From Rudanella paleaurantiibacter (GTDB lineage: Bacteria; Bacteroidota; Bacteroidia; Cytophagales; Spirosomataceae), in NCBI RefSeq assembly GCF_009184635.1, contig NZ_WELI01000002.1:186001-250000 (forward strand): 64,000 nt of DNA, written 5' to 3'. The translations under genes were made by a program, and so were the position numbers. The first letter of the stretch is position 1. Every line of letters begins with the position of its first letter. The notes under the pieces are model-generated. The model did no database searches. It worked only from the letters and a program-made list of their open reading frames with translations, and was not told the origin of the DNA. Positions 1-64,000 of this stretch are shown here, in pieces.

Positions 1-483
1 GTGAAGATAGGCAGAATAGATAGTATCCTGAACCTTAGAAAGCTAAACGAAAAACAGACGGGAGTGGTTTCGCCTAAAAATACAATTTAGGCTACAGAAG
101 AGTGACGTATAGACGACATCACCATCTAAATAATACATTCCCTTTTCAGGAAGGGGTCGCCCGGCAGGTCGGTGTCTGTTTCGTGTCACAGCCTCAGGAC
201 CCAATTCAGTACACCGACCATGCCAAAGCGATGTTGTTCGCTACACGAAAGTAAGTAGCTTACTGGTACATCAATGTACGAAAATTAGGGCAAAAAAGAT
301 GCCTGTTTCGATGAAAATCGAAAAAAAACAGTTGAAAACCTCATTTTTTACCACGGGTTGGGTTAGATGCCGCACAAAAACTAAAATCCGTATATATCTC
401 TCTAATACGTCAAAAATCGAGCCAATAAAAAGGCCCCGTCGCCCAAAACTGACGGGGCCTTTCTATATTTATTAAGCGTGCTT
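1..483. other. Window edge, no confident gene
   Basis: Nothing is assigned here apart from the terminator at 429-467. A short plus-strand open frame ending at the stop near 253 lacks a start codon and a recognisable domain, so it is not called as a gene. It could be the last trace of a decayed gene, but nothing proves that. Confidence 0.4.
425..467 (-). terminator. Rho-independent terminator of the ompH-like gene
   Basis: A 12-bp GC-rich stem (429-440 pairs with 451-462) encloses a 10-nt loop. Read on the minus strand it is followed by a T-rich tract, and it lies just past the stop of the OmpH-like gene. Confidence 0.85.
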
Positions 484-1083
484 TTATTTCTTTGGAGCCG
501 CTTGTTTTTCCTTGTATTCCTGGTTCAGGCCGTTCAGCACTTTCGATGTCACATCGTTGCTGGTATCGGCAAACAGGATTCCGCCCCCTTTTGTGTAGCC
601 AAGTACAAACTGATACTTATTCTGGGCGTTGTACTTCTTCAGATAATCGTAAATCTTATTGTACAGCTCTTCGTTTTTCGACTGCTCTTCAACGGCCAGG
701 TTTTGGGCAGCCCGCTCCCGGTATTGCAACAGTTCCTGCTGCTCTTTCTGCAACGAAGCCTCGGTAGCCCGGCCCTGCTCCATCGTCATGGTAGCGGCCC
801 GCTGCTGGAAGAAAGCGGCTTTGTTTTGCAGGTTGCGGCTCCGCGAAGCCAGGTCGTTTTCGAGTTGGAAACGCTTACTTTCCAGTACTTTCTGGGTGTC
901 TTTAAAGAAGTCGTACTTTGTCAGCAGTGAGTCAACATTTACGTACACGATTTCTTTGCCTTTGGCGGCCTCAGGAACCTTTACAGCAGATTCGGCAGGC
1001 TGGCGGTCTTTAAAGTGCAGGTAGTACAGTACGGCTACAGCAATGGCTAAAACAACGTTCAGCGCTAATGAGGCATTCTTCAC
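484..1083 (-). CDS. OmpH/Skp-family periplasmic chaperone
   Basis: The 199-aa protein starts with GTG at 1083; no in-frame ATG precedes the hydrophobic N-terminal segment (about residues 7-22), which acts as a signal anchor or uncleaved signal peptide. Residues 45-60 carry the IVYVNVDSLL strand typical of OmpH. Residues 60-150 are a long charged coiled coil rich in Gln, Glu and Lys, the tentacle of Skp-like chaperones, followed by a C-terminal strand region (FVLGYTKGGGILFAD). The family binds unfolded outer-membrane proteins in the periplasm. In Bacteroidota such genes often sit near bamA, but not here. The single gene has its own terminator. Confidence 0.85.
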   Translation of the reverse strand: MKNASLALNVVLAIAVAVLYYLHFKDRQPAESAVKVPEAAKGKEIVYVNVDSLLTKYDFFKDTQKVLESKRFQLENDLASRSRNLQNKAAFFQQRAATMTMEQGRATEASLQKEQQELLQYRERAAQNLAVEEQSKNEELYNKIYDYLKKYNAQNKYQFVLGYTKGGGILFADTSNDVTSKVLNGLNQEYKEKQAAPKK

Positions 1084-1242
1084 GAGTCGGTAATTAAGTG
1101 TTTGTTACAGATTTAAAAACAAAGCTAAGGATTTTAAGTCGATAGTTCTTATTCCAACAGATTGACCTTAGCAGACGAATAGACGCCGGGTCGTAGGCTG
1201 GCTTTACTACAGAGAGGCAGACCTACAACCGGGCGCGGTGAT

Positions 1243-1596
1243 CTAACGTCGGACCGGTTGCCACAACTGGCGGACATAGAAACCGGCTAAACCCGACAGG
1301 CCGCCCACCAGCCCACCAATCAGCGGAGCCAGCGTTACCAGAATAGCGGGTGAGTTGGGGACCTTAAACAGCAGTTCGCCCAGCCGGGAAGCCAATACGC
1401 CCCCATTCTGAATATTCAGGAAAACAATGTAGGCTGTCCACACCAGCGTTACACTGGCCGTGCCTTGTAAAAAAGCGTTACCGGCGGTGGTACTTTGCCA
1501 GAAACAAACGCCAAAAGCTATTGGCGCAATAATCCACCACGGGAAAATAAGTTGAGCCAGGGCGCTCAGTAAGGCAATAATCAGCGTTGGTGCCAT
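1243..1596 (-). CDS. Small integral membrane protein of unknown function
   Basis: About 117 aa from the ATG at 1596; a TTG at 1617 would add seven residues. Roughly four hydrophobic segments can be seen (near residues 2-20, 22-45, 55-72 and 80-108), with a Gly-rich stretch LIGGLVGGLSGLAGFYV near the end. It starts about 55 bases after the stop of the acylase gene on the same strand, so the two are probably co-transcribed. I do not recognise a characterised family. The composition resembles small inner-membrane proteins common in Spirosoma-type genomes, and no function can be given. Confidence 0.6.
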   Translation of the reverse strand: MAPTLIIALLSALAQLIFPWWIIAPIAFGVCFWQSTTAGNAFLQGTASVTLVWTAYIVFLNIQNGGVLASRLGELLFKVPNSPAILVTLAPLIGGLVGGLSGLAGFYVRQLWQPVRR

Positions 1597-1651
1597 AATT
1601 AAAAAGGTAATGCTCAAGACGCCCTTCGGAGGCTATGTCTGAGCCGGAGGT

Positions 1652-4108
1652 TTACTTAAGCGTCAGGGTTTGTTTTACTTTCGGGTGTTGTTCTGTAGCC
1701 GTTTGCAGATAAACCAGTTCATTGAGTTTACCCTCTCGCCAGGTCTCAATCAGGTTCTGATAAGCCGGACTACCGGGGTTCCCCGACTGACCACCCGGAT
1801 ACACCCCGTAGCCTTGTGGCTTAGGCCCGAGGGCCACCACCATGCGCCACGAGGGGCCGGTGCGGGCGGTGGTCGCATTCACTACGGTACCGCCCCCGCC
1901 ATTAAGCACGTCCATTGCACTGAAGGCATCAACGCCCGGCAGCAGGTGACGGACATCGGTGCTTTTGTGCTTTGCCCAGGCCCAGGCAGGGCTTAGCGGC
2001 CCATGCGCCCGCGTGAGCGAATCGCAGGCGGCTTTGAAACTGGCCGTCACGACATCGTTAATGGTTTCGCGGGCAGGCGTAGCCGTGTTATCGAACCAGC
2101 GGGCGGTTGGCTCACGCTGTAGCATCAGCAACGTCCGGTCGAAGCTCGGGTAGCGCATTGGCAGGGTATCCCCCCCGTCGAGTTCGTCTTTCCAGATCGT
2201 CTCCAGCAGTTTTTCCGTCCAGAGGGTGAAAACCGACGGACCAATTTCGTCCGGGTCGTTCCGGCGCGACCATTTGCTCACCGCATCGTACGCCAGCCGG
2301 GCATCGCCCTGTAGTGATTGAGCCTGCACCAGTGGCAGCAGCGTTGGTAGGGCATCGGTAGCGCGGAGGTTGAGGTTATCGTTTTGCAGCATCCGCAGGC
2401 TGTCGGCGGTGGCGTTGGTCATAGCCGTCAATCGCTCGTTGATCCGGCGGCCGCGCTCGGCCGAAGCAAACTGCCAGTTCAGGTAATACGGATACGTCCG
2501 GTCGGTAGAGAACTGGTTGGCCGAACTCACAAAATTCCGGGGTGGGTTTTTTACCAGCGGATTTTGGTCGGTCGGAATCCAGCCCTGCCAGTCGTGGGCC
2601 GGGTTGCTGCCGTCGAGAATGAATTTACCCTGATTTTTCCACTTAAGGGGGTACTTACCATTGGGCGAAATGGCGATGTCTTTGTCGACACTGGCAAACA
2701 CAAAGTTTTGAGCCGGGGCCGCGTAGTATGTCAGTGCCTTGCGGTAATCATCGTAGTTGTTCGCCCGGTTGAGCAGGTAAAAACAGCGCAGATCGTTGGC
2801 GGCTTCGTGGGCAATCCAGCGGGCAGCATGGCCCGTCGGAATGTTCGGCCGGAGGGCTTTCTCGCCCGTAGCATACACCACCGGACCATGATGCGTGTAC
2901 CGAACGGTATCGAGCACATCGGGCTTACCCTTTACCTTGTACCGCTCAATGCGCATGGTGGTCGGCTTCCATTGGTTATCGTGCCAATACGCCGACTGCG
3001 TGGTGTCTTTAAACTTGATGGTGTAAAAGTCGAGAACGTCAGCCCCGACGTTGGTTACGCCCCAGGCCACTTTCTGATTAAAACCGATAATCACGCCCGG
3101 CGATCCCGGCAGCGACACCCCGCACACGTTCATCGTGGGCGTTACGAGCTGAACCTGGTACCAGATCGAGGGCAGGCTGAGCGTCAGGTGGGGATCATTG
3201 GCCAGAATGGGATAGCCCGTTGCTGACTTTTGTGCACCCACCGCCCAGTTGTTACTCCCAATAGCGGGATTGTTCTGCACCAGCCCGGCTTCAAACGAGC
3301 GGGCCGTGAGCGTGAGCAACTGTCGTTGCATAGCCGCGTCGGTTGGGGTGGCAGGTACAGGTAGCGGCTTGAAGTCCCACTTGGTACCTTCGGGTATAAT
3401 GGGGCTTTCGAGGGTTGGGTAATCGGGGAAGAGGTCGGCCACCACGTCGGGGCCGTACTTGCGCAGTATGTTGGTCATGCGCAGGTCGTCGGCTCCCATA
3501 GCCAGGGTACTCGTCATGAGTTTGAGCAGGTAGGCACACTTGATGGGTGTCCAGGGTTCAGGCGCATACCCCAGCATCTTGTATTCGATGGGGTAATTGG
3601 CGGGCTTGAGTCCGGCAATGTATACATTGATACCGGCCGTGTAAGCCTCCACCACAGCCCGCGACGTGGGGTCTTCGAGCATCATTTTTACGGCTCGTTC
3701 GGCCCCGAAACCCATACCCATACGCCGGTTGAAGCGGTCGAGTTCGAGGGCGCGCTCGCCCACAATCTCGGTCAGCCGCCCGGCAGCCGCGTGGGTCTGA
3801 AACTCCATTTGCCAGAGCCGGTCGCGGGCGGTCACAAAGCCCTGCGCGAAGTACGCGTCGGCATCGTTCTGGGCAAAAATGTGCGGTACGCCGTATTCAT
3901 CGTACCGAACGGTAACGGGCTGGGTGGTTCCTTCCACGTCCACTTCCCGTTCCGACTCAGCCACAGAAGCGGGCTCGGCATTTTGCCAGAAGCCCGTAAA
4001 TGGGCTCAAAAAAGGGCCAAATGCCGGCGCTGGCCCCCACGGCCGATTCAGCGCCCACACCAGCCCAACCGCCAACAGGCAGGTAAGGATAGCACGAAAT
4101 ACTCGCAT
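1652..4108 (-). CDS. Penicillin acylase family N-terminal nucleophile hydrolase
   Basis: An 818-aa protein with one N-terminal hydrophobic segment (residues 5-20), so it is exported or membrane-anchored. It has the order of the penicillin amidase (S45) family: an alpha-chain region (residues 60-250, with RYDEYGVPHIFA and ARDRLWQMEF), a spacer, then GSNNWAV, where autocleavage before Ser285 would create the N-terminal nucleophile of the beta chain. The following ANDPHL and late Asn-rich blocks fit the family. Members hydrolyse amide bonds in penicillins, acyl-homoserine lactones or other N-acyl compounds. The substrate here is unknown, and quorum quenching is only one possibility. It leads a two-gene operon with the small membrane protein. 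Confidence 0.9.
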   Translation of the reverse strand: MRVFRAILTCLLAVGLVWALNRPWGPAPAFGPFLSPFTGFWQNAEPASVAESEREVDVEGTTQPVTVRYDEYGVPHIFAQNDADAYFAQGFVTARDRLWQMEFQTHAAAGRLTEIVGERALELDRFNRRMGMGFGAERAVKMMLEDPTSRAVVEAYTAGINVYIAGLKPANYPIEYKMLGYAPEPWTPIKCAYLLKLMTSTLAMGADDLRMTNILRKYGPDVVADLFPDYPTLESPIIPEGTKWDFKPLPVPATPTDAAMQRQLLTLTARSFEAGLVQNNPAIGSNNWAVGAQKSATGYPILANDPHLTLSLPSIWYQVQLVTPTMNVCGVSLPGSPGVIIGFNQKVAWGVTNVGADVLDFYTIKFKDTTQSAYWHDNQWKPTTMRIERYKVKGKPDVLDTVRYTHHGPVVYATGEKALRPNIPTGHAARWIAHEAANDLRCFYLLNRANNYDDYRKALTYYAAPAQNFVFASVDKDIAISPNGKYPLKWKNQGKFILDGSNPAHDWQGWIPTDQNPLVKNPPRNFVSSANQFSTDRTYPYYLNWQFASAERGRRINERLTAMTNATADSLRMLQNDNLNLRATDALPTLLPLVQAQSLQGDARLAYDAVSKWSRRNDPDEIGPSVFTLWTEKLLETIWKDELDGGDTLPMRYPSFDRTLLMLQREPTARWFDNTATPARETINDVVTASFKAACDSLTRAHGPLSPAWAWAKHKSTDVRHLLPGVDAFSAMDVLNGGGGTVVNATTARTGPSWRMVVALGPKPQGYGVYPGGQSGNPGSPAYQNLIETWREGKLNELVYLQTATEQHPKVKQTLTLK

Positions 4109-4291
4109 TAGATGGGATTAGTACAGTTTCGTCAAAATGGGTGGCAAATTGCCCATTGTCGTTGGATTCAGCAACTATTAAGTAGGCATTTTTTGAGATT
4201 TCCTGCCCGACACGTTTACGTTTAAGATAGTAAGTGAGTATCTTTTCACGACTTTCGGATATACAACCTGTAGAGTCCTGTTTTTGTGTAT

Positions 4292-5194
4292 ATGCCTTTT
4301 TACCTGTTTATCTGTATGCTCGCTGTGCACACACTTGCCGCCCAAACCCCTACTCTCGATGTGCAGGGGCACCGGGGTTGCCGGGGTCTGATGCCCGAAA
4401 ACACCATCCCGGCGTTTCTGAAGGCACTCGAACTGGGTGTGACCACGCTGGAACTCGACGTGGTCATCAGTGCTGACAATCAGGTGGTGGTATCGCACGA
4501 GCCGTATTTCAACGCAGCCATTACCCTCACCCCTGGCGGGCAACCGATTAATAAAAAAGAGCAGAAGCAACTGAACCTGTACCGGATGGCCTACGCCGAC
4601 ATCAAACAGTACGATGTAGGTAGCCTGGGCAACCCCGCCTACCCCGAACAGCAACCTGTTAAAACCCACAAACCCCTGCTCTCCGACGTGATTCGGGAAG
4701 CCGAAGCCTACCAGAAAAAACTCGGCCGACCGGCCTGTGCGTACAATATCGAGATCAAGAGCGTGCCCTCCGAATACGGTGTTTATCAGCCCGAACCGGG
4801 CCCGTTCTCCGACCTGGTGTATGCTCAGATCATGGAACAACTCCCCCCCGAACGGGTTATTATTCAGAGCTTCGATTTTGCGGTGCTCAGGCACTGGAAA
4901 ACCCGCATGGCTGAAGGCAAATACCGTCCTGTGCGCCTGGCCGCACTCGTCGAAAACACGCGGAGTATCGAAAAGAACTTGGCGGAGTTGGGATTTTTGC
5001 CCGACATTTACAGCCCATATTTTCGCCTATTGAGCGGGCGCAAGATAAATCGACTACACCAACAGGGAATCCGGGTAATTCCCTGGACGGTAAACCGGGC
5101 AGAAGACATGAACCGACTGATTGCCTGGGGTGTCGACGGTCTGATAACCGACTACCCGAACCGATATAGCGACATGATGCATGATAAACGATGA
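4292..5194 (+). CDS. Glycerophosphodiester phosphodiesterase
   Basis: A 300-aa secreted enzyme. The ATG at 4292 gives a clean signal peptide (MPFYLFICMLAVHTLAAQ); a GTG six bases upstream is an alternative. The GDPD active-site set is present: HRG with the following PENT motif, the metal-binding LELD, and SHEP with the second catalytic His, all within the first 75 mature residues. The C-terminal part has the expected PWTVN and GVDGLITDYP blocks. It cleaves deacylated phospholipids to glycerol 3-phosphate and an alcohol, probably in the periplasm. It is divergent from the acylase gene and followed 68 bases later by the GH3 gene. Confidence 0.93.
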   Translation: MPFYLFICMLAVHTLAAQTPTLDVQGHRGCRGLMPENTIPAFLKALELGVTTLELDVVISADNQVVVSHEPYFNAAITLTPGGQPINKKEQKQLNLYRMAYADIKQYDVGSLGNPAYPEQQPVKTHKPLLSDVIREAEAYQKKLGRPACAYNIEIKSVPSEYGVYQPEPGPFSDLVYAQIMEQLPPERVIIQSFDFAVLRHWKTRMAEGKYRPVRLAALVENTRSIEKNLAELGFLPDIYSPYFRLLSGRKINRLHQQGIRVIPWTVNRAEDMNRLIAWGVDGLITDYPNRYSDMMHDKR

Positions 5195-5262
5195 GTGCGG
5201 AATTCTGGCTGACTGAATAGTTTACTTCATCCATCATCTCCCAACCATTCATCCTTCAAACT

Positions 5263-6789
5263 ATGGCACTGCTCAATACGACCCTGAAATGGCTTTTAAG
5301 AAGACGTCTGCCGCGTCTGGAAGCTATGATGGCGCACCCGGGTGCGGTGCAGCAACGTGTATTTACGCAGCTATTGGCGCGGGCCCGCCGAACCGAGTGG
5401 GGCAAAACCTACGAGTATAGCAGTATCCGTTCGGTGCGGGAGTTTCAGGAGCGGGTGCCGGTTTCGAGTTACGAAGACCTGTTTCCGTACATTGAACGCA
5501 TGATGCGGGGCGAAACCAATGTGCTGTGGTCATCGCCCATTCACTGGTTCTCTAAATCGTCGGGGACCACCAACGCCCGGAGCAAGTTTATTCCGGTTTC
5601 GCAGGAATCGCTCGACGAGTGCCATTTTCGGGGTGGTAAGGATATGATGGCACTCTACATTGCCAACAACCCCGACAGTCAGACGTTTACCGGCAAGGGG
5701 CTTTCCATTGGCGGAAGCCTGCACGAGAACCCATACAGCAAGCAGGGCGCGGCCGGCGATGTGTCGGCGGTGATTATGAAAAACCTCCCAGCCTGGGGTC
5801 AGTTTATCCGAACTCCGCCCCTTGAGGTTGCCCTCATGAGCGAGTGGGAAGCCAAAATGGAGCGCATGGCCGAGATTACGTCGCAGGAAAACGTGACGAG
5901 TATTCTGGGCGTGCCGACGTGGACCCTCGTGCTGCTCGAAAAAATTCTGGCCCGCACCGGTAAGCAGAACATTCTGGAGGTTTGGCCCAATTTCGAGGTG
6001 TTTATTCACGGGGCCGTGGCTTTCCAGCCCTACCGCGAACTGTTTCAGAAACAGGTGTTTCCGTCGTCGAATGTTCGGTATCTGGAGGTGTTCAACGCAT
6101 CGGAAGGCTTTTTTGCCATTCAGGACGACATCCGGCGTATCGGCGAGATGATGGTGATGCTCGACTACGGCATTTTCTACGAGTTTGTGCCGATGGATGA
6201 GGTCGACAGCCCGCACCCCCGCGCCCTGACCATTGAAGAAGTTGAAGTCGATAAAAACTACGCCCTTGTGATCTCGACAAATGGCGGGCTTTGGCGCTAC
6301 AAAGTAGGCGACACCGTCCGGTTTACGTCGCTGTACCCGCACCGGCTGAAGGTAAGCGGCCGCACCAAGCATTTTATCAACGCGTTTGGTGAGGAGGTCA
6401 TTGTTGAAAATGCCGAAGCGGCTATCACCAAAGCCTGCGAAGCCACCGGGGCCATTATTGCCGACTACACGGCCGGCCCCGTATACATGGGCGAGGGGCA
6501 GCACGGGCGACACGAGTGGGTCATTGAGTTTTCGACGCCCCCCGACAGTCAGGCCCGGTTCAATCAGTTGCTCGACGAAACCCTGCGGCATGTCAACTCC
6601 GACTACGACGCCAAGCGGTACAACAACATGGTGCTCATTGAGCCGCTTATTCATGCTGTACCACGCGGTACATTCTACCGCTGGATGACCCAACGCGGCA
6701 AAGTAGGCGGGCAACACAAAGTGCCCCGGCTGGCTAATTCACGCGAGTATCTGGACGATATTCTGGGGCGGGAGTTGCTGTCTTATTAG
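5263..6789 (+). CDS. GH3 auxin-responsive promoter family protein (acyl-adenylate amido synthetase-like)
   Basis: A 508-aa protein of the GH3 family, an adenylating branch of the ANL superfamily. The ATP-binding motif SSGTTNARSKFIPV lies near residue 100. A second block, EVFNASEGFFAIQDD, near 270 matches the GH3 conserved motif, and YRYKVGDTVRF-like and SGRTKHFINAFGEEV blocks mark the swivelling C-terminal domain. Plant members join amino acids to jasmonate or auxin. Bacterial versions, widespread in Bacteroidota, have no established general substrate. Full length, no signal peptide, therefore cytoplasmic. Its neighbours do not point to a substrate. Confidence 0.9.
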   Translation: MALLNTTLKWLLRRRLPRLEAMMAHPGAVQQRVFTQLLARARRTEWGKTYEYSSIRSVREFQERVPVSSYEDLFPYIERMMRGETNVLWSSPIHWFSKSSGTTNARSKFIPVSQESLDECHFRGGKDMMALYIANNPDSQTFTGKGLSIGGSLHENPYSKQGAAGDVSAVIMKNLPAWGQFIRTPPLEVALMSEWEAKMERMAEITSQENVTSILGVPTWTLVLLEKILARTGKQNILEVWPNFEVFIHGAVAFQPYRELFQKQVFPSSNVRYLEVFNASEGFFAIQDDIRRIGEMMVMLDYGIFYEFVPMDEVDSPHPRALTIEEVEVDKNYALVISTNGGLWRYKVGDTVRFTSLYPHRLKVSGRTKHFINAFGEEVIVENAEAAITKACEATGAIIADYTAGPVYMGEGQHGRHEWVIEFSTPPDSQARFNQLLDETLRHVNSDYDAKRYNNMVLIEPLIHAVPRGTFYRWMTQRGKVGGQHKVPRLANSREYLDDILGRELLSY

Positions 6790-6958
6790 GCAAATACGAA
6801 GCCTGAACAAAGTAACCCTGATCAGAAACCACATCGGCGGTCCGACTTACATTCCGCTACAATCAAGTCAGCGAGAAGAGCCTGAAGAACATCAAAAGCC
6901 CATTGGACCGGCTATAAGGTTTTTTCGCATTCTATATTATTGCGTAGGAGTGAGAATC

Positions 6959-7001
6959 ATCAACACTACAAAATACACAGTTCGCATTTTGTAGTGTTGA
7001 T
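6959..7001. repeat. Perfect 16-bp inverted repeat with 11-nt loop
   Basis: Bases 6959-6974 are the exact reverse complement of 6986-7001. No long T-run follows on either strand, so it is not a standard intrinsic terminator. It marks the left border zone of the AT-rich island and may be a remnant of a mobile repeat or a structured RNA. Confidence 0.7.
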
Positions 7002-7203
7002 TGCGAATAAAAACCCAAAAAGAAACACATCTTTCTCTTTTTCAAGCATTTATAGATAAGTTTTATAAAGATTGGAATGTTCAAAGCAACTACATAGTTT
7101 TATCCCGAATAAGCGGTAGTTGCGTCTGTTTATGAGTTGAGAGCCATGCTAAAAGGAAAAATTTTAAAAAAGGAAAAAGAGCCTCCGTTTGACACTTTGG
7201 CGG

Positions 7204-7336
7204 GCTGACACTTGCTTGCCACAACCGGGGCGGAAGGAATAGAAGATTAGGCTTTAGGAATTTTATTAGGCTTTAGTACCTTGAACAACTTTAGAAATAC
7301 TATTTCCCCGGCTGCGGCAAGCCAGGCGTTAGCAGC
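7204..7336 (+). repeat. attC-like imperfect palindrome, upstream of the cassette gene
   Basis: The left arm (7204-7230, GCTGAC then GCTTGCCACAACCGGGG) pairs with the right arm (7306-7336, CCCCGGCTGCGGCAAGC then GCGTTAGCAGC) with a few mismatches and one offset base. The outer ends resemble the RYYYAAC / GTTRRRY cores of integron attC sites. The interior contains a 12-bp direct repeat (7246-7257 and 7265-7276). Its length of 133 bp and its orientation match the second element at 8539-8669. That it is a recombination site is inference. Confidence 0.55.
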
Positions 7337-7368
7337 AATAATAGAACGACACATAACAGAAATAAAGA

Positions 7369-8526
7369 ATGGTAAATTTCCTACGACAGCTTGAAAATCC
7401 GCAAATGAACTATGAGATGTTCTATGAAGTTTTACGTGACTTTCGAAAGGGCGGCCTAAAACCTGAAATTTATGACGAATTTGTATTAGCTATTAAATCA
7501 CTACCGCCAATTTCTAAGAGAAAATTATCAGACTATTCTGTTTTTGAAAAATTTGGCTTGACGGACATTTCAGAAGAAGACTTCTCAGCTATAATGAGAG
7601 AAGTAATGAAAAGGGGAATTGATAAAAGTAAATTCTGTTGGCATCGAGAAGCAAGCCCGACTAATTGCAATGTTGATAGCAAAGGACGAATAATTATCTC
7701 AGCAGCTCATTCAATACAAAACAATGGTGTTCTGAGCAAAATTGTAGAGAATGGACACGTAATGAGTTATGCTTTAGATAAAGGAGAGTTTGACGGTAAA
7801 GAACTTGGCAAAAACCACGCATCAATTTTTTGGGGATTTTGTAACAAACACGATGCTATATTTAGACCAATTGAAATTCAACCATACACACAAACACTTG
7901 AGCAAAATTTTTTATTTGCCTACAGGGGCTTTGTAGTTTCAAGTCACAAAAAAATAGAAGTTTCAACTTGGATGAATTTTGGAGAGCAATCGGACAACGA
8001 TATAAAAGAGAACAAACAAATCTTTGATAATGCAATATTAGCAAAGGACTATTCAGTTATAGAAACAGAAGTTTTCGAATTGTCAGCATTTTATCCCATT
8101 GCTGTATCATCAGCTTTTTATTTGGACTATGATTTCCAAGGGAATTCGATTCTGCATTCAGACGACAGAATGGAAGATATTTTTGTTACACTTTATCCAT
8201 CGGAAGATAAGACATACTTCTTGTTAAGCTACTTTACGCAAGACAAACATTTATATGGTAACTTAGGTAATCAACTAAGAGAAAGAAATAACCTAAAATC
8301 TGACATAACGATGCTTATTGCTGCTCATGCAGAAAATGTCTATTTTAATCCAGTTTACTATAAGACATTCATTGAAAAATATGAAAAAACGCTTGAACTA
8401 ATTATGTTTCATACTCAATTTGACCACGCTACAATTGGGGACGACAACGAAATGAAGATCAATTTCTCATTCACGCCAAGCAAATATCTTGACAATCCTT
8501 ATGACATTAACTTTTTTGGATACTGA
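7369..8526 (+). CDS. Hypothetical protein, horizontally acquired, with Cys/His zinc-site-like motif
   Basis: A 385-aa cytoplasmic protein encoded in AT-rich DNA (about one third GC, against well over half in flanking genes) with A/T-ending codons, a strong sign of transfer. I do not recognise a named family. The N-terminal 85 residues look helical. Residues 90-161 carry C90-x-H92, C100, SAAHSIQ (H114), GFCNKHD (C158, H161) and FRPIE, spaced like a treble-clef or HNH-type metal site, which would suit a nuclease or zinc-binding defence protein; this is a guess from motif spacing. The C-terminal half is mixed alpha/beta without clear motifs. The gene is alone, lies between two attC-like palindromes, and probably has its own weak promoter. 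Confidence 0.75.
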   Translation: MVNFLRQLENPQMNYEMFYEVLRDFRKGGLKPEIYDEFVLAIKSLPPISKRKLSDYSVFEKFGLTDISEEDFSAIMREVMKRGIDKSKFCWHREASPTNCNVDSKGRIIISAAHSIQNNGVLSKIVENGHVMSYALDKGEFDGKELGKNHASIFWGFCNKHDAIFRPIEIQPYTQTLEQNFLFAYRGFVVSSHKKIEVSTWMNFGEQSDNDIKENKQIFDNAILAKDYSVIETEVFELSAFYPIAVSSAFYLDYDFQGNSILHSDDRMEDIFVTLYPSEDKTYFLLSYFTQDKHLYGNLGNQLRERNNLKSDITMLIAAHAENVYFNPVYYKTFIEKYEKTLELIMFHTQFDHATIGDDNEMKINFSFTPSKYLDNPYDINFFGY

Positions 8527-8538
8527 AAGAATTACTGC

Positions 8539-8669
8539 TGCTAACAGGCGTTTGGCAAAAAGCGGGTTCAGTGGTTAATTGAACATTCTACCTCGCATCA
8601 GCTTTTGTGGTGTATTGACAGTTTTGTGCTCCGAATCCCGCCCGAACGCAAAGCCCGAAAACGTCAGCA
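8539..8669 (+). repeat. attC-like imperfect palindrome, downstream of the cassette gene
   Basis: The left arm (8539-8566, TGCTAACAGGCGTTTGGC then GCGGG) is matched by the right arm (8637-8669, CCCGCC, GAACGCAAAGCC, then CGTCAGCA). TGCTAAC at the left mirrors the GTTAGCA that ends the upstream element, and the right end differs at one base from it. The 131-bp size, the A-rich step inside each arm and the position 12 bases after the stop codon are as expected for an attC site attached to a cassette gene. Confidence 0.55.
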
Positions 8670-8729
8670 ATCAAGCTTTACGAATGGGAGTCATTGAACT
8701 CATATTTTTTGTCAGTCATCGAATTTGAC

Positions 8730-9221
8730 TCAGCCTCGCACTAGCTTCTTTTCTTTGATAAACTGGTTGGTCATCACCCGCTTGTCGGGGTTGAGCACCA
8801 CCTGTTTTTCAACGGCGCACACAAACAGTTCGTGGTCGCCGGCCGGTATCCGGTCAATCACCCGGCACTGGGCATACCCGATAGCTTCGGTCAGGTACGG
8901 GCAACCGCGTTCGTCGAGGGCGTAGGGCAGGTTTTTGAACTTGTCTTTATCCCGGCCGCTCTGCTGCCCCAGCTTCCGAATTAGCCCCGTCTGCTCTTCG
9001 GCCAGCAGGTTTACGTTCAGAATACCGCTTTCACGGACCAGCTCAATCGTCAGATCGGGTTCGTAGAGGGCCACCACCAAATGCGTGCCCCCCATAGCGG
9101 TTTGCATCACCCAGGTGGCAATGTTCGCATTTCGTCGGCTGGGGCGGTCGGGTGTTTCGGGGGTGCAGGTGGTTATCGAATGAACGTCGTAATTCTTGTA
9201 TTTCAGTAATTTACGGGGCAT
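8730..9221 (-). CDS. Flavin reductase-like FMN-binding protein
   Basis: About 163 aa from the ATG at 9221. A longer frame to 9305 exists but its extra residues look non-coding and reach toward the ispH promoter. It begins with KYKNYDVHSITTCTPE, then a short-chain split-barrel body with NANIATWVMQTAMGG (FMN phosphate-binding type), NVNLLAEEQ and a late GDHELFVCAVEKQVV block. Flavin-reductase-domain proteins use FMN to reduce flavins or act as oxidoreductases, and the exact substrate is unknown. It is transcribed divergently from ispH. The gene end lies 60 bases past the attC-like element. Confidence 0.75.
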   Translation of the reverse strand: MPRKLLKYKNYDVHSITTCTPETPDRPSRRNANIATWVMQTAMGGTHLVVALYEPDLTIELVRESGILNVNLLAEEQTGLIRKLGQQSGRDKDKFKNLPYALDERGCPYLTEAIGYAQCRVIDRIPAGDHELFVCAVEKQVVLNPDKRVMTNQFIKEKKLVRG

Positions 9222-9328
9222 AGCGCGTTTGGCCTGTTTGGTTTGATGGGTCCCGACAGCGGCAGGCCGCTTTGGGTTTACTATACGAACAAACAACGGG
9301 GGCACAACGTTAGCAAAACAGACGCCTG

Positions 9329-9336
9329 TATCTTTG
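9329..9336 (+). promoter_or_regulatory. -7 box (TATCTTTG) upstream of ispH
   Basis: A perfect TAnnTTTG box of the Bacteroidota housekeeping sigma factor, 53 bases before the ispH ATG. A clear TTG at -33 is absent (GTTAG is at the right spacing), so the promoter is probable, not certain. Confidence 0.5.
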
Positions 9337-9389
9337 TGCCTAACTGACGAAACAGAGCCGCCCGCCCGGCATAAGGCTCTCGACTACCG

Positions 9390-10631
9390 ATGAAATCATT
9401 CAACATCCCCGATTACTACCGCAGTACCATTATTACCCCCCTGAAAGAGTTTCGGCGGAAGCGCGACAAACTGAAGCGCGATTTTACGCCTACCCTGCTC
9501 GATTTTGGGCCGGTACGGTTTTATCTGGCCCGGCATTTCGGATTCTGTTACGGGGTTGAAAACGCAGTCGAAATTGCCTACAAGGCTATTGACGAAAACC
9601 CCGGTCGTCGGATTTTTTTGTTGAGTGAAATGATTCACAACCCCGACGTTAATGCCGATTTGCTGAGCCGGGGTGTGCAGTTTCTGATGAGTACGAGCGG
9701 AGAGCAACTGATTCCGTTCAGTGAGCTTACCCCGGCCGACGTGGTCATTATCCCGGCCTTTGGTACCACGCTCGAAACCTATCAGCAGTTGGCGGCCATT
9801 GGCGTCGACATTGAAAAGTACGATACTACCTGCCCCTTTGTGGAAAAAGTGTGGAATAAGGCTACCCAGATTGGCCAGAAAAACTACACGGTGGTGGTGC
9901 ATGGCAAACCTTCCCACGAAGAAACCCGCGCTACGTTCTCGCACAGCAAAGAGGCTGCTCCCACGGTGGTAGTCAAAAATATGGCGCAGGCCGAGCGGTT
10001 GGCCCGCTACATCACGGGCGAAGCAAATGCGGAGGAATTTTTCACCGAGTTTGCCGGGCAGTATTCGGAGGGCTTCGACCCAACCCGCGATCTGCAACGG
10101 ATTGGCGTAGTGAACCAGACAACCATGCTCGCGTCGGATACGCAGGGCATTGCCGATTACCTGAAGCGGGTGATGATGACCCACTATAACCTGACCGATG
10201 CCGCCGACCGGGTCGAAACGATTGAAGATCGGTTTGCCAATACCCGCGACACGCTCTGCTACGCCACCAACGATAATCAGGACGCTACCTACGCCCTGCT
10301 CGACTACCCGGCCGATTTGGCGGTTGTAGCCGGTGGGTACAATTCGTCGAACACCTCGCACATTGTGGATCTGTGCGCCGAAAAACTGCCGACTTACTTC
10401 ATTGAATCAGATCAGAAAATTCTGTCGCCAGAGCTGATTCGGCATTTCGACCTGAGCAGCAAGCAGGAAATTGTCACCGAAGGCTACCTGCCTCAGCAGC
10501 GGCCCGTTACAATTTTGCTTACCTGCGGAGCCTCCTGCCCCGATGCCGTGGTGGAGGGGATTCTGAACCGGCTTGTGGGCTTCTTCCCCGACGCTAAACC
10601 CGTCAGCGCCGTCATGGAAGACTTTCAGTAG
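9390..10631 (+). CDS. ispH: 4-hydroxy-3-methylbut-2-enyl diphosphate reductase
   Basis: The 413-aa long form of IspH (LytB), typical of Bacteroidota and cyanobacteria; E. coli IspH is about 316 aa. It carries the three cluster-binding cysteines in ARHFGFCYGVENAVE, YDTTCPFVEKVW and LLTCGASCPDAVVEG, plus the substrate-binding VVHGKPSHEE and GGYNSSNTSH blocks. It catalyses the last MEP-pathway step, reducing HMBPP to IPP and DMAPP with a [4Fe-4S] cluster. Single gene, convergent with the glycosidase gene across a palindromic element. Confidence 0.96.
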   Translation: MKSFNIPDYYRSTIITPLKEFRRKRDKLKRDFTPTLLDFGPVRFYLARHFGFCYGVENAVEIAYKAIDENPGRRIFLLSEMIHNPDVNADLLSRGVQFLMSTSGEQLIPFSELTPADVVIIPAFGTTLETYQQLAAIGVDIEKYDTTCPFVEKVWNKATQIGQKNYTVVVHGKPSHEETRATFSHSKEAAPTVVVKNMAQAERLARYITGEANAEEFFTEFAGQYSEGFDPTRDLQRIGVVNQTTMLASDTQGIADYLKRVMMTHYNLTDAADRVETIEDRFANTRDTLCYATNDNQDATYALLDYPADLAVVAGGYNSSNTSHIVDLCAEKLPTYFIESDQKILSPELIRHFDLSSKQEIVTEGYLPQQRPVTILLTCGASCPDAVVEGILNRLVGFFPDAKPVSAVMEDFQ

Positions 10632-10647
10632 AAAGCTGCGGACTAAG

Positions 10648-10908
10648 CATGAGTCATTCCGAATTTTAGGTTAGGGAGAGGTTCCTTACTCGAACGCCCC
10701 GTTAGGGGCCCAATATGGGTAGAAAAGACGTTTCCTCGGAACACCAGAGCCCCGAAGGGGCGTAACTTGTTTAGGGTTACGCCCCTTCGGGGCTCTGGTG
10801 TTCGGTCTATTTTTCGGGTTAACTACCAATATTAGGCCCCTGACGGGGCAACCAAGGAGGAACTTGGTTTAAAATCAGCAAGAACTCGAAAATTCGGGAT
10901 GACTCATG
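10648..10908. repeat. 261-bp MITE-like palindromic element
   Basis: The ends form 20-bp terminal inverted repeats (10648-10667 and 10889-10908, 19 of 20 matching). Inside are nested inverted repeats: ACGCCCC/GGGGC arms near 10694-10710 and 10831-10850, and a near-perfect core of about 29 bp per arm around 10738-10805. There is no coding capacity. It fills the 311-base gap between two convergent genes. It may act as a bidirectional terminator as well as being a non-autonomous mobile repeat. Confidence 0.75.
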
Positions 10909-10942
10909 TTTGTCTGGTTCAGTCCGTGTTCCGGCTGATCGA

Positions 10943-12634
10943 TTATTTACCTGACCGGGCGGCCTCCTGCGCCACCGGATTTACCAATAAAGCAGCCTCA
11001 CGGCTCTCGTTGTGCAGTTTATCGAACGCCGTTACCACGTAGGTGTACCGCTTGTTCGGGTTGGCCGTTTTGTCCAGAAAACGCGTGTTGGATTCACCCT
11101 GACAGATGGTCAGAATATACTGCGGATTATCGGTACGAAACTGACGCTGACGCCCTTCAAACCGGTACACAACGTAATACCGGGCACGGTCGCCATCGGC
11201 AGCCGGGGCGGGTTCGTGCCAGAATAACTCCACGCCCGATGGCGTCGCGGTAGCTTTCAGGTCACGCACCGGTTCGGGCGCGAGGCTATCTTTCCAGGTC
11301 ATGGGCGGAATCAGAGCCGGGTATTTGTACAGGTTGTTCTGCAACGAATCGCGGATACCGAGCGGGTTGTCGCGTAGCGATTTAGCGCTGAAATACACGC
11401 TGCCCAGCGTTGGCTTCATCGACCGGGCGTACCGTACCTGATTAGGCATCTGCGTAGGGTTGTTCCACGAGGGTTCGCGTTGGCCCCCTTTACCTACCCG
11501 GTACGCTCCGTGCCCGATGTAGAGGTGCCGCTCGCCAGCGTTGCGCGTCCACCAGTCCACCAGTTCGCGGTAAGGTGCCCGGGGGTGGTCGTGCGTGAAG
11601 TAAATCTGCGGCACCATATAATCGACCCAGCCTTCGAGGGCCCATTTGCGCGTGTCGGCGTAGAGGTCGTAGTATGCCTGCCCACCCGACGTTGCTGAGC
11701 CCTCGGGGTCCGAAGCCGCATTTTTCCAGATCCCGAACGGACTTACCCCAAATTTAACGTGGGGTTTGACGGCATAAATCGAGTCGCGGATTTCGAGAAT
11801 GAGCTTGTCGATATTCGACCGACGCCAGTCGTTTTTACTCATCCCGTTGTAGTTGGCCCGGTAGGCTTCGTCGTCGCGCAGGGTTTGCCCGGCCACGGCG
11901 TAGGGGTAGAAATAATCGTCGAAATGAATGCCATCGACGTCGTAATTCCGGACAATATTGGCCACGAGCGAAGCCACGTAGGTACGCACCACCGGCATAC
12001 CGAGGTTAAACAGCTTGCGCTCGCCATAACTCAGAAACCACTCCGGCTTACGGGTGGTGATATGACCGGGCGCAATGGTAGCCCGGCGGCTAAACGTACC
12101 CCGATCGAGATTGAGCCACGCGTGAAACTCCATACCCCGGTTGTGCGACTCCTCCAGCATAAACTCCAGCGGGTCGTAAAAAGGCGAGGGGGCCAGCCCC
12201 TGCTGCCCGGTCAGCCACTCCGACCAGGGTTCCATGCTTTTCGCATAAAAGGCATCGGCTGCGGCCCGTATTTGCACCACTACGGCGTTGAAACCGGCCT
12301 GCCGTTGTCCGTCGAGCAGAGCCCGGTATTCGGCTTGCTGCTGTTCGGCGGGTAAGCCTTTTTTACTGGGCCAGTCGATGTTATCGATCGTAGCAATCCA
12401 GACGGCCCGAAACTCGCGTTTGGGCGAAGGGGCCACGCTCTGATCGAGCGGTTCAAACGCAACAGTATCGGCGGGTTTGGGCTTTACAGCCACCGGGGGC
12501 GCCTGTTTTTTGGGGGCTGGTTTGGGCACTGGGGCCGGGGGCGTCCGGGTGGGCGCAACAGGGCGTTTGGGACGACAACCCGCCCAAAAACAAACGATCG
12601 AAAGTAGAAAAAGATAACGGAATAACCGGGGCAT
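10943..12634 (-). CDS. Family-10-like glycosyl hydrolase lipoprotein (GHL10/DUF187 type)
   Basis: About 563 aa from the ATG at 12634; upstream codons in the frame are unlikely to be translated. A lipoprotein signal ends in the lipobox WAGC, followed by a Pro/Lys-rich linker (residues 25-65). The catalytic region begins at EFRAVWIATIDNIDWP (near 75) and continues through the barrel, with VDGIHFDDYFYPY and KFGVSPFGIW, as in the GHL10 family of putative alpha-glycan or peptidoglycan-acting hydrolases. A fibronectin-III-like domain follows (about 455-550, VRDLKATATPSGVELFW). Cell-envelope location is expected. The substrate is unknown. Confidence 0.88.
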   Translation of the reverse strand: MPRLFRYLFLLSIVCFWAGCRPKRPVAPTRTPPAPVPKPAPKKQAPPVAVKPKPADTVAFEPLDQSVAPSPKREFRAVWIATIDNIDWPSKKGLPAEQQQAEYRALLDGQRQAGFNAVVVQIRAAADAFYAKSMEPWSEWLTGQQGLAPSPFYDPLEFMLEESHNRGMEFHAWLNLDRGTFSRRATIAPGHITTRKPEWFLSYGERKLFNLGMPVVRTYVASLVANIVRNYDVDGIHFDDYFYPYAVAGQTLRDDEAYRANYNGMSKNDWRRSNIDKLILEIRDSIYAVKPHVKFGVSPFGIWKNAASDPEGSATSGGQAYYDLYADTRKWALEGWVDYMVPQIYFTHDHPRAPYRELVDWWTRNAGERHLYIGHGAYRVGKGGQREPSWNNPTQMPNQVRYARSMKPTLGSVYFSAKSLRDNPLGIRDSLQNNLYKYPALIPPMTWKDSLAPEPVRDLKATATPSGVELFWHEPAPAADGDRARYYVVYRFEGRQRQFRTDNPQYILTICQGESNTRFLDKTANPNKRYTYVVTAFDKLHNESREAALLVNPVAQEAARSGK

Positions 12635-12789
12635 TGCAACGCTGATTTGTTCCAAAGTTAGCACATTTACCCCGACCGGTCTTGCCGGGGAGACATTAGC
12701 GTGGTTATTCTTTGGACAAATACACCCCGTGGACGTTTAACCTGAAGCCCAATTTCAACCGGTATAATCTGGATGTTAGACGCTTCCGG

Positions 12790-12930
12790 TCAGCGGCCTT
12801 CCCGTCGGCAACGGTCGCTGCAATACACCACATTGTCCCAGTCGCGCTCCCATTTCTTACGCCATGTAAAAGGACGCCCACAAACCGGGCAGATTTTGGT
12901 CGGCAAATCCGACTTTTTCCGCATTTTCAT
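12790..12930 (-). CDS. DUF2256 small zinc-ribbon protein
   Basis: A 46-aa protein from the ATG at 12930 (a second ATG lies two codons later). The body, [17 protein letters not shown] then [18 protein letters not shown], is the DUF2256 signature with a CxxC...CxxxC zinc knuckle. Proteins of this family are repeatedly found next to photolyase/cryptochrome genes and DUF2805 proteins; their role is not known. Here it is divergent from a DUF2805 gene about 113 bases away, and no photolyase is in the window. Confidence 0.85.
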
Positions 12931-13043
12931 CTGATATGGCCGTGCTTTCGCCCGGTGATTTTTACCGGGATACTTAACTTCCGGGGCCGTAGAATAGTTT
13001 ATACAAAAAGCGGTGGTCAACTACCAACCGCCCAGATTACCCT

Positions 13044-13313
13044 ATGCTTACCCCCGAAGATATTGATCGTGTTATCGAAATGGCCTGGGAAGACCGTACC
13101 CCCTTCGATGCCATTGAAGCCCAGTTTGGTCTTTCCGAACAGGAGGTTATCAAGCTCATGCGGCAGGAAATGAAGCCCTCGTCGTGGCGCATGTGGCGGG
13201 CACGGGTGCAGGGCCGCGCCACCAAACACGCTGCTCGTTCGGCGGCTGACGATCATCCGTTTAAGGCCAATCGCCAACGGCAAATTAGTCACAATCGGGT
13301 GAGTAAGCGGTAA
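13044..13313 (+). CDS. DUF2805 / TIGR03643 family protein
   Basis: An 89-aa basic protein. MLTPEDIDRVIEMAWEDRTP, FGLSEQEVIKLMR and SSWRMWRARVQGR match the TIGR03643 family. The first half looks like a helix-turn-helix fold, suggesting DNA or RNA contact, but the function is undefined. Partner of the DUF2256 gene in many genomes. Confidence 0.88.
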   Translation: MLTPEDIDRVIEMAWEDRTPFDAIEAQFGLSEQEVIKLMRQEMKPSSWRMWRARVQGRATKHAARSAADDHPFKANRQRQISHNRVSKR

Positions 13314-13323
13314 AGCCTACCGT

Positions 13324-13353
13324 TTGGTATATGACGATTTAGCTGTAATTTTG
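13324..13353 (+). promoter_or_regulatory. Candidate promoter of the Lrp-family gene
   Basis: TTG at 13324-13326, then 19 bases, then TAATTTTG at 13346-13353, matching the Bacteroidota -33/-7 consensus. A second -7-like TAGCTTTG lies at 13441-13448, closer to the gene and without a -33 TTG. The first would give a leader of about 125 nt. Confidence 0.5.
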
Positions 13354-13485
13354 TGCGGCAATTTCAGGTTTTGGCTACACTTTGTTTTATCAATTTGTAA
13401 GATTTCCGTATTTTTTTAGAATAATTTATGGAAAAGCACGTAGCTTTGCGCCAGCCTGAGCAACAATACTTACTCCTGCAACAGT

Positions 13486-13962
13486 ATGAATATGTCGAGT
13501 TCCAAATTAGATCAGATCGACCGCAAAGTCTTAGATATTCTTCAAGATAACGCCAAGATTACCAACGCTCAACTATCCAAAGAGATTGGTCTGTCTCCCG
13601 CTCCTACCCTCGAACGAGTCAAGAAACTAGAAACGTCTGGCATCATTCAAAGTTATCACGCCAAACTCGACCCCGAACGGGTGGGGCTGGGCGTTACGAC
13701 GTTTGTGATGGTTACCCTTGTAGGTCACAAAAAACAAGTGACCGACTCGTTTGTTGCGAAGGTCAATACAATCCCCGAAATCATTGAATGCCACCACATT
13801 ACGGGTGATGGCGATTTCCTGCTCAAAGTGATTTCGAAAGACATCAACTCGTACCAGAAGCTGATGCTGGAAGTAATCAACGAAATTGAAGAAGTAGCCA
13901 ACACCAAGACAATGGTGATCCTGAGCACCTTCAAAGAAAGCAAGGCGCTGCCCATTCCGTAA
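13486..13962 (+). CDS. Lrp/AsnC family transcriptional regulator
   Basis: A 158-aa regulator. The N-terminal helix-turn-helix spans residues 8-55 (LDQIDRKVLDILQDNAKIT, LSKEIGLSPAPTLERVKKLE). The RAM ligand-binding/oligomerisation domain covers 70-150, with the EIIECHHITGDGDFLLKV block diagnostic for the family. Such proteins sense amino acids and regulate metabolic genes. The effector cannot be read from the sequence. It stands alone, with a terminator directly behind it. Confidence 0.93.
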   Translation: MNMSSSKLDQIDRKVLDILQDNAKITNAQLSKEIGLSPAPTLERVKKLETSGIIQSYHAKLDPERVGLGVTTFVMVTLVGHKKQVTDSFVAKVNTIPEIIECHHITGDGDFLLKVISKDINSYQKLMLEVINEIEEVANTKTMVILSTFKESKALPIP

Positions 13963-13979
13963 TAGAAGACATTTCCCTG

Positions 13980-14024
13980 AAAAGAGCGATATGTTGGGTA
14001 GAACCGCATATCGCTCTTTTTTTA
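13980..14024 (+). terminator. Rho-independent terminator after the Lrp-family gene
   Basis: The stem 13982-13993 pairs perfectly with 14007-14018, followed by a run of seven T. Confidence 0.9.
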
Positions 14025-14052
14025 TGTATAAACCACCCTTTTCCAACACGAT

Positions 14053-15081
14053 ATGCTTCGTCGTTCGTTTCTGCTTCTCTTTGTTATTTCGGGCCGCTTA
14101 CTGGCCCAATCGCCCAAGGCCGAACTCAGCCGCGAGTTTGTGTACGAACAAGCTCCGTTCCCTTCGTGCCATGCCTCTACTCTGGCCGAAACCCCCAAAG
14201 GGCTGGTGGCGGCCTGGTTTGGCGGTACCCACGAAAAACACCCCGACGTGGGTATCTGGGTAAGCCGACGCACCGGGCAAGGCTGGACGCCCCCCGTTGA
14301 AGTGGCCAATGGCGTGCAGCCCGATGGCAAACGGCACCCAACCTGGAACCCCGTGCTGTTTCAGTACCCCAAAGGCCCGTTGATGTTGTTTTACAAAGTT
14401 GGCCCCAGCCCAAGCACGTGGTGGGGTATGCAAATGCAGTCGAACGACGGAGGCCTTACCTGGTCGAAGCCGGTGCGCCTGCCCGACGACATTCCCGGTC
14501 CTATCAAAAACAAGCCGGTGCTGCTGGCTTCGGGTACATTGCTGAGTCCGTCAAGTTCCGAAGACAACGGCTGGCGTTTGCACATGGAAACCACCAGCGA
14601 CATGGGTAAAACCTGGAAACGGACCCCTGCCCTGAACGATGGCAAAACCGTGGGAGCCATTCAGCCTTCGGTGCTATTCTACCCCAAAGGCAAGCTTCAA
14701 TTGGTAGCTCGTGGCACCAACGGGTTTGTGCAGTCGGCCTGGTCGGAGGATAACGGCACCACCTGGACACCCCTCGAAAACCTCGATCTACCCAACCCCA
14801 ACTCAGGCATCGATGCCGTGACACTGAAAGATGGCCGGCAGCTAATGGTGTACAACCACGTACCTACTGAGGCTCAGAAATGGGGCAAGCGGTCGCCCCT
14901 TAACATCGCCCTTTCTACCAACGGTAAAGACTGGAAACCCGTGCTGGAACTCGAAAACGAGCGGGGTGAGGAGTTTTCGTACCCGGCCGTTATTCAAACG
15001 AGCGATAACAAAGTGCACGTGATGTACACCTGGAAACGCAAGAAAATCCGGCACATCGTTCTGGACCCGGCGAAGTTGTAG
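14053..15081 (+). CDS. Secreted sialidase-like (BNR repeat) protein
   Basis: A 342-aa protein with a signal peptide (MLRRSFLLLFVISGRLLAQ). The region after it, FPSCHASTLAETPKGLVAAWFGG, is the start of the predicted-neuraminidase family COG4692. Several Asp-box-like repeats are visible, such as SNDGGLTW, SDMGKTWKR, SEDNGTTW and STNGKDWKP, in a six-bladed propeller layout. Members are exo-sialidases or other glycan-active enzymes; the activity is not proved by the sequence. Single gene between two strong terminators. Confidence 0.88.
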   Translation: MLRRSFLLLFVISGRLLAQSPKAELSREFVYEQAPFPSCHASTLAETPKGLVAAWFGGTHEKHPDVGIWVSRRTGQGWTPPVEVANGVQPDGKRHPTWNPVLFQYPKGPLMLFYKVGPSPSTWWGMQMQSNDGGLTWSKPVRLPDDIPGPIKNKPVLLASGTLLSPSSSEDNGWRLHMETTSDMGKTWKRTPALNDGKTVGAIQPSVLFYPKGKLQLVARGTNGFVQSAWSEDNGTTWTPLENLDLPNPNSGIDAVTLKDGRQLMVYNHVPTEAQKWGKRSPLNIALSTNGKDWKPVLELENERGEEFSYPAVIQTSDNKVHVMYTWKRKKIRHIVLDPAKL

Positions 15082-15102
15082 CCTCCTACCTTGCTATTTC
15101 CA

Positions 15103-15140
15103 TACGAAGAAGGCCCCACGCAGGTGGGGCCTTCTTCGTA
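15103..15140. terminator. Bidirectional terminator
   Basis: A perfect 17-bp stem (15103-15119 with 15124-15140) with a 4-nt loop, lying between the convergent sialidase-like and TPR genes. Confidence 0.85.
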
Positions 15141-15185
15141 TAATCACTCCAAGCTGGGTAATGGCGGCATCCGTCAGCTCGGTGG

Positions 15186-16412
15186 TCAATCGTCCCGACG
15201 CTTCCGGCGCTCTTCCCGGCGCGATTTTTTGCTGTCTTTGAGTGCTTTCTCCGCTTCTTTGTACTGGCTCGATTTACGCTCGGCCGCATCGATCACCTGT
15301 TTGTAGTAGTTACGGGCCAGGTCGTAGTTTTTCTCCGTGTCGGCAATTTTGCCCATGTTGAGCAACGACGCCCAGTAGTAGCCCGCGTTGGTAGCGTTGG
15401 TTTGCTGGGCAAAGTCGATGGCCTTCTGGTAATACGTCTTGGCTTCAGGCAGATTGTGGTAGAAGTTCTGGTTCACATAAGCCAGTATGTACGCAGCCGT
15501 GCGCCCGCTGACAGGCTCATACCCGGCTTTTCCCTGCGCTAATTTGTCCAGAATCCGCTTCGATACGGTTTCGGCCTCGTTCAGATACCCCCGCACAAAC
15601 GCCGACCGGGCGTAATACCGCTCAAAAAACGGATTATCGGGGTACTGCTCATTCATGTACTTGGCCAACTCGTACGCTTTATCGTAACGGTTTTCCATGC
15701 TATAAATCTGTAGCAGGAAGTAGCGGGCCTCAGTACGGGTGTAAAACGCGTTGTTGGCATTGCGCTCCAGTTGCTTGATCCCGTTTTCTTTGTTGCCCTT
15801 CGGGAAAAAGGCCAGAATCGGTTTCAGCAAAGGGTAATTCTGCGGAATCCACTGCGCATAGTAATTGTACAACCCGTCGCCAAATAGCAGTTCGGGGTTA
15901 AAGTCCCCATTGCCTTTGCACTTTTCGAAATACTTCAGCGCGTTCTTTCCCGCAAAGGTCGCCTTGGTCCACTTTTTCCGTTCGGCATAAATACGCCCTT
16001 TGAAGGCATAGGCAGCCGCCAGAAAAAACGAGGGCTCAATCTTGTTATCGCTGTCTTCGTAAAGTTGCTCAGCCAGTGTAATGGTCGTGTCCATAAGGGC
16101 CAGACAACGGTCGTCGTAGTCGGTTACCTCAATGTCGGGAACCATCTTCCACCACTCAGCCAGGCCCATCAGAAAGTACGGCATCGGATGTTTGGGGTAC
16201 CGCACCCGCAACCACCGAAACTCCTTATCGGCCTCGTAGAATTTGTAGTTGTACAGCTGGTTAATAGCCTCCGCCGACTCCAGCTGCACCCCAGGGTGCT
16301 TGAGCAACCCATCGTACTTTTTATCAAAGGCCGATGGGTCATACAATTGAGCCTTGGCAAAGGTGGCCAGACACAGGCAGAACACGGTCAGCCAGCTAAT
16401 TTTTCCGTTCAC
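15186..16412 (-). CDS. Secreted tetratricopeptide-repeat protein
   Basis: A 408-aa protein starting with GTG at 16412, with a signal peptide ending near CLATFAKAQ. The body is helical repeats of about 34 residues, for example KATFAGKNALKYFEKCKGNG, ARYFLLQIYSMENRYDKAYE and YYKQVIDAAERKSSQYKEAE, consistent with 6-8 TPR units. The tail is very basic (KKSRREERRKRRDD). TPR proteins scaffold other proteins, and no specific partner is visible. A homologous layout is common in Cytophagales genomes. Confidence 0.8.
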   Translation of the reverse strand: MNGKISWLTVFCLCLATFAKAQLYDPSAFDKKYDGLLKHPGVQLESAEAINQLYNYKFYEADKEFRWLRVRYPKHPMPYFLMGLAEWWKMVPDIEVTDYDDRCLALMDTTITLAEQLYEDSDNKIEPSFFLAAAYAFKGRIYAERKKWTKATFAGKNALKYFEKCKGNGDFNPELLFGDGLYNYYAQWIPQNYPLLKPILAFFPKGNKENGIKQLERNANNAFYTRTEARYFLLQIYSMENRYDKAYELAKYMNEQYPDNPFFERYYARSAFVRGYLNEAETVSKRILDKLAQGKAGYEPVSGRTAAYILAYVNQNFYHNLPEAKTYYQKAIDFAQQTNATNAGYYWASLLNMGKIADTEKNYDLARNYYKQVIDAAERKSSQYKEAEKALKDSKKSRREERRKRRDD

Positions 16413-16601
16413 TCGTTCACAGATGGTTTATTCGTACTATCAACGTTTTCGTAGTCGAGTCCGTTTACTTTGGGTCTATTTTTTAGTGCATCCGGTTAGT
16501 ATGCGGGTGTTTTGAGGTGTTCAGGGGCGGTATGGTAAGAACCGGTCGGTAAGGAGCCGGTACGGGTGTCTTTTACCGCTGTATCTTGTTGCCTGAACCC
16601 C

Positions 16602-17963
16602 ATGAACAAACGTACCTTTTTGAAAACCTCATCGACCCTGCTCGCAGGCAGCCTCTTGTCGCCACTTGTTTCCTGCCAAAACCAAACCGGCAACCAACCC
16701 CTGACCAATTGGGCCGGTAATCTTACGTACAGCACCGGCAACGTAAACTCGCCAACTACAGCCGCCGAGGTTCAGGAGAGCATCCGAAACACCAAACAGA
16801 TACGGGCATTGGGTAGCCGACATTCGTTCAACGCCATTGCCGACAGCACTGTGGCGCAGGTATCGCTCAAGGGTATGGGCCGTATTGTGTCACTCGACCG
16901 TAGCGCCCAGACCGTCACGGTTGAGAGCGGGGCTACCTACGGGCAACTGTGCGAGTATCTGCACAAAGAAGGCTTTGCCCTGCACAATCTGGCTTCGTTA
17001 CCGCACATATCGGTAGCGGGTGCCTGCGCCACCGCCACGCATGGTTCGGGCATCAAAAACGGGAACCTCGCAACGGCCGTTACCGCCCTCGAACTGATCG
17101 ACGCGAACGGCCAAACCGTCACCCTCTCACGGGCGCAGAACCCCGACCTGTTCGATGGAGCCGTGGTGGGCCTTGGCAGCCTTGGTGTGATTACCAAACT
17201 CACCCTCGCCCTGCAACCTACGTTTATGATGCAGCAGGCCGTGTACCGTAACCTGCCGATGGCGGTCCTAGAAACCCAGTTCGAAACCATCATGTCGAGC
17301 GGATACAGCGTGAGTCTGTTTACCGACTGGCGCAACTCCAACATCAATCAGGTCTGGATTAAGAGCCGGGTAGAGGGTAACAGTCAGGCGCCGGTTTCGC
17401 TCGCGCCTGAGTTTTACGGGGCCAAACTGGCTACGCAGAATATGCACCCTCTCGACGACCATTCGGCCGAAAACTGCACCGAGCAGATGGGCGTTCCGGG
17501 GCCGTGGTACGAGCGACTGCCGCACTTCCGTATGGGGTTCACGCCCAGCAGTGGCAAGGAGCTACAGTCTGAATATTTCGTACCGATTGAACACGCATAC
17601 GACGCCATAACGGCCGTAGCCAGTTTAGGGGCAAAAATCAGCACGCACCTGTTTATCACCGAAATTCGGACTATTGCCGCCGATACCCTCTGGCTGAGTC
17701 CGCAGTACAACCAGACAACCGTAGCCATTCACTTTACCTGGAAACCTGAGTGGGAGGCTGTGCGGCAGATACTCCCGCTCATCGAAGAAAAACTGGCCCC
17801 GTTCAATGGGCGGCCGCATTGGGGTAAGCTGTTTACGATGGCCCCCGCTACCTTGCAGAGCCGAATACCCAAACTGGCCGAGTTTAAAGCGTTGATGCAG
17901 CAATACGACCCGAGTGGTAAGTTTCGAAACGCGTTTATCGACACAAACCTGTTCAGTAGCTAA
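16602..17963 (+). CDS. FAD-linked alditol/aldonolactone oxidase-like lipoprotein
   Basis: About 453 aa from the ATG at 16602. The N-terminus MNKRTFLKTSSTLLAGSLLS has a Tat-like KR-x-FLK motif and ends in a lipobox (LVSC), so export to the envelope is likely. The FAD-binding PCMH domain includes RALGSRHSFN, whose His is the usual covalent FAD site in xylitol/alditol oxidases and gulonolactone oxidases, and a GACATATHGSG loop. The C-terminal half ends with HWGKLFT and FRNAFID, as in D-arabinono-1,4-lactone oxidase-type enzymes. It oxidises a sugar alcohol or lactone, producing hydrogen peroxide. The substrate is unresolved. Confidence 0.88.
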   Translation: MNKRTFLKTSSTLLAGSLLSPLVSCQNQTGNQPLTNWAGNLTYSTGNVNSPTTAAEVQESIRNTKQIRALGSRHSFNAIADSTVAQVSLKGMGRIVSLDRSAQTVTVESGATYGQLCEYLHKEGFALHNLASLPHISVAGACATATHGSGIKNGNLATAVTALELIDANGQTVTLSRAQNPDLFDGAVVGLGSLGVITKLTLALQPTFMMQQAVYRNLPMAVLETQFETIMSSGYSVSLFTDWRNSNINQVWIKSRVEGNSQAPVSLAPEFYGAKLATQNMHPLDDHSAENCTEQMGVPGPWYERLPHFRMGFTPSSGKELQSEYFVPIEHAYDAITAVASLGAKISTHLFITEIRTIAADTLWLSPQYNQTTVAIHFTWKPEWEAVRQILPLIEEKLAPFNGRPHWGKLFTMAPATLQSRIPKLAEFKALMQQYDPSGKFRNAFIDTNLFSS

Positions 17964-17972
17964 AGTTGGTTG

Positions 17973-17980
17973 TATCTTTG
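17973..17980 (+). promoter_or_regulatory. -7 box (TATCTTTG) upstream of the hpt gene
   Basis: An exact TAnnTTTG box 18 bases before the ATG; no clear -33 TTG is seen at 19-21 bases upstream. It implies a short leader. Confidence 0.4.
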
Positions 17981-17998
17981 GCTTTTGCCAGCCAATTC

Positions 17999-18529
17999 AT
18001 GTTGACGATTCACGACAAAACGTTTGTCCCGTTTATTGCGGCCAACGACATTCAGCAGCGCATTACCGACCTTGCCGCGCAGATCAATCAGGAGTATCAC
18101 GACAAAAAACCGCTGATGGTGGTCGTTCTCAATGGAGCGGTGCTCTTTGCCGCCGATTTGTTCCGACAACTGACCATGCCCTGCGAAATCACGTTCATCC
18201 GGGTTTCGTCGTACACCCAAACCAGCTCTACGGGCCATCTGAAGCAGATTCTGGGTCTGGGCGAGTCGATTACCGACCGCGACCTAATTGTGGTAGAAGA
18301 TATTGTCGATACGGGCCTGACCCTCGGCGATGTGTGCGACCAATTGCGCGAACACAAACCGGCTTCGCTGGCGGTAGCCACCCTGCTGTTCAAACCCGAG
18401 GCTCTGAAACGTCCCCTGAAGCTCGATTACGTCGGGTTCGAAATCGAAAACCGGTTTGTACTCGGCTATGGCCTCGACTACGACGGACTGGGCCGCAACA
18501 CAAAGGACATTTTTGTGCTGAGTGAGTAG
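17999..18529 (+). CDS. hpt: Hypoxanthine (guanine) phosphoribosyltransferase
   Basis: A 176-aa enzyme. The ATG at 17999 is preferred over an upstream in-frame start that would run into the promoter. The PRPP-binding motif VVEDIVDTGLTL is near residue 100, the LNGAVLFAADL loop near 45 and the base-binding VGFEIENRFVLGYGLDYDG block near 145. It salvages hypoxanthine or guanine with PRPP. Cytoplasmic. It is followed 12 bases later by the VOC gene, so the two likely form an operon. Confidence 0.93.
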   Translation: MLTIHDKTFVPFIAANDIQQRITDLAAQINQEYHDKKPLMVVVLNGAVLFAADLFRQLTMPCEITFIRVSSYTQTSSTGHLKQILGLGESITDRDLIVVEDIVDTGLTLGDVCDQLREHKPASLAVATLLFKPEALKRPLKLDYVGFEIENRFVLGYGLDYDGLGRNTKDIFVLSE

Positions 18530-18541
18530 GCTCCCAACAGC

Positions 18542-18934
18542 ATGAAACAACATATTGCCCACATAGCGCTGGTCGTCGATGATTACGACGAAGCCATCGC
18601 GTTCTATACGCAAAAGCTCCATTTCGATTTACTGGAGGATACCGCTCTGAGCGAAACGAAACGGTGGGTTCTGGTAGCGCCCAAAGGGGCAACTGAGTGT
18701 CGATTGCTTCTGGCTAAAGCTGCTAACGACGAGCAGCAGAGTCGCGTGGGGAATCAGACCGGAGGGCGCGTTTTTCTGTTTCTGTACACCGACAATTTCG
18801 CCCGCGACTACCAGAACCTACTTGATCAGAATATACAGATTGTTCGCCCGCCCGTTGTAGAGCCGTACGGCACAGTCGCTGTTTTCGCCGATTTGTACGG
18901 CAACCTGTGGGATTTAATTGAGCCGCGCGGGTAG
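18542..18934 (+). CDS. VOC (glyoxalase/bleomycin resistance) superfamily protein
   Basis: A 130-aa single-domain protein with two beta-alpha-beta-beta-beta units. It begins HIAHIALVVDDYDEAIAFYT and ends YGTVAVFADLYGNLWDLIEP; the first His and the late Glu sit where VOC metal ligands are expected. Members include lyases, dioxygenases and resistance proteins, and this one cannot be assigned a substrate. Likely co-transcribed with hpt and convergent with moaA (14 bases apart). Confidence 0.85.
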   Translation: MKQHIAHIALVVDDYDEAIAFYTQKLHFDLLEDTALSETKRWVLVAPKGATECRLLLAKAANDEQQSRVGNQTGGRVFLFLYTDNFARDYQNLLDQNIQIVRPPVVEPYGTVAVFADLYGNLWDLIEPRG

Positions 18935-18948
18935 CCCTCAGAACCTCA

Positions 18949-19929
18949 CTACCCCCCAATTGTCGACATCGACTCGGTGACTGGGGCCCGCTGTTGCTCA
19001 GCTTCGAAGCCGTTGGCGGGGCGGTGTGCAAAGGCTTTCAGGAACGCAGCCCGTAACTCGTCGTCAGAGGCACCGGCCCGCAAAAGCGCGCGCACATCGA
19101 GCACACCATTGTCGTACAGACAGGTTTTGAGCGTACCCTGCGCCGTCAGTCGAATTCGGTTGCAGGTGCCGCAGAACGTCCGGCTAAAAGCTGCAATCAC
19201 GCCCAACGTACCGGCATAGCCCGGAATCTGATAGTCGTAGGAGGTTGAGAACGGACCGTCGGGCACTTTTTGGAGGCCGGGGTAGAGCTGCTGTAGCTCG
19301 TTCAGAATCCGGCGATAGGTCCAGTTCAGCACGGGGTAGTGCGTTCCCTCACCATTGAACGGCATTTCTTCGATAAACCGCACCGACACGCCCGGCTGCC
19401 GCGATAGTTCGGCCAGTGGCCCCAGATCCTGGGTGTTCTGGCCCTCCATCACGACGGCGTTGATTTTTACCTGCACGCCAGCGGCCAGCAGCGCATCGAG
19501 CGTGTTGAGCACCGCCGGCAACTCGTCGCGCCGGGTAATCTGCCGGAACCGCTCCCGGTCGAGGGAATCGAGGCTCAGGTTCACCGACCGCACGCCCAGT
19601 TCCACCAGCTCGTTTACGTGCGGGGCCGTCAGCACACCGTTGGTGGTCATAGCCAGCTCGTTCAGGCCGGGAATACCGCTCAACGTCCGCATGAAATCCA
19701 TGAGTCCGTTGCGTACGAAGGGTTCTCCGCCCGTGATTCTGACCTTCGAAACACCCATACCCGCCAGCACACGCACAATCCGCTCCATCTCTTCGTAGGT
19801 CAGGAGCTGATGCTTGGGCAGGTACTTGATACCCTCTTCCGGCATGCAGTAAAAGCACCGGAGGTTGCAGCGGTCGGTTACGGCCAGTCGGAGATACTGG
19901 ATAGGGCGGTTATGATTGTCGTACAGCAT
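18949..19929 (-). CDS. moaA: GTP 3',8-cyclase, molybdenum cofactor biosynthesis
   Basis: About 326 aa from the ATG at 19929; the upstream TTG frame start would overlap the divergent promoter. Radical SAM motif CNLRCFYC near residue 22, a second [4Fe-4S] cluster site CGTCNR...C near 253-270, and the invariant C-terminal Gly-Gly. It rearranges GTP to 3',8-cyclo-GTP, the first molybdopterin step with MoaC. No moaC, moaD, moaE or moeA gene is in the window, so it is isolated from the rest of the pathway except for the MogA-like protein at 50.2 kb. Confidence 0.96.
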   Translation of the reverse strand: MLYDNHNRPIQYLRLAVTDRCNLRCFYCMPEEGIKYLPKHQLLTYEEMERIVRVLAGMGVSKVRITGGEPFVRNGLMDFMRTLSGIPGLNELAMTTNGVLTAPHVNELVELGVRSVNLSLDSLDRERFRQITRRDELPAVLNTLDALLAAGVQVKINAVVMEGQNTQDLGPLAELSRQPGVSVRFIEEMPFNGEGTHYPVLNWTYRRILNELQQLYPGLQKVPDGPFSTSYDYQIPGYAGTLGVIAAFSRTFCGTCNRIRLTAQGTLKTCLYDNGVLDVRALLRAGASDDELRAAFLKAFAHRPANGFEAEQQRAPVTESMSTIGG

Positions 19930-19957
19930 GAGAATACGCAAGTTAAGGAACAGACGC

Positions 19958-19965
19958 TACCTTTG
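19958..19965 (+). promoter_or_regulatory. -7 box (TACCTTTG) at the ABC ATPase start
   Basis: TAnnTTTG ends four bases before the ATG at 19970. If used, transcription would begin at about the start codon, giving a leaderless mRNA. The box could also be fortuitous. Confidence 0.35.
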
Positions 19966-19969
19966 CGAC

Positions 19970-20614
19970 ATGATTCAGCTTACTGCGAGTGATGTTGGTA
20001 AAAAATATCGGCGTGAATGGGTGTTCCGGCACGTCGACCTTCAGCTGACGAGCCACTCCTCGCCCACCGGCCCGGCCAACAGTTTTACCTTTGTGGGGCC
20101 CAACGGCAGCGGCAAATCGACCCTGCTGCAACTGCTATCGGGGGCACTGCCTACCACCGAAGGCCGCCTGACTTACACCTTCCAGGGAACAACAATCCCT
20201 ACCGATACCTGGTTTCAGCACGTAACCATTGCTGCCCCCTATCTCGAATTAATCGAGGAACTGACCCTGCGCGAAATGATGGCGTTTCACCAGACGTTTA
20301 AACCGTTTAAAACGGGGCTGAGCCTCGACGAAGCCGCCGACCGGATGCGTCTGAGCCACGCCATCGACAAGGAAATCAAGTTTTATTCGTCGGGGATGAA
20401 ACAGCGCGTCAAGCTGGGGCTGGCCTTTTTTTCGCAGGCCCCCGTCGTGATTCTCGACGAGCCCACCAGCAACCTCGACCGGCAGGGAGCCGCCTGGTAC
20501 CACGAGCAGGTGCAAACCCTCCAGCCCGACCAGCTGCTGCTGATTGGCTCCAACGACCCCGCCGAGTACGAGTTCTGCGCTAATGTGCTGGATGTCATGC
20601 AGTGGAAAAAATAG
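19970..20614 (+). CDS. ABC transporter ATP-binding protein, orphan
   Basis: A 214-aa single ATPase domain. Walker A is GPNGSGKSTLLQ, the signature FYSSGMKQRVKLG replaces canonical LSGGQ, and Walker B with D-loop is VVILDEPTSNLD. The H-loop position reads LLIGSNDPAE, without the usual His, so switch chemistry may be altered. No permease gene adjoins it. CcmA-like or YadG-like export ATPases are the nearest functional guesses. Divergent from moaA. Confidence 0.85.
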   Translation: MIQLTASDVGKKYRREWVFRHVDLQLTSHSSPTGPANSFTFVGPNGSGKSTLLQLLSGALPTTEGRLTYTFQGTTIPTDTWFQHVTIAAPYLELIEELTLREMMAFHQTFKPFKTGLSLDEAADRMRLSHAIDKEIKFYSSGMKQRVKLGLAFFSQAPVVILDEPTSNLDRQGAAWYHEQVQTLQPDQLLLIGSNDPAEYEFCANVLDVMQWKK

Positions 20615-20622
20615 TATATTTG
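20615..20622 (+). promoter_or_regulatory. -7 box (TATATTTG) upstream of the DUF4920 gene
   Basis: An exact TAnnTTTG match directly after the stop codon of the ABC gene and 68 bases before the next ATG; a -33 TTG is not obvious. Confidence 0.4.
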
Positions 20623-20689
20623 ACAGGCTGATGCGAAAGTATAGTTCAATGATCCTGCATCGGCTATTCAATATCCAACGAACAATAGT

Positions 20690-21133
20690 ATGAAATACGC
20701 ACTCATCTTCGCTTTGTCAGTAGGCCTTACGGTCGGCGCCAACGCACAGAGCTTTCACGGCAAGAAAATTACGGAAGACGGCGCCATCCCGGCCCCCGAA
20801 CTGGTAGCCAAACTGGGCGACAAGTCGGAGTTTAATACCAAAGTACAGGGTACGGTCGAGTCGGTCTGCAAAATGAAAGGCTGCTGGATGAAGGTAAAAA
20901 CCGCTGATGGCCAAACCATGCGCGTGACCTTCCGGGATTATGGTTTTTTTGTTCCGAAAGACATTGTGGGGAAGCAGGTTGTTTTTGAAGGCACCGCCCA
21001 GCAAACCACAACCTCGGTTGCCGACCTGAAGCACTACGCCGAAGATGCCGGCAAGAGCAAAGCCGAAATCGCCAAGATTACTCAGCCCGAAAAAGCCGTT
21101 ACGTTCGTTGCCGACGGCGTAATTGTGAAGTAA
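20690..21133 (+). CDS. DUF4920 domain-containing secreted protein
   Basis: A 147-aa protein with a signal peptide (MKYALIFALSVGLTVGANAQ). The mature part, SFHGKKITEDGAI, then VESVCKMKGCWMKVKTADG and the FRDYGFFVPKD block, is the DUF4920 family, an OB-like fold with a conserved CxxxxC pair that may bind metal or form a disulfide. It is widespread in Bacteroidota and uncharacterised. Probable periplasmic location. Confidence 0.88.
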   Translation: MKYALIFALSVGLTVGANAQSFHGKKITEDGAIPAPELVAKLGDKSEFNTKVQGTVESVCKMKGCWMKVKTADGQTMRVTFRDYGFFVPKDIVGKQVVFEGTAQQTTTSVADLKHYAEDAGKSKAEIAKITQPEKAVTFVADGVIVK

Positions 21134-21215
21134 CCATACGCTTACCCTGTCAGCGCGGGCACACCGTACCGCGCTGACAGGTACATTCACACCTGAACCA
21201 TACCGATTGTACACC

Positions 21216-21677
21216 ATGAAGCGCTATGTCCTGCTACACGGGCCAGCTCGTTTTTGTGCTTTTGCCCTACTGCTGATTTGCATAGGCTACGCCTGCCGAT
21301 CCCGAAAAGCCGAGGAGATTGCTCCAGTCCTGCCAGCCAGCGAGTATGTGCTGACACCCGGACAACGCATCACGCTCCAAACGGGCTTCACGATTATCCC
21401 CGACACAGTCAATATCTTTATCTGCCCACCCGAAGCGGCCTGTTTCGGGCCCGACAATGTATTTGCTTCCCTGCGGGTTACTACGGCCCAGGAGAGCCGC
21501 CGGGTCCGGCTGTTTGCACTCATGGGCGATAACCGGGTCAAGGTTCCGTACACCTTCGATTCCACGGGTGTGGTGCATCGTAACCGGACATATTCGCTTG
21601 TGCTGCGTGGTCAGTACACCAACAGCAATACAGGCCGACCGGGTGGCCGGGCCATTTTGCGTGTAACCCCGTTGTAG
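21216..21677 (+). CDS. Hypothetical lipoprotein
   Basis: About 153 aa from the ATG at 21216. The signal sequence ends in a lipobox-like IGYAC. The mature part has beta-rich stretches (YVLTPGQRITLQTGFTI, TYSLVLRGQYTNSNTG) and a cysteine pair CPPEAAC. I recognise no family. Likely an envelope lipoprotein of narrow distribution. Confidence 0.65.
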   Translation: MKRYVLLHGPARFCAFALLLICIGYACRSRKAEEIAPVLPASEYVLTPGQRITLQTGFTIIPDTVNIFICPPEAACFGPDNVFASLRVTTAQESRRVRLFALMGDNRVKVPYTFDSTGVVHRNRTYSLVLRGQYTNSNTGRPGGRAILRVTPL

Positions 21678-21791
21678 CACTGGGTCAGGTACGCCGGTGA
21701 TCCTGTTTCGTTCATTGCCCGATTCGCTGTATCTTGCTGACGGCCATAAAACGGACTCTACCGCCTGTTGTGGCCGTAAAACCGTACCTGA

Positions 21792-23078
21792 ATGAAAAAG
21801 CACTACTTGTACCTATTGACCGCACTCGCACTGGGCGTGACACCAGCATTGGCCCAACAGCGCACCCTACTCCACTGCGGTAACCTCTTCGACGGGGTAC
21901 GTAATGATCTTCAGCGTGAAATGACCGTGGTGGTCGAAGGCAACAAAATCACAGCCGTTCAGAAAGGCTACACCGCCGGATCGGGGCAGGACCAGGTAAT
22001 TGACCTGCGGAGTAAAACCGTACTGCCGGGTCTTATTGATATGCACGTACACCTCGAAAGCGAAACCCGGCGGGGTGGTGCCTACGAGCGGTTTACCCAA
22101 AATGTACCCGATATAGCCTATCAGGCGGCTCGCTACGCCAAAGTTACCCTGATGGCGGGTTTTACTACTGTGCGCGATCTGGGCGGTTCGGGCGTCAACA
22201 TTGCCCTGCGTAATGCAGTAAACCGGGGGCTCGCCGAGGGCCCGCGCATTTTTACCTGTGGCAAAAGTATTGCCACTACCGGCGGCCATGCCGACCCAAC
22301 CAACGGCTACCGGCGCGAACTGGCGGGTGATCCGGGGCCGCTCGAAGGGGTAATCAACGGGCCCGACGACGCTCGTAAGGCCGTTCGGCAACGGTACAAA
22401 GAGGGCTCCGACGTAATCAAGATTACCGCAACAGGTGGGGTGCTGAGCAATGCCAAAGACGGACAGGGGCCGCAGTTTTCCGACGAAGAGCTGAAAGCCA
22501 TTGTCGAAACGGCCAAAGACTACGGCTTCACGGTAGCTGCCCACGCCCACGGTGCCGAAGGCATGAAACGCGCCATTCGGGCCGGTGTGACCACCATCGA
22601 ACACGGCACCCTCATGGACGACGAAGCCATTACCCTCTTTAAGCAGTACGGTACGTACTACGTCCCCACGATTATTGCCGGGCGCACGGCTGCCGACTCG
22701 GCCCGTATTTTTGGCTATTACCCCGCCCTCGTGACGCCCAAGGCGCTGGCTATCGGCCCCAAAGTGCAATCGACCTTCGCGAAGGCGTACAAGGCGGGCG
22801 TTAAAATCGCCTTCGGTACCGATGCCGGTGTTTATCCGCACGGCTACAACGCCAAAGAATTTGAATACATGGTTGAAGGCGGAATGCCCCCGCTCGAAGC
22901 CATCCGGTCGGCTACGCTCGTCAATGCCGAACTGCTGGGCATGAAAAACCAGCTGGGCTCGGTCGAAACGGGTAAATTAGCCGATCTGATTGCGGTAGAC
23001 GGTAATCCACTGCAAGACGTCAAGACGTTACAAACGGTACGGTTTGTGATGAAAGACGGGAAAGTCTACAAACAATAA
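21792..23078 (+). CDS. Secreted amidohydrolase (imidazolonepropionase/prolidase-like)
   Basis: A 428-aa protein with a signal peptide ([19 protein letters not shown]). Metal ligands of the amidohydrolase superfamily are present: DMHVHLE (HxH), VIKITATGG (bridging Lys), AAHAHG and TIEHGT (His), and FGTDAG (Asp). This subfamily (COG1228) includes Xaa-Pro dipeptidases and other secreted peptidases of Bacteroidota. The substrate is not certain. Exported, periplasmic or outer surface. Confidence 0.92.
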
Positions 23079-23163
23079 CCAACCGCTACGGCCGGGCGCG
23101 CACCAATTTGGCCGTGGCATCGTTCCCTATACACGATTCTTTGTCCGCAATACACGTTACCTA

Positions 23164-23478
23164 ATGAACAACCAAGCTCAGGAAAATACCATCGACGTAG
23201 AACTGTCGGATGATATTGCAGAAGGCACGTACGCCAATCTGGCGATGATTGCCCATTCGAACAGCGAGTTTATTCTGGACTTTATCCGGCTGATGCCCGG
23301 TGTGCCCAAAGCGAAGGTAAAAGCCCGGATTATTCTGACGCCCGAACACGCCAAGCGGCTACTCTCGGCCCTGAAAGAAAACATTGGCCGCTACGAAGAA
23401 AGCTTCGGCAGTATCGATCAGCCCGACGACAATTTCCGGTTTCCATCGGGCTTTGGCGGCCCCGTCGGGATGGCGTAA
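23164..23478 (+). CDS. DUF3467 domain-containing protein
   Basis: A 104-aa cytoplasmic protein: IDVELSDDIAEGTYANLAMI, FILDFIRLMPGVPKAKVKAR and LTPEHAKRLLSALKENI match DUF3467, a small, highly conserved Bacteroidota family of unknown role. Single gene, convergent with tamA. Confidence 0.9.
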   Translation: MNNQAQENTIDVELSDDIAEGTYANLAMIAHSNSEFILDFIRLMPGVPKAKVKARIILTPEHAKRLLSALKENIGRYEESFGSIDQPDDNFRFPSGFGGPVGMA

Positions 23479-23500
23479 GATCTCCTCTAAACTGGTCTCC

Positions 23501-23601
23501 AAACCTGTAAGGTCTCAAAGACCTTGCAGGTTTTTTTAACGCAATCCCCAAACCTGTAAGCCGGGCGGCTGGTGCCGTCTCCAAGACCTTGCAGGTTTTT
23601 T
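23501..23601. repeat. Two tandem palindromic units between convergent genes
   Basis: Unit one (23501-23537) is a hairpin with arms AAACCTGTAAGGTCT and AGACCTTGCAGGTTT followed by T-runs. Unit two (23550-23601) starts and ends with the same arm sequences, but its left arm breaks off after AAACCTGTAAG and about 20 unrelated GC-rich bases fill the gap. It can serve as a terminator for both flanking genes. Confidence 0.8.
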
Positions 23602-23603
23602 CG

Positions 23604-26018
23604 TCAGAACGGATAACCGATCGCTACGTTCAGAACCAGATTTTGCCGACGCCAGACCGGGTCGCGGAAGTTGATCTCGTTGAATACCCACCGTTGCCCG
23701 TCGGGCCGGTCGGGTCGGCGGAAGGGAATCCCCAAATCAAGCCGGAAAAGGAAATACGACAAATCGACCCGCAGACCAATCCCCCCGTTTACGGCGATTT
23801 CCTTGTAAAAGTTACGGCCGAAAATGGTGCTTGCGCTATCGTAGAGCACGGCGTTCGATGGATCTTTCAACCACACATTGCCCGCATCAATAAACAAAGC
23901 CCCCTGCAGGTACTGGTTGAATTTGGGTCGAAGCTCGGTACTGGCTTCCAGCTTAATATCGCCCCCGCCGTCCTGAAAGATAAAGCCGGTGCCATCGGTT
24001 ACCCGCGTAAAGGTACCCGGCCCAAGCGTACGGGGCCGAAACCCGCGCAGGCTGTTGCTCCCCCCCGAAAAGTACTGCTTAATGAGCGGCAGCCGACTGC
24101 TGTTACCATACGGCAAACCAACCCCCGCCAAAAACCGGCTGGCCCAGGTCATGCCCGACGACAATCGCCAATAATAACGCGTATCCAAATCCAGTTTCAG
24201 GTACTGCGCGATAGGTGCGCCCAGGAGCTCATTGCTGCCTTCACTGTTTCGGTTGTTGATCACGAGCGAAGCCAGATTTCCTGCTGGCTCAATACCGAAC
24301 TGCACCCGGTACGTGCGGGGGGTAGCCGTGCGGGGCGATGAGCTATAACTGACCGTGTAGAGACTGTTCAGGATGATTTGTTCGCCGGTGATGATGTTGT
24401 ACCAGATGGGCGATGTTTGTGGGTCGAGCGCCAGTGAATCGAGGAACGGCCCTTCGTTGGCCAACTGCACATAGTTGATGCTGAACGGCGTAAAATTCTG
24501 CTCAACCCGCTGATTAGTTCGGAACGCATAGCCAAACGACGCATTGAACGAATTGAGCGTGTAATATTTCGACCGGTTGAGGGCCTCAAACCCGGCACTG
24601 ATGATTGTTTTAGGCAACGACTGCCGCTGATCGTACCGAATTCGGAACGGCACCATCAGGCGCGGCACGTTTAGGCTGGCCGTAACCCCGTACCGATACG
24701 TGGTGGTAACGCGGCCCAGCGCGGCTACCGGAATTTCAAAACCACCACTGGCGTTGAGCGTGAGCAGTTCGGCCCGCCGGAGCAGGTTCCGGTTGAGCAA
24801 ACTGAGGGTCAGCTCCGACCCCACCAGCCCGTTGGAGCGCGACGTACCGGCAATCTCGCCCCGAATGGATTTTTTAGGGTAGGGCGTCAGGTAGTAATGC
24901 ACATCGAGCAAGGCCGAATCGCCCTGCTGAATTGGCTCGAACCGGTTTCGGACAAACTTAAACGTGCCCACGTTGATAAACCGGCTCAGGGTCAGATCCT
25001 GCGCCCGGCTACTGAACCGGCGGCCGGGTTTCAAACTCAGAATATCGTTGAACAACCGGGGTTTGTAGAGCCGTGCCGAATCGACGATAAACACCCGCCT
25101 GAGGGTCGTGTCACTTGGGGTGTAGGCTTGCGTCCGGTTGGTGTCGTTGCCGGTTTGGTTGTTAATCGTGTAGTTCGGGTACACGTACACGTTTCGGATA
25201 AAGTACGGCTGACCGGCTGCTTCGGGCATTTCGGGCTTAAGGGCCACGTAGAGCCGTACCTTGTGGTTGCCAACGGCACTATCGGCCAGAATAGCCACGT
25301 AGTCGGGCAGAAAATAGATAAAGCCGCGGTTTTTGAGCGTGGTACTGATTCGCTCCTGCTCGGCCTTGATCACATCAAACTGGTACGGATCGCCGGGTTT
25401 GAGCAGCGTACGGGGCGAAATAGCAAACATGGCATCGTCGGCCCGTCGGATAGTCGGTTGCTGCCGGTCGGCGCGGGGGGTGTCGCGAGCATCGTTTTCG
25501 TTGAGCGTATCGGGGCGTTGCGGCAGGTCGGAATTGGTCAGAAACAGCACCGAGTCGATGGTGTACCGGGCCGGTACGCGCACATCGTACACCCCGCGCG
25601 CTTTGTAGCCCTGCTCGGTCAGCCGCCCGGTCACGCTCGACCGGAAATAGCCTTCATTTTCCATCAACCCGGCAAAAATGGTGGCATTAGACGAGATAGC
25701 CTTGGCGCTTGCCAACACCGGAGCCTCCCCAAATTTACGCCGAAACCACGCCCGAAAGCCCTTCTCCGTTTTGGGCTCGCCAAACAGGTAATACATGGCC
25801 ACCTTGTACGGATACCCAAGCAGGGTTTTGTTGGGTCGGGGCCGGGCAAGCTCTTTTAGTTGCACCTGCAATTCGTCGCGGGCCTCTTTCGTCACCGTCG
25901 AGTCGGCCGACAGGTTCACGTCGGTTCCTACGTACAGGCGCTCATTGGCGGGCAGCCGCTTGGCGAGGTTACACGCTTGCAGGCAAACAGCCAGTAAAAT
26001 AAAATAGCGAACGTTCAT
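23604..26018 (-). CDS. tamA: TamA-like BamA/Omp85-family outer-membrane lipoprotein
   Basis: About 804 aa from the ATG at 26018. The start codon sits 30 bases after the tamB stop. A lipoprotein-type signal ends at LQAC. POTRA-like regions precede a C-terminal Omp85 beta-barrel (roughly residues 450-804) with the late motifs FSGGSNSLRGFRPRTLGPG (the conserved RGF region) and a terminal AIGYPF strand. Works with TamB to move or insert outer-membrane components. The lipoprotein form is common in Bacteroidota. Confidence 0.92.
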   Translation of the reverse strand: MNVRYFILLAVCLQACNLAKRLPANERLYVGTDVNLSADSTVTKEARDELQVQLKELARPRPNKTLLGYPYKVAMYYLFGEPKTEKGFRAWFRRKFGEAPVLASAKAISSNATIFAGLMENEGYFRSSVTGRLTEQGYKARGVYDVRVPARYTIDSVLFLTNSDLPQRPDTLNENDARDTPRADRQQPTIRRADDAMFAISPRTLLKPGDPYQFDVIKAEQERISTTLKNRGFIYFLPDYVAILADSAVGNHKVRLYVALKPEMPEAAGQPYFIRNVYVYPNYTINNQTGNDTNRTQAYTPSDTTLRRVFIVDSARLYKPRLFNDILSLKPGRRFSSRAQDLTLSRFINVGTFKFVRNRFEPIQQGDSALLDVHYYLTPYPKKSIRGEIAGTSRSNGLVGSELTLSLLNRNLLRRAELLTLNASGGFEIPVAALGRVTTTYRYGVTASLNVPRLMVPFRIRYDQRQSLPKTIISAGFEALNRSKYYTLNSFNASFGYAFRTNQRVEQNFTPFSINYVQLANEGPFLDSLALDPQTSPIWYNIITGEQIILNSLYTVSYSSSPRTATPRTYRVQFGIEPAGNLASLVINNRNSEGSNELLGAPIAQYLKLDLDTRYYWRLSSGMTWASRFLAGVGLPYGNSSRLPLIKQYFSGGSNSLRGFRPRTLGPGTFTRVTDGTGFIFQDGGGDIKLEASTELRPKFNQYLQGALFIDAGNVWLKDPSNAVLYDSASTIFGRNFYKEIAVNGGIGLRVDLSYFLFRLDLGIPFRRPDRPDGQRWVFNEINFRDPVWRRQNLVLNVAIGYPF

Positions 26019-26047
26019 GAACAGAACACGACAGTTTTGGGGAAACT

Positions 26048-29000
26048 TCACAGCGTTTCCTCCTTTCTCCGTCGCCGTAAATCAGCAAATGTGTTGTAGT
26101 CGACCGTAATCACAAAGCCGACGCCCGTCTCAACTACATAGCCCTCCAGTACGGTTTGTTGCTCGTTGCGCCGGTAGCCTCGCACCACATAACGACCGTC
26201 AGGGGTCAGATTGTAGTTGATTGAGAAGTTGTCGAAAATTTCGTTTTGATTACGTTCTATAGACTCTCTCGGGCGTTCGAGCACAAAGTTGCGCCCCACA
26301 GATACCGAAAGCCGCCCCGACAGAAAGCTTTTCGATAGGCCCACATTAAGGTCGGTTCGGCTGCCGGTGGGGCCTTTGGCGGTGGCTGCCTGATTGGTCG
26401 AGTTGAGGTTGAAGTTCACATCAACGCCTTTTATCAGGCTCGAAGCAAACCGCTCTAATTGCTCAGACAGAATCTTGCTCACGCTGTTTCGGGCAATGTT
26501 TTCAGCACCCGCGCCCACGCCCCCACCGCTTCCGGTTGAGAAGAAGTCAGCCGTGTTTTCGGAGATAAAATTGCCCAGCACCAGCAAGGCAAACACCTGC
26601 TTGTTGATCTGCGACTGATCGCGCCGGAGCAACGCCAGTTTGTTGTCGACGGTCTGCGTAACGCCCCCGGCTACAATGGCGTTGCTGTTGCCGTTGGTGG
26701 GCCGCACAATATCGAAGTTCAGGCTTGGCTTAGCCAGATTATTGCCAATCTGAAGTAGTACGTTGAACGGCATTTTGTTCTGGTACAAGGCGTTATTTTG
26801 CCCGGCAATCTCGTTGGCCACCAAGTTGGCAGGGGCCGCCCGGGTTTCGTACACGGCCGTAATATCGACCTGGGCACTCAGCGGGTCGCCGGTCCAGGTG
26901 ATGGAGCTACCTCGCTGAATTTTGAACTGCCGTTTCAGCACCTCGTAGGTAAGCGAGTACTCACCCTCGGTCACCTCGTAGCGGCCCAGAATGCCAATAT
27001 TGCCCGCCGGATCGATCGTCACGTTCAGGTCGGCATTACCCCGCGCCCGCAGGTAGTCGCCGTTCAGTTCATCGACCACAATCGTAAACTCCGACTTCTC
27101 ATCGACCTCAATATTGAGCGAAATGGTCGCATTATTCAGTTCCTCAAACGCAATCTTGGTGTTTACGGTATCACGCTTGGGCTTCACCAGATACTTGCTC
27201 AGGGCGAGCGTATCGTTATGATTGATAAACGTGACCGTTTGCCGGGCGTCGTTCAATTCGGGCGTATCGTCGGGCAATACAAACGACACCTTGGTATCGT
27301 CCTCAACCCGTACTGTACCCACCACCGACGCGTTGGTGCCTGTTCCCCGGATGCGCAGATTGGCCGTTACCGACGCCTGTCCGTACACGTAGTCATTGTC
27401 TTTGCGGGCCGCATTGAGGGCCAGAAAATCGTTGGCCCGCACGTTCAGGTTATACCCCACGTCGGGGATGTTGGCCAGTGTCAAGGTGCCCGATGTGTTG
27501 AGGGTGCGGCCCAGGGTATCGGTCAGGGTGAAGTTGTTAAGGCTCACGGTTGAACCACTAAACTGAAGCCGTTCCTGATCGATTCGGTAGGTTGCGTTAA
27601 GCTGTTTGATGTTAAACGCCACCGAATCGAACCGAACCTCTCCGTTTATTTTGGGATTCGATGTGGTACCGGCCACGGTGAACTGCCCCGTCAGGTCGCC
27701 CCGGGCCTGCCGGAGTTCGCCAAAGCTAAAGGCTTCAATAGTTCGGGCGGCCAGTTTTTGCAGATCGACCACCAGATCGAGGCCGGAGTTAGCTCCGTTG
27801 TATGTACCGTTGAGGGTGGCCTGATTGTCGGGGCCACTCAGTGCTACGTTGATACCCACTTTTCCGTCAGTGCTGTTGGTAAACCGGCCGGTCATATTAC
27901 CAATGGGCTTATCCATCACCCGCAGGCTATCCACGTTTACCGAACCCACAAACGACAGATCCGAGTCCTCGCCCAGGTAATCGCGCAGTACCACGGTGCC
28001 GTCGAGCTGCCCACTCGCAAGGGTTGTATCCTGATTAGCGATTTTGGCCGCGTCGGTCAGGTTAAAATTCCGAATCGTAACCCGCAGGGGTGCATTGGCG
28101 TAGGGCTCCGTACTGGCCAGTTCGATGTACTCATCGCGGTGCCGCAACCGTAGCGTATTGACAAACAAGCCGGCCGGGCCGTACTGCACGTAGCCGGTCG
28201 TGTCGGACGACCAATTCTGATAATTGAGCAACAACCCGTTTTGGGCCAGCTGCACCCGGTAGTCTTGCCCCAGCGCAGCCACCTGCCCGCGCAGGCCGTA
28301 CACATCCCGACGCGACGAGTCTTTGCTCATCACTTCAAAAGTAAGCTTGTTGTTAGCCGCCGTCCCGACTAGGTTAGCCAGGCCAATTTCGAGCCCCGAC
28401 GCGTTGGCCGAACTGATCTGGCCACGCACAAACAGCTCGCCATTACGGGTTGCTGGCAGCTGCTCCGAAACAGGTGCCAGCAACCGGTTGACCGATGTGT
28501 TCAGGCTGTTACGAGCCGCAATTCCAACGGGCAACGGCTGTACATACCCGCTCGCCGTACCCCGCAGCAACAAGTTGGCACTCCGCACCAGACTGGAGTC
28601 GTACTCAATGACACCCGTACGGAGCGAGGCCGCAAAGGTGGTGTCGTTGCGGTTGTCCAGATAAGCCGCCAATCGTACCGTATCGAGCCGGGTGAGCTTG
28701 GGCACAAACGCTTTCAGCAACGGGTGCTGGTAGGCCTTGGCGTCGATTTTAAAGTCATACGGCGGAGGGGTGTTTCGGTACGTCAGCCCCGGAATAGCAA
28801 AATACCGGCTCACTTCCGACACAATGATGTCGTACAGGCGGTCATAGGCAAACTGCCCGTCGAGCTTGAGTTGCGCAAACGGCACCCGGGCGGCAATCTG
28901 CTTGCGTCCTCCGTCGGCGGTGGCTTTGAGGAATACCTCATCGAGCGGGTACGACTGTCCCCCGTACCGAATCACGGCCCCATCTGTAGACAGGGTCCCG

Positions 29001-31069
29001 ACGGGTTTGGCGGGGTCCGTCGACGTCATATTCAGAACGAGTTTCCCCCGCAGGTCGAGGGGTTCGCTGTAAAGTTTCAGTCGGTTCAGGTCGAGTTGGG
29101 CAATGTCAACCGTGCCGGTAATGCTGGGGTAATCGCTCAAAAGTCCCACGCGGGTATCGAGTTGCAGGCGGGCATTGGGGTCATCGCTCACCCCTTTGAT
29201 GTTGAGCACACCCCGCGCCAGCTGTCCCGAAGCAGCTACATTTTGGTAACGATACCCATTCAACGTAGCCTCATCAACGGTTACCCGAAACGAGGTATTC
29301 ATTGATTTTACGTCGAGCCCGGTACCGTTGACCGTGGCAATAGCCGTAACAGGGCCATACTGTTTAGGGTCTTTCAGCCATTTGCCAGCCTGAAAATCAG
29401 CCAGGGCCAGTGTACCCGAATAGCCCTGATTACGACCCTCCACAAAGCCCCGGAGTTGCCCGTCGAACGTGGCATTACCCCAACTGGTATTGAGTCGGGT
29501 TTGCAGGTCGAGGTCGTTGAGCCGTCCCCGAATGCGGCCAGATAACCGCAACTGGGGCGGAATATCGACCGCGTCAGGTAAGGTGTTTTTAGGAACTACC
29601 CGTTGAATATCGGCCAGCCGGGTGGTGGCTTCGGTAATGGTCAGGTCGAGACCCAACCGGTCGGTGTCGGTCAGGTTAGTGAGTCGACCCCGGGCGCGGA
29701 TGCGCGTTCCCGACAGAGCCGCCAAATCGAGCACGGGCAGGTTGAGCGCAGCCAGCGTACCTGTGGCGCGGGCGTTCATACGAATGGTAGCCGCTTCGTT
29801 ATTTTTGAACGTGCCTGCCAGTTGCGGAGCCAGTAACAGCACATCCGACAAAGCCATGACGCTCTGCCGCAGGTTTACATCGACCCGCACCCGGTTGGCC
29901 TGCCCCGGCCGGGCGAGTTGCCCGATGGAGTCGTACCGCAACACGACCTGATCGCGCAAGAGGGTTTTGGGCGTCTGAATCCAGAGGTTGGTCAGGGCAG
30001 TTGTTTTGTCGGTGTAGAGCAAGTCGCCGTCGAGCCGTTGCAACACCAGACCACTTTTGTCGCGCATGCGGCCTTGCCGCAATTGCCCCGAAATCTGCTG
30101 GGGATTATACCGCAGCTGTTCGCCCCGGAAGGCCACGTCGCGCAGGTCGAGGTGAGCGTAGTCAACGCCGGTGCGCTGCCGGGGCTGAGTGAGGTCGTCG
30201 TAACGGACGTTAGCCCCCGTCAGCACCAGCGACTTTACACCCAACCGTTCGCTGTTGAGAAAGAAATAATCGGTTTCCATCGCCAGCGTCTGCAACTGCC
30301 CGGCGGTGGTCAGTTTCTGCTCGACCAGATTTACATCCCAGCGGGCGCGGTTAATCTGCCATTTTCCCAGTGCAATATCCAGTGTATCGGGCGAGGGGGG
30401 CGAATCGGGCACGGGTAAGCCTTTGTAGATCCGGGCGCGGGTGTTTAGTCCATCCACGGTGAGGTCTTGCAGGCGGTACACGTTATTGGCTACGTCAGTC
30501 CGTTCAAAGTTAGCCCGCAGGGTATCCACGTACGCATCCACATCAGCGCCGGTCACATCGTCGAGGTATTTGACCCGCACATCTTTGAGCGTAACGGCTT
30601 TGAGATTAATGTCGAGCGGGGCCGTAGTGGTATCAAGCGGGGTTGGGGCGGGTTGCGGCTTTCCGGGCGTCACAAACGCATCGAGCAGGTAGCCGAAGTT
30701 AAACGTCGTATCGGGCAGGGTACGGCTGATGTTCAGGCGCACCTTTTCCAGATCAATCTGATTGATAGCCACCCGGTTGTCGAGCAGGCCCAGCATATCC
30801 AGATCCACAAACAACCGTTGTCCAATCAGGAGCGTATCACCTTTGGGAGTTTGGAAGAATACATCATTCAGCTCGATATAGTCGGGAATTTTGTAGCTGA
30901 TCCGGCCCACCCGAAACGGCGACTTGATTTTCTTGGCTAAATACCGATTCACCTGTGCCGTCACGATACGCTCACCCCAGGAGGTAGTCGCAATCAGGGT
31001 CGCAAAGCCGAGCACAAGAAGCACGACCGCCAGCAAGACGAGCAGTATGGTTGAAATGGCTTTTCTCAC
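26048..31069 (-). CDS. tamB: TamB-like translocation/assembly module protein
   Basis: 1673 aa from a GTG at 31069, with one N-terminal membrane anchor (residues 5-25) and a very long repetitive beta-rich periplasmic body of AsmA/TamB type, such as LDLRDVAFRGEQLRYN and repeated LDGTVVLRDYLG-like blocks. The C-terminal DUF490 domain spans about 1230-1670. It is thought to bridge the inner membrane to the outer-membrane TamA and carry lipids or proteins. tamB leads the tamB-tamA operon. Confidence 0.92.
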   Translation of the reverse strand: MRKAISTILLVLLAVVLLVLGFATLIATTSWGERIVTAQVNRYLAKKIKSPFRVGRISYKIPDYIELNDVFFQTPKGDTLLIGQRLFVDLDMLGLLDNRVAINQIDLEKVRLNISRTLPDTTFNFGYLLDAFVTPGKPQPAPTPLDTTTAPLDINLKAVTLKDVRVKYLDDVTGADVDAYVDTLRANFERTDVANNVYRLQDLTVDGLNTRARIYKGLPVPDSPPSPDTLDIALGKWQINRARWDVNLVEQKLTTAGQLQTLAMETDYFFLNSERLGVKSLVLTGANVRYDDLTQPRQRTGVDYAHLDLRDVAFRGEQLRYNPQQISGQLRQGRMRDKSGLVLQRLDGDLLYTDKTTALTNLWIQTPKTLLRDQVVLRYDSIGQLARPGQANRVRVDVNLRQSVMALSDVLLLAPQLAGTFKNNEAATIRMNARATGTLAALNLPVLDLAALSGTRIRARGRLTNLTDTDRLGLDLTITEATTRLADIQRVVPKNTLPDAVDIPPQLRLSGRIRGRLNDLDLQTRLNTSWGNATFDGQLRGFVEGRNQGYSGTLALADFQAGKWLKDPKQYGPVTAIATVNGTGLDVKSMNTSFRVTVDEATLNGYRYQNVAASGQLARGVLNIKGVSDDPNARLQLDTRVGLLSDYPSITGTVDIAQLDLNRLKLYSEPLDLRGKLVLNMTSTDPAKPVGTLSTDGAVIRYGGQSYPLDEVFLKATADGGRKQIAARVPFAQLKLDGQFAYDRLYDIIVSEVSRYFAIPGLTYRNTPPPYDFKIDAKAYQHPLLKAFVPKLTRLDTVRLAAYLDNRNDTTFAASLRTGVIEYDSSLVRSANLLLRGTASGYVQPLPVGIAARNSLNTSVNRLLAPVSEQLPATRNGELFVRGQISSANASGLEIGLANLVGTAANNKLTFEVMSKDSSRRDVYGLRGQVAALGQDYRVQLAQNGLLLNYQNWSSDTTGYVQYGPAGLFVNTLRLRHRDEYIELASTEPYANAPLRVTIRNFNLTDAAKIANQDTTLASGQLDGTVVLRDYLGEDSDLSFVGSVNVDSLRVMDKPIGNMTGRFTNSTDGKVGINVALSGPDNQATLNGTYNGANSGLDLVVDLQKLAARTIEAFSFGELRQARGDLTGQFTVAGTTSNPKINGEVRFDSVAFNIKQLNATYRIDQERLQFSGSTVSLNNFTLTDTLGRTLNTSGTLTLANIPDVGYNLNVRANDFLALNAARKDNDYVYGQASVTANLRIRGTGTNASVVGTVRVEDDTKVSFVLPDDTPELNDARQTVTFINHNDTLALSKYLVKPKRDTVNTKIAFEELNNATISLNIEVDEKSEFTIVVDELNGDYLRARGNADLNVTIDPAGNIGILGRYEVTEGEYSLTYEVLKRQFKIQRGSSITWTGDPLSAQVDITAVYETRAAPANLVANEIAGQNNALYQNKMPFNVLLQIGNNLAKPSLNFDIVRPTNGNSNAIVAGGVTQTVDNKLALLRRDQSQINKQVFALLVLGNFISENTADFFSTGSGGGVGAGAENIARNSVSKILSEQLERFASSLIKGVDVNFNLNSTNQAATAKGPTGSRTDLNVGLSKSFLSGRLSVSVGRNFVLERPRESIERNQNEIFDNFSINYNLTPDGRYVVRGYRRNEQQTVLEGYVVETGVGFVITVDYNTFADLRRRRKEETL

Positions 31070-31407
31070 GGGTATTGAGTACGGAATGGTATCCGGCTAT
31101 CACTGCCGGGCTTCTCTTTAACTGGTGATTAAACGTAGAGCCCCCAAGTTAGCATACAACACAAAACGCGCGAGTGTGGCATTGTGTTGAGAATACGACT
31201 TAGCGGCCCTTTTCTGATGTTGTAAGACGCTTTCGCACCGATAAAGTTTCAGCAGGTGACTCCCGGTGGTTATAAGGCTCGTACAGGCCTACAAATTATC
31301 CGAATGAGCCGCGTTGGTCAAGGCTTTCTGTTGTGATTCTAACCTGATTTCCCTATCTTTGCACCTCAATTTTCGCGACGACTGTACAAAAAACATTTTT
31401 CAGCGTA
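31070..31407. other. Divergent regulatory region between tamB and rpsL
   Basis: A 338-base gap holding the rpsL promoter at 31332-31362 and, presumably, an unresolved tamB promoter on the other strand. I see no further gene or repeat. Confidence 0.5.
31332..31362 (+). promoter_or_regulatory. Promoter of rpsL-rpsG
   Basis: TTG at 31332-31334, 20 bases, then TATCTTTG at 31355-31362: a full match to the Bacteroidota TTG-N19..21-TAnnTTTG promoter, 45 bases before rpsL. Confidence 0.75.
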
Positions 31408-31833
31408 ATGCCAACCATACAACAATTAGTACGTAAAGGCCGTGAGAAGCTGGTTTTCAAGTCGAAATCACCAGCTTTGGATGCCTGCCCTCAGCGTCGG
31501 GGCGTGTGTACGCGTGTGTACACCACGACGCCTAAGAAGCCAAACTCGGCGCTGCGTAAAGTAGCTCGTGTTCGCTTGTCGAACGGCAAAGAAGTCAATG
31601 CTTACATTCCGGGCGAAGGCCACAACCTGCAGGAGCACTCAATCGTGCTGATCCGCGGTGGCCGGGTTAAAGACCTTCCGGGTGTTCGTTACCACATTGT
31701 TCGGGGTGCTCTGGATACGGCTGGTGTAAACGGCCGTCTGCAAAGCCGCTCGAAATACGGCGCCAAGCGTCCGAAACCAGGTCAGGCTCCAGCCGCTGGC
31801 AAAGGTGCGCCCGCTAAAGGCAAGAAGAAATAA
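31408..31833 (+). CDS. rpsL: 30S ribosomal protein S12
   Basis: A 141-aa S12 with the conserved [19 protein letters not shown] block around the streptomycin-sensitivity lysine and the second conserved region [18 protein letters not shown]-terminal extension rich in Ala, Lys and Gly ([15 protein letters not shown]) is longer than in E. coli and common in Bacteroidota. It controls decoding accuracy in the small subunit. First gene of a short str-type operon. Confidence 0.98.
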
Positions 31834-31837
31834 AACG

Positions 31838-31903
31838 AATAATGGGTAATGCATAATGCATAGTGCCTATTCGGGCAACGCTCATTATCCATTCCTCATT
31901 ATT
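31838..31903. repeat. AT-rich inverted repeat inside the rpsL-rpsG spacer
   Basis: Arms 31838-31858 and 31883-31903 match at 18 of 21 positions (AATAATG/ATAATG theme) around a 24-base loop. It makes the rpsL-rpsG spacer 141 bases long, unusual for this operon. It resembles the repeat at 47643-47726. Confidence 0.7.
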
Positions 31904-31974
31904 CATTGTACACTAAAATATGGACTGCCCGTTGATCAGCAGCGGCAGAGTAAGATCCAGAATCTGAAGACACA

Positions 31975-32442
31975 ATGAGAAAGTCGAAACCGCCAAAACG
32001 GTACGTGTTACCCGATCCGAAATTTAAGGAAGTACTGGTAACCAAATTTGTTAATAACCTCATGTACGAGGGCAAGAAGAGCATCGCGTACACTATTTTC
32101 TACGACGCACTGGAGATTGTTGGTAAGCGTACCAGCGAAAACGGTCTCGACGTATGGAAAAAGGCGTTGAACAACGTAATGCCTTCGGTCGAAGTAAAAA
32201 GCCGTCGGGTTGGTGGTGCTACCTTCCAGGTTCCCACCGAAGTACGGGCTGACCGCAAAGTATCGGTAGGCATGAAATGGCTGATTAAATACGCTCGTTC
32301 ACGTGGCGAAAAAACCATGACCGACCGCCTGGCTGCTGAAATCGTAGCTGCTGCGAAAGGTGAAGGAGCGGCCGTGAAGAAGAAAGACGATACGCACCGC
32401 ATGGCCGAAGCCAACAAGGCGTTCTCACACTTCCGGTTCTAA
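31975..32442 (+). CDS. rpsG: 30S ribosomal protein S7
   Basis: A 155-aa S7, normal length. It starts [17 protein letters not shown] and includes [19 protein letters not shown], the 16S rRNA contact region, and MADARK-like end variants ([15 protein letters not shown]). It nucleates assembly of the 30S head. In many relatives fusA follows; here a strong terminator does. Confidence 0.98.
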
Positions 32443-32468
32443 AAACAAATTCAGTCGAAGCGAAATTG

Positions 32469-32500
32469 AAAGGTCCCGCCGTTTGGCGGGACCTTTTTTG
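32469..32500 (+). terminator. Terminator after rpsG
   Basis: A 12-bp GC-rich stem (32469-32480 with 32485-32496) with a GTTT loop and a T-run. It ends the rpsL-rpsG unit. Confidence 0.9.
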
Positions 32501-32648
32501 TTAGCATACATAAAGGGACTTACGCCGTACCGACTTGGTGCAAACCGCTCCGTAACCGCCCTGAAACTGCCCGGGCCTGCTTCCTGTTATAGCTGTAAGC
32601 CGGTGTATATGCACAGGCCATACCCGGAACAACAAAACACAGACCTCA

Positions 32649-32948
32649 ATGAAAACGTCTTTTAGCGAACTGGTCAAAGGCGACACGCCCGTACTGGTTG
32701 ATTTTTACGCCGACTGGTGCGGCCCCTGCAAACAGCAGGCTCCTACCCTCAAACAACTGGCCGACCGCATGGGCGATAAACTGAAAGTGATCAAAGTAGA
32801 TATTGACCGGAGCCGGGCCGCGGCTACACAGTATCAGATTCAGAGCGTGCCCACGCTTATTTTGTTTCATAAAGGCAAGATTGTCTGGCGTAAGTCGGGT
32901 GTGCAGCCGTTGCATACGCTCGAAAACCTCGTTCGGCAGGTGATGTAA
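32649..32948 (+). CDS. Thioredoxin
   Basis: A 99-aa thioredoxin fold with the active site ADWCGPCKQQ near residue 22, the cis-Pro loop VPTLILF near 66 and no signal peptide, so cytoplasmic. It reduces disulfides of client proteins using thioredoxin reductase electrons. Slightly shorter than classical TrxA. It may share a transcript with the FUSC gene 16 bases downstream. Confidence 0.92.
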   Translation: MKTSFSELVKGDTPVLVDFYADWCGPCKQQAPTLKQLADRMGDKLKVIKVDIDRSRAAATQYQIQSVPTLILFHKGKIVWRKSGVQPLHTLENLVRQVM

Positions 32949-32964
32949 TCTTGTTTACCGTTTC

Positions 32965-35139
32965 ATGCAGCCCATTCTCCGATCTGTCCGTTATTTTTTA
33001 TCGAGCCATTATTTCTCCGATGGGCTGCGGACTACGGTAGCCGTGCTGTTACCGGCGCTGTTCTTTTTTCAGGTTCAGAAACAACCCGACATAGGCTTAC
33101 TCATTGGCCTAGGAGCGCTCTCGGCCAGTATTACCGACATGCCGGGGCCGCTCGTTCACAAGCGCAACGGGTTGCTGGCCTGCTGCCTGACCATTTTCCT
33201 GACGGCTATTCTGACCGGTTTTGCCCGGCTCAACGGCTGGACCCTCGGCCTCGAAATCGGTCTGCTCAGCTTTTTCTTCGCCTTGTTCAATGTGTATGGC
33301 AACCGCGCGGCCGCCGTCGGCTCGGCGGGGATGCTTACCCTCATTTTGACCATGGCCCGGGGGGCCAACACCGGAGCCACGGGTAGCCAAACCATTGCTC
33401 TTTCTGAGATTCTGACGCAGGCCACCCTTATTTTGCTCGGCGGCTTGTGGTACACCGGCATCAGCCTGGTATTTCGGCAGTTCCGCCCCTATCGGCAGGC
33501 GCAACAAGCTCTGGCTGAGTGCATCCATGAAATTGCCCGGTTTCTGCGCATCAAAGCCGATTTTTACGACGGACGCACCGACCTTGACGACGATTACCGC
33601 CGACTGGTAGCGCAGCATGTGGTAGTGAGCGAAAAACAGGATGTTGTGCGCGAACTGCTTTTCAAAAGCAGGCAGGTAGTGGCCGAAACCACCTCTACGG
33701 GCCGGGTGCTGGTGTTGACCTTTGCCGAAGTGGTCGATTTATACGAGCAGATTTCGGCCATGTACTACGATTACCAATCGTTGCGCGACCGGTTTGGGGC
33801 TACGGGCATCCTGAATCTGATTGCCACCCAGATTCACCGGCTTGTCAACGAACTCGACGCCATCGGGCTGGCCATTCTGGAGGGCAGTGCGCACCGGCCG
33901 CGCCTGGACATGCACGCGGCTTTAGAACAGATTCAGGCGGCTATCAACGCCCTGCCACCCAACACCGACATGGGCAACCCGCTGGTGCTCCGGCGGGTGC
34001 TGGTGAGTATCAGGCAGCTGGCTGAGCGCATCAACGGGTTACTGCAAATTGCCCCCGAAACCGGCACCACCCCCGCCGACCCGTCGACACTCGATTACTC
34101 GCGCTTTGTGTCGCACCAACCCATTGACGTGGCCCGTTTGCGCGATAACCTCTCGCTGCGGTCGTCGGTGTTTCGGTATTCGCTCCGAATGGCCATTGCC
34201 TGCGTGGTGGGGTATATCGTGGCCACATTCTGGCCCAATGGGCACCACAGCTACTGGATTTTGCTCACCATCACGGTAATTCTTAAGCCGGCTTACTCCC
34301 TCACTCGCCAACGCAATAGTGATCGTCTGCTGGGTACCCTGGCGGGCGGGTTGCTGGGAGTAGTTATTCTGGCCTTTGTACCCAATCCGATTGCCCAGTT
34401 TGTATTCATGGTGTTGTTTATGCTTGGCACCTACAGTTTCCAACGCCGGAACTACATCACCATGGTCATTTGCGTGACGCCCTTTGTGCTGATCTTGTTC
34501 AACTTTATGGGAATCGGGTTCCGTGAAGTGGTAGGCGAACGGATGCTCGACACACTCATTGGCGGGGTTATTGCCGTTATTGCCAGCTATGGGCTGCTGC
34601 CGCGCTGGGAGTCGGAACAGGTGCTGCCGGTGCTGCGTGATGTACTCAACGCCGACATCAAATACCTTCAGAAACTGGAAGAAAGCCTGTGCGGCCGGGT
34701 GGTTACCGAAACCGACTACAAACTGGCCCGGAAAAGCGTGTATGTACAGTCGGCCAATCTATCGGCGGCTTTTGAACGGATGTTGTCAGAGCCGAAAAGC
34801 AAACGGCGGCATCAACAGGATTTGCTTCAGTTTGCGGTACTCAACCATATCTTTTCGTCTAACGTAGCCACTATTGTGCTTACTACCGTCGACCGGGAGC
34901 ATACCCCTGCGACCGACACCCTGCTGCGGCCCGTGCGTCGGTCGCTCGATCATTTGGCTGAGGCCCTGAACCGGCTCGACCGAACCGATAAAAACCCCGA
35001 ACTCGTCACCACACCCGCCCTGCCGTCAACAAGCCCAGCCACTGATTCCCCCGACGATCAGCTTCTGGCCGAACAACTGGCTTTTGTGCAAAAACTCACC
35101 GCCGACATGGCCAAAGTGGCGGCTACCATTCAGGGTTAA
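32965..35139 (+). CDS. FUSC-family (YccS/YhfK-type) inner-membrane protein
   Basis: A 724-aa protein with two blocks of about five to six membrane helices (residues 20-170 and 400-540) separated by a long cytoplasmic helical region, plus a C-terminal cytoplasmic domain: the layout of FUSC-like proteins. The second block holds SYWILLTITVILKPAYSLTR, the conserved FUSC signature. The family is linked to efflux of aromatic acids, but no membrane-fusion partner is adjacent, so a transport role is inference. Confidence 0.88.
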   Translation: MQPILRSVRYFLSSHYFSDGLRTTVAVLLPALFFFQVQKQPDIGLLIGLGALSASITDMPGPLVHKRNGLLACCLTIFLTAILTGFARLNGWTLGLEIGLLSFFFALFNVYGNRAAAVGSAGMLTLILTMARGANTGATGSQTIALSEILTQATLILLGGLWYTGISLVFRQFRPYRQAQQALAECIHEIARFLRIKADFYDGRTDLDDDYRRLVAQHVVVSEKQDVVRELLFKSRQVVAETTSTGRVLVLTFAEVVDLYEQISAMYYDYQSLRDRFGATGILNLIATQIHRLVNELDAIGLAILEGSAHRPRLDMHAALEQIQAAINALPPNTDMGNPLVLRRVLVSIRQLAERINGLLQIAPETGTTPADPSTLDYSRFVSHQPIDVARLRDNLSLRSSVFRYSLRMAIACVVGYIVATFWPNGHHSYWILLTITVILKPAYSLTRQRNSDRLLGTLAGGLLGVVILAFVPNPIAQFVFMVLFMLGTYSFQRRNYITMVICVTPFVLILFNFMGIGFREVVGERMLDTLIGGVIAVIASYGLLPRWESEQVLPVLRDVLNADIKYLQKLEESLCGRVVTETDYKLARKSVYVQSANLSAAFERMLSEPKSKRRHQQDLLQFAVLNHIFSSNVATIVLTTVDREHTPATDTLLRPVRRSLDHLAEALNRLDRTDKNPELVTTPALPSTSPATDSPDDQLLAEQLAFVQKLTADMAKVAATIQG

Positions 35140-35142
35140 CAA

Positions 35143-35180
35143 AAAACCCCGGCGATAATCATCACCGGGATTTCCTTCGA
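35143..35180 (+). terminator. Weak terminator-like hairpin after the FUSC gene
   Basis: CCCGG...GAT pairs with ATC...CCGGG around 35146-35168 with one mismatch; the T-tract is poor. It is the only structure in the gap that could end the transcript. Confidence 0.35.
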
Positions 35181-35298
35181 CATATTCTCTCTAAAAAAAG
35201 GTCTTTGGTTTATGATTTTGGGTCCATTGTTATTTTGAGGAGATGACTTCGACTCTAAACGTGCCCAACCCAAAAACCATAAACGCTAAACTATTCCC

Positions 35299-37605
35299 TT
35301 AATTCCCCGCCGGGCGGTCCGGGCGAATGCGTGTCACCGTGATCGGAATGCACTTTTGCGGGGGGCAGGTATTAAAACCGAAATCAATCGAAAAGTCATT
35401 TTGCCCGTAACTTCCTGTTGTAAAGGAAACTACAGCGTTTCCATTAGCCACAGTGGCGTCGGCATCAATCCAGTCATCGCCCACGATATTCGCTACCGAC
35501 ACCGACCGGCCGGCCAATACCGGAGCCGACAAACCGATCCGAATTTCGTAGGCCGTGTAGAATTGTACCCCACCCGGCACGTTGGTCGGGCCAAAGTAAT
35601 ACTCCCCCTCGGCATCGGTTTGGGTCGAAGCCACCAGAAAGCCATTCTGGTACAAACTCAGGGTAACACTCGCAATTCCGGTTTCGTCGGCATCCTGCCG
35701 ACCGTTGCCGTTCGTATCGTTCCATACCCTATTACCAATCTGAAGGGGGGCAGCGTTGCAATTCAGTTCAACATCGCCCAGGCCATTGGCTTTCCCGAAC
35801 GTACTGGCGTTGTCGGAGCGATAGATTTGGGTACCCGTCCGGCGGTACTCCACTGCCCGACGCTGCACACCCGTGACATTATCAAAATACCGAAAACCGG
35901 CCGAAATAAGGTCGAGCGGCTCCACCGACACGTTGACCACCTCGCCCCGGCCCGGCAACAAAGCCAGCCCGCCATAGCTGCTTTCGCCGTGGCAGCAGAA
36001 CACATTATCGTCGTAAAATTCACCCCCACCGGGTCCTTCGCCGTTTGTTCCAGCTGTGGTTGGTGCGGCACCACATACCGAACCGCCACTCTCGAGCACA
36101 TACGTACCGGCAGGGCCGCAAGGGCCGGCACGGAGCAAGTCGCCCGTAGCGGCACTCGAATACAAAGCAGCATCGGCTGGGTTAGTGCCTAGATTTTGAT
36201 AGCCCGTCTGGTCGCCAAACCGGTCCCGGATACCCAGAATCAGGGCACCGTCGACGTCAAATTCCAGGTCGGTGAGCCAGGGCTGTGGATAGGCCAGATC
36301 ATCGGCCGGGCGGCCAGGCACACCCAGGGGTGCGTTGTAGAAATTACTCCCCCAGGCATACCATTGCCGAAGCGACGGGCGACCGTCGACGGTGGCGCCT
36401 TTGGGGTAGGTAAGCGGAAAACTGAGCACCTGCGTAGCCGCTGGGTTCAAGGTATTGGTAGCAGGGGCCACATCAAAGGCATACACAAACGCGTTGCCGG
36501 GCGCGGGCAGGACATACGGACTTTGCTGGACCGGTAGGTTCTCGTTGCTACATACCATGCCCACGTAGAGTTTGCCCCGCCAGAATTTAAGTGCAAACGG
36601 GCGGTACGTGCCATTGCCACAGCCGGGGTCGGGTACGGGTACCGACGTAATGGTGCCGGGCGCGATAAAATCGCGGGGGTCGGCACCGGCGGGTGGGTCG
36701 CTCACCAGCGGTATTAGATAAATCCGGCGGTCGAACAGGTTCACGACATAGAGCATCCGGTTATCGTCCGACAGCTCAATATCGCCCAATCCTACTTTGC
36801 CTACCGCGTCGAAAGCGCCCTCGTCCCGATTGGCCGCGTTGGGGTCGGTGGGAAGGTTCGTGTGTGGGTCAGGTCCGGCATTGAGCGTGGTAAACAGGCT
36901 TGAGGTGTTGGTAATCAGGTTGGTGAGGTAAATACCTCCCGGACCGCCCGGACCAAAACCCACATGCCGTTTGGTGAAAGCCGCCGAAAACAGCTTGTTG
37001 GCCGACCGCAGTACCGCGAGTCCGTACACCGACCCGATTTCGGCTCCTTTGGCCACCATCGTTTCGGGCGGGGTCAGGCCAGAGGCACTGTACGGCACCG
37101 ACACCAGCACGTCGCGCAGGCCCGCAGCCGACACCCCCGACGCACTCACCGGGTTGCCGTTCACGTAACACGGAACCAGCAGAGCCGGGTCGGGCACGCC
37201 ACAGTAATGCGCCGGGTAGTTCAGGGCCAGATCAACCGGGGCACTCCCCGCCGTCACAAACTGAACATCAGTCCGGTTTTGAGTACCCCGCAGGCTGACA
37301 TAATCGCCCATTTGGAAGCCCGCAAACATCACCCTGAACCGGCCGGAACCCGTATTGAGCGTGTACGTTCCGGCGGCCGACGTGGTGGTACTGGCCACAA
37401 CGGCATTGGCCGCATTGAACGCTGTTACCTCAACGCCAGCAATACCCGGCTCCGAATAGCCGCCGGGGCCGTTCTGTGTGCGTTCGCCATTGCTATCAAA
37501 ATCACGGTAAACGGTCCCGCTTATGCTCTGCGCCCGGCCCGAAAGCCCACTCACTATGCATAGCCCAAAACAGAGCCATACCCAAACAAATAAATACTGT
37601 TTCAT
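35299..37605 (-). CDS. Secreted SdrD B-like domain protein
   Basis: About 768 aa from the ATG at 37605; upstream frame residues are not plausible. Signal peptide to residue 26. A first Cna-B/SdrD-like domain begins SISGTVYRDFDSNGERTQNG. A middle beta-propeller-like region (residues 130-620) is rich in Gly and Pro with LGDIELSDDNRMLYVVNLFD-type blades. A second SdrD domain near 650-740 begins IGNRVWNDTNGNGRQDADET. The C-terminus ends in CPPQKCIPITVTRIRP and shows no T9SS sorting domain. Probably exported and involved in adhesion or surface structure; this is inferred from domains only. Confidence 0.85.
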   Translation of the reverse strand: MKQYLFVWVWLCFGLCIVSGLSGRAQSISGTVYRDFDSNGERTQNGPGGYSEPGIAGVEVTAFNAANAVVASTTTSAAGTYTLNTGSGRFRVMFAGFQMGDYVSLRGTQNRTDVQFVTAGSAPVDLALNYPAHYCGVPDPALLVPCYVNGNPVSASGVSAAGLRDVLVSVPYSASGLTPPETMVAKGAEIGSVYGLAVLRSANKLFSAAFTKRHVGFGPGGPGGIYLTNLITNTSSLFTTLNAGPDPHTNLPTDPNAANRDEGAFDAVGKVGLGDIELSDDNRMLYVVNLFDRRIYLIPLVSDPPAGADPRDFIAPGTITSVPVPDPGCGNGTYRPFALKFWRGKLYVGMVCSNENLPVQQSPYVLPAPGNAFVYAFDVAPATNTLNPAATQVLSFPLTYPKGATVDGRPSLRQWYAWGSNFYNAPLGVPGRPADDLAYPQPWLTDLEFDVDGALILGIRDRFGDQTGYQNLGTNPADAALYSSAATGDLLRAGPCGPAGTYVLESGGSVCGAAPTTAGTNGEGPGGGEFYDDNVFCCHGESSYGGLALLPGRGEVVNVSVEPLDLISAGFRYFDNVTGVQRRAVEYRRTGTQIYRSDNASTFGKANGLGDVELNCNAAPLQIGNRVWNDTNGNGRQDADETGIASVTLSLYQNGFLVASTQTDAEGEYYFGPTNVPGGVQFYTAYEIRIGLSAPVLAGRSVSVANIVGDDWIDADATVANGNAVVSFTTGSYGQNDFSIDFGFNTCPPQKCIPITVTRIRPDRPAGN

Positions 37606-38033
37606 ACAGTAAACTGACTGATTATGAGAGAAAATGCTTTGTAAATATAGTAGGGAATTGGTGCAATGAATGCCGGCCTCTAATCGACGGCCCGTATACT
37701 TCTTTTGCGGTAGCAAAGAGGCTGATTTTGCCTTATTTTACAGGTTGCTACTCTTTAGACTTCGAAGCGCCAGCCATGGCACACCTGATGAACCGGGCCT
37801 ACTACCGAACGCAAGTACATGTTTCCACCCATTCACCTACATAAATCCGGCGTTGACGTACAAAGAACTCGTACTCACCCGAATGGCCTTGTTCGGCGAT
37901 CTTTTTAGCTACTATTTGAATTCGTATTTTTTTTGTTTGATTTTGAGCCAATGGTCTGTGTCACATCAAAAAAAAACACTTACCTTTCGCTTCATACGTT
38001 CCTTTCTCTTATATCAACTTCTTCTTTTTAACC
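37606..38033. other. Divergent spacer with no gene
   Basis: 428 bases, AT-richer than the neighbours, between the SdrD protein gene and the LytTR operon. Both promoters must lie here. A TTACCTTTCG stretch at 37980-37989, near the -7 consensus, is a possible start for the LytTR gene. No convincing ORF, repeat or RNA was seen. Confidence 0.5.
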
Positions 38034-38480
38034 ATGAATCCACTCCTACCTCTTTCCAACCACACATCACCCCGAACCAACCAAGTAGCTACAATCCGCG
38101 TCAACGACCCTCTGTACGGCTGGCGCACCCGTTCCATCCATGAACTGGTTATGATTCGAGGGGCCAAAGGCTATAGCTGGCTGCACTGGCGCGACGGAAG
38201 TCGGCATATTATGGCCTACACCCTCAAACACTACGAACTCCAGCTACCCAACGCAGCCTACATCCGAATTCACCAGAACTGCCTCGTCAATCGGGCCTTT
38301 GTTCAGAAAGTACAGCTTACCCACAAAGGGCCAATGCTCCACCTTTCTTCGGGCGAAAAGGTAGCTGTATCGCGCCGTCGGTGGGTATCGGTCAAGCGAG
38401 CCCTCAATCCCAACCCCTGGACCGGCGTTGTCGAAGACCACGTGCCGAGTGCCAGCTTTGCCGCATCTGATTTGGATTAG
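38034..38480 (+). CDS. LytTR-domain DNA-binding protein without a receiver
   Basis: A 148-aa protein. Residues 20-130 form a LytTR domain: a strand-rich start RVNDPLYGWRTRSIHELVMI, the YIRIHQNCLVNRAFVQKVQL block near 80-98 and VAVSRRRWVSVKRAL near 115. There is no receiver domain, so phosphorylation does not control it directly. It lies 13 bases before the histidine kinase gene and is the first of a three-gene operon. Confidence 0.85.
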   Translation: MNPLLPLSNHTSPRTNQVATIRVNDPLYGWRTRSIHELVMIRGAKGYSWLHWRDGSRHIMAYTLKHYELQLPNAAYIRIHQNCLVNRAFVQKVQLTHKGPMLHLSSGEKVAVSRRRWVSVKRALNPNPWTGVVEDHVPSASFAASDLD

Positions 38481-38493
38481 ACAGGTACACAAC

Positions 38494-40506
38494 ATGGTCG
38501 CCCGGCGGCTTTTCTGCATTACCTTTCTCGCGGGGTGTCTGCTCCTGGCAGGCACTCCGTTTTCGTTCGGTCAGGTTCAGACCCTGCCTCAGGCCGACTC
38601 ACTGCTGATTGAAGCCTGGTATGCCCATTGGCAAGACCTGCGCCCCATTCGGCCCGATTCGTCGCTGGTGTATGCGCAGCGCATTCACGACTGGGGTAAG
38701 CAGCACAAACAGCCGGTGGTTTGGGCCCGTGGCCTGGCGTACCTGAGCGCCGAAGCCCGCGACAAAAGCGACTTCAACCGGTCGGTAGCCCTCATGCAAC
38801 AGGCCCTACCCGTTTTTGAGCGTCATCGTTATCTGCCCGGCATCGCGTTTGTGAATCAAGGTCTGGCGCTCACGTACAAACGCATGGCCGATGCCCAAAA
38901 AATGGAGGGGTTTACCCGGCTGGCACTCCAATACGCCAAACAGGCGCTCGTGCTGAACGAGCAACTGGGCTTAGTAACGGCTATTGCGAACACTTACAAC
39001 ACCATCGGCATTATTCAGCGCGACCTGAAAGCCTACGAAGAAGCCCGGCAAGCTTACCGGTCAGGTATTAGTCTGCTCGAAAAAGAAGGTATCAGCAACA
39101 ACACCCTGGCTATCCTGTACGGCAATATGGGGCAGCTGGCTATCGAACCCGACCGGCAGTTCGAACAGGCAGTCGACTATCTGGAGCGGGCGCTGACCCT
39201 TAACGAAGCGGCCCGGCGGCTTACCAACCTGGAACATAACCACCGCAACCTGAGCGACTTGTATCAACGCTTGCAGAAGCGTCAGAAAGCGGTTTTTCAC
39301 GGCGAACAGTCGGTGCGGCTGGCTAACCGGCTGGGCGACCCGCACCGACTGTTCAACTCGCTGGGTGTCGCTTACAAAGCCCACCGCGATGCGGGTCATT
39401 TTGAACAGGCCCTGCGCTACCTCGAACAGGCTAAAGTCATTGAAGATTCGCTCGGGCGGGCCGACAAAACCGCGCAGATTGCCCGCTTACAGGCTGCTTT
39501 TGACAACGAGCGGGCCCTGCAACTGGCCGAGGTGGAGGCCGGGAAACAAAAACAGATTGCGAGCCTGAAAACAAACCTGCTGTTACAGCACGACCGATTG
39601 GTAACGCAGATACAGGCCGACCGTGACCGCGACCTGCTCCTCATCAAAAAGCGCACCGACCTGGCCGAGGCCCGAAACCTGGCTGAGGTTAACGCCCGCT
39701 TTGTTTCGCGGCAGAAAGAGGCCAGTATTCAGCAATTGCAAACTCAGAACGAGTTGCAGCAACGGCAACTGACGTGGTTGGGCTGGGGGGCCGGGTTATT
39801 CTTTGTCTTGTCAGGCCTGTTGTTCTGGCAGTATCAGCGTCTGGGGCAAAGTCAGGCGCAAATCAAGCAGCAATCGGCGCAGTTGCGCTTATTAATGCGA
39901 GAGCTTCATCACCGGGTCAAAAACAACCTGGCTATTGTATCAGGTTTGCTGGAGTTACAATCGAACCGCTTGGCCGACGAGAACGCCAAGCGGGCTTTTC
40001 GGGAAGGGCAACAACGGGTGCAGGCCATGTCGCTCCTTCATCAGCGGCTTTACCAAACCGATTCGCTGACCACCATCGATATGGGCGAGTACGTAGCCAG
40101 CCTGATTGAATCACTGATGGGGGCTTATGGGTACACGCATCAGACCGTAGATACCCGCGTGCAGGTGAGCAAGCAGGAGGTCGACGTGGATTTGGCCATT
40201 CCAATCGGGCTGATTCTAAACGAAATTCTGACAAACACGTTCAAGTACGCCCTACCCTACACCGCTGCCCCGAGGCTGTCGGTTGATCTGCACCGGCAGG
40301 GCGACAGCCTGCTTATGCACGTGGCCGACAATGGCCCCGGCCTCGACCTGTCGCGCTGGCAACGGCCGGGTGGGTCGTTTGGTAAACGGCTGATTGCGGG
40401 CCTATCGGATCAGATTGGGGGCACCGTATCGGTCGAAAGTGGCCACGGAACACAGTTTTTTATTCGGGTACCGATCAACGAGCCCTCGCCCATTCGGACC
40501 GCCTAA
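38494..40506 (+). CDS. TPR-containing sensor histidine kinase (HisKA_2 type)
   Basis: About 670 aa from the ATG at 38494, which opens a good signal peptide (RRLFCITFLAGCLLLAG). The periplasmic part (residues 30-340) is TPR repeats. A coiled coil with a membrane segment near residues 427-446 follows. The phosphoacceptor box is ELHHRVKNNLAIVSGLLELQ near 469, and the ATPase domain has LILNEILTNTFKYA and DNGPGLD. This is the LytS-like/HisKA_2 kinase class of Bacteroidota. The signal sensed is unknown. Cognate of the response regulator 17 bases downstream. Confidence 0.92.
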   Translation: MVARRLFCITFLAGCLLLAGTPFSFGQVQTLPQADSLLIEAWYAHWQDLRPIRPDSSLVYAQRIHDWGKQHKQPVVWARGLAYLSAEARDKSDFNRSVALMQQALPVFERHRYLPGIAFVNQGLALTYKRMADAQKMEGFTRLALQYAKQALVLNEQLGLVTAIANTYNTIGIIQRDLKAYEEARQAYRSGISLLEKEGISNNTLAILYGNMGQLAIEPDRQFEQAVDYLERALTLNEAARRLTNLEHNHRNLSDLYQRLQKRQKAVFHGEQSVRLANRLGDPHRLFNSLGVAYKAHRDAGHFEQALRYLEQAKVIEDSLGRADKTAQIARLQAAFDNERALQLAEVEAGKQKQIASLKTNLLLQHDRLVTQIQADRDRDLLLIKKRTDLAEARNLAEVNARFVSRQKEASIQQLQTQNELQQRQLTWLGWGAGLFFVLSGLLFWQYQRLGQSQAQIKQQSAQLRLLMRELHHRVKNNLAIVSGLLELQSNRLADENAKRAFREGQQRVQAMSLLHQRLYQTDSLTTIDMGEYVASLIESLMGAYGYTHQTVDTRVQVSKQEVDVDLAIPIGLILNEILTNTFKYALPYTAAPRLSVDLHRQGDSLLMHVADNGPGLDLSRWQRPGGSFGKRLIAGLSDQIGGTVSVESGHGTQFFIRVPINEPSPIRTA

Positions 40507-40523
40507 TACCCTTTGACGCCTTT

Positions 40524-41324
40524 ATGGACCATTCGATTAACATTCTGATTGTAGAAGATGAGGCTATTCTGGCTATGGCGCTCTGCGACAGCCTCGAAGC
40601 TGAAGGATACTGTGTGGTGGGGATGGCGTCGAACGGTGCCAAAGCGGTTGATCTATTTCGGCGAAATCGGGTCGATCTGCTCCTGTGTGACATTAACATC
40701 CGGGGCGAACTGGATGGTATCGAAACAGCCCACCAACTGTTGCGCATCCGACCCGTACCGATCATCTACCTGACAGCTTTCTCTGACCCCGACACCGTAG
40801 AACGAGCCAAACAAACGGCCCCGGCGGCCTACATGACCAAGCCGCATAACCTACTCAACCTGCGCATCGCCATCGACGTGGCTATTCATAACTTTGCGCG
40901 GCAAACCCAGCTCCTGCCGGGATCGGCCTCACCAGAAGCGGCTCTCACGGCCGAAAAGAAACCCGATGCGCCCGAACGCGACCCACCCGGCCGGGATACC
41001 ATCCTGAAAATAGACGACTACGTGTTTGTGAAACAAGGCTTTCAGTTCGTCAAAATCAGTTTGGCCGATATTCTGGTCCTCGAAGCTGAGGACACATACA
41101 CCGTATTTGTAACGACCGTCAAAAAATACGCACTCCGCCAGTCATTGTCGGCCGTACTGGAGCGGCTCAATCATCCCCGTTTTGTGCGGGTTCACCGCTC
41201 ATACGCGATCAATGTCAACCGGGTCGATACGTTCGACGACCACGGCATAACGCTGGGGAGCCAATCGGTTCCGCTGGGCAAAAACTACAAAGACGAGTTT
41301 ATGCGCCGGTTACAGGTGCGGTAA
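40524..41324 (+). CDS. LytTR-family response regulator
   Basis: A 266-aa protein. The receiver domain (residues 1-120) has acidic pair EDE near 12, phosphoacceptor Asp in LLLCDINIRG near 53, Thr in YLTAFSD near 81 and Lys in YMTKPHN near 104. The LytTR DNA-binding domain (about 160-266) includes FVKQGFQFVKISLADILVLE and FVRVHRSYAINVNRVDTFD. Phosphorylated by the adjacent kinase, it would bind promoters as a dimer. Its target genes are not visible here. Confidence 0.93.
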   Translation: MDHSINILIVEDEAILAMALCDSLEAEGYCVVGMASNGAKAVDLFRRNRVDLLLCDINIRGELDGIETAHQLLRIRPVPIIYLTAFSDPDTVERAKQTAPAAYMTKPHNLLNLRIAIDVAIHNFARQTQLLPGSASPEAALTAEKKPDAPERDPPGRDTILKIDDYVFVKQGFQFVKISLADILVLEAEDTYTVFVTTVKKYALRQSLSAVLERLNHPRFVRVHRSYAINVNRVDTFDDHGITLGSQSVPLGKNYKDEFMRRLQVR

Positions 41325-41340
41325 CATACCTTACCAAAAG

Positions 41341-41391
41341 CCGATGCCGAACCGCCGTTAGCTCCTAGAGCCAGTCGGGGTTCGGCATCGG
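41341..41391. terminator. Hairpin between convergent genes
   Basis: A perfect 13-bp stem (41341-41353 with 41379-41391) with a 25-base loop. It lacks a T-tract but sits exactly between the response-regulator gene and the convergent secreted-protein gene. Confidence 0.55.
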
Positions 41392-41417
41392 TAGCGGTGG
41401 CATGGGTGGCCCGCATA

Positions 41418-42014
41418 TTACCGGCTTACGATGATTTGCTCCGTAAACTGCTTGAAATCGGGGCCAACCACAAACGTGTACCCGCCAATCGGCAACCGGT
41501 TCAGGTCAAACTTAGGCACCTCGCCTTTTTCGTAGGATTGACTGAATACCAGCGCATTGACCTGGTCATAAATGGCCACGTTGACTTTCTCGGAGCCATC
41601 TACATTCAATTTGAATTTGTTTTTGCCCACCGTCACAAGCGTTGGCTTCACGAGGCTGCTCTTGTTTTGCGGGTCAATGCTAACCTGATTGTTGTGGATC
41701 GTTAGCCCCTGCGACATCCAGAATTCATTGTTCGCAGCCGTCAGAAAATAGTGTCCGTCGGGCAGGTTAGTCAGATTGACCGACGTAGCCTTGCCATCCT
41801 TGGTCCGAATTTCGCCTTTGTACAACACCGTTCCGTTATCGTCAACAAGGACCATTTCAACGTTACCCGGCGTTTGCAGTTTCACCTTTTTAGCGTCTGA
41901 CTTAATCACGTTTACCTGGGCTAACCGGTCGTTTGGCCCGCCAAAAGCCAGGCCTGTGCTGGTTAAACTACCGGCCACGAGCAGGGCCGCTACAGTCATT
42001 TTGATACGTTTCAT
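41418..42014 (-). CDS. Secreted protein with two similar beta-sandwich repeats
   Basis: About 198 aa from the ATG at 42014; the longer frame is not credible. Signal peptide KMTVAALLVAGSLTSTGLAF. The mature part has two similar halves: residues about 45-100 with MVLVDDNGTVLYKGEI and LPDGHYFLTA, and about 140-198 with VNVAIYDQVNALVFSQSY and LPIGGYTFVVG. Each half resembles the Ig-like fold of T9SS sorting domains, so it may be exported through that route. No enzymatic motif. It may share no operon. Confidence 0.7.
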   Translation of the reverse strand: MKRIKMTVAALLVAGSLTSTGLAFGGPNDRLAQVNVIKSDAKKVKLQTPGNVEMVLVDDNGTVLYKGEIRTKDGKATSVNLTNLPDGHYFLTAANNEFWMSQGLTIHNNQVSIDPQNKSSLVKPTLVTVGKNKFKLNVDGSEKVNVAIYDQVNALVFSQSYEKGEVPKFDLNRLPIGGYTFVVGPDFKQFTEQIIVSR

Positions 42015-42598
42015 TTTGCGTTTTGATTTTGCGTTGAACTGCGACAAAGGTGAACGACCGACGCCATTCGACGCAACACAAAACCCCTTGGTTAACAATT
42101 GCTTAACGAAAGTTCTTATTTCCGTGCAAGCGTTTATCAATATCGTATAGTGAAAATCGGGAAAGTACAACAAGTCCCTCTAAATGAACCAATTGCCCTT
42201 TTTTAGCCATCCCGTGAAAGAATTGTATCCCGTTTCGGTCGGGCCATACGTTTTTTCGAGAATAATCCAATTTGCCTATTTTTCACGGTTTGGGCGCTCC
42301 CCCCAAACAAGCCCCCAAATAAGCCCCAAATAAGCCCTCAACCAGCTCCCCAACACACCCCACCCAAGCCCTGTTTAGGAACCGACCAGCACACCGGGCT
42401 CGCCCGAGGTATCCGGGCAAGTCAGTTAGCCAAGCCGGGGCTGCCGAGTTATTTCGGAGGGTGGGGCATTAATTTGGCCTATTTGTTGTTGATACGTTAT
42501 TGGCGGTCTGGTTTAGTCAGTTTTATGATTTGCAACCTGCCGCATCCACAGCCCGAACCCGCTTTTATTGTATCGGGGTCGGCTCTTAAAGCGATTGC
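42015..42598 (+). other. Long C-rich leader region upstream of the DEAD-box helicase gene
   Basis: 584 bases without a gene. Bases 42290-42375 are almost free of G and contain repeated CCCCAAATAAG-type units (CCCCCAAATAAGCCCCAAAT). TAATTTGG near 42472 resembles a -7 box. Long leaders with regulatory structure are known for RNA helicase genes in other bacteria; such a role here is inference. Confidence 0.4.
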
Positions 42599-43918
42599 AT
42601 GACATTTTCTGATTTGAACCTCATCGAGCCTATTTTGAAGGCGCTCGATGCTGAAGGTTACACCACTCCTACCCCCATCCAGCAACAAGCTATTCCGTAT
42701 CTGCTCGAAGAGCGGGATCTTTTGGGCATCGCCCAAACGGGGACCGGAAAAACGGCCGCATTTGCCATCCCGATTCTTCAACTTCTCGATCAAAATAAGC
42801 TGTCGACCAAAGGCCCCCGCGCTATTCGGGCGTTGATTCTGACCCCAACCCGCGAGCTTGCCATTCAGATCGACGAGAGCATTGCCGCCTATGGCCGGCA
42901 CATGAACCTGCGCCATACCGTTATTTTTGGTGGGGTTTCGCAACACGCCCAGGTAAACGCCCTGCGCGCGGGCATCGATATTCTGGTGGCCACGCCCGGC
43001 CGTTTGCTCGACCTGATGGGTCAGGGTTATATCAACCTCCGCAGCCTCGAACGGTTTGTGCTCGACGAAGCCGACCGGATGCTCGATATGGGCTTTATCC
43101 ACGATGTGCGTAAGGTAATTGCCCAATTGCCCACCCGCCGGCAGTCGTTGTTTTTCTCGGCGACCATGCCGCCTGAGGTGGCTAAACTGGCGGATACGAT
43201 TCTGAACAAACCCGCCAAAGTAGAAGTCACCCCGGTATCGACTACCGCCGACACGGTTGATCAGGTGGTGTATTTTGTTGATAAGCCCAACAAGAAAAAG
43301 CTGTTGGTCGATGTGCTTCAGGAACGGGCTATCCGCTCGGCGCTGGTGTTTACCCGTACCAAGCACGGGGCCGACCATGTGGTGAAAGACCTCCGCAAAG
43401 CCGGTATTGAAGCCGAAGCTATCCACGGCAACAAGTCGCAGAATGCGCGTCAGCGGGCGTTGAGCCGTTTTAAAAGCGGTGAATTACGCGTGCTAATTGC
43501 CACCGACATTGCCGCGCGGGGTATCGACGTCGATGAGCTGTCGTGCGTGATCAACTACGAAATTCCGAACATTCCCGAAACGTACGTACACCGCATTGGT
43601 CGTACCGGGCGTGCCGGTCATGAGGGCCGTGCCATGTCGTTCTGCGATGAAGAAGAGCAGGCGTACCTGCGCGACATTCAGAAGCTGATCGGGAAGCAGA
43701 TTCCCGTGGTATCGGATCATGAATACGCGATGGCGGGCGTTAGTGTCCCCCTCACGCGGCCCAACCAGTCCCGGCAACAGGCACCCGCCAACGGAGCCTC
43801 GGCTAATGGTCGGCCCAACGGCCCACGCCCCAACGGGCAACCGGGTGGCGGTGGCAACCGGAACCGGAATCGCAACCGTCGATTTGGCCAACCCCGTCGG
43901 GAGGAGCCTAAGGTGTAG
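42599..43918 (+). CDS. DEAD-box ATP-dependent RNA helicase (RhlE-like)
   Basis: A 439-aa protein. Motifs in order: Q motif [12 protein letters not shown], Walker [12 protein letters not shown] near 50, [19 protein letters not shown] in [13 protein letters not shown] near 158, SAT in FFSATMPPE, and C-terminal [23 protein letters not shown] and [10 protein letters not shown]. The tail from about residue 385 is Asn/Gly/Arg-rich, typical of RhlE-type proteins for RNA binding. It unwinds short RNA duplexes in ribosome assembly or mRNA decay, often in the cold. Confidence 0.95.
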
Positions 43919-43955
43919 AACTTAGCCGTTTTACGGTATAATTCACGCGTACGCA

Positions 43956-43997
43956 ATAAGGTCGCGGCTTTCGAAAGCCGCGACCTTATCTTTTTGG
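43956..43997. terminator. Strong terminator after the RNA helicase gene
   Basis: A near-perfect 17-bp palindromic stem (43956-43989) with a T-run at 43992-43996. Confidence 0.9.
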
Positions 43998-44119
43998 GCA
44001 TGGTTCCAAAAGAGTTTACCAGACACCCTGACGACTTACCGAACGGCCCAAACAATCGCCCACATAGTCTGTTTCTTTAGAAGGTTAACTACTACCAACC
44101 CTCATAAATACAAAACGTT

Positions 44120-44569
44120 ATGATTAAGGACGAAGAAATCGTTGAGTCGCTCAACGATCTGGTAAAAATCAACAATGACCGGATTCAGGGATACGAAAAA
44201 GCCGTTGAGGACAACGAAGACTCGCAGCTCGACCCGCTGTTTCGGAACATGATTGTGCAAAGTCAGAATTTCCGCAGCCAACTGGCCGATCATATTGTTC
44301 GGATTGATGGCACCGCTGTTTCGGACGCTACCTCGACCGACGTGAGCAGCAAAATTCACCGGGCCTGGATCGATATTAAATCAGCCTTGACGGGCAAAGA
44401 CCGCGACACCGTTCTAAGCTCGGTGGAGTTTGGCGAAAGTGCTGCCGTTGAAGCGTACGAAGACGCCATCGAAGACGACCATCTGCCTGCCTACATCAAG
44501 GAGCAGCTTCAAAATCAGCTTACCGAACTACGGGCTGCTTTAGACAAAATCAAAGCCCTGCGGAAGTAA
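44120..44569 (+). CDS. PA2169-family four-helix-bundle protein (DUF2383)
   Basis: A 149-aa helical protein of the DUF2383/PA2169 family: VESLNDLVKINNDRIQGYEK, then SQLADHIVRIDG and ESAAVEAYEDAIEDDHLPAY, with Glu and His residues arranged like ferritin-like carboxylates. The family is often stress-induced. A diiron role is possible but not established. Single gene; a hairpin at 44585-44616 follows. Confidence 0.88.
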   Translation: MIKDEEIVESLNDLVKINNDRIQGYEKAVEDNEDSQLDPLFRNMIVQSQNFRSQLADHIVRIDGTAVSDATSTDVSSKIHRAWIDIKSALTGKDRDTVLSSVEFGESAAVEAYEDAIEDDHLPAYIKEQLQNQLTELRAALDKIKALRK

Positions 44570-44584
44570 GACCTCAACCATTAT

Positions 44585-44818
44585 AAAGTGGCTCACGCCT
44601 TTGAGCGGGGCACTTTGTGTATAGCCCAAAGAAACCAAGGCAACGTCATCGGGTCCGATGGATTGTCAGCGGCATTCAGGGCACGGAACCCCTACAATCA
44701 TCGAGCACCATAGCGAGTTGGTTGGAGGGTCACCTGACCCCTGAATCCTAACCTTTTGCCCCATACTTTCCCGCAGTGAGTATGGGTATGGCAGGCCACC
44801 CCGGGGTGGCCTGTTTTT
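44585..44818 (+). ncRNA. Candidate structured non-coding RNA with terminator
   Basis: The gap between the PA2169 gene and the aldo/keto reductase shows an unusually ordered set of pairings. There is a hairpin at 44585-44616 (AAAGTG/CACTTT and GCTCA/TGAGC) and a CATCG/CGATG hairpin at 44647-44660. A long-range 8-bp helix joins 44674-44681 to 44739-44746. A further 8-bp hairpin is at 44760-44786, followed by a perfect GC-rich terminator at 44792-44813 with T-run. The first hairpin could instead belong to the preceding mRNA. I do not recognise an Rfam class. No promoter is clear. A transcript of about 200 nt is the inference. Confidence 0.4.
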
Positions 44819-44832
44819 GTTTGTTACGAACT

Positions 44833-44870
44833 AAAAAAGGCAACCCAGGTAATGCGGGTTGCCTTTTTTA
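44833..44870. terminator. Bidirectional terminator beside the aldo/keto reductase gene
   Basis: Arms 44833-44846 and 44856-44869 are perfect inverted repeats with A-run and T-run on the two sides, so it works in both directions. It ends the minus-strand reductase transcript. Confidence 0.88.
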
Positions 44871-44941
44871 GGTTTTGATGTTCTCCCTCGATAAGCTCAA
44901 ACGACCACCGTGCACGCTGGTTCGTATTAGCCTATCTTACC

Positions 44942-45808
44942 TCAGAGCGGCAGGGGCATATCGTTAAAATCTTCGTCGGTCAGCTTAATTTGGGCAGCGG
45001 CCGTGTTCTCTTCGAGGTGCTTTACCGACGAGGTACCGGGAATCAGCAACATCACCGGCGACGCTGCCAGCAACCAGGCCAAAGCAATCTGGTATTCGGT
45101 AGCACCATGCCGCTCGGCAACGCGCTTCACGGCGGCTTCGGCACCCAAGTTACCTCCACCCAATGGGTACCACGGAATAAAGGCAATGTTGTTTTCCTCG
45201 CAATACTTGAGGGTCGAGTTCCACTTCTGCTGCCCGAAGCTGTACATGTTCTGCACCGAGACAACCTCGAAGTATTGCTGGGCCTCTTTGATCTGCTCGA
45301 CCGTCACCTCCGAAAGACCAATATGTTTGATTTTCCCCTGCTGCTGAGCTTCTTTCAGAAAACCGAGATACTCTTCCGAGGGCACCTTATCGTCGAAACG
45401 GTGCAACTGGTAGAGGTCTATTTGCTCCAGTTTCAGGCGTTTCAGGCTTCCGTTGAGGGCTTCTTCAAGATGTTTGCGGCTCCCGTCTATCGGCCACTGA
45501 TTGGGGCCGGTCCGCAGCAACGCTCCTTTGGTACCAATCACCAGATCGTCGGCGTAAGGGTGCAGAGCCTCGGCAATGAGTTCTTCTGAAACATACGGGC
45601 CGTACGAGTCGGCGGTATCGATGAAGTTGATACCCAGATCCAGGCAGCGTTTCAGCACCCGGATAGCCTCGTCGTGGTCGCGGGGTGGGCCCCAGATACC
45701 GTCGCCGGTAATACGCATGGCCCCGTAGCCCATTCGGTTCACGGTAAGGTCGCCACCGAGGGTGATAGTGCCCGAAGCAAGGGCGGTTTTTTCAGTTTGT
45801 GGTTGCAT
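44942..45808 (-). CDS. Aldo/keto reductase
   Basis: About 288 aa from the ATG at 45808. A TIM-barrel AKR with catalytic Asp and Tyr in DTADSYGPYVSEE (residues near 60), the catalytic Lys in GTKGALLRTG, and His in LYQLHRFDD. The C-terminal coenzyme-binding PGTSSVKHLEEN block fits NADP use. It reduces carbonyl compounds. The physiological substrate cannot be inferred. Single gene. Confidence 0.92.
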   Translation of the reverse strand: MQPQTEKTALASGTITLGGDLTVNRMGYGAMRITGDGIWGPPRDHDEAIRVLKRCLDLGINFIDTADSYGPYVSEELIAEALHPYADDLVIGTKGALLRTGPNQWPIDGSRKHLEEALNGSLKRLKLEQIDLYQLHRFDDKVPSEEYLGFLKEAQQQGKIKHIGLSEVTVEQIKEAQQYFEVVSVQNMYSFGQQKWNSTLKYCEENNIAFIPWYPLGGGNLGAEAAVKRVAERHGATEYQIALAWLLAASPVMLLIPGTSSVKHLEENTAAAQIKLTDEDFNDMPLPL

Positions 45809-45926
45809 TAGATATTGGTTGTTAAAAAACCATGATGTTCCAACCATCGGCCGGACTGTATTCTTTACAATCTGAACCCGCAAACTGTTTCTGTGCAATG
45901 CGATATTTTATGCTCAGGCTCCGGGT

Positions 45927-46724
45927 TTAATCAACGTATTCGAACACCCGAATCGGCGGGGGAGCTATGTATGCAATCTGCTGTATCTTATCGTCCAGAG
46001 AACGAACAACGGGCTCTTCCCGAATCAGGCGGCCGCGCCGGTCATACCACATACGGCTCGTGGTATTGGGCGTTTGATTGTCAAATTGCATAGACACTGT
46101 TCCCGTTTGCCCCTTGTAGCTATAAAGCGTAGCAAGATTAATGGCATTTTGAGTAAAAAGCCAGTTTTCCCGGATCAGCCGTCCGTCCCTATCATACACA
46201 TACGTAATGATGCGCTCGGGGTTTACCCGCAGGCTGTCGTCCCGGAACACTCTGGCCTGAACAGGACGGCCACCGGGGCCAAGTGTTATTTCGTTGGCCT
46301 CATATAACTGGAGAGCCTTACCCGGCGATTGCAGATAGTACGAAAGCTTAACAACCCGATTAGTCGCCGGATACTGATACTCAATCACAGCGGTCTGGCT
46401 AAAATCGTTAGGCCCCGTGCCTTGGTAATACGTGCGGTGATATATAAGCTGCCCCTGTGCATCATAGGTGTACGTTTCGTACCCCGTTCGGGTAGTAGCC
46501 TTTTCGGAGGAGAACCAATTGATCTGCTCCAGTTGCCCGGCTGGGTTATACTGATACTTACCCACGCGGGTTACGGTTTTACCATCAAAACTGCTGATTT
46601 GTGTTTGCCGGGCTATACGGGCCTGCGTGTCGGGAACAATATCGCCCCCCTGAGGAGTAAGCCAGTCAACTTCACAACTGGTCAACAAAAAAACTATCCA
46701 GATAAACGAAAGAAGCTGTTTCAT
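45927..46724 (-). CDS. Lipoprotein with YD-type repeats, paralogue 1
   Basis: About 265 aa from the ATG at 46724. The signal ends in lipobox LLTSC. The mature part has repeated short strands with Tyr at the ends, such as GKYQYNPAGQLEQINWFS, ETYTYDAQGQLIYHRTYY and ITYVYDRDGRLIREN, the YD-repeat theme of RHS-like proteins. It is closely similar in layout and sequence to the gene just upstream (46807-47604), with the same ending EYVD/EYLD, so the pair arose by tandem duplication. Function unknown. Confidence 0.75.
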   Translation of the reverse strand: MKQLLSFIWIVFLLTSCEVDWLTPQGGDIVPDTQARIARQTQISSFDGKTVTRVGKYQYNPAGQLEQINWFSSEKATTRTGYETYTYDAQGQLIYHRTYYQGTGPNDFSQTAVIEYQYPATNRVVKLSYYLQSPGKALQLYEANEITLGPGGRPVQARVFRDDSLRVNPERIITYVYDRDGRLIRENWLFTQNAINLATLYSYKGQTGTVSMQFDNQTPNTTSRMWYDRRGRLIREEPVVRSLDDKIQQIAYIAPPPIRVFEYVD

Positions 46725-46806
46725 CACGGATTCAAGTTCACAAGTTCAACCCCAAATTAACGCTGTTTGCTTTTCAATGGCATACGCTATGGTAAGGAAT
46801 CAACGC

Positions 46807-47604
46807 TCAATCTAAATATTCGTGCACGGTGACCCCGACAAACATACCAAAACACAGCAACGGGTTGGTTCGGACTACTTCTTCCTGCACCAGTCGGCCG
46901 CGGGCGTCGTACGTCCGTTTCTGTTCCGAAATACTTTCTTTCGATTGCGGGATAAACTCATCAACACGCGCCGTACGTCCTTTGTAGGTGTACACCATCG
47001 ACCGAAAAGCGGTACCGGTACCACTGCGGGTTTCTTCTTTTATCAGACGCCCATTCTCGTACTGGTACGTGGTTATCTGGCTCGGCTCGTTGGGTGAGGT
47101 ACCGTATAAACTAAAAAACGCTGACGTAACGGGCAGGTTATTCTGCCGAACCGTCTCAGTCCGGGCCTGGGGTTTCAGGGCACCCGTCTGGTAATCGGCA
47201 TAGAGCATCGTTTCTACCGTTTTATCAGGACTGGGGTAGGTGTACTGCCGTGTCGTGTTTGGCTTGAAATCGCCGGTCTGCGACGTGCGGCTATACTCGA
47301 CCCGGCTCTGTACTTGCCGGTTGTCGGTATAGGTATACATTTCGTAGGCGTACCGGTCCAGGCTTCCGTTTGCATTGCGGCTAAAACGGTCTACACGCTC
47401 AAGCAGGCCGTTCGCACCGTACACGTACCGGATTTCCGACAAAACGGTTTTGTTATCGGGGCCACCCAACGAGTAAGTCCGGGCAATTCGCGCCGACCCA
47501 TCGGGCACCACGGCCGGGCCATTGTCGGAGGTCTGAAGCAAGTTAAGTTCGCAACTGCTGAGCGTCAGCAGCAGGGCGGTCAGAAAAAGTAGCATTTTCA
47601 TCAT
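46807..47604 (-). CDS. Lipoprotein with YD-type repeats, paralogue 2
   Basis: A 265-aa lipoprotein (lipobox LSSC) with the same plan as its neighbour: ARIARTYSLGGPDNKTV aligns with ARIARQTQISSFDGKTV, followed by YVYGANGLLERVDRFSR, YEMYTYTDNRQVQSRVEYSR, ITTYQYENGRLIKEE and a final VHEYLD. It lies 82 bases upstream of paralogue 1 and probably leads the pair. Divergence between the copies is substantial, so the duplication is not recent. Function unknown. Confidence 0.75.
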   Translation of the reverse strand: MMKMLLFLTALLLTLSSCELNLLQTSDNGPAVVPDGSARIARTYSLGGPDNKTVLSEIRYVYGANGLLERVDRFSRNANGSLDRYAYEMYTYTDNRQVQSRVEYSRTSQTGDFKPNTTRQYTYPSPDKTVETMLYADYQTGALKPQARTETVRQNNLPVTSAFFSLYGTSPNEPSQITTYQYENGRLIKEETRSGTGTAFRSMVYTYKGRTARVDEFIPQSKESISEQKRTYDARGRLVQEEVVRTNPLLCFGMFVGVTVHEYLD

Positions 47605-47642
47605 TACAAGAGGTTTAAGTAGTCAGACTGAATTGAATGTAT

Positions 47643-47726
47643 AATGAACAGTGTAAAATGTACAATAAAAGGGCTGATTATCAGCAGGTACTACAATTGT
47701 TAATTATGCATTTTACATTGTTCATT
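47643..47726. repeat. AT-rich inverted repeat, second copy type
   Basis: Arms 47643-47666 and 47703-47726 match at 21 of 24 positions, built from AATGAACA, TGTAAAATG and AAT words. It resembles the repeat between rpsL and rpsG in size and word use. Confidence 0.7.
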
Positions 47727-47804
47727 CACTTAACATACAGAGACTGGACAAATCGGAAGTAGGCTTAACGTGTTGTTTTGTTGGATGGTTAGGTGATTCA
47801 ATTA

Positions 47805-47943
47805 CCACCCCCTAACCCCCTCCTGAAAGAGCAGGAGGGGGAAGTAAAATTTCCACCTCGCTTAAATCAAGAGACCCCACACCCACATAAGCTTGTCTGG
47901 TAAGCCCTCCCCCTCCTTTTTTTAGGAGGGGGCCGGGGGGTGG
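47805..47943. repeat. C/G-rich twin-hairpin element
   Basis: Outer arms CCACCCCCTAACCCCCTCCT (47805-47824) and 47924-47943 match at 17 of 20 positions. Each outer arm also pairs with a nearby copy of the same CCCCCTCCT word, making two hairpins (47816-47841 and about 47908-47932). This pattern is widespread as an intergenic repeat in Bacteroidota and cyanobacteria. Confidence 0.75.
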
Positions 47944-48093
47944 TCCACACCCCTACCGACTCCGAAACGGGCGAAACGGTTGGAACCGGGCCTATTTTTT
48001 TTCAGGCCCCGGCCTTAGGGCAAAAGTTAGGTAGGCTTTTCAGCTTCAGGCTGGTATTTTTGCACGACACTTCACCCGCAAACGGTTTTAATT

Positions 48094-48130
48094 GCCGGAC
48101 CACCGGGGTGCCGGACCACCGGACCGCCGG
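48094..48130 (+). repeat. Short GC-rich tandem repeat
   Basis: Two copies of GCCGGACCACCGG (48094-48106 and 48110-48122) separated by GGT, followed by a partial GCCGG at 48126-48130. It lies 25 bases before the aminotransferase start and may form RNA structure in the leader. Confidence 0.5.
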
Positions 48131-48154
48131 CCTGTAACTGTTTATTGCCTGCTC

Positions 48155-49330
48155 ATGATTATTCCCCTCGCTCACCGCGCTGGTCAGACACAAGAGTACT
48201 ACTTTTCGGTGAAACTGGCCGAAGTTCGCCAACTGATTGCCGCTGGCCACGACGTCATCAATATGGGTATTGGTAACCCGGACATGATGCCCTCTGCCGA
48301 GACCATCGATACACTCGCTCAGGTGGCACAACGCCCCGATGCCCACGGGTATCAGCCCTATAAAGGTACACCCGCATTCCGGCAGGCAGTGGCCGGTTTT
48401 TACAAGCATACCTACGGTGTTTCGCTCGACCCCGACACCGAAATTCTGCCCCTGATCGGCTCGAAAGAAGGCATCACGCATATTTCGCTGACGTTTCTGA
48501 ACGAGGGCGACGGCGTGCTGGTGCCCGAACTGGGTTACCCGGCCTACCGCGCCGTGAGCAAGCTGGTTGGTGCCAATGTACGCGAGTACCCGCTTGGGGA
48601 AAACAACGGCTGGCAACCCGACTGGGCAGCGCTGAGCGAGTTGGTACAGCAGGCCCCGGCCAAAATCATGTGGCTCAATTACCCCCACATGCCCACGGGA
48701 GCACCGGCAACCAAAGCACTCTTTGAACAGGCCGTGCGGTTTGCCCACGATCACAAGGTGCTGCTTTGCCACGACAACCCCTATAGTCTGGTGCTCAACA
48801 AGCAGGCCCCTATCAGTTTGTTATCAATCGACGGAGCGAAAGAGGTAGCCATGGAACTGAACTCCATGAGCAAGTCGCACAACATGGCCGGCTGGCGGGT
48901 CGGCTGGCTCTCGGCCGCCAAACCGTATATCGACGCTGTGCTGACGATCAAAAGCAACGTGGATTCGGGTATGTTCCGACCGCTACTCGATGCGGCTACC
49001 GTAGCCCTCAACAACCCCGACTCCTGGCATGCCGAACGGAATGCCGTATACGCCGGGCGGCTCTCGGCCGTGTACGCTTTTCTCGACACCCTCGGCTGCA
49101 CCTACGCCACCAATCAGGAGGGTATGTTTATCTGGGCCAAACTCCCTGATTCGGTGCCCTCGGCCGAAGAACTGGTTAACCGACTCCTAATCGAGAAGCA
49201 TGTGTTCATCGCCCCCGGCTTTATTTTCGGCCCTAAAGGCCAACGGTACATCCGGGTATCGCTCTGCGTCGACGAAAGCCGGATTCGGGAGGCCGTTGCC
49301 CGGTTGAGCCCTACAGAAACCCCAGCCTAA
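48155..49330 (+). CDS. Class I/II PLP-dependent aminotransferase
   Basis: About 391 aa from the ATG at 48155; the longer frame runs through the tandem repeat. Fold-type I motifs: VINMGIGNPDMMPSAETI near 35, the LNYPHMPTGAP loop near 170 (HMPTG in place of NPTG), and the PLP lysine in SMSKSHNMAGWRVGW near 234. Directly upstream of tyrA (14 bases), so it probably completes tyrosine or phenylalanine synthesis by transaminating the keto acid. The exact amino donor is not known. Confidence 0.9.
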   Translation: MIIPLAHRAGQTQEYYFSVKLAEVRQLIAAGHDVINMGIGNPDMMPSAETIDTLAQVAQRPDAHGYQPYKGTPAFRQAVAGFYKHTYGVSLDPDTEILPLIGSKEGITHISLTFLNEGDGVLVPELGYPAYRAVSKLVGANVREYPLGENNGWQPDWAALSELVQQAPAKIMWLNYPHMPTGAPATKALFEQAVRFAHDHKVLLCHDNPYSLVLNKQAPISLLSIDGAKEVAMELNSMSKSHNMAGWRVGWLSAAKPYIDAVLTIKSNVDSGMFRPLLDAATVALNNPDSWHAERNAVYAGRLSAVYAFLDTLGCTYATNQEGMFIWAKLPDSVPSAEELVNRLLIEKHVFIAPGFIFGPKGQRYIRVSLCVDESRIREAVARLSPTETPA

Positions 49331-49344
49331 CTGCACCTAATCAA

Positions 49345-50202
49345 ATGAATATCACTATAATCGGTATCGGTTTACTGGGCGGCTCAATGGCTCTGGCCGT
49401 GAAGGACAAATACCCCAAAGCCCGGTTTTTCGGGGTCGATGCGTCGGTTGTGCACGGGCAATTGGCCGTAGCCAAGGGGCTCGTCGACGAGGTATTGCCC
49501 TTTGAGCAGGCCGTACCTCAGTCGGATCTGGTGGTGCTGGCCACACCGGTCAACACCATCATTAACCTGTTGCCTACCGTGCTCGATGCCCTGCCGTGGC
49601 ATGGCACCGTCGTCGATTTGGGCTCCACCAAAGAGACTATCTGTGCCGTAGCCGACAAGCACCCGCGCCGGGCGCAGTTTGTGGCCGCGCACCCCATGGC
49701 CGGTACCGAAAATTCGGGGCCGGGAGCCGCTTTTCGGGAGTTGCTGCCGGGTAAAAACCTTATCATCTGCGACCGCGAAAAAAGTAACCCCGACAGCCTG
49801 ACACTCGTTGAATCGGTATTTCGCGACATCGGGATGAAGCTGTTTTACATGACCCCCAGCGAGCACGACCTGCACTTGGCCTACGTGTCGCACCTGAGCC
49901 ACATCAGCAGCTTTGCCCTGGGGCTGACCGTACTGGAAAAAGAAAAAGACGAGCAGGCCATTTTCGATATGGCCAGTACGGGTTTCAGTAGCACCGTGCG
50001 ACTCGCCAAAAGCTCACCGGCCATGTGGGCTCCTATTTTCGACCAAAACCGGCAAAACGTGTCGCGGGCCCTGGCCGATTATATCCAGTTTTTAGAGCAG
50101 TTCAAAGCCGCCATTGATGAGCAGGACCTGGGCCAATCGTACGATTTCATGAATCGCGCCAATGTAATCCGGCGCGTGCTCGACGGCATCGAAAAACGCT
50201 AA
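49345..50202 (+). CDS. tyrA: Prephenate dehydrogenase
   Basis: A 285-aa enzyme without a chorismate mutase or ACT extension. NAD(P)-binding GIGLLGGSMALAV at the N-terminus, VVDLGSTKETIC, and the substrate-binding HPMAGTENSGPGAAF block near 115. It oxidises prephenate to 4-hydroxyphenylpyruvate, the tyrosine precursor. The neighbouring aminotransferase supplies the last step. No pheA or DAHP synthase gene adjoins them. Confidence 0.94.
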   Translation: MNITIIGIGLLGGSMALAVKDKYPKARFFGVDASVVHGQLAVAKGLVDEVLPFEQAVPQSDLVVLATPVNTIINLLPTVLDALPWHGTVVDLGSTKETICAVADKHPRRAQFVAAHPMAGTENSGPGAAFRELLPGKNLIICDREKSNPDSLTLVESVFRDIGMKLFYMTPSEHDLHLAYVSHLSHISSFALGLTVLEKEKDEQAIFDMASTGFSSTVRLAKSSPAMWAPIFDQNRQNVSRALADYIQFLEQFKAAIDEQDLGQSYDFMNRANVIRRVLDGIEKR

Positions 50203-50205
50203 ACG

Positions 50206-50649
50206 GTGGCCCTGCAAACGGTCTATATACTACACACAACCGACCTGAACCGGTCTACTTTTGATGCCGTCCGGGCTATTGTGGCCAGTCAGTTGCCCGC
50301 GTGCCGGTGCGTTGAGCAGCCGGTAGGGGGCAATACACAGGCCGAGTGGGAAGCCGTGTTGCGGCCCCTGATTCGGCCCGGCGAGGGAACGCTGTTGCTC
50401 ACCCTGAGCGATTGCGGCCCCACCGACCCGGTGCCCGATGCCACCACGGCTTTTTGCACCCGGTTTTTGCCCGGTTTCAGTACATTGTTGCGTACCCACA
50501 CCCGCGAAGCCCTCCTCTGGCGTAATACCGCCGGGCTTTGCGGGCAAACGTTACTGATTAACCTGCCCACGTCTGCCGAAGCGGTTGAGCAGGGGTTTCC
50601 CCGGCTGTTTCCGGCCATTCCGAACGCCATCCTGCTCGCCAGTCGGTAG
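50206..50649 (+). CDS. Divergent MogA/MoaB-like protein
   Basis: A 147-aa protein from a GTG start three bases after the tyrA stop. It has the outline of a MoaB/MogA molybdopterin-binding domain: VYILHTTDLNRSTFDAVRAI, then TLLLTLSDCGPTDPVPDATT at the position of the TGGTG...RD-TPEAT motif, FLPGFSTLLR (PGF), and GLCGQTLLINLPTSAEAVEQ with FPAIPNAILL. The GGTG core is degraded to SDCG, so binding or activity may be lost or changed. Translational coupling to tyrA is likely. The assignment is by pattern recognition. Confidence 0.6.
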   Translation: MALQTVYILHTTDLNRSTFDAVRAIVASQLPACRCVEQPVGGNTQAEWEAVLRPLIRPGEGTLLLTLSDCGPTDPVPDATTAFCTRFLPGFSTLLRTHTREALLWRNTAGLCGQTLLINLPTSAEAVEQGFPRLFPAIPNAILLASR

Positions 50650-50670
50650 TTCTGGTGAAGCAACGTGAGC

Positions 50671-51969
50671 TTACTTCACGGGTGGTACTTTCAACTGCCC
50701 CTCAATCCACTCCATGCCACGCTCCATGAGTGCATAGGCGTACCGCACCCGGTTATCGAAGTGCTCGTCGCCCGTCACTTTCTGGGCCACAAACTTGCGG
50801 ATCAGGGCGGCATTGTCGGCGGCAGTAGGGTTGGGCACATCGGGGTCTTCATCAGTCCGAAACGACGTAAACTCCGGCCGGTCGGCTTCGAAGTTCTGGA
50901 AAAACAGGTGGCCCTGCGCTGTCCGAACGGCACACAGCACCCCACTCGCCCGGCTGGTGGCAGGCGCCAGCGTCCCTTCCAGCCCCCGTTTCATCACAAT
51001 AGCCGCGTCGAAACCGGCCATCAGGGCCAATTCGGCCATTTTCATCTGGTAAGTGATGTGAAATACCGACGTCACCAGAATCCGCGCTCCGCAGGGGTTC
51101 AGTACTTTTTCGAGCGTAGCCAGAAACGGGCGCTTAAGCAGCACCTGCCGCCGATCGACCCACCGGTTGAGCGCGGGCGAGAGGGCTTTCTGATCCAGCA
51201 CCCACCCGTAAGGCATGAGTGGCTCGGTCAGTTCGTGGCGGCTCTGCATGTACTGGCAACCCAGGTGCATGTACAGATCGTGGGCGTTGAGCGTGAGCTT
51301 AGGCCCCCCCGACCGGCCCACCATCGACAAGGCACCGTAGCCCCGCCGTTCGAACCAGTTGGCCAGCAAAGGCGTGATCATGTAACTATGCTCCACCCCA
51401 TCGAATGGCTCGGCGAGCTGCACAAGCGGGCGCTCGCTCACGGTTTGGTTGAGCCGAAAACCGGGCGTAAACGTGCGCTCGGCGGCCCGCATCAGGCCTA
51501 AGTACTCGTCGTTGGTTTCGTGCCGCACCCGCATAATACTGGCCGCAAACCCCCGAAAAGCCTCGCAGGGCTCATTCCCAAACAGGTAGTCGCCCAGTTG
51601 CTCGGCTTCACTCACCGATAACGTATGCCCCCGCACCAGCCTGACGGCAATAGGCAACAAACCAGCATGGAGGTCGGTACATAATTTCTGGATCAGAAAG
51701 GTTGGGTGCCGAAATGCGTCTTTCCCGATGGCCGATTCGAGCGTCAGCTCGGCTTCGGTGGGACCCTTTGCCAGTAACGCCCCAATAAAAGCCCCCCGTT
51801 GGAGCGGGTGCGTGTTAGGGTCGGTGAGGGCTTGCCGGCAGGCTTCGAGCAGATCGGCTGGTAAAGGTTTACTACCATGTTTACCAATCCCGATATGTTT
51901 GATTGCCTGGCCAAGTACCGTATTGCCGGGTGCCACGTGAGTCGGGTCGAGATTAATCACAGACGCCAA
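50671..51969 (-). CDS. TrpD2/YbiB-like anthranilate phosphoribosyltransferase homologue
   Basis: About 432 aa. No ATG is usable: the start is TTG at 51969 or GTG at 51960. Residues 30-100 form the helical N-terminal domain, and AEPFDGVEHSYMITPLLANW opens the alpha/beta domain at about 190. The GGPKLTLNAHDLY region replaces the GTG-type PRPP loop. This is the TrpD2 branch, some members of which bind nucleic acid rather than act in tryptophan synthesis. It is convergent with the MogA-like gene. Confidence 0.75.
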   Translation of the reverse strand: MASVINLDPTHVAPGNTVLGQAIKHIGIGKHGSKPLPADLLEACRQALTDPNTHPLQRGAFIGALLAKGPTEAELTLESAIGKDAFRHPTFLIQKLCTDLHAGLLPIAVRLVRGHTLSVSEAEQLGDYLFGNEPCEAFRGFAASIMRVRHETNDEYLGLMRAAERTFTPGFRLNQTVSERPLVQLAEPFDGVEHSYMITPLLANWFERRGYGALSMVGRSGGPKLTLNAHDLYMHLGCQYMQSRHELTEPLMPYGWVLDQKALSPALNRWVDRRQVLLKRPFLATLEKVLNPCGARILVTSVFHITYQMKMAELALMAGFDAAIVMKRGLEGTLAPATSRASGVLCAVRTAQGHLFFQNFEADRPEFTSFRTDEDPDVPNPTAADNAALIRKFVAQKVTGDEHFDNRVRYAYALMERGMEWIEGQLKVPPVK

Positions 51970-52349
51970 TGCTTAATAGGGTGTAACAACAGATTAGCGG
52001 TTTTCTGCTTTCGTTTTTGCGTGAATGAAGTGCGAATGGCCGGTAGAATCAGCTAAAAATTACGATCAAAATGCATGCAACAGGCTATTTCGGAGCAACT
52101 ATTCACGAAAAAACAACTTGGCTCCTGCCCGCATAAAACGATCAGCATTAAAAATGGAATTATTCCGGGAAACTACTTCTATCCCAATACATTCTGACGC
52201 AGTGGAACGGCGCAGAGATTGGAGTCAGGTCTACCAATCGGTCAGCACCGTGTTCAGATCCTGCGCTCTCCCGAATAAGGTATTAGCGGCCCAATAACGC
52301 CTTATACCGGTATATTGCACGACTGATGCAATAACCAACCCCTCCAACT
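51970..52349. other. Spacer with no supported gene
   Basis: 380 bases between the TrpD2-like and RidA genes. A TATATTGC near 52311 resembles a -7 box and may serve ridA. A 90-codon open frame inside has no recognisable domain and is not called. Confidence 0.5.
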
Positions 52350-52736
52350 ATGTCACGACAAAACATTCTGACCGGCTCACCCTGGGAAGACAAAATGGGC
52401 TACTGCCGGGCCGTTCGGATCGGCAACATCATTGAAGTATCGGGCACGGTGGCTATTGTGGATGGCGAAACCGTTAAAAAAGACGACATCTACGCCCAAA
52501 CCCACAATATTCTGACGCGCGTAGCCGACGTGCTAACGCAGGCCGGAGCCTCTATGAACGACGTAATTCGGACCCGTATGTTCACCACACAAATTAGCCG
52601 TTGGGAAGAAATAGCCCGGGCGCACGGGGCCTTTTTCGGCGAAATAAAACCCACAACGGGCATCTACGAAGTGAGTGCGCTCATCAGCCCCGATTACCTG
52701 ATTGAGATTGAGTTTACGGCGGTTGTGAGCGAGTAA
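52350..52736 (+). CDS. RidA family (YjgF/UK114) protein
   Basis: A 128-aa single-domain protein: YCRAVRIGNIIEVSGTVAIV, then NDVIRTRMFTTQISRWEEIA with the imine-deaminase Arg, and a final SPDYLIEIEFTAVV. RidA proteins hydrolyse reactive enamine/imine intermediates to keto acids and ammonia. Cytoplasmic. Single gene before the helicase. Confidence 0.9.
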   Translation: MSRQNILTGSPWEDKMGYCRAVRIGNIIEVSGTVAIVDGETVKKDDIYAQTHNILTRVADVLTQAGASMNDVIRTRMFTTQISRWEEIARAHGAFFGEIKPTTGIYEVSALISPDYLIEIEFTAVVSE

Positions 52737-52832
52737 ACCGCCTTTTCGATAGGATGATTTAGACGATTGGTGAATTTTTCGATGCATCTCGCGTTATGTA
52801 CCTAAGTCTAAATCGTCCTTTTCTCCGTTTCA

Positions 52833-55800
52833 ATGGCTGAACGCATTAGCTACGGCAAAACCTGGTGGGGGCAGCAATGGCTGGGCGCCCTAAGCCAGAT
52901 TGATGAAGCCAACCGACTGCCCCGTGGCAAAACCTACGCCAACAAGGGAGCTGTGCAGGGTCTGAAAATCGATAACAACCAGATCAGTGCCTCGGTAAAG
53001 GGCTCTAAGCCCCGACCTTACAAAATCAAACTGCTGGTTCCTCTGTTTTCGGACGCCGAAAAGAAATCGCTTTTGACCGAGATTGAGGAAAACCCGGTTA
53101 TTCTGGCGCAACTCCTGAACCGGCAGCTACCACCCGAACTGGTCGAGTTTGCCGAGCAGCGAGCCATTGCTTTATTCCCTCAGTCGTTCGACGACCTGGG
53201 CATGGGTTGTTCCTGCCCCGATCATGCCATTCCCTGCAAACACCTCGCGGCTGTGGTTTACGTGATTGCCAACGAAATAGACCGGAATCCGTTTCTGGTG
53301 TTTCAGTTGAAGGGGCTGGATATTCTGGAAGAGCTCAAAAACGTTCAGGCCGATGTGGTGAGCGGCACTCTGAACGAGGTACTCTCGCTGCACGACCTGG
53401 GCACGGAGGATTTGCCCGACGACGAGGACTGGAAACCCGACGATGAGGCCCGTGCTCAACTCGACTACGCGACCATTCCGCCCCTCGCCGATCAGCTGCT
53501 CGACCTGTTGCAACCCACCACTACGTTTACCAAAAGCGATTTTTTAAAATCGCTGGCCCGGTCGTATACCCTGTTCAGCAAGCCCCTCGACGAGCAACCC
53601 AAAACCAAAGCCATTCTGGCTAAGCGCCGGGCGAGTGGCCTGTCGAACGACGCGCGCAGTCAGGCCACCGGCACCTCGCCCGACCTGAGCGATAGCATCG
53701 AGCTGCAGCTTGATGAGTTCATGGACATCAAAAAAATCGGGGTTTATAGCGAACACGGCGAACCCCGGTCCTTTACCGATTACACCCTCGGCGACCTCAC
53801 CGGCTGGCTCCAAAGCCTGAACGAGGCCGACTTTGCCGAAATGAGCGATTCGGTGCGGGGTTTGTATTTAGCCACACAGTTTTCGGCAGCGCTGCTTCGG
53901 CGCGGAGCCGTGGTGCCGCAACTCCTGCGCGTAGGTCCAACCGAAGAATACTACCGGGTACGCTGGATGCCCGCTACCCTCAACGAGGCCGTGCGGCAGC
54001 AAACCGACCTGCTGGCGGCTCAGTTGCCTCCCTTGCTGCTTACGCTTCGCTGGCAGAAAGAGTGGCTGGCTCTACCCGGCCGCGAGCAGGTGCTCACACT
54101 TTGCTCGCTGCTAATGCGCCCTGCCATTCACGACACCACCGTGGAACTGTGGGAGCGTTGGCCCCTCGAAGACGCCGACCGGCTCTTTTTCGGGGTTGAA
54201 ACCATCCGGTTTGAGGGTTTCGGGAAACGCGAAATGCCCCTGGCCATGCAACTGTGGCTCAACGATTTTTTCCTGAGCCACAAACGCTTTGTCCCGGTAT
54301 TAGCCGTAGAAGACTCCGAAACCGGCGCGTCCACACCGGGCGCATCCACGCCGGGCGAGGAGTTTCGAATCAGCCTGCTCGTACGCGATAGCGAGGCCAG
54401 CCCTATAGCCCCGCCCACCCCAGCCAAAACCGGTCGGGGGGCGCGCAAGGCTCCGGCAACTCCGCTAACGGCTCCGCCCATACCCTTGGCCGACATTCTG
54501 CGCGAAAAAGCCCACGCGAGTATCCGAATGGCTGTTTTGCAGGATCTGATTGTGCTCTCTCGCCATTTTCCCGACCTCGCTCAGCTCACCCGTACCGACA
54601 GCCCCGCCTACCTCTACTACAAATCCGACGATTTTGTGAAGGTACTGCTGGATATTCTGCCCCGGATGCAGCTGCTCGGTATTACGCTGCTCTTGCCCAA
54701 ATCACTTCGGCATTGGGTACGGCCGTCGGCGGGGGGGCGGCTCCGGGCCAAAAGCAAGAGTGCGGTCGTTGGCGATTCGTTTATGCGGCTCGACGATATG
54801 CTGGCCTTCGATTGGCAGGTGGCTATCGGAAACGAGATGGTGAGCGTAAAAGAGTTTCAGCGGCTGGTGAACAACACAACCGGCCTGGTCAAAATCAAGG
54901 ATCAATACGTGTTGGTCGACCCGTCGGAGTTGAACAAACTGTACAAACAACTCGAAAACCCACCCGAACTAACCGGGGCCGAAATGCTCAGAGCGGCACT
55001 CTCGGAGGAGTACAAAGGCGGGCGCGTGGGTCTGACAGACGATGTACGCGCCATTATCCGGCAGTTTACCGATGCTCAGGCGCAACCCCTACCCGATTCG
55101 CTACGGGCCAGTTTGCGGCCGTATCAGCACCGGGGCTACGACTGGCTGATCAAAAACACAGCCCTCGGCATGGGTAGTTTACTGGCCGACGATATGGGTC
55201 TGGGCAAAACCTTACAGGTGATTGCTTTACTGCTCAAATTCAAGCAGGAAGGTCGGTTCGACAAGCAAAAAGGGCTGGTGGTACTCCCCACAACCCTGCT
55301 CACCAACTGGCAGAAAGAGATTACCAAATTTGCCCCCGACCTGAAACCGTACATTTACCACGGCCCCGGCCGCAAACTCCCCACTACCGACACAACCGGC
55401 GCGGACACGACCGATACCAAAGCTACCCCGAAGAAAAAGGAAAAAGGCAAGCAGTCGGCCTCGTACGACCTGCTCCTGACCACCTACGGCGTGGTTCGGT
55501 CGGATCTGGAGAAGCTGAAGAAAACCACCTGGGCAACGGTCATCATCGACGAAGCGCAGAACATAAAAAACGCCGATACTGAACAAACCAAAGCCGTGAA
55601 AGCGCTCAAAGCCCCGATTCGGATTGCCCTGAGCGGTACGCCGGTCGAAAACCGGCTGTCGGAGTTCTGGAGCATTATGGATTTTGTGAATAAAGGGTAT
55701 CTGGGTGGCATTGGTAAGTTCAACGAGGAGTTTGCCCGGCCTATTCAGCAGGAGCGCGACCACCAGAAACTTGATCAGTTCCGGCGCGTCACGAGCCCTT

Positions 55801-56594
55801 TCTTGCTCCGGCGCGTAAAAACCGACAAAACCATCATCAGCGACCTGCCCGACAAGATCGAAAATAACCAGTATTGTTCACTCACGCCCGAGCAGGCATC
55901 GCTATACGAAAATGTGGTGCAGGAAAGTATCCGGGCAATTGAGGACAAAGACGGTATTGCCCGGCGCGGGTTGGTGCTGAAACTCATGACGGCCCTCAAA
56001 CAGATTGGCAATCACCCGTACCAATACCTCAAAGAAGGAAACCGCACCGGCGGGCCGGCCGCTCCCAGCCTTTCGGGCAAGGCCACATTATTGCTCAATC
56101 TGCTCGAAACCATCTACGCCAACCACGAGAAGGTACTGATTTTTACGCAATACCACGAGATGGGTGTGTTGCTCCAGCAGTTTATCAGCGATCAGTTTGG
56201 GCAGGAGCCGCTGTTTTTGCACGGTGGTACGAGCCGCCCCGAACGCGACCGCATGGTGGAGCAGTTTCAGAAGAACCGTTCCGATCACACGTTTATTCTG
56301 TCGCTCAAGGCGGGCGGCACCGGCCTAAACCTGACGCAGGCTAACCACGTCATTCACTACGACCTGTGGTGGAATCCGGCCGTGGAAGCACAAGCCACCG
56401 ACCGGGCGTTTCGGATTGGCCAAACCAAAAATGTGCTGGTGTACCGGCTCATGAATCAGGGCACGCTCGAAGAAAAAATCGACGCGATGATCCGCAGTAA
56501 AAAAGAACTGGCCGACCTCAGCGTAAAGACTGGCGAAACCTGGCTCGGCGACCTCAGCGACGAGGATTTGAAGGAACTGGTGAGTTTGGGGTAA
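52833..56594 (+). CDS. SWIM zinc-finger SNF2-family helicase
   Basis: A 1253-aa protein. A SWIM zinc finger is at C126, C128, C135 and H137 (GCSCPDHAIPCKHLAA). A middle region of about 500 residues follows with a Ser/Thr/Pro-rich linker near 495-540. The SNF2 ATPase has DDMGLGKTLQ near 785 (Walker A), IIDEAQNIKN near 905 and SGTPVENRLSEFW. The helicase C half (about 1060-1200) ends with KAGGTGLNLTQANHVIHYD and QATDRAFRIGQ. It is a DNA-dependent ATPase that moves along or remodels DNA-protein complexes. Its last 30 codons (56499-56595) are repeated at 59867-59963 after the kinase gene. Confidence 0.94.
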   Translation: MAERISYGKTWWGQQWLGALSQIDEANRLPRGKTYANKGAVQGLKIDNNQISASVKGSKPRPYKIKLLVPLFSDAEKKSLLTEIEENPVILAQLLNRQLPPELVEFAEQRAIALFPQSFDDLGMGCSCPDHAIPCKHLAAVVYVIANEIDRNPFLVFQLKGLDILEELKNVQADVVSGTLNEVLSLHDLGTEDLPDDEDWKPDDEARAQLDYATIPPLADQLLDLLQPTTTFTKSDFLKSLARSYTLFSKPLDEQPKTKAILAKRRASGLSNDARSQATGTSPDLSDSIELQLDEFMDIKKIGVYSEHGEPRSFTDYTLGDLTGWLQSLNEADFAEMSDSVRGLYLATQFSAALLRRGAVVPQLLRVGPTEEYYRVRWMPATLNEAVRQQTDLLAAQLPPLLLTLRWQKEWLALPGREQVLTLCSLLMRPAIHDTTVELWERWPLEDADRLFFGVETIRFEGFGKREMPLAMQLWLNDFFLSHKRFVPVLAVEDSETGASTPGASTPGEEFRISLLVRDSEASPIAPPTPAKTGRGARKAPATPLTAPPIPLADILREKAHASIRMAVLQDLIVLSRHFPDLAQLTRTDSPAYLYYKSDDFVKVLLDILPRMQLLGITLLLPKSLRHWVRPSAGGRLRAKSKSAVVGDSFMRLDDMLAFDWQVAIGNEMVSVKEFQRLVNNTTGLVKIKDQYVLVDPSELNKLYKQLENPPELTGAEMLRAALSEEYKGGRVGLTDDVRAIIRQFTDAQAQPLPDSLRASLRPYQHRGYDWLIKNTALGMGSLLADDMGLGKTLQVIALLLKFKQEGRFDKQKGLVVLPTTLLTNWQKEITKFAPDLKPYIYHGPGRKLPTTDTTGADTTDTKATPKKKEKGKQSASYDLLLTTYGVVRSDLEKLKKTTWATVIIDEAQNIKNADTEQTKAVKALKAPIRIALSGTPVENRLSEFWSIMDFVNKGYLGGIGKFNEEFARPIQQERDHQKLDQFRRVTSPFLLRRVKTDKTIISDLPDKIENNQYCSLTPEQASLYENVVQESIRAIEDKDGIARRGLVLKLMTALKQIGNHPYQYLKEGNRTGGPAAPSLSGKATLLLNLLETIYANHEKVLIFTQYHEMGVLLQQFISDQFGQEPLFLHGGTSRPERDRMVEQFQKNRSDHTFILSLKAGGTGLNLTQANHVIHYDLWWNPAVEAQATDRAFRIGQTKNVLVYRLMNQGTLEEKIDAMIRSKKELADLSVKTGETWLGDLSDEDLKELVSLG

Positions 56595-56595
56595 A
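56499..56595 (+). repeat. 97-bp direct repeat, copy 1 (end of the SNF2 helicase gene)
   Basis: Equal in length to the copy at 59867-59963, with 94 of 97 positions identical. It encodes the last residues of the helicase from KKELADLS to the stop. The three differences (CTG/CTC, GTG/GTC, TTG/CTG) are all synonymous. Confidence 0.92.
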
Positions 56596-56640
56596 GAATC
56601 TCTGTATATTAGTCGCCTATTGCTGTTCTAAATTACACTC

Positions 56641-57480
56641 ATGCCGTATTCAGCCGAAATCAGCCGCGAAGCGCCCAGTTGCTTCGTATTCGTCATCGAT
56701 CAATCCGGGTCTATGTCCGACAAGTTCGTTAGCATCGGCACACCAATGTCTCAGGCCGTCGCCGATACCGTCAACCGGTTTCTGCAACAGTTAGTCATCA
56801 TGTGCGCCAAAGCCGACGGTGTCCGGGACTACTACTACATCAGCGTCATCGGTTATGGTGCTGGTGGCGTCCGGCCTGCCTTTACGGGTGGCCTTGCCAA
56901 TGTAGAGCTGGCCCCGCTTTCACAGATCGCCAACAACCCCGCCCGTATTGAGGAGCGGACCAAAAAAGTATCGGACGGAGCTGGAGGACTTGTCCAAACC
57001 ACCATCAAATTTCCCATCTGGTTCGACGCCACGGCCGCCGGTGGCACCCCAATGCGTGAAGCTTTCAGCAAAGCCAACCAAATCATTGAGCGCTGGCTAA
57101 CCGAACACCCAAACTGTTTCCCCCCCGTTGTCATCCACATTACCGACGGTGAGTCCACCGATGGTGACCCCTCGGCAGAGATGCAGCACTTGCAAAGCCA
57201 GGCCTCGTCTGATGGCAATATCATCCTGTTCAACGTTCACACGTCAGCCCGCAGCACAAACCCCATTTCGTTCACCGCATCAGCCGCCCAGTTACCCGAC
57301 CAGTATGCGTTGATGCTATATAATGGCGCATCCGTTTTACCTGATTTTATGCGGAAAACTGCGATGGAAGTGTTAGGTTATGAATTGAATGAGGGGGCCA
57401 AGGCATTCGTTTTAAACGGTGATATTGACCTTGTCGTCACCGCCATTGAAATAGGTACTCGTCCTAAACTCCTGCGGTAA
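56641..57480 (+). CDS. von Willebrand factor A domain protein (TerY-like)
   Basis: A 279-aa cytoplasmic protein, almost entirely a vWA domain. MIDAS motif DQSGS at D20, S22 and S24 (FVFVIDQSGSMSDK), a Thr in GGTPMREAF near 140, and ITDGESTDGDP near 165 for the fourth metal site. TerY-type vWA proteins act with a PP2C phosphatase and a kinase in the TerY-P triad described for Ter stress systems. It starts 46 bases after the helicase stop and its stop overlaps the next start by one base (TAATG), so the genes are translationally coupled. Confidence 0.88.
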   Translation: MPYSAEISREAPSCFVFVIDQSGSMSDKFVSIGTPMSQAVADTVNRFLQQLVIMCAKADGVRDYYYISVIGYGAGGVRPAFTGGLANVELAPLSQIANNPARIEERTKKVSDGAGGLVQTTIKFPIWFDATAAGGTPMREAFSKANQIIERWLTEHPNCFPPVVIHITDGESTDGDPSAEMQHLQSQASSDGNIILFNVHTSARSTNPISFTASAAQLPDQYALMLYNGASVLPDFMRKTAMEVLGYELNEGAKAFVLNGDIDLVVTAIEIGTRPKLLR

Positions 57481-58238
57481 TGTTACAATGCCATTATTGG
57501 GTAGCCACAGTTCCGAAGAAGGGAAGTACTGAAGAAGAGAACGAAGACTTCTATTTCGCTGACCATTCAGCCGAGTCCGAGGGCATACCTTCTGTGAAGT
57601 TCGCACTCTCCGATGGCGCGACGGAGAGTGCATTTTCTGGCATCTGGGCTGAATATCTGGTCATAAACTTTGAAAAACACTCGTTTGACAAAACTCTTGA
57701 ATTAGCTATCGCTGACTGGAATCGCGAAACGCAGAAGCAGGAACTACCTTGGTATTTGCATAACAAAATCTTAGACGGTGCCCATGCTACTTTTTTGGGC
57801 GTCGAACTCAACTTAGTAGAACACCAAGCAAACGTAGTAGCCGTTGGTGATACTAACTTTTTTCAAATTAGGGATAACTTTCTCATCAAAGCCTTTCCAG
57901 TTGATGAACCATCAGGCTTCAACAACCAGCCAAACTTATTAGCCAGTGTTACAACCCAGCAGACGCCACTGGACGAAATCAAGTACGAATCAAAGAACTT
58001 AGCCCTCAATGCTGGCGATACGCTTATTTTAGCGACCGATGCCCTAGCGCACTGGCTTTTAATTCGTTGCACTAAAGACAACAAGCCTTGGTCGACACTG
58101 ATTGAGATGACGCAGTCCGACGACTTCGAGCAGCAATTCGTTAATTGGTTAATGCAAACGCGTCAGGATAAAGCAATCAAAAATGACGACACGACCCTGA
58201 TTATAATCAAACTGACCGATGGCCTTTCCAAGGGGTGA
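57480..58238 (+). CDS. PP2C-type serine/threonine phosphatase-like protein
   Basis: A 252-aa protein of PP2C fold. Metal-binding acids are present: ENEDFYFAD near 20-28 and FALSDGATES with D45-G46, then VAVGDTNFF near 123, LILATDALAHW near 183 and NDDTTLIII near 237. It is the phosphatase member of the vWA-PP2C-kinase set. The gene starts inside the stop of the vWA gene and ends 20 bases after the start of the kinase gene, consistent with tight coupling. Composition is more AT-rich than flanking genes. Confidence 0.85.
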   Translation: MLQCHYWVATVPKKGSTEEENEDFYFADHSAESEGIPSVKFALSDGATESAFSGIWAEYLVINFEKHSFDKTLELAIADWNRETQKQELPWYLHNKILDGAHATFLGVELNLVEHQANVVAVGDTNFFQIRDNFLIKAFPVDEPSGFNNQPNLLASVTTQQTPLDEIKYESKNLALNAGDTLILATDALAHWLLIRCTKDNKPWSTLIEMTQSDDFEQQFVNWLMQTRQDKAIKNDDTTLIIIKLTDGLSKG

Positions 58239-59856
58239 TGAGTACAACCAAGCAGTACAAAACCCGAACATTAGCTTTACAGACGTTGCCCTTCAGCGTA
58301 GTCAGGTCGAAACTCAACTATTCGGCCTGCCTAAACCCTATTCGGGTGGTTTCACTGTCACCTACAAACTACAAAGCCCCAACGGTAATTGGGCAGTGCG
58401 CTGCTTTACCCGTCAAGTACGTGACCTTGAAAAACGCTACAAGGCGCTATCTGCACTAGTTCAGTCTAACCCTAGTTTGGCTCCTTATTTTGTTGAGGCA
58501 AACTATCTGCCATCCGGTATTCGCATAAATGGACAACTGCATGGGATTATAAAAATGAGATGGGTTGAAGGAGATCCACTCAATCTTTATATCGGAAAAA
58601 TTTATCAACAAAGTCATGTTGTAGAAGGCATTTTGACAACCTTTGTTGGCCTTGTTCAGAAAATGGAGGCTGCTGGCATTGCGCACGGTGACCTACAACA
58701 CGGCAACATCATCATTAGTGAAGGCAAGATGTTGCTTATTGATTACGACGATATATACTTACCTGGCATACCAGGCCTTAAAGCTAATAGCGAAGGACAG
58801 CCTAACTACCAGCACCCCAAACGAACCCAACAGAATTATGGCAAAACCATCGACCGATTCTCAGCTATAGTTATCTATCTTGGTTTAAAAGCAGTTAAAC
58901 TCAAGCCAGCTCTATGGGCTAAGTATGACAACGGCGAAAACATCCTGATTAAAAACACCGACATTGCCAATTTGAGTGTGTCCCCGCTTATGCAGGAATT
59001 GTCGGCTATTACAGAGTTAAAGCCGTTGGTCGACCGTTTTAAGGGTATATGTTATTTGTCGTTTGACCAAGTTCCTACACTCAATGAGTTTCTAGAAGGT
59101 GCTTTTACTTACAGCACAACCAACACTGGCACTATTACCGTCAGAAGTTCGCAGTACGCTGTCCTTGATGGACGAAAAAAAGGCTCAATTCTGGAACACT
59201 TTGGTGAACGCGTCGAGGTAATCGGCCGTATTGACGCCCTTCGAGAAAGCAAGACCCGCTACGGTGCCCCCTACGTATTTTTGAACTTTGGCGTTTATCC
59301 GAATCAAACATTTACGGTGGTGATTTGGTCTGACGGCTTGGAGCAGCTTTCTGCTAAAGGCCTAAGCATTAACAGTTTCAAAGGCAAGTGGGTTAGCGTA
59401 ACCGGCGTTGTTGGTAGCTATAAAGAAGTACCTCAGATCGCCGTCGAAACAATCTCCCAAATACAAATACTTGATAATGAAAAGGTAGCTACGGACAAGC
59501 TTAACCCTAAGTCAATTCCACAACCTGCTCCACAGCCAGTTCCTCAGCCTAGACCGGTTACTCCGGTAAGCAGCGTTCCCAAGAACCCGCCCGCGCCGAA
59601 AGTACCTACACCTAAGCAGGGAGAAGAAGTATTCAACACATTGTATGGTAATCGTCCGGTAACACCAGCACCAACGCTCCAACCATCTCCGCGTCATCCC
59701 CCCCAATCCCAACCTATCTCCCCCAAACAAACGCGTCAACCCGTTAAACCCACGGCGCCGACTGTAACCTCAACTCCTCCAAACTCTTCAACCAATAAGC
59801 AACCCTCCCCACCCAAAAAAGGCTTTTGGAGAATATTAGCGGACTTCTTCAGCTAA
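58219..59856 (+). CDS. Protein kinase-like protein with OB-type domain and proline-rich tail
   Basis: A 545-aa protein. The kinase-like domain (about residues 40-290) has catalytic loop HGDLQHGN (H156-N163) and metal motif DYD (175-177), but the VAIK lysine position reads AVR at 59-61, so ATP binding may differ. Residues about 306-420 look like an OB-fold nucleic-acid-binding domain (VEVIGRIDALRES, YVFLNFGVYPNQTFTVVIWS, GKWVSVTGVVGSYKEVPQIA). A proline-rich linker (425-530) ends in KKGFWRILADFFS, a possible membrane-association or docking tail. Third gene of the triad. Substrate unknown. Confidence 0.85.
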   Translation: MAFPRGDEYNQAVQNPNISFTDVALQRSQVETQLFGLPKPYSGGFTVTYKLQSPNGNWAVRCFTRQVRDLEKRYKALSALVQSNPSLAPYFVEANYLPSGIRINGQLHGIIKMRWVEGDPLNLYIGKIYQQSHVVEGILTTFVGLVQKMEAAGIAHGDLQHGNIIISEGKMLLIDYDDIYLPGIPGLKANSEGQPNYQHPKRTQQNYGKTIDRFSAIVIYLGLKAVKLKPALWAKYDNGENILIKNTDIANLSVSPLMQELSAITELKPLVDRFKGICYLSFDQVPTLNEFLEGAFTYSTTNTGTITVRSSQYAVLDGRKKGSILEHFGERVEVIGRIDALRESKTRYGAPYVFLNFGVYPNQTFTVVIWSDGLEQLSAKGLSINSFKGKWVSVTGVVGSYKEVPQIAVETISQIQILDNEKVATDKLNPKSIPQPAPQPVPQPRPVTPVSSVPKNPPAPKVPTPKQGEEVFNTLYGNRPVTPAPTLQPSPRHPPQSQPISPKQTRQPVKPTAPTVTSTPPNSSTNKQPSPPKKGFWRILADFFS

Positions 59857-59866
59857 CTTCTAACCC

Positions 59867-59963
59867 AAAAAAGAACTCGCCGACCTCAGCGTAAAGACTG
59901 GCGAAACCTGGCTCGGCGACCTCAGCGACGAGGATTTGAAGGAACTGGTCAGTCTGGGGTAAA
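59867..59963 (+). pseudogene. 97-bp direct repeat, copy 2: orphan SNF2 helicase 3' end
   Basis: A second copy of the last 31 codons and stop of the SNF2 helicase gene, in frame but without the rest of the gene, 10 bases after the kinase stop. It is followed directly by a strong terminator, as expected for the original gene end. Only three differences from copy 1, all silent, show that both copies were under coding constraint when they diverged. Confidence 0.9.
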
Positions 59964-59975
59964 TATGCCCCCCAA

Positions 59976-60023
59976 TAAGCAACAGGCGTCTGCTCTCCAA
60001 ATTGGGCAGACGCCTGTTGCTTA
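59976..60023. terminator. Perfect 18-bp terminator hairpin
   Basis: Arms 59976-59993 and 60006-60023 are exact complements with a 12-nt loop. It lies between the triad/helicase remnant and the convergent secreted dehydrogenase gene. The T-tract is short, so its efficiency is uncertain. Confidence 0.8.
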
Positions 60024-60056
60024 ATCTACTTGAGAGAATATGCCGCGTGTGGCAAC

Positions 60057-63000
60057 TTACCGACTGATAACCAACCGCAATGAGGCCTTGCGGCCATCGG
60101 CCGGGTTAACCGAAATAAGATATACCCCATCACTGTACGTTGTAGTGGATAGGGTGTACTGCGTTTCGATCTCCGTCAGAACAGTTTTCTGGTATAAGAT
60201 TCGGCCGGTCAGATCCGTCAGTCTCAAGTTGGTGGGTTGACCATTGGCCGCTCTGAGGTCAATACTGACGCTATTTTGGGCCGGGTTAGGATACAGTTTA
60301 AAGCCCTCATCAGTCGGCTCAGCGAACGAGTCGAATACCGGGATCACCAGTCCGTCCCCCGCCATTCGGGCACCCGCAACCGCGCACTTAACGGTCTGCA
60401 CAACCCACTGCTGAGCTATAGTCCCATTGACCGTGTATTGAACAATCTCCACGTTTTGAGCCGAACTGGCCCCTCGCTGATCCATGGCGCTGCCGGAGTG
60501 TCGGGCTGTCAGCAAATAATACCCCTGCGTATCGCGCGTGATTCGCCATTGCTGACTGTAGCCGGTATTATTGGTCCATTGAATCAGGTTGGTATAATCG
60601 GCTGTGGAACCGCCACTCACGTCGATCGATTTACCGCTATTCACGTTCTGTAAACGGTAGTACCCTTCCGGGTTCAGCAGAATTTTCCACTGCTGAGAAG
60701 CCCGCCCTGAATAGGCCTGCTGCCGAATAATGGCCCCATCGTCTTTCGATTCGTTGGATACACTAACGGCTTTACCTCCATTGCGGGCCGAAATACGGTA
60801 ACAACCTGCTGACGAGAAGTTCAGTTGGGTATTGGTGTTGATACAGGTGCGCTGCTCAATGCTCCACTGTTGCGCCTGCGTGCCGTTGGCGGTGAACTGA
60901 ATAATTTCGCCACCTTCGTCCACATTGCTACCGCGCACATCCAGCCTTTTTCCTGAATGCCGGGCCACGAGTTGGTAATAGCCCTGGGCGTCGTACTGGA
61001 GTTTCCATTGCTGGTTATTTCCTCCCCCGTACGTCCATTGCTGGATAGCGGCATAATCAGCCGTCGAACTACCGGCTACATCCAATACTTTACCACTATG
61101 ATTGGCTACTACCTGATAGTAGCCGTTGGACGTTGCTACAAATTTCCATTGCTGCCAGGCCGCATTAGCGTCGGTTCGCTGCCGGACGGTTGCCCCATCG
61201 GCTAACGAGCCATTTTCCACGCCCAGCACCTTACCGCTGACCCGAGCCACCAGCCGATAACAGGCATTGGCCACGGGAGTCAGTGAGACAGAGACAGGAG
61301 TTGCCGGGGTGGCGCTCGTTTCGACGCCCCCTGTCCAGGCGGTCCCCCGGCGGGTGTACACCCGGAAAAAGTATTTCTGTCCGGCGGTCAGGTTTGTGAC
61401 CACCAGGCTGGTTGCCACGCCCTGATAAACCACCTTGCCCCCTTCAAACGCAGCTCCAGTACCGGTAAAGCTGGCATCCTGCGCGTAAACGAGATCAACC
61501 GGCCGGGTTGTGAAGCCACTCCCCGCTTTCGCAACTACCAGAACGTTATCATAAGCAACCGAGGGCGGAGTCCAGTTTAGCCGAACCGCGTTGGTTAAAG
61601 TAGTTGCCTGCAAATTACTGATTGCCAGGCTGGGTGAATTACAGTCTGGGTAAATCTTCACCGAGTCACGGGCAGTCAGCCCACCCCGGTCGGTAACCGT
61701 CAATTGAATGAGATAGTAGTACGTTTCGCCATCGCACCCCACAGGCGAAACATTCACCGTGGGCGAGGCCGTGGTCAGTACCGGTTCGCGGTGTTCATGG
61801 TTATTGTGCCGGAGCGTCACCTGCCACGCATACGTCAGGCTCGGAACGTCATCGTCGGTAACGGTTGCGGTAAGGGTGTACTGACTTTCGCGGTCGAGGG
61901 GGTACAGGGCGTTATTGACCGGATTGGTGATTTTCGCCGTAGGGGCCGGATTATTGACGGAGACTTGTACGGTTTTTGCGTCGCTCAATCCACGCCCATC
62001 GCTCACGGTCAGGCGCACCGTAAAGCCCTGGCTACTGGTACTGGTAAACACCTTAGTGGGGCTGGCGAGCGTTGAGGTGGTACCATCGCCAAAGTCCCAG
62101 GCGTAGGTAAGAGGGTCCCCATCGGGGTCGGAAGAGGCATCACCCCGAAAGGCGACCGTCAGCGGAGATGGGCCTGTCAGCGCGGATGCGGTAATGGCGG
62201 CCACCGGTGGCTGATTGCCCCCGTAGCTGATTTTCAGAAGCTCACCCGTGTTGATATTGACGTAGTACAGCGCCCCATCGAGCGCGTTATATTCCAGATC
62301 AACAATCCCGTTACCTCCGCCGTTGGGCAGAAACTCCCGCACCTGAGTCACGGCCCCGTTGGCGTCGAGCGTGGCCGCCCGAATCCAATTCGCTCCGTAA
62401 TCGGCAAAGTAGTAGGTATTCCGCCAGTTTGCGGGGAACGCGGTGCCTGCATAATAAGCACCACCTGTTGAGCAGTTGCCCCGGAAAGGTGTGCCGGGTA
62501 CGCCACTCGCTGTGCCTAAAGTAGAGGTCGTCGCTACCGATCCGTTGAACATTGGTGTACGGGCCACATCGGCCCCGTGTTGCCAGTCGAGGGCGGGCCG
62601 GGCATGAATGTACCGACGCTGTAAGCCGGGCAGTGCCTGCCCACTACACGGGTTGTTCACCGCCTGAACGGGATTGGTAGGTTGCTTCAGTAAATCAGCA
62701 AACGTCAGATACGGTTTATTACAGGTATTCGTAGGGTTGGGTTCGTCTCTATTCTCAAGAGTTTGGGCGGCTGTGGCGTAGCTACTATGCGTTTCGAGCC
62801 CTTCGAAAATAGGCCAGCCCGCGTTTTCGCCCCCTTGCCGAATTACGTGCATATCTTCCCACACGTTCCAGCCAACATCGCCCACCAGCAAGGTGCCCGG
62901 GTTGCCATCGGCCGGGTTAGTGCTGCCGGTATTGGGCCAAATCGTCATACGGTAGGGGTTCCGCAAGCCCAATGCCCACACGCGCGATTTAGCCGAGCGG

Positions 63001-63836
63001 GGGCTGGTTCCATCGTAGAACGGGTTGCTGGGCAAACCATCGCCCGTGTTGGGGTCCATTCGCAAAACTTTACCACAAAACGAGTTCACCATCTGCGACC
63101 GGAAAGCGCCCACATTTTCATTGGCCCGCATGATACCGTCGTTGATCGCCTGCTGGAAATACGTTTCTGGGGCACTGCCTTTGTCGGTACTGCTGTAACT
63201 GGCATTATCGCCCGTGGTGAGGAGTAAAGTGCCATCCCGCCCAAACAGCAGGGTTCCGCCCGCGTGCGACTCATGGGTCAGTGGCACGCCGGTCGATTTG
63301 GTTTCGCCCAGTAACACTTTGCGGCTGCTTACGCTGGCCGCGAGGGTACCGTTGTTAGTAAGCAATTGATAACTGCTCACCCGGCTGATGGTGGCCTGGT
63401 AGTACGTGTCTGTGGTAACACTGTAGTTGGTTGTCCCGAAATTCAGCAAGTGGTGCCGGTCCACTACATAAAACAGATAAATTTTGCCGTTGGTGCCGAA
63501 GTTAGGGTCGAGGCAAACGCTTAACAGGCCAAAATCACGCCAGTTACCCACCTCCTCACTGATGTCGAGCACCGGCGTAGTTTGCTTCACGTACTGACTG
63601 CCGTTCCAGTTCGACACCCAGATTTTACCGCTTTTCTCCCAGACAAACTGTCGTTGCCCGTCGGCGGTAAAAATGACGCCCATCGGGGCTGTATAACCCG
63701 TTTGCGTTTTTGATTGAAGGAAGCCGCTGGGGAGCTGAGCGAGAGCCATCGGGCTCGAAAACAGGCCACCCATCAGAAGGGCGACCACGCAGATGAATAG
63801 CCGGATGGTAGCCAACCGGCAGGAGCAGATAAACAT
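60057..63836 (-). CDS. Secreted sorbosone/glucose dehydrogenase-like protein with PKD, FN3, ricin-like and T9SS domains
   Basis: A 1259-aa protein with a signal peptide (ATG at 63836, hydrophobic RLFICVVALLMGGLFSSPMA). Residues about 40-530 form a PQQ-type sugar (sorbosone) dehydrogenase beta-propeller with GLRNPYRMTIWP and GENAGWPIFEG. A PKD domain at about 542-630 (YAWDFGDGTTS) is followed by a second PKD-like module and an FN3-like region (about 732-850). Two ricin-type lectin regions (about 857-1010 and 1010-1145) repeat GYYQLVARHSGKRLDVRG-like blocks. The last about 80 residues (FKLYPNPAQNSVSIDL) are a type IX secretion sorting domain. The protein is expected on the cell surface or released and probably oxidises a sugar. 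Confidence 0.92.
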   Translation of the reverse strand: MFICSCRLATIRLFICVVALLMGGLFSSPMALAQLPSGFLQSKTQTGYTAPMGVIFTADGQRQFVWEKSGKIWVSNWNGSQYVKQTTPVLDISEEVGNWRDFGLLSVCLDPNFGTNGKIYLFYVVDRHHLLNFGTTNYSVTTDTYYQATISRVSSYQLLTNNGTLAASVSSRKVLLGETKSTGVPLTHESHAGGTLLFGRDGTLLLTTGDNASYSSTDKGSAPETYFQQAINDGIMRANENVGAFRSQMVNSFCGKVLRMDPNTGDGLPSNPFYDGTSPRSAKSRVWALGLRNPYRMTIWPNTGSTNPADGNPGTLLVGDVGWNVWEDMHVIRQGGENAGWPIFEGLETHSSYATAAQTLENRDEPNPTNTCNKPYLTFADLLKQPTNPVQAVNNPCSGQALPGLQRRYIHARPALDWQHGADVARTPMFNGSVATTSTLGTASGVPGTPFRGNCSTGGAYYAGTAFPANWRNTYYFADYGANWIRAATLDANGAVTQVREFLPNGGGNGIVDLEYNALDGALYYVNINTGELLKISYGGNQPPVAAITASALTGPSPLTVAFRGDASSDPDGDPLTYAWDFGDGTTSTLASPTKVFTSTSSQGFTVRLTVSDGRGLSDAKTVQVSVNNPAPTAKITNPVNNALYPLDRESQYTLTATVTDDDVPSLTYAWQVTLRHNNHEHREPVLTTASPTVNVSPVGCDGETYYYLIQLTVTDRGGLTARDSVKIYPDCNSPSLAISNLQATTLTNAVRLNWTPPSVAYDNVLVVAKAGSGFTTRPVDLVYAQDASFTGTGAAFEGGKVVYQGVATSLVVTNLTAGQKYFFRVYTRRGTAWTGGVETSATPATPVSVSLTPVANACYRLVARVSGKVLGVENGSLADGATVRQRTDANAAWQQWKFVATSNGYYQVVANHSGKVLDVAGSSTADYAAIQQWTYGGGNNQQWKLQYDAQGYYQLVARHSGKRLDVRGSNVDEGGEIIQFTANGTQAQQWSIEQRTCINTNTQLNFSSAGCYRISARNGGKAVSVSNESKDDGAIIRQQAYSGRASQQWKILLNPEGYYRLQNVNSGKSIDVSGGSTADYTNLIQWTNNTGYSQQWRITRDTQGYYLLTARHSGSAMDQRGASSAQNVEIVQYTVNGTIAQQWVVQTVKCAVAGARMAGDGLVIPVFDSFAEPTDEGFKLYPNPAQNSVSIDLRAANGQPTNLRLTDLTGRILYQKTVLTEIETQYTLSTTTYSDGVYLISVNPADGRKASLRLVISR

Positions 63837-64000
63837 TGGGGTGATATCGTATGGGTTACGTTAAAAAGGAGTTACCCAAAACCGAGGCTGGAGGCAAGAG
63901 CAAACATCTTTTGTATTAAGTATGACTACAAGACGATAGGTAAGTAACACTCTTTCAGCGCAATAGAGTATTCAGGTATTATATGCTTAACCTGTATCAG
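63837..64000. other. Upstream region of the secreted dehydrogenase gene
   Basis: 164 bases, AT-richer than coding DNA, presumably with the promoter on the minus strand. No gene or repeat is seen before the window ends. Confidence 0.4.

What the first reader, a model, noticed from the sequence alone, without database searches (positions are those of the whole stretch)
56499..59963. vWA-PP2C-kinase triad bracketed by a 97-bp direct repeat of the SNF2 helicase 3' end
The end of the helicase gene occurs twice: in the intact gene (56499-56595) and again as an orphan fragment right after the kinase gene (59867-59963). The three-gene triad lies exactly between them. The three differences are all synonymous in the helicase frame, so the copies diverged while coding. 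This argues against a simple local slip and for an element that carried a homologous helicase end and replaced or rebuilt the target gene end on entry. The original terminator now stands behind the orphan copy. This looks like integration into a conserved gene end, as known for tRNA genes, but with no integrase present.
Basis: partly seen in the sequence, partly recalled or inferred. Interest (0 to 1): 0.85.

Follow-up and report, generated by a model that had tools for sequence, protein, structure and literature searches.

The report
Defence genes inserted by gene-end duplication
A three-gene bacterial stress/defence module was inserted behind a helicase gene together with a second copy of the helicase's end, and related bacteria show the same scar around small toxin-antitoxin genes, which points to a repeated way of gaining such genes without a dedicated integration enzyme.

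Summary
Relative G001 has the empty site. The scar recurs. Of 64 helicase orthologues examined (66 found), 10 carry an orphan copy of their own helicase end downstream, behind different cassettes: TerY-P, HicA-type, PIN, DUF433/DUF5615, AAA_14/DUF4143. Three stand in front of older cassettes. Orphan ends of six other genes also bracket such cassettes. But 12 other TerY/kinase loci show no such scar. Orphan lengths vary (about 26-272 nt), and intact and orphan ends differ mostly synonymously (18:2 codons in the 8 best-preserved pairs). This fits an incoming fragment [gene end + cassette] entering through one-sided homology (circularised single crossover, or homology-facilitated illegitimate recombination), not a fixed att site. 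Precedents exist: restriction-modification 'insertion with long target duplication' and E. coli gene-end duplications. New variant of a known kind; the mechanism is inferred, not shown.

The parts
52833..56594 (+). SNF2-family helicase gene (1253 aa), host gene whose 3' end is duplicated
   Evidence: Pfam SNF2-rel_dom, DUF3670, Helicase_C; orthologues in the family
56115..56474 (+). stretch of the helicase gene nearly identical to relative G001 (4/360 differences against 9% over the aligned region), just before the repeat; possible recombination tract
   Evidence: chosen after seeing the data
56499..56595 (+). copy A: 3' end of the intact helicase gene
56641..57480 (+). TerY-type vWA gene
   Evidence: PADLOC TerY PDLC02224 E 2e-97, residues 1-279 of 279; Pfam VWA
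57480..58238 (+). PP2C-type phosphatase gene
   Evidence: PADLOC PP2C PDLC02222 E 2e-39, residues 8-246 of 252
58219..59856 (+). Ser/Thr kinase gene of the STK_OB model
   Evidence: PADLOC STK_OB PDLC02223 E 2e-106, residues 1-437 of 545
59867..59963 (+). copy B: orphan helicase 3' end, contiguous with the native downstream DNA
   Evidence: downstream sequence aligns with that behind the single helicase end of G001, 86% over 582 nt
59976..60023 (+). hairpin, probably the helicase terminator, now behind the orphan copy
   Evidence: fold z -11.3, also in G001; not listed by the terminator scan
60057..63836 (-). native downstream neighbour (GSDH, PKD and ricin-type lectin domains), directly behind the helicase in G001

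Best explanation
The triad arrived on a DNA fragment from a relative in which it stood directly behind the same helicase gene. The fragment shared only the helicase end with the recipient. It integrated by RecA-type recombination in that shared end, without removing the resident end, so the gene was rebuilt and the resident end was left behind the cassette. Two routes give this product: the fragment circularises and enters by a single crossover, or one end recombines homologously and the other joins illegitimately. Shown here: bracket, empty site, diverged coding copies, recurrence with other cassettes and other genes, stacking. Inferred: donor arrangement, circular or linear route, uptake of DNA.
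For: Empty site in G001, and DNA behind the orphan matching DNA behind the relative's helicase in 8 of 10 pairs tried. Orphan helicase ends in 10 of 64 loci with different cassettes (9 of 63, plus the window). Stacking: VapBC-like cassette + orphan + Fic/Doc-type cassette in G126 where G157 has the Fic/Doc-type one directly; HicA-type cassette + orphan + DUF433 start in G115; DUF433 + orphan + AAA_14 gene in G192. Variable orphan length and a mirror case at the convergent gene. Same scar at other genes; 0 of 30 glycosyltransferase control loci. Codon differences 54 synonymous to 21 nonsynonymous in 15 pairs, 18:2 in the 8 pairs at 90% identity or more. A G001-like tract just before the repeat. 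Precedent: in an E. coli conjugation assay built to give linear DNA with one homologous end, 56 of 60 Lac- clones gave the duplication-type PCR product and 14 sequenced ones were gene-end duplications of 109-950 bp, explained by circularisation and single crossover (PMC3240628, passages).
Against: No genome with helicase plus triad and no orphan was found, so the donor is hypothetical. Orphans before helicase stops are short (up to 147 nt), whereas the E. coli duplications ran 109-950 bp; random trimming should give some longer ones. Classical HFIR usually deletes recipient DNA (PMC3240628), so the linear route fits less well. Several cassettes sit at the site without a helicase orphan. The tract 56115-56474 is G001-like but the last 120 nt of the gene are not, which one simple event does not explain. 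HicA plus PIN loci alone do not exceed the control significantly (6/60 vs 0/30, P 0.17). Two of 15 pairs have more nonsynonymous than synonymous differences. Twelve other TerY or kinase loci lack the scar. Competence was not tested.
Confidence: 0.66

Rival explanations
1. Site-specific integration into the helicase 3' end by a tyrosine or serine recombinase acting in trans, as for cis-mobilisable elements (recalled); the repeats are attL and attR.
For: Repeats bracket cassettes at a conserved gene end, the gene is restored, cassettes stack, no integrase inside.
Against: Left border of the orphan varies from about 26 to 147 nt although it should mark the crossover; the same scar appears at six other genes and at the convergent neighbour's end in L109. 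Recombinases elsewhere in the genomes were not searched.
Confidence: 0.1
2. Active insertion with long target duplication driven by the cassette itself, as proposed for restriction-modification genes; the duplicated target is copied at insertion.
For: RM systems are reported to insert with long and variable target duplications of the order of 100 bp (PMC3874152, passages; PMC3031569, passages). Similar length range, similar addiction-type cargo.
Against: Copies made at insertion would start identical and the orphan would then drift; the differences are instead mostly synonymous. The cassettes share no common protein family in the searches made.
Confidence: 0.14
3. Tandem duplication of the gene end in place, with the cassette entering later.
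For: Simple; short direct repeats arise often.
Against: Synonymous excess; in all 10 helicase cases genes of several unrelated kinds lie between the two ends; no locus with two ends and no cassette was seen among the 64.
Confidence: 0.05
4. Repeats are kept similar by gene conversion, so the synonymous pattern says little about origin.
For: Both copies lie within a few kb and could recombine.
Against: Well-preserved and decayed orphans both occur, as expected of insertions of different age.
Confidence: 0.05

Closest known systems
Insertion with long target duplication of restriction-modification genes (Nobusato 2000, Furuta 2010; seen only through citing passages)
   Same: Insertion of addiction-type genes, not linked to a known mobile element, between long, variable direct repeats of about 100 bp
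   Different: Here the repeats are gene 3' ends, the copies are diverged mostly synonymously, cargo is TA, AAA_14/DUF4143 or TerY-P, and cassettes stack; whether the RM cases share these traits I did not see
Homology-facilitated illegitimate recombination and the E. coli single-crossover gene-end duplications (PMC3240628, passages)
   Same: One-sided homology; product has a duplicated gene end of variable length bracketing foreign DNA
   Different: Laboratory products; here natural, recurrent, mostly shorter, and found around defence-type cargo
T6SS orphan immunity arrays in Vibrio cholerae (PMC5361080, passages)
   Same: Proposed successive insertion anchored on conserved upstream DNA, older modules and a displaced gene 3' end kept downstream
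   Different: There the old effector is displaced; here the host gene is unrelated to the cargo and is rebuilt intact
TerY-P triad (PADLOC models; also in H. pylori islands, PMC4978471, passages)
   Same: TerY, PP2C and Ser/Thr kinase genes side by side
   Different: Here a bare three-gene unit; the H. pylori clusters carry further DNA-processing genes
Integron gene-cassette arrays (recalled)
   Same: Stacked small cassettes, newest next to the anchor
   Different: The anchor is a gene end and several different genes serve; integron integrases and attC sites were not searched for

Membership tests
TerY-P triad | TerY, PP2C and STK_OB proteins adjacent and co-oriented | tested here: met
TerY-P triad | defence or stress function | not testable with these tools
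   no assay; database label only
Insertion with long target duplication | insert bracketed by direct repeats of about 100 bp present once in the empty site | tested here: met
Insertion with long target duplication | repeats derive from one target copied at insertion | tested here: inconclusive
   differences mostly synonymous, which argues for two alleles instead; gene conversion not excluded
HFIR or single-crossover integration | homology on one side only, variable junction on the other | tested here: met
   variable orphan borders; sequence before each orphan unrelated to the helicase
HFIR or single-crossover integration | donor DNA with gene end plus cassette | tested here: inconclusive
   cassettes without orphan exist at the site, but no donor for the triad was found
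Integrase-dependent island at a gene or tRNA end | recombinase gene in the element | tested here: not met
   only three genes between the repeats, none a recombinase
Integrase-dependent island at a gene or tRNA end | recombinase acting in trans | not tested
   recombinases elsewhere in the genome not searched; no tRNA gene in the window
Integrase-dependent island at a gene or tRNA end | constant crossover point | tested here: not met
   left border about 26-147 nt before the stop
Integron | intI and attC sites | not tested
   no dedicated search made

The most novel reading that the evidence does not exclude
Conserved gene ends act as general docking sites for an integrase-free traffic of addiction and defence cassettes: each cassette travels with a piece of the end of its current host gene, enters any relative through that shared end, rebuilds the gene, and builds integron-like arrays whose orphan ends record the order of arrivals and let RecA delete them again.
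Probability: 0.4. Interest if true: 0.8.

Novelty: new variant of a known kind. Interest (0 to 1): 0.62.

Why it matters
How toxin-antitoxin and defence modules without any transposase or integrase move is poorly understood. Orphan gene ends give a simple, searchable scar that names the anchor gene and separates one-sided homologous entry from site-specific integration. If general, many chromosomal TA and defence modules spread through ordinary recombination in conserved gene ends, and stacked orphans give their order of arrival.

Tried and rejected
Rejected: a helicase-specific att site (variable borders, other host genes, mirror case at the convergent oxidoreductase in L109). Largely rejected: in-place duplication (synonymous excess). 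Tried without result: deciding which of A and B is native in the window. At the three sites A matches G001 at two and B at one, and A differs from G001 at about as many sites as from B. Tried without a clear result: nearest-relative mosaic along other cassette-bearing helicases (G116 and G155 dropped out because the script found no matching frame); only the window showed a striking tract. Tried: Smith-Waterman search for decayed orphans behind six cassette loci without a helicase orphan, none found, though one of them (G216) has a repeated terminator-like hairpin (L168). Tried: TerY or kinase loci outside the window. The order search found 8 of 390 genomes at E <= 1e-40, the window's included, and named genomes gave three loci. 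Gene-end repeats were sought in 12 such loci (L061-L065, L298-L304; L304 and L063 short), 117 ORFs, none found. A -7-like TAnnTTTG motif (consensus recalled) scores higher than letter shuffles in the 50 nt before first cassette genes (sum 62 against 52.6, 0 of 500), but in 4 of these 12 loci the best match lies in the helicase coding end itself, so it does not show own promoters. Sigma-70 and terminator scans gave nothing above chance. Structure prediction was not used.

Selections to know: 64 of the 66 best helicase hits (those scoring 80 bits or more) were examined; G207 and G209 were left out, and four loci have less than 2 kb downstream. Weaker tail matches in L103 and L128 were not counted. 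The 15 pairs leave out L176, L213 and L228 (indels or frame breaks) and the terminator-only repeats L168, L174, L175; an earlier version had a frame slip in L117 and border codons, corrected. The DUF433 and AAA_14 locus sets were seeded from helicase-site cassettes, so their 3 of 7 and 7 of 16 are not independent of the helicase finding; HicA (4 of 30, one of them the helicase site) and PIN (2 of 30) are the unseeded sets.
Full report
The repeat is real. Positions 56499-56595 and 59867-59963 share 97 nt with three differences, all synonymous in the helicase frame. It is the only direct repeat of at least 40 nt reported in the window, and a query around the helicase end matches only these two places in the genome. 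Between the copies lie three genes that match the PADLOC models TerY, PP2C and STK_OB, the kinase over residues 1-437 of 545, that is, a TerY-P triad. G+C is 54% in TerY, 45% in PP2C and 46% in the kinase gene, against 57% in the helicase gene and 56% in the downstream gene.

The empty site exists. In G001 of the same genus, a single helicase end (483-aa C-terminal part 98% identical) is followed directly by the hairpin and by the homologue of the window's next gene. The hairpin folds strongly in both genomes, although the terminator scan does not list it. The sequence behind the window's orphan copy aligns with that behind G001's only copy at 86% over 582 nt, and no match to the triad was found there. 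G002 and G003 of the genus have no close match to the triad kinase (E <= 1e-20; three weaker kinase hits in G002).

The triad is not what carries the repeat. A full-length, 50% or better homologue of the kinase occurs in 3 of 222 family genomes: the window's own, G121 and G169. In the latter two the triad sits elsewhere, also as a bare three-gene unit, without a flanking gene-end repeat. Ten more distant TerY or kinase loci show none either.

The helicase end is a recurrent insertion site. I took the helicase C-terminus to 222 family genomes and read the 3' flanks of 64 of the 66 best hits (window). Nine of the 63 fetched loci, and the window, have an orphan copy of their own helicase end 0.36-3.3 kb downstream. 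They fall in five genera. What lies between differs: the triad (window), a short protein plus PIN protein (G126, G173), DUF433 with DUF5615 (G117, G215, G211; in G117 the second gene reads in two frames), DUF433 alone (G192), HicA-type pairs (G115, G187; the HicA frame of G187 holds a stop), and AAA_14/DUF4143 with two small ORFs (G203) (Pfam was run on one member of each kind, both PIN cassettes included, the others rest on similarity). Other loci have such a cassette at the same place without a detectable helicase orphan: L102, L103, L109, L122, L133 and a fragment in L118.

Cassettes stack. In G126 the VapBC-like cassette is followed by the orphan and then by DNA matching a Fic/Doc-type cassette; in its relative G157 that cassette follows the helicase directly. 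In G115 the HicA-type cassette is followed by the orphan and the start of a DUF433 cassette that in G117 follows the helicase directly. In G192 a DUF433 gene is followed by a short orphan (26 nt exact, 36-45 nt with mismatches and a gap) and an AAA_14 gene. New arrivals therefore seem to stand next to the helicase and push older ones away. In 8 of 10 orphan/relative pairs the DNA behind the orphan aligns with the DNA behind the relative's helicase; the exceptions are L149/L148 and L106/L107, and in L101/L103 the match starts only in the AAA_14 gene.

It is not specific to the helicase. Among 305 ORFs tested in these loci, the window and four triad loci for a copy of their own end within 4 kb, the only hits were two helicase genes and, in L109, the convergent oxidoreductase: its native end stays next to the helicase while the intact gene lies beyond the AAA_14 cassette. 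Most fetched loci hold too little of the helicase gene to count in this test. Loci of cassette families in genus g33 gave flanking repeats in 7 of 16 (AAA_14), 4 of 30 (HicA), 3 of 7 (DUF433) and 2 of 30 (PIN), against 0 of 30 for glycosyltransferase controls. The AAA_14 and DUF433 sets were seeded from the helicase site; pooled P is 0.006, HicA plus PIN alone P 0.17. Gene ends involved outside the helicase site are a pyrB-like carbamoyltransferase in two genomes, glutamine synthetase in two, an M42 peptidase, a sodium:solute symporter and a DUF167 gene (Pfam on one of each). L168, L174 and L175 repeat only a terminator-like hairpin. In L163, L173 and L193 the block runs past the stop into the terminator-like sequence.

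The copies diverged as coding sequence. Over 15 intact/orphan pairs there are 54 synonymous and 21 nonsynonymous codon differences; in the 8 pairs at 90% identity or more, 18 and 2. Under in-place duplication with a free orphan, a synonymous share near 0.42 is expected, P 1e-5 for the well-preserved set and 1e-7 for all. Codons are not independent events, the null is crude, and gene conversion is not excluded. L173 and L106 run against the trend (1:7 and 4:6), as decayed orphans may, and L193 is 1:1.

A possible trace of recombination stands beside the window's repeat. Against G001 the aligned region differs at 385 of 4265 sites (9%), but at 4 of 360 in 56115-56474, where G002 differs at 61 of 360 (Fisher P 7e-11, chosen after the fact). 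The last 120 nt differ at 8 sites. This fits exchange near the junction but does not identify the donor.

Mechanism. The incoming molecule needs only the gene end in common with the recipient. In an E. coli conjugation assay built to give linear DNA with one homologous end, 56 of 60 Lac- clones gave the duplication-type PCR product and 14 sequenced ones were gene-end duplications of 109-950 bp, explained by circularisation and single crossover; true HFIR was rare (PMC3240628, passages). That product has the architecture seen here. A mechanism akin to HFIR was proposed for stacked T6SS immunity genes with a displaced effector 3' end (PMC5361080, passages). Restriction-modification genes, another addiction type, are reported to insert with long, variable target duplications (PMC3874152 and PMC3031569, passages); the original papers were not read. 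I therefore read the window as one case of one-sided homologous entry through a conserved gene end. Shown: structure, recurrence, empty sites, stacking, coding divergence. Inferred: donor, route, uptake of DNA, any benefit.

In print: the listings (in part capped: 15 of 17, 15 of 49 and 10 of 70 papers listed in 55, 56 and 71) showed no paper whose title or abstract start describes TA or TerY-P cassettes bracketed by orphan ends of conserved genes. These searches cover only the held library and the words used.

Noticed in passing
L109 (G190), 85-141 and 1549-1779 downstream of the helicase stop: Mirror case: the end of the convergent Gfo/Idh-type oxidoreductase is left as an orphan next to the helicase, with an AAA_14/DUF4143 gene between it and the intact gene.
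   Followed up: partly
L126/L163 (G203), L109 (G190), L122/L168 (G216): AAA_14/DUF4143 genes at this site start closely behind a long palindrome; a like palindrome stands behind the helicase in G213, which has no cassette.
   Followed up: no
L179 (G186) and L181 (G203): HicA-type cassettes behind a pyrB-like gene, each with an orphan carbamoyltransferase end (85 and 74 nt).
   Followed up: partly
L159 (G188) and L161 (G207): DUF433/DUF5615-like cassettes directly behind a NuoH-like gene (name recalled) in two genomes, without a flanking repeat of 24 nt or more; may be another docking gene or an older insertion.
   Followed up: no
50 nt before first cassette genes, e.g. window 56591-56640: TAnnTTTG-like motifs score above letter shuffles, but in 4 of 12 loci the best match is the helicase end itself, so the gene end might even supply a promoter element.
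   Followed up: partly
window 56115-56474: Nearly identical to G001 while the aligned region as a whole differs by 9%.
   Followed up: partly
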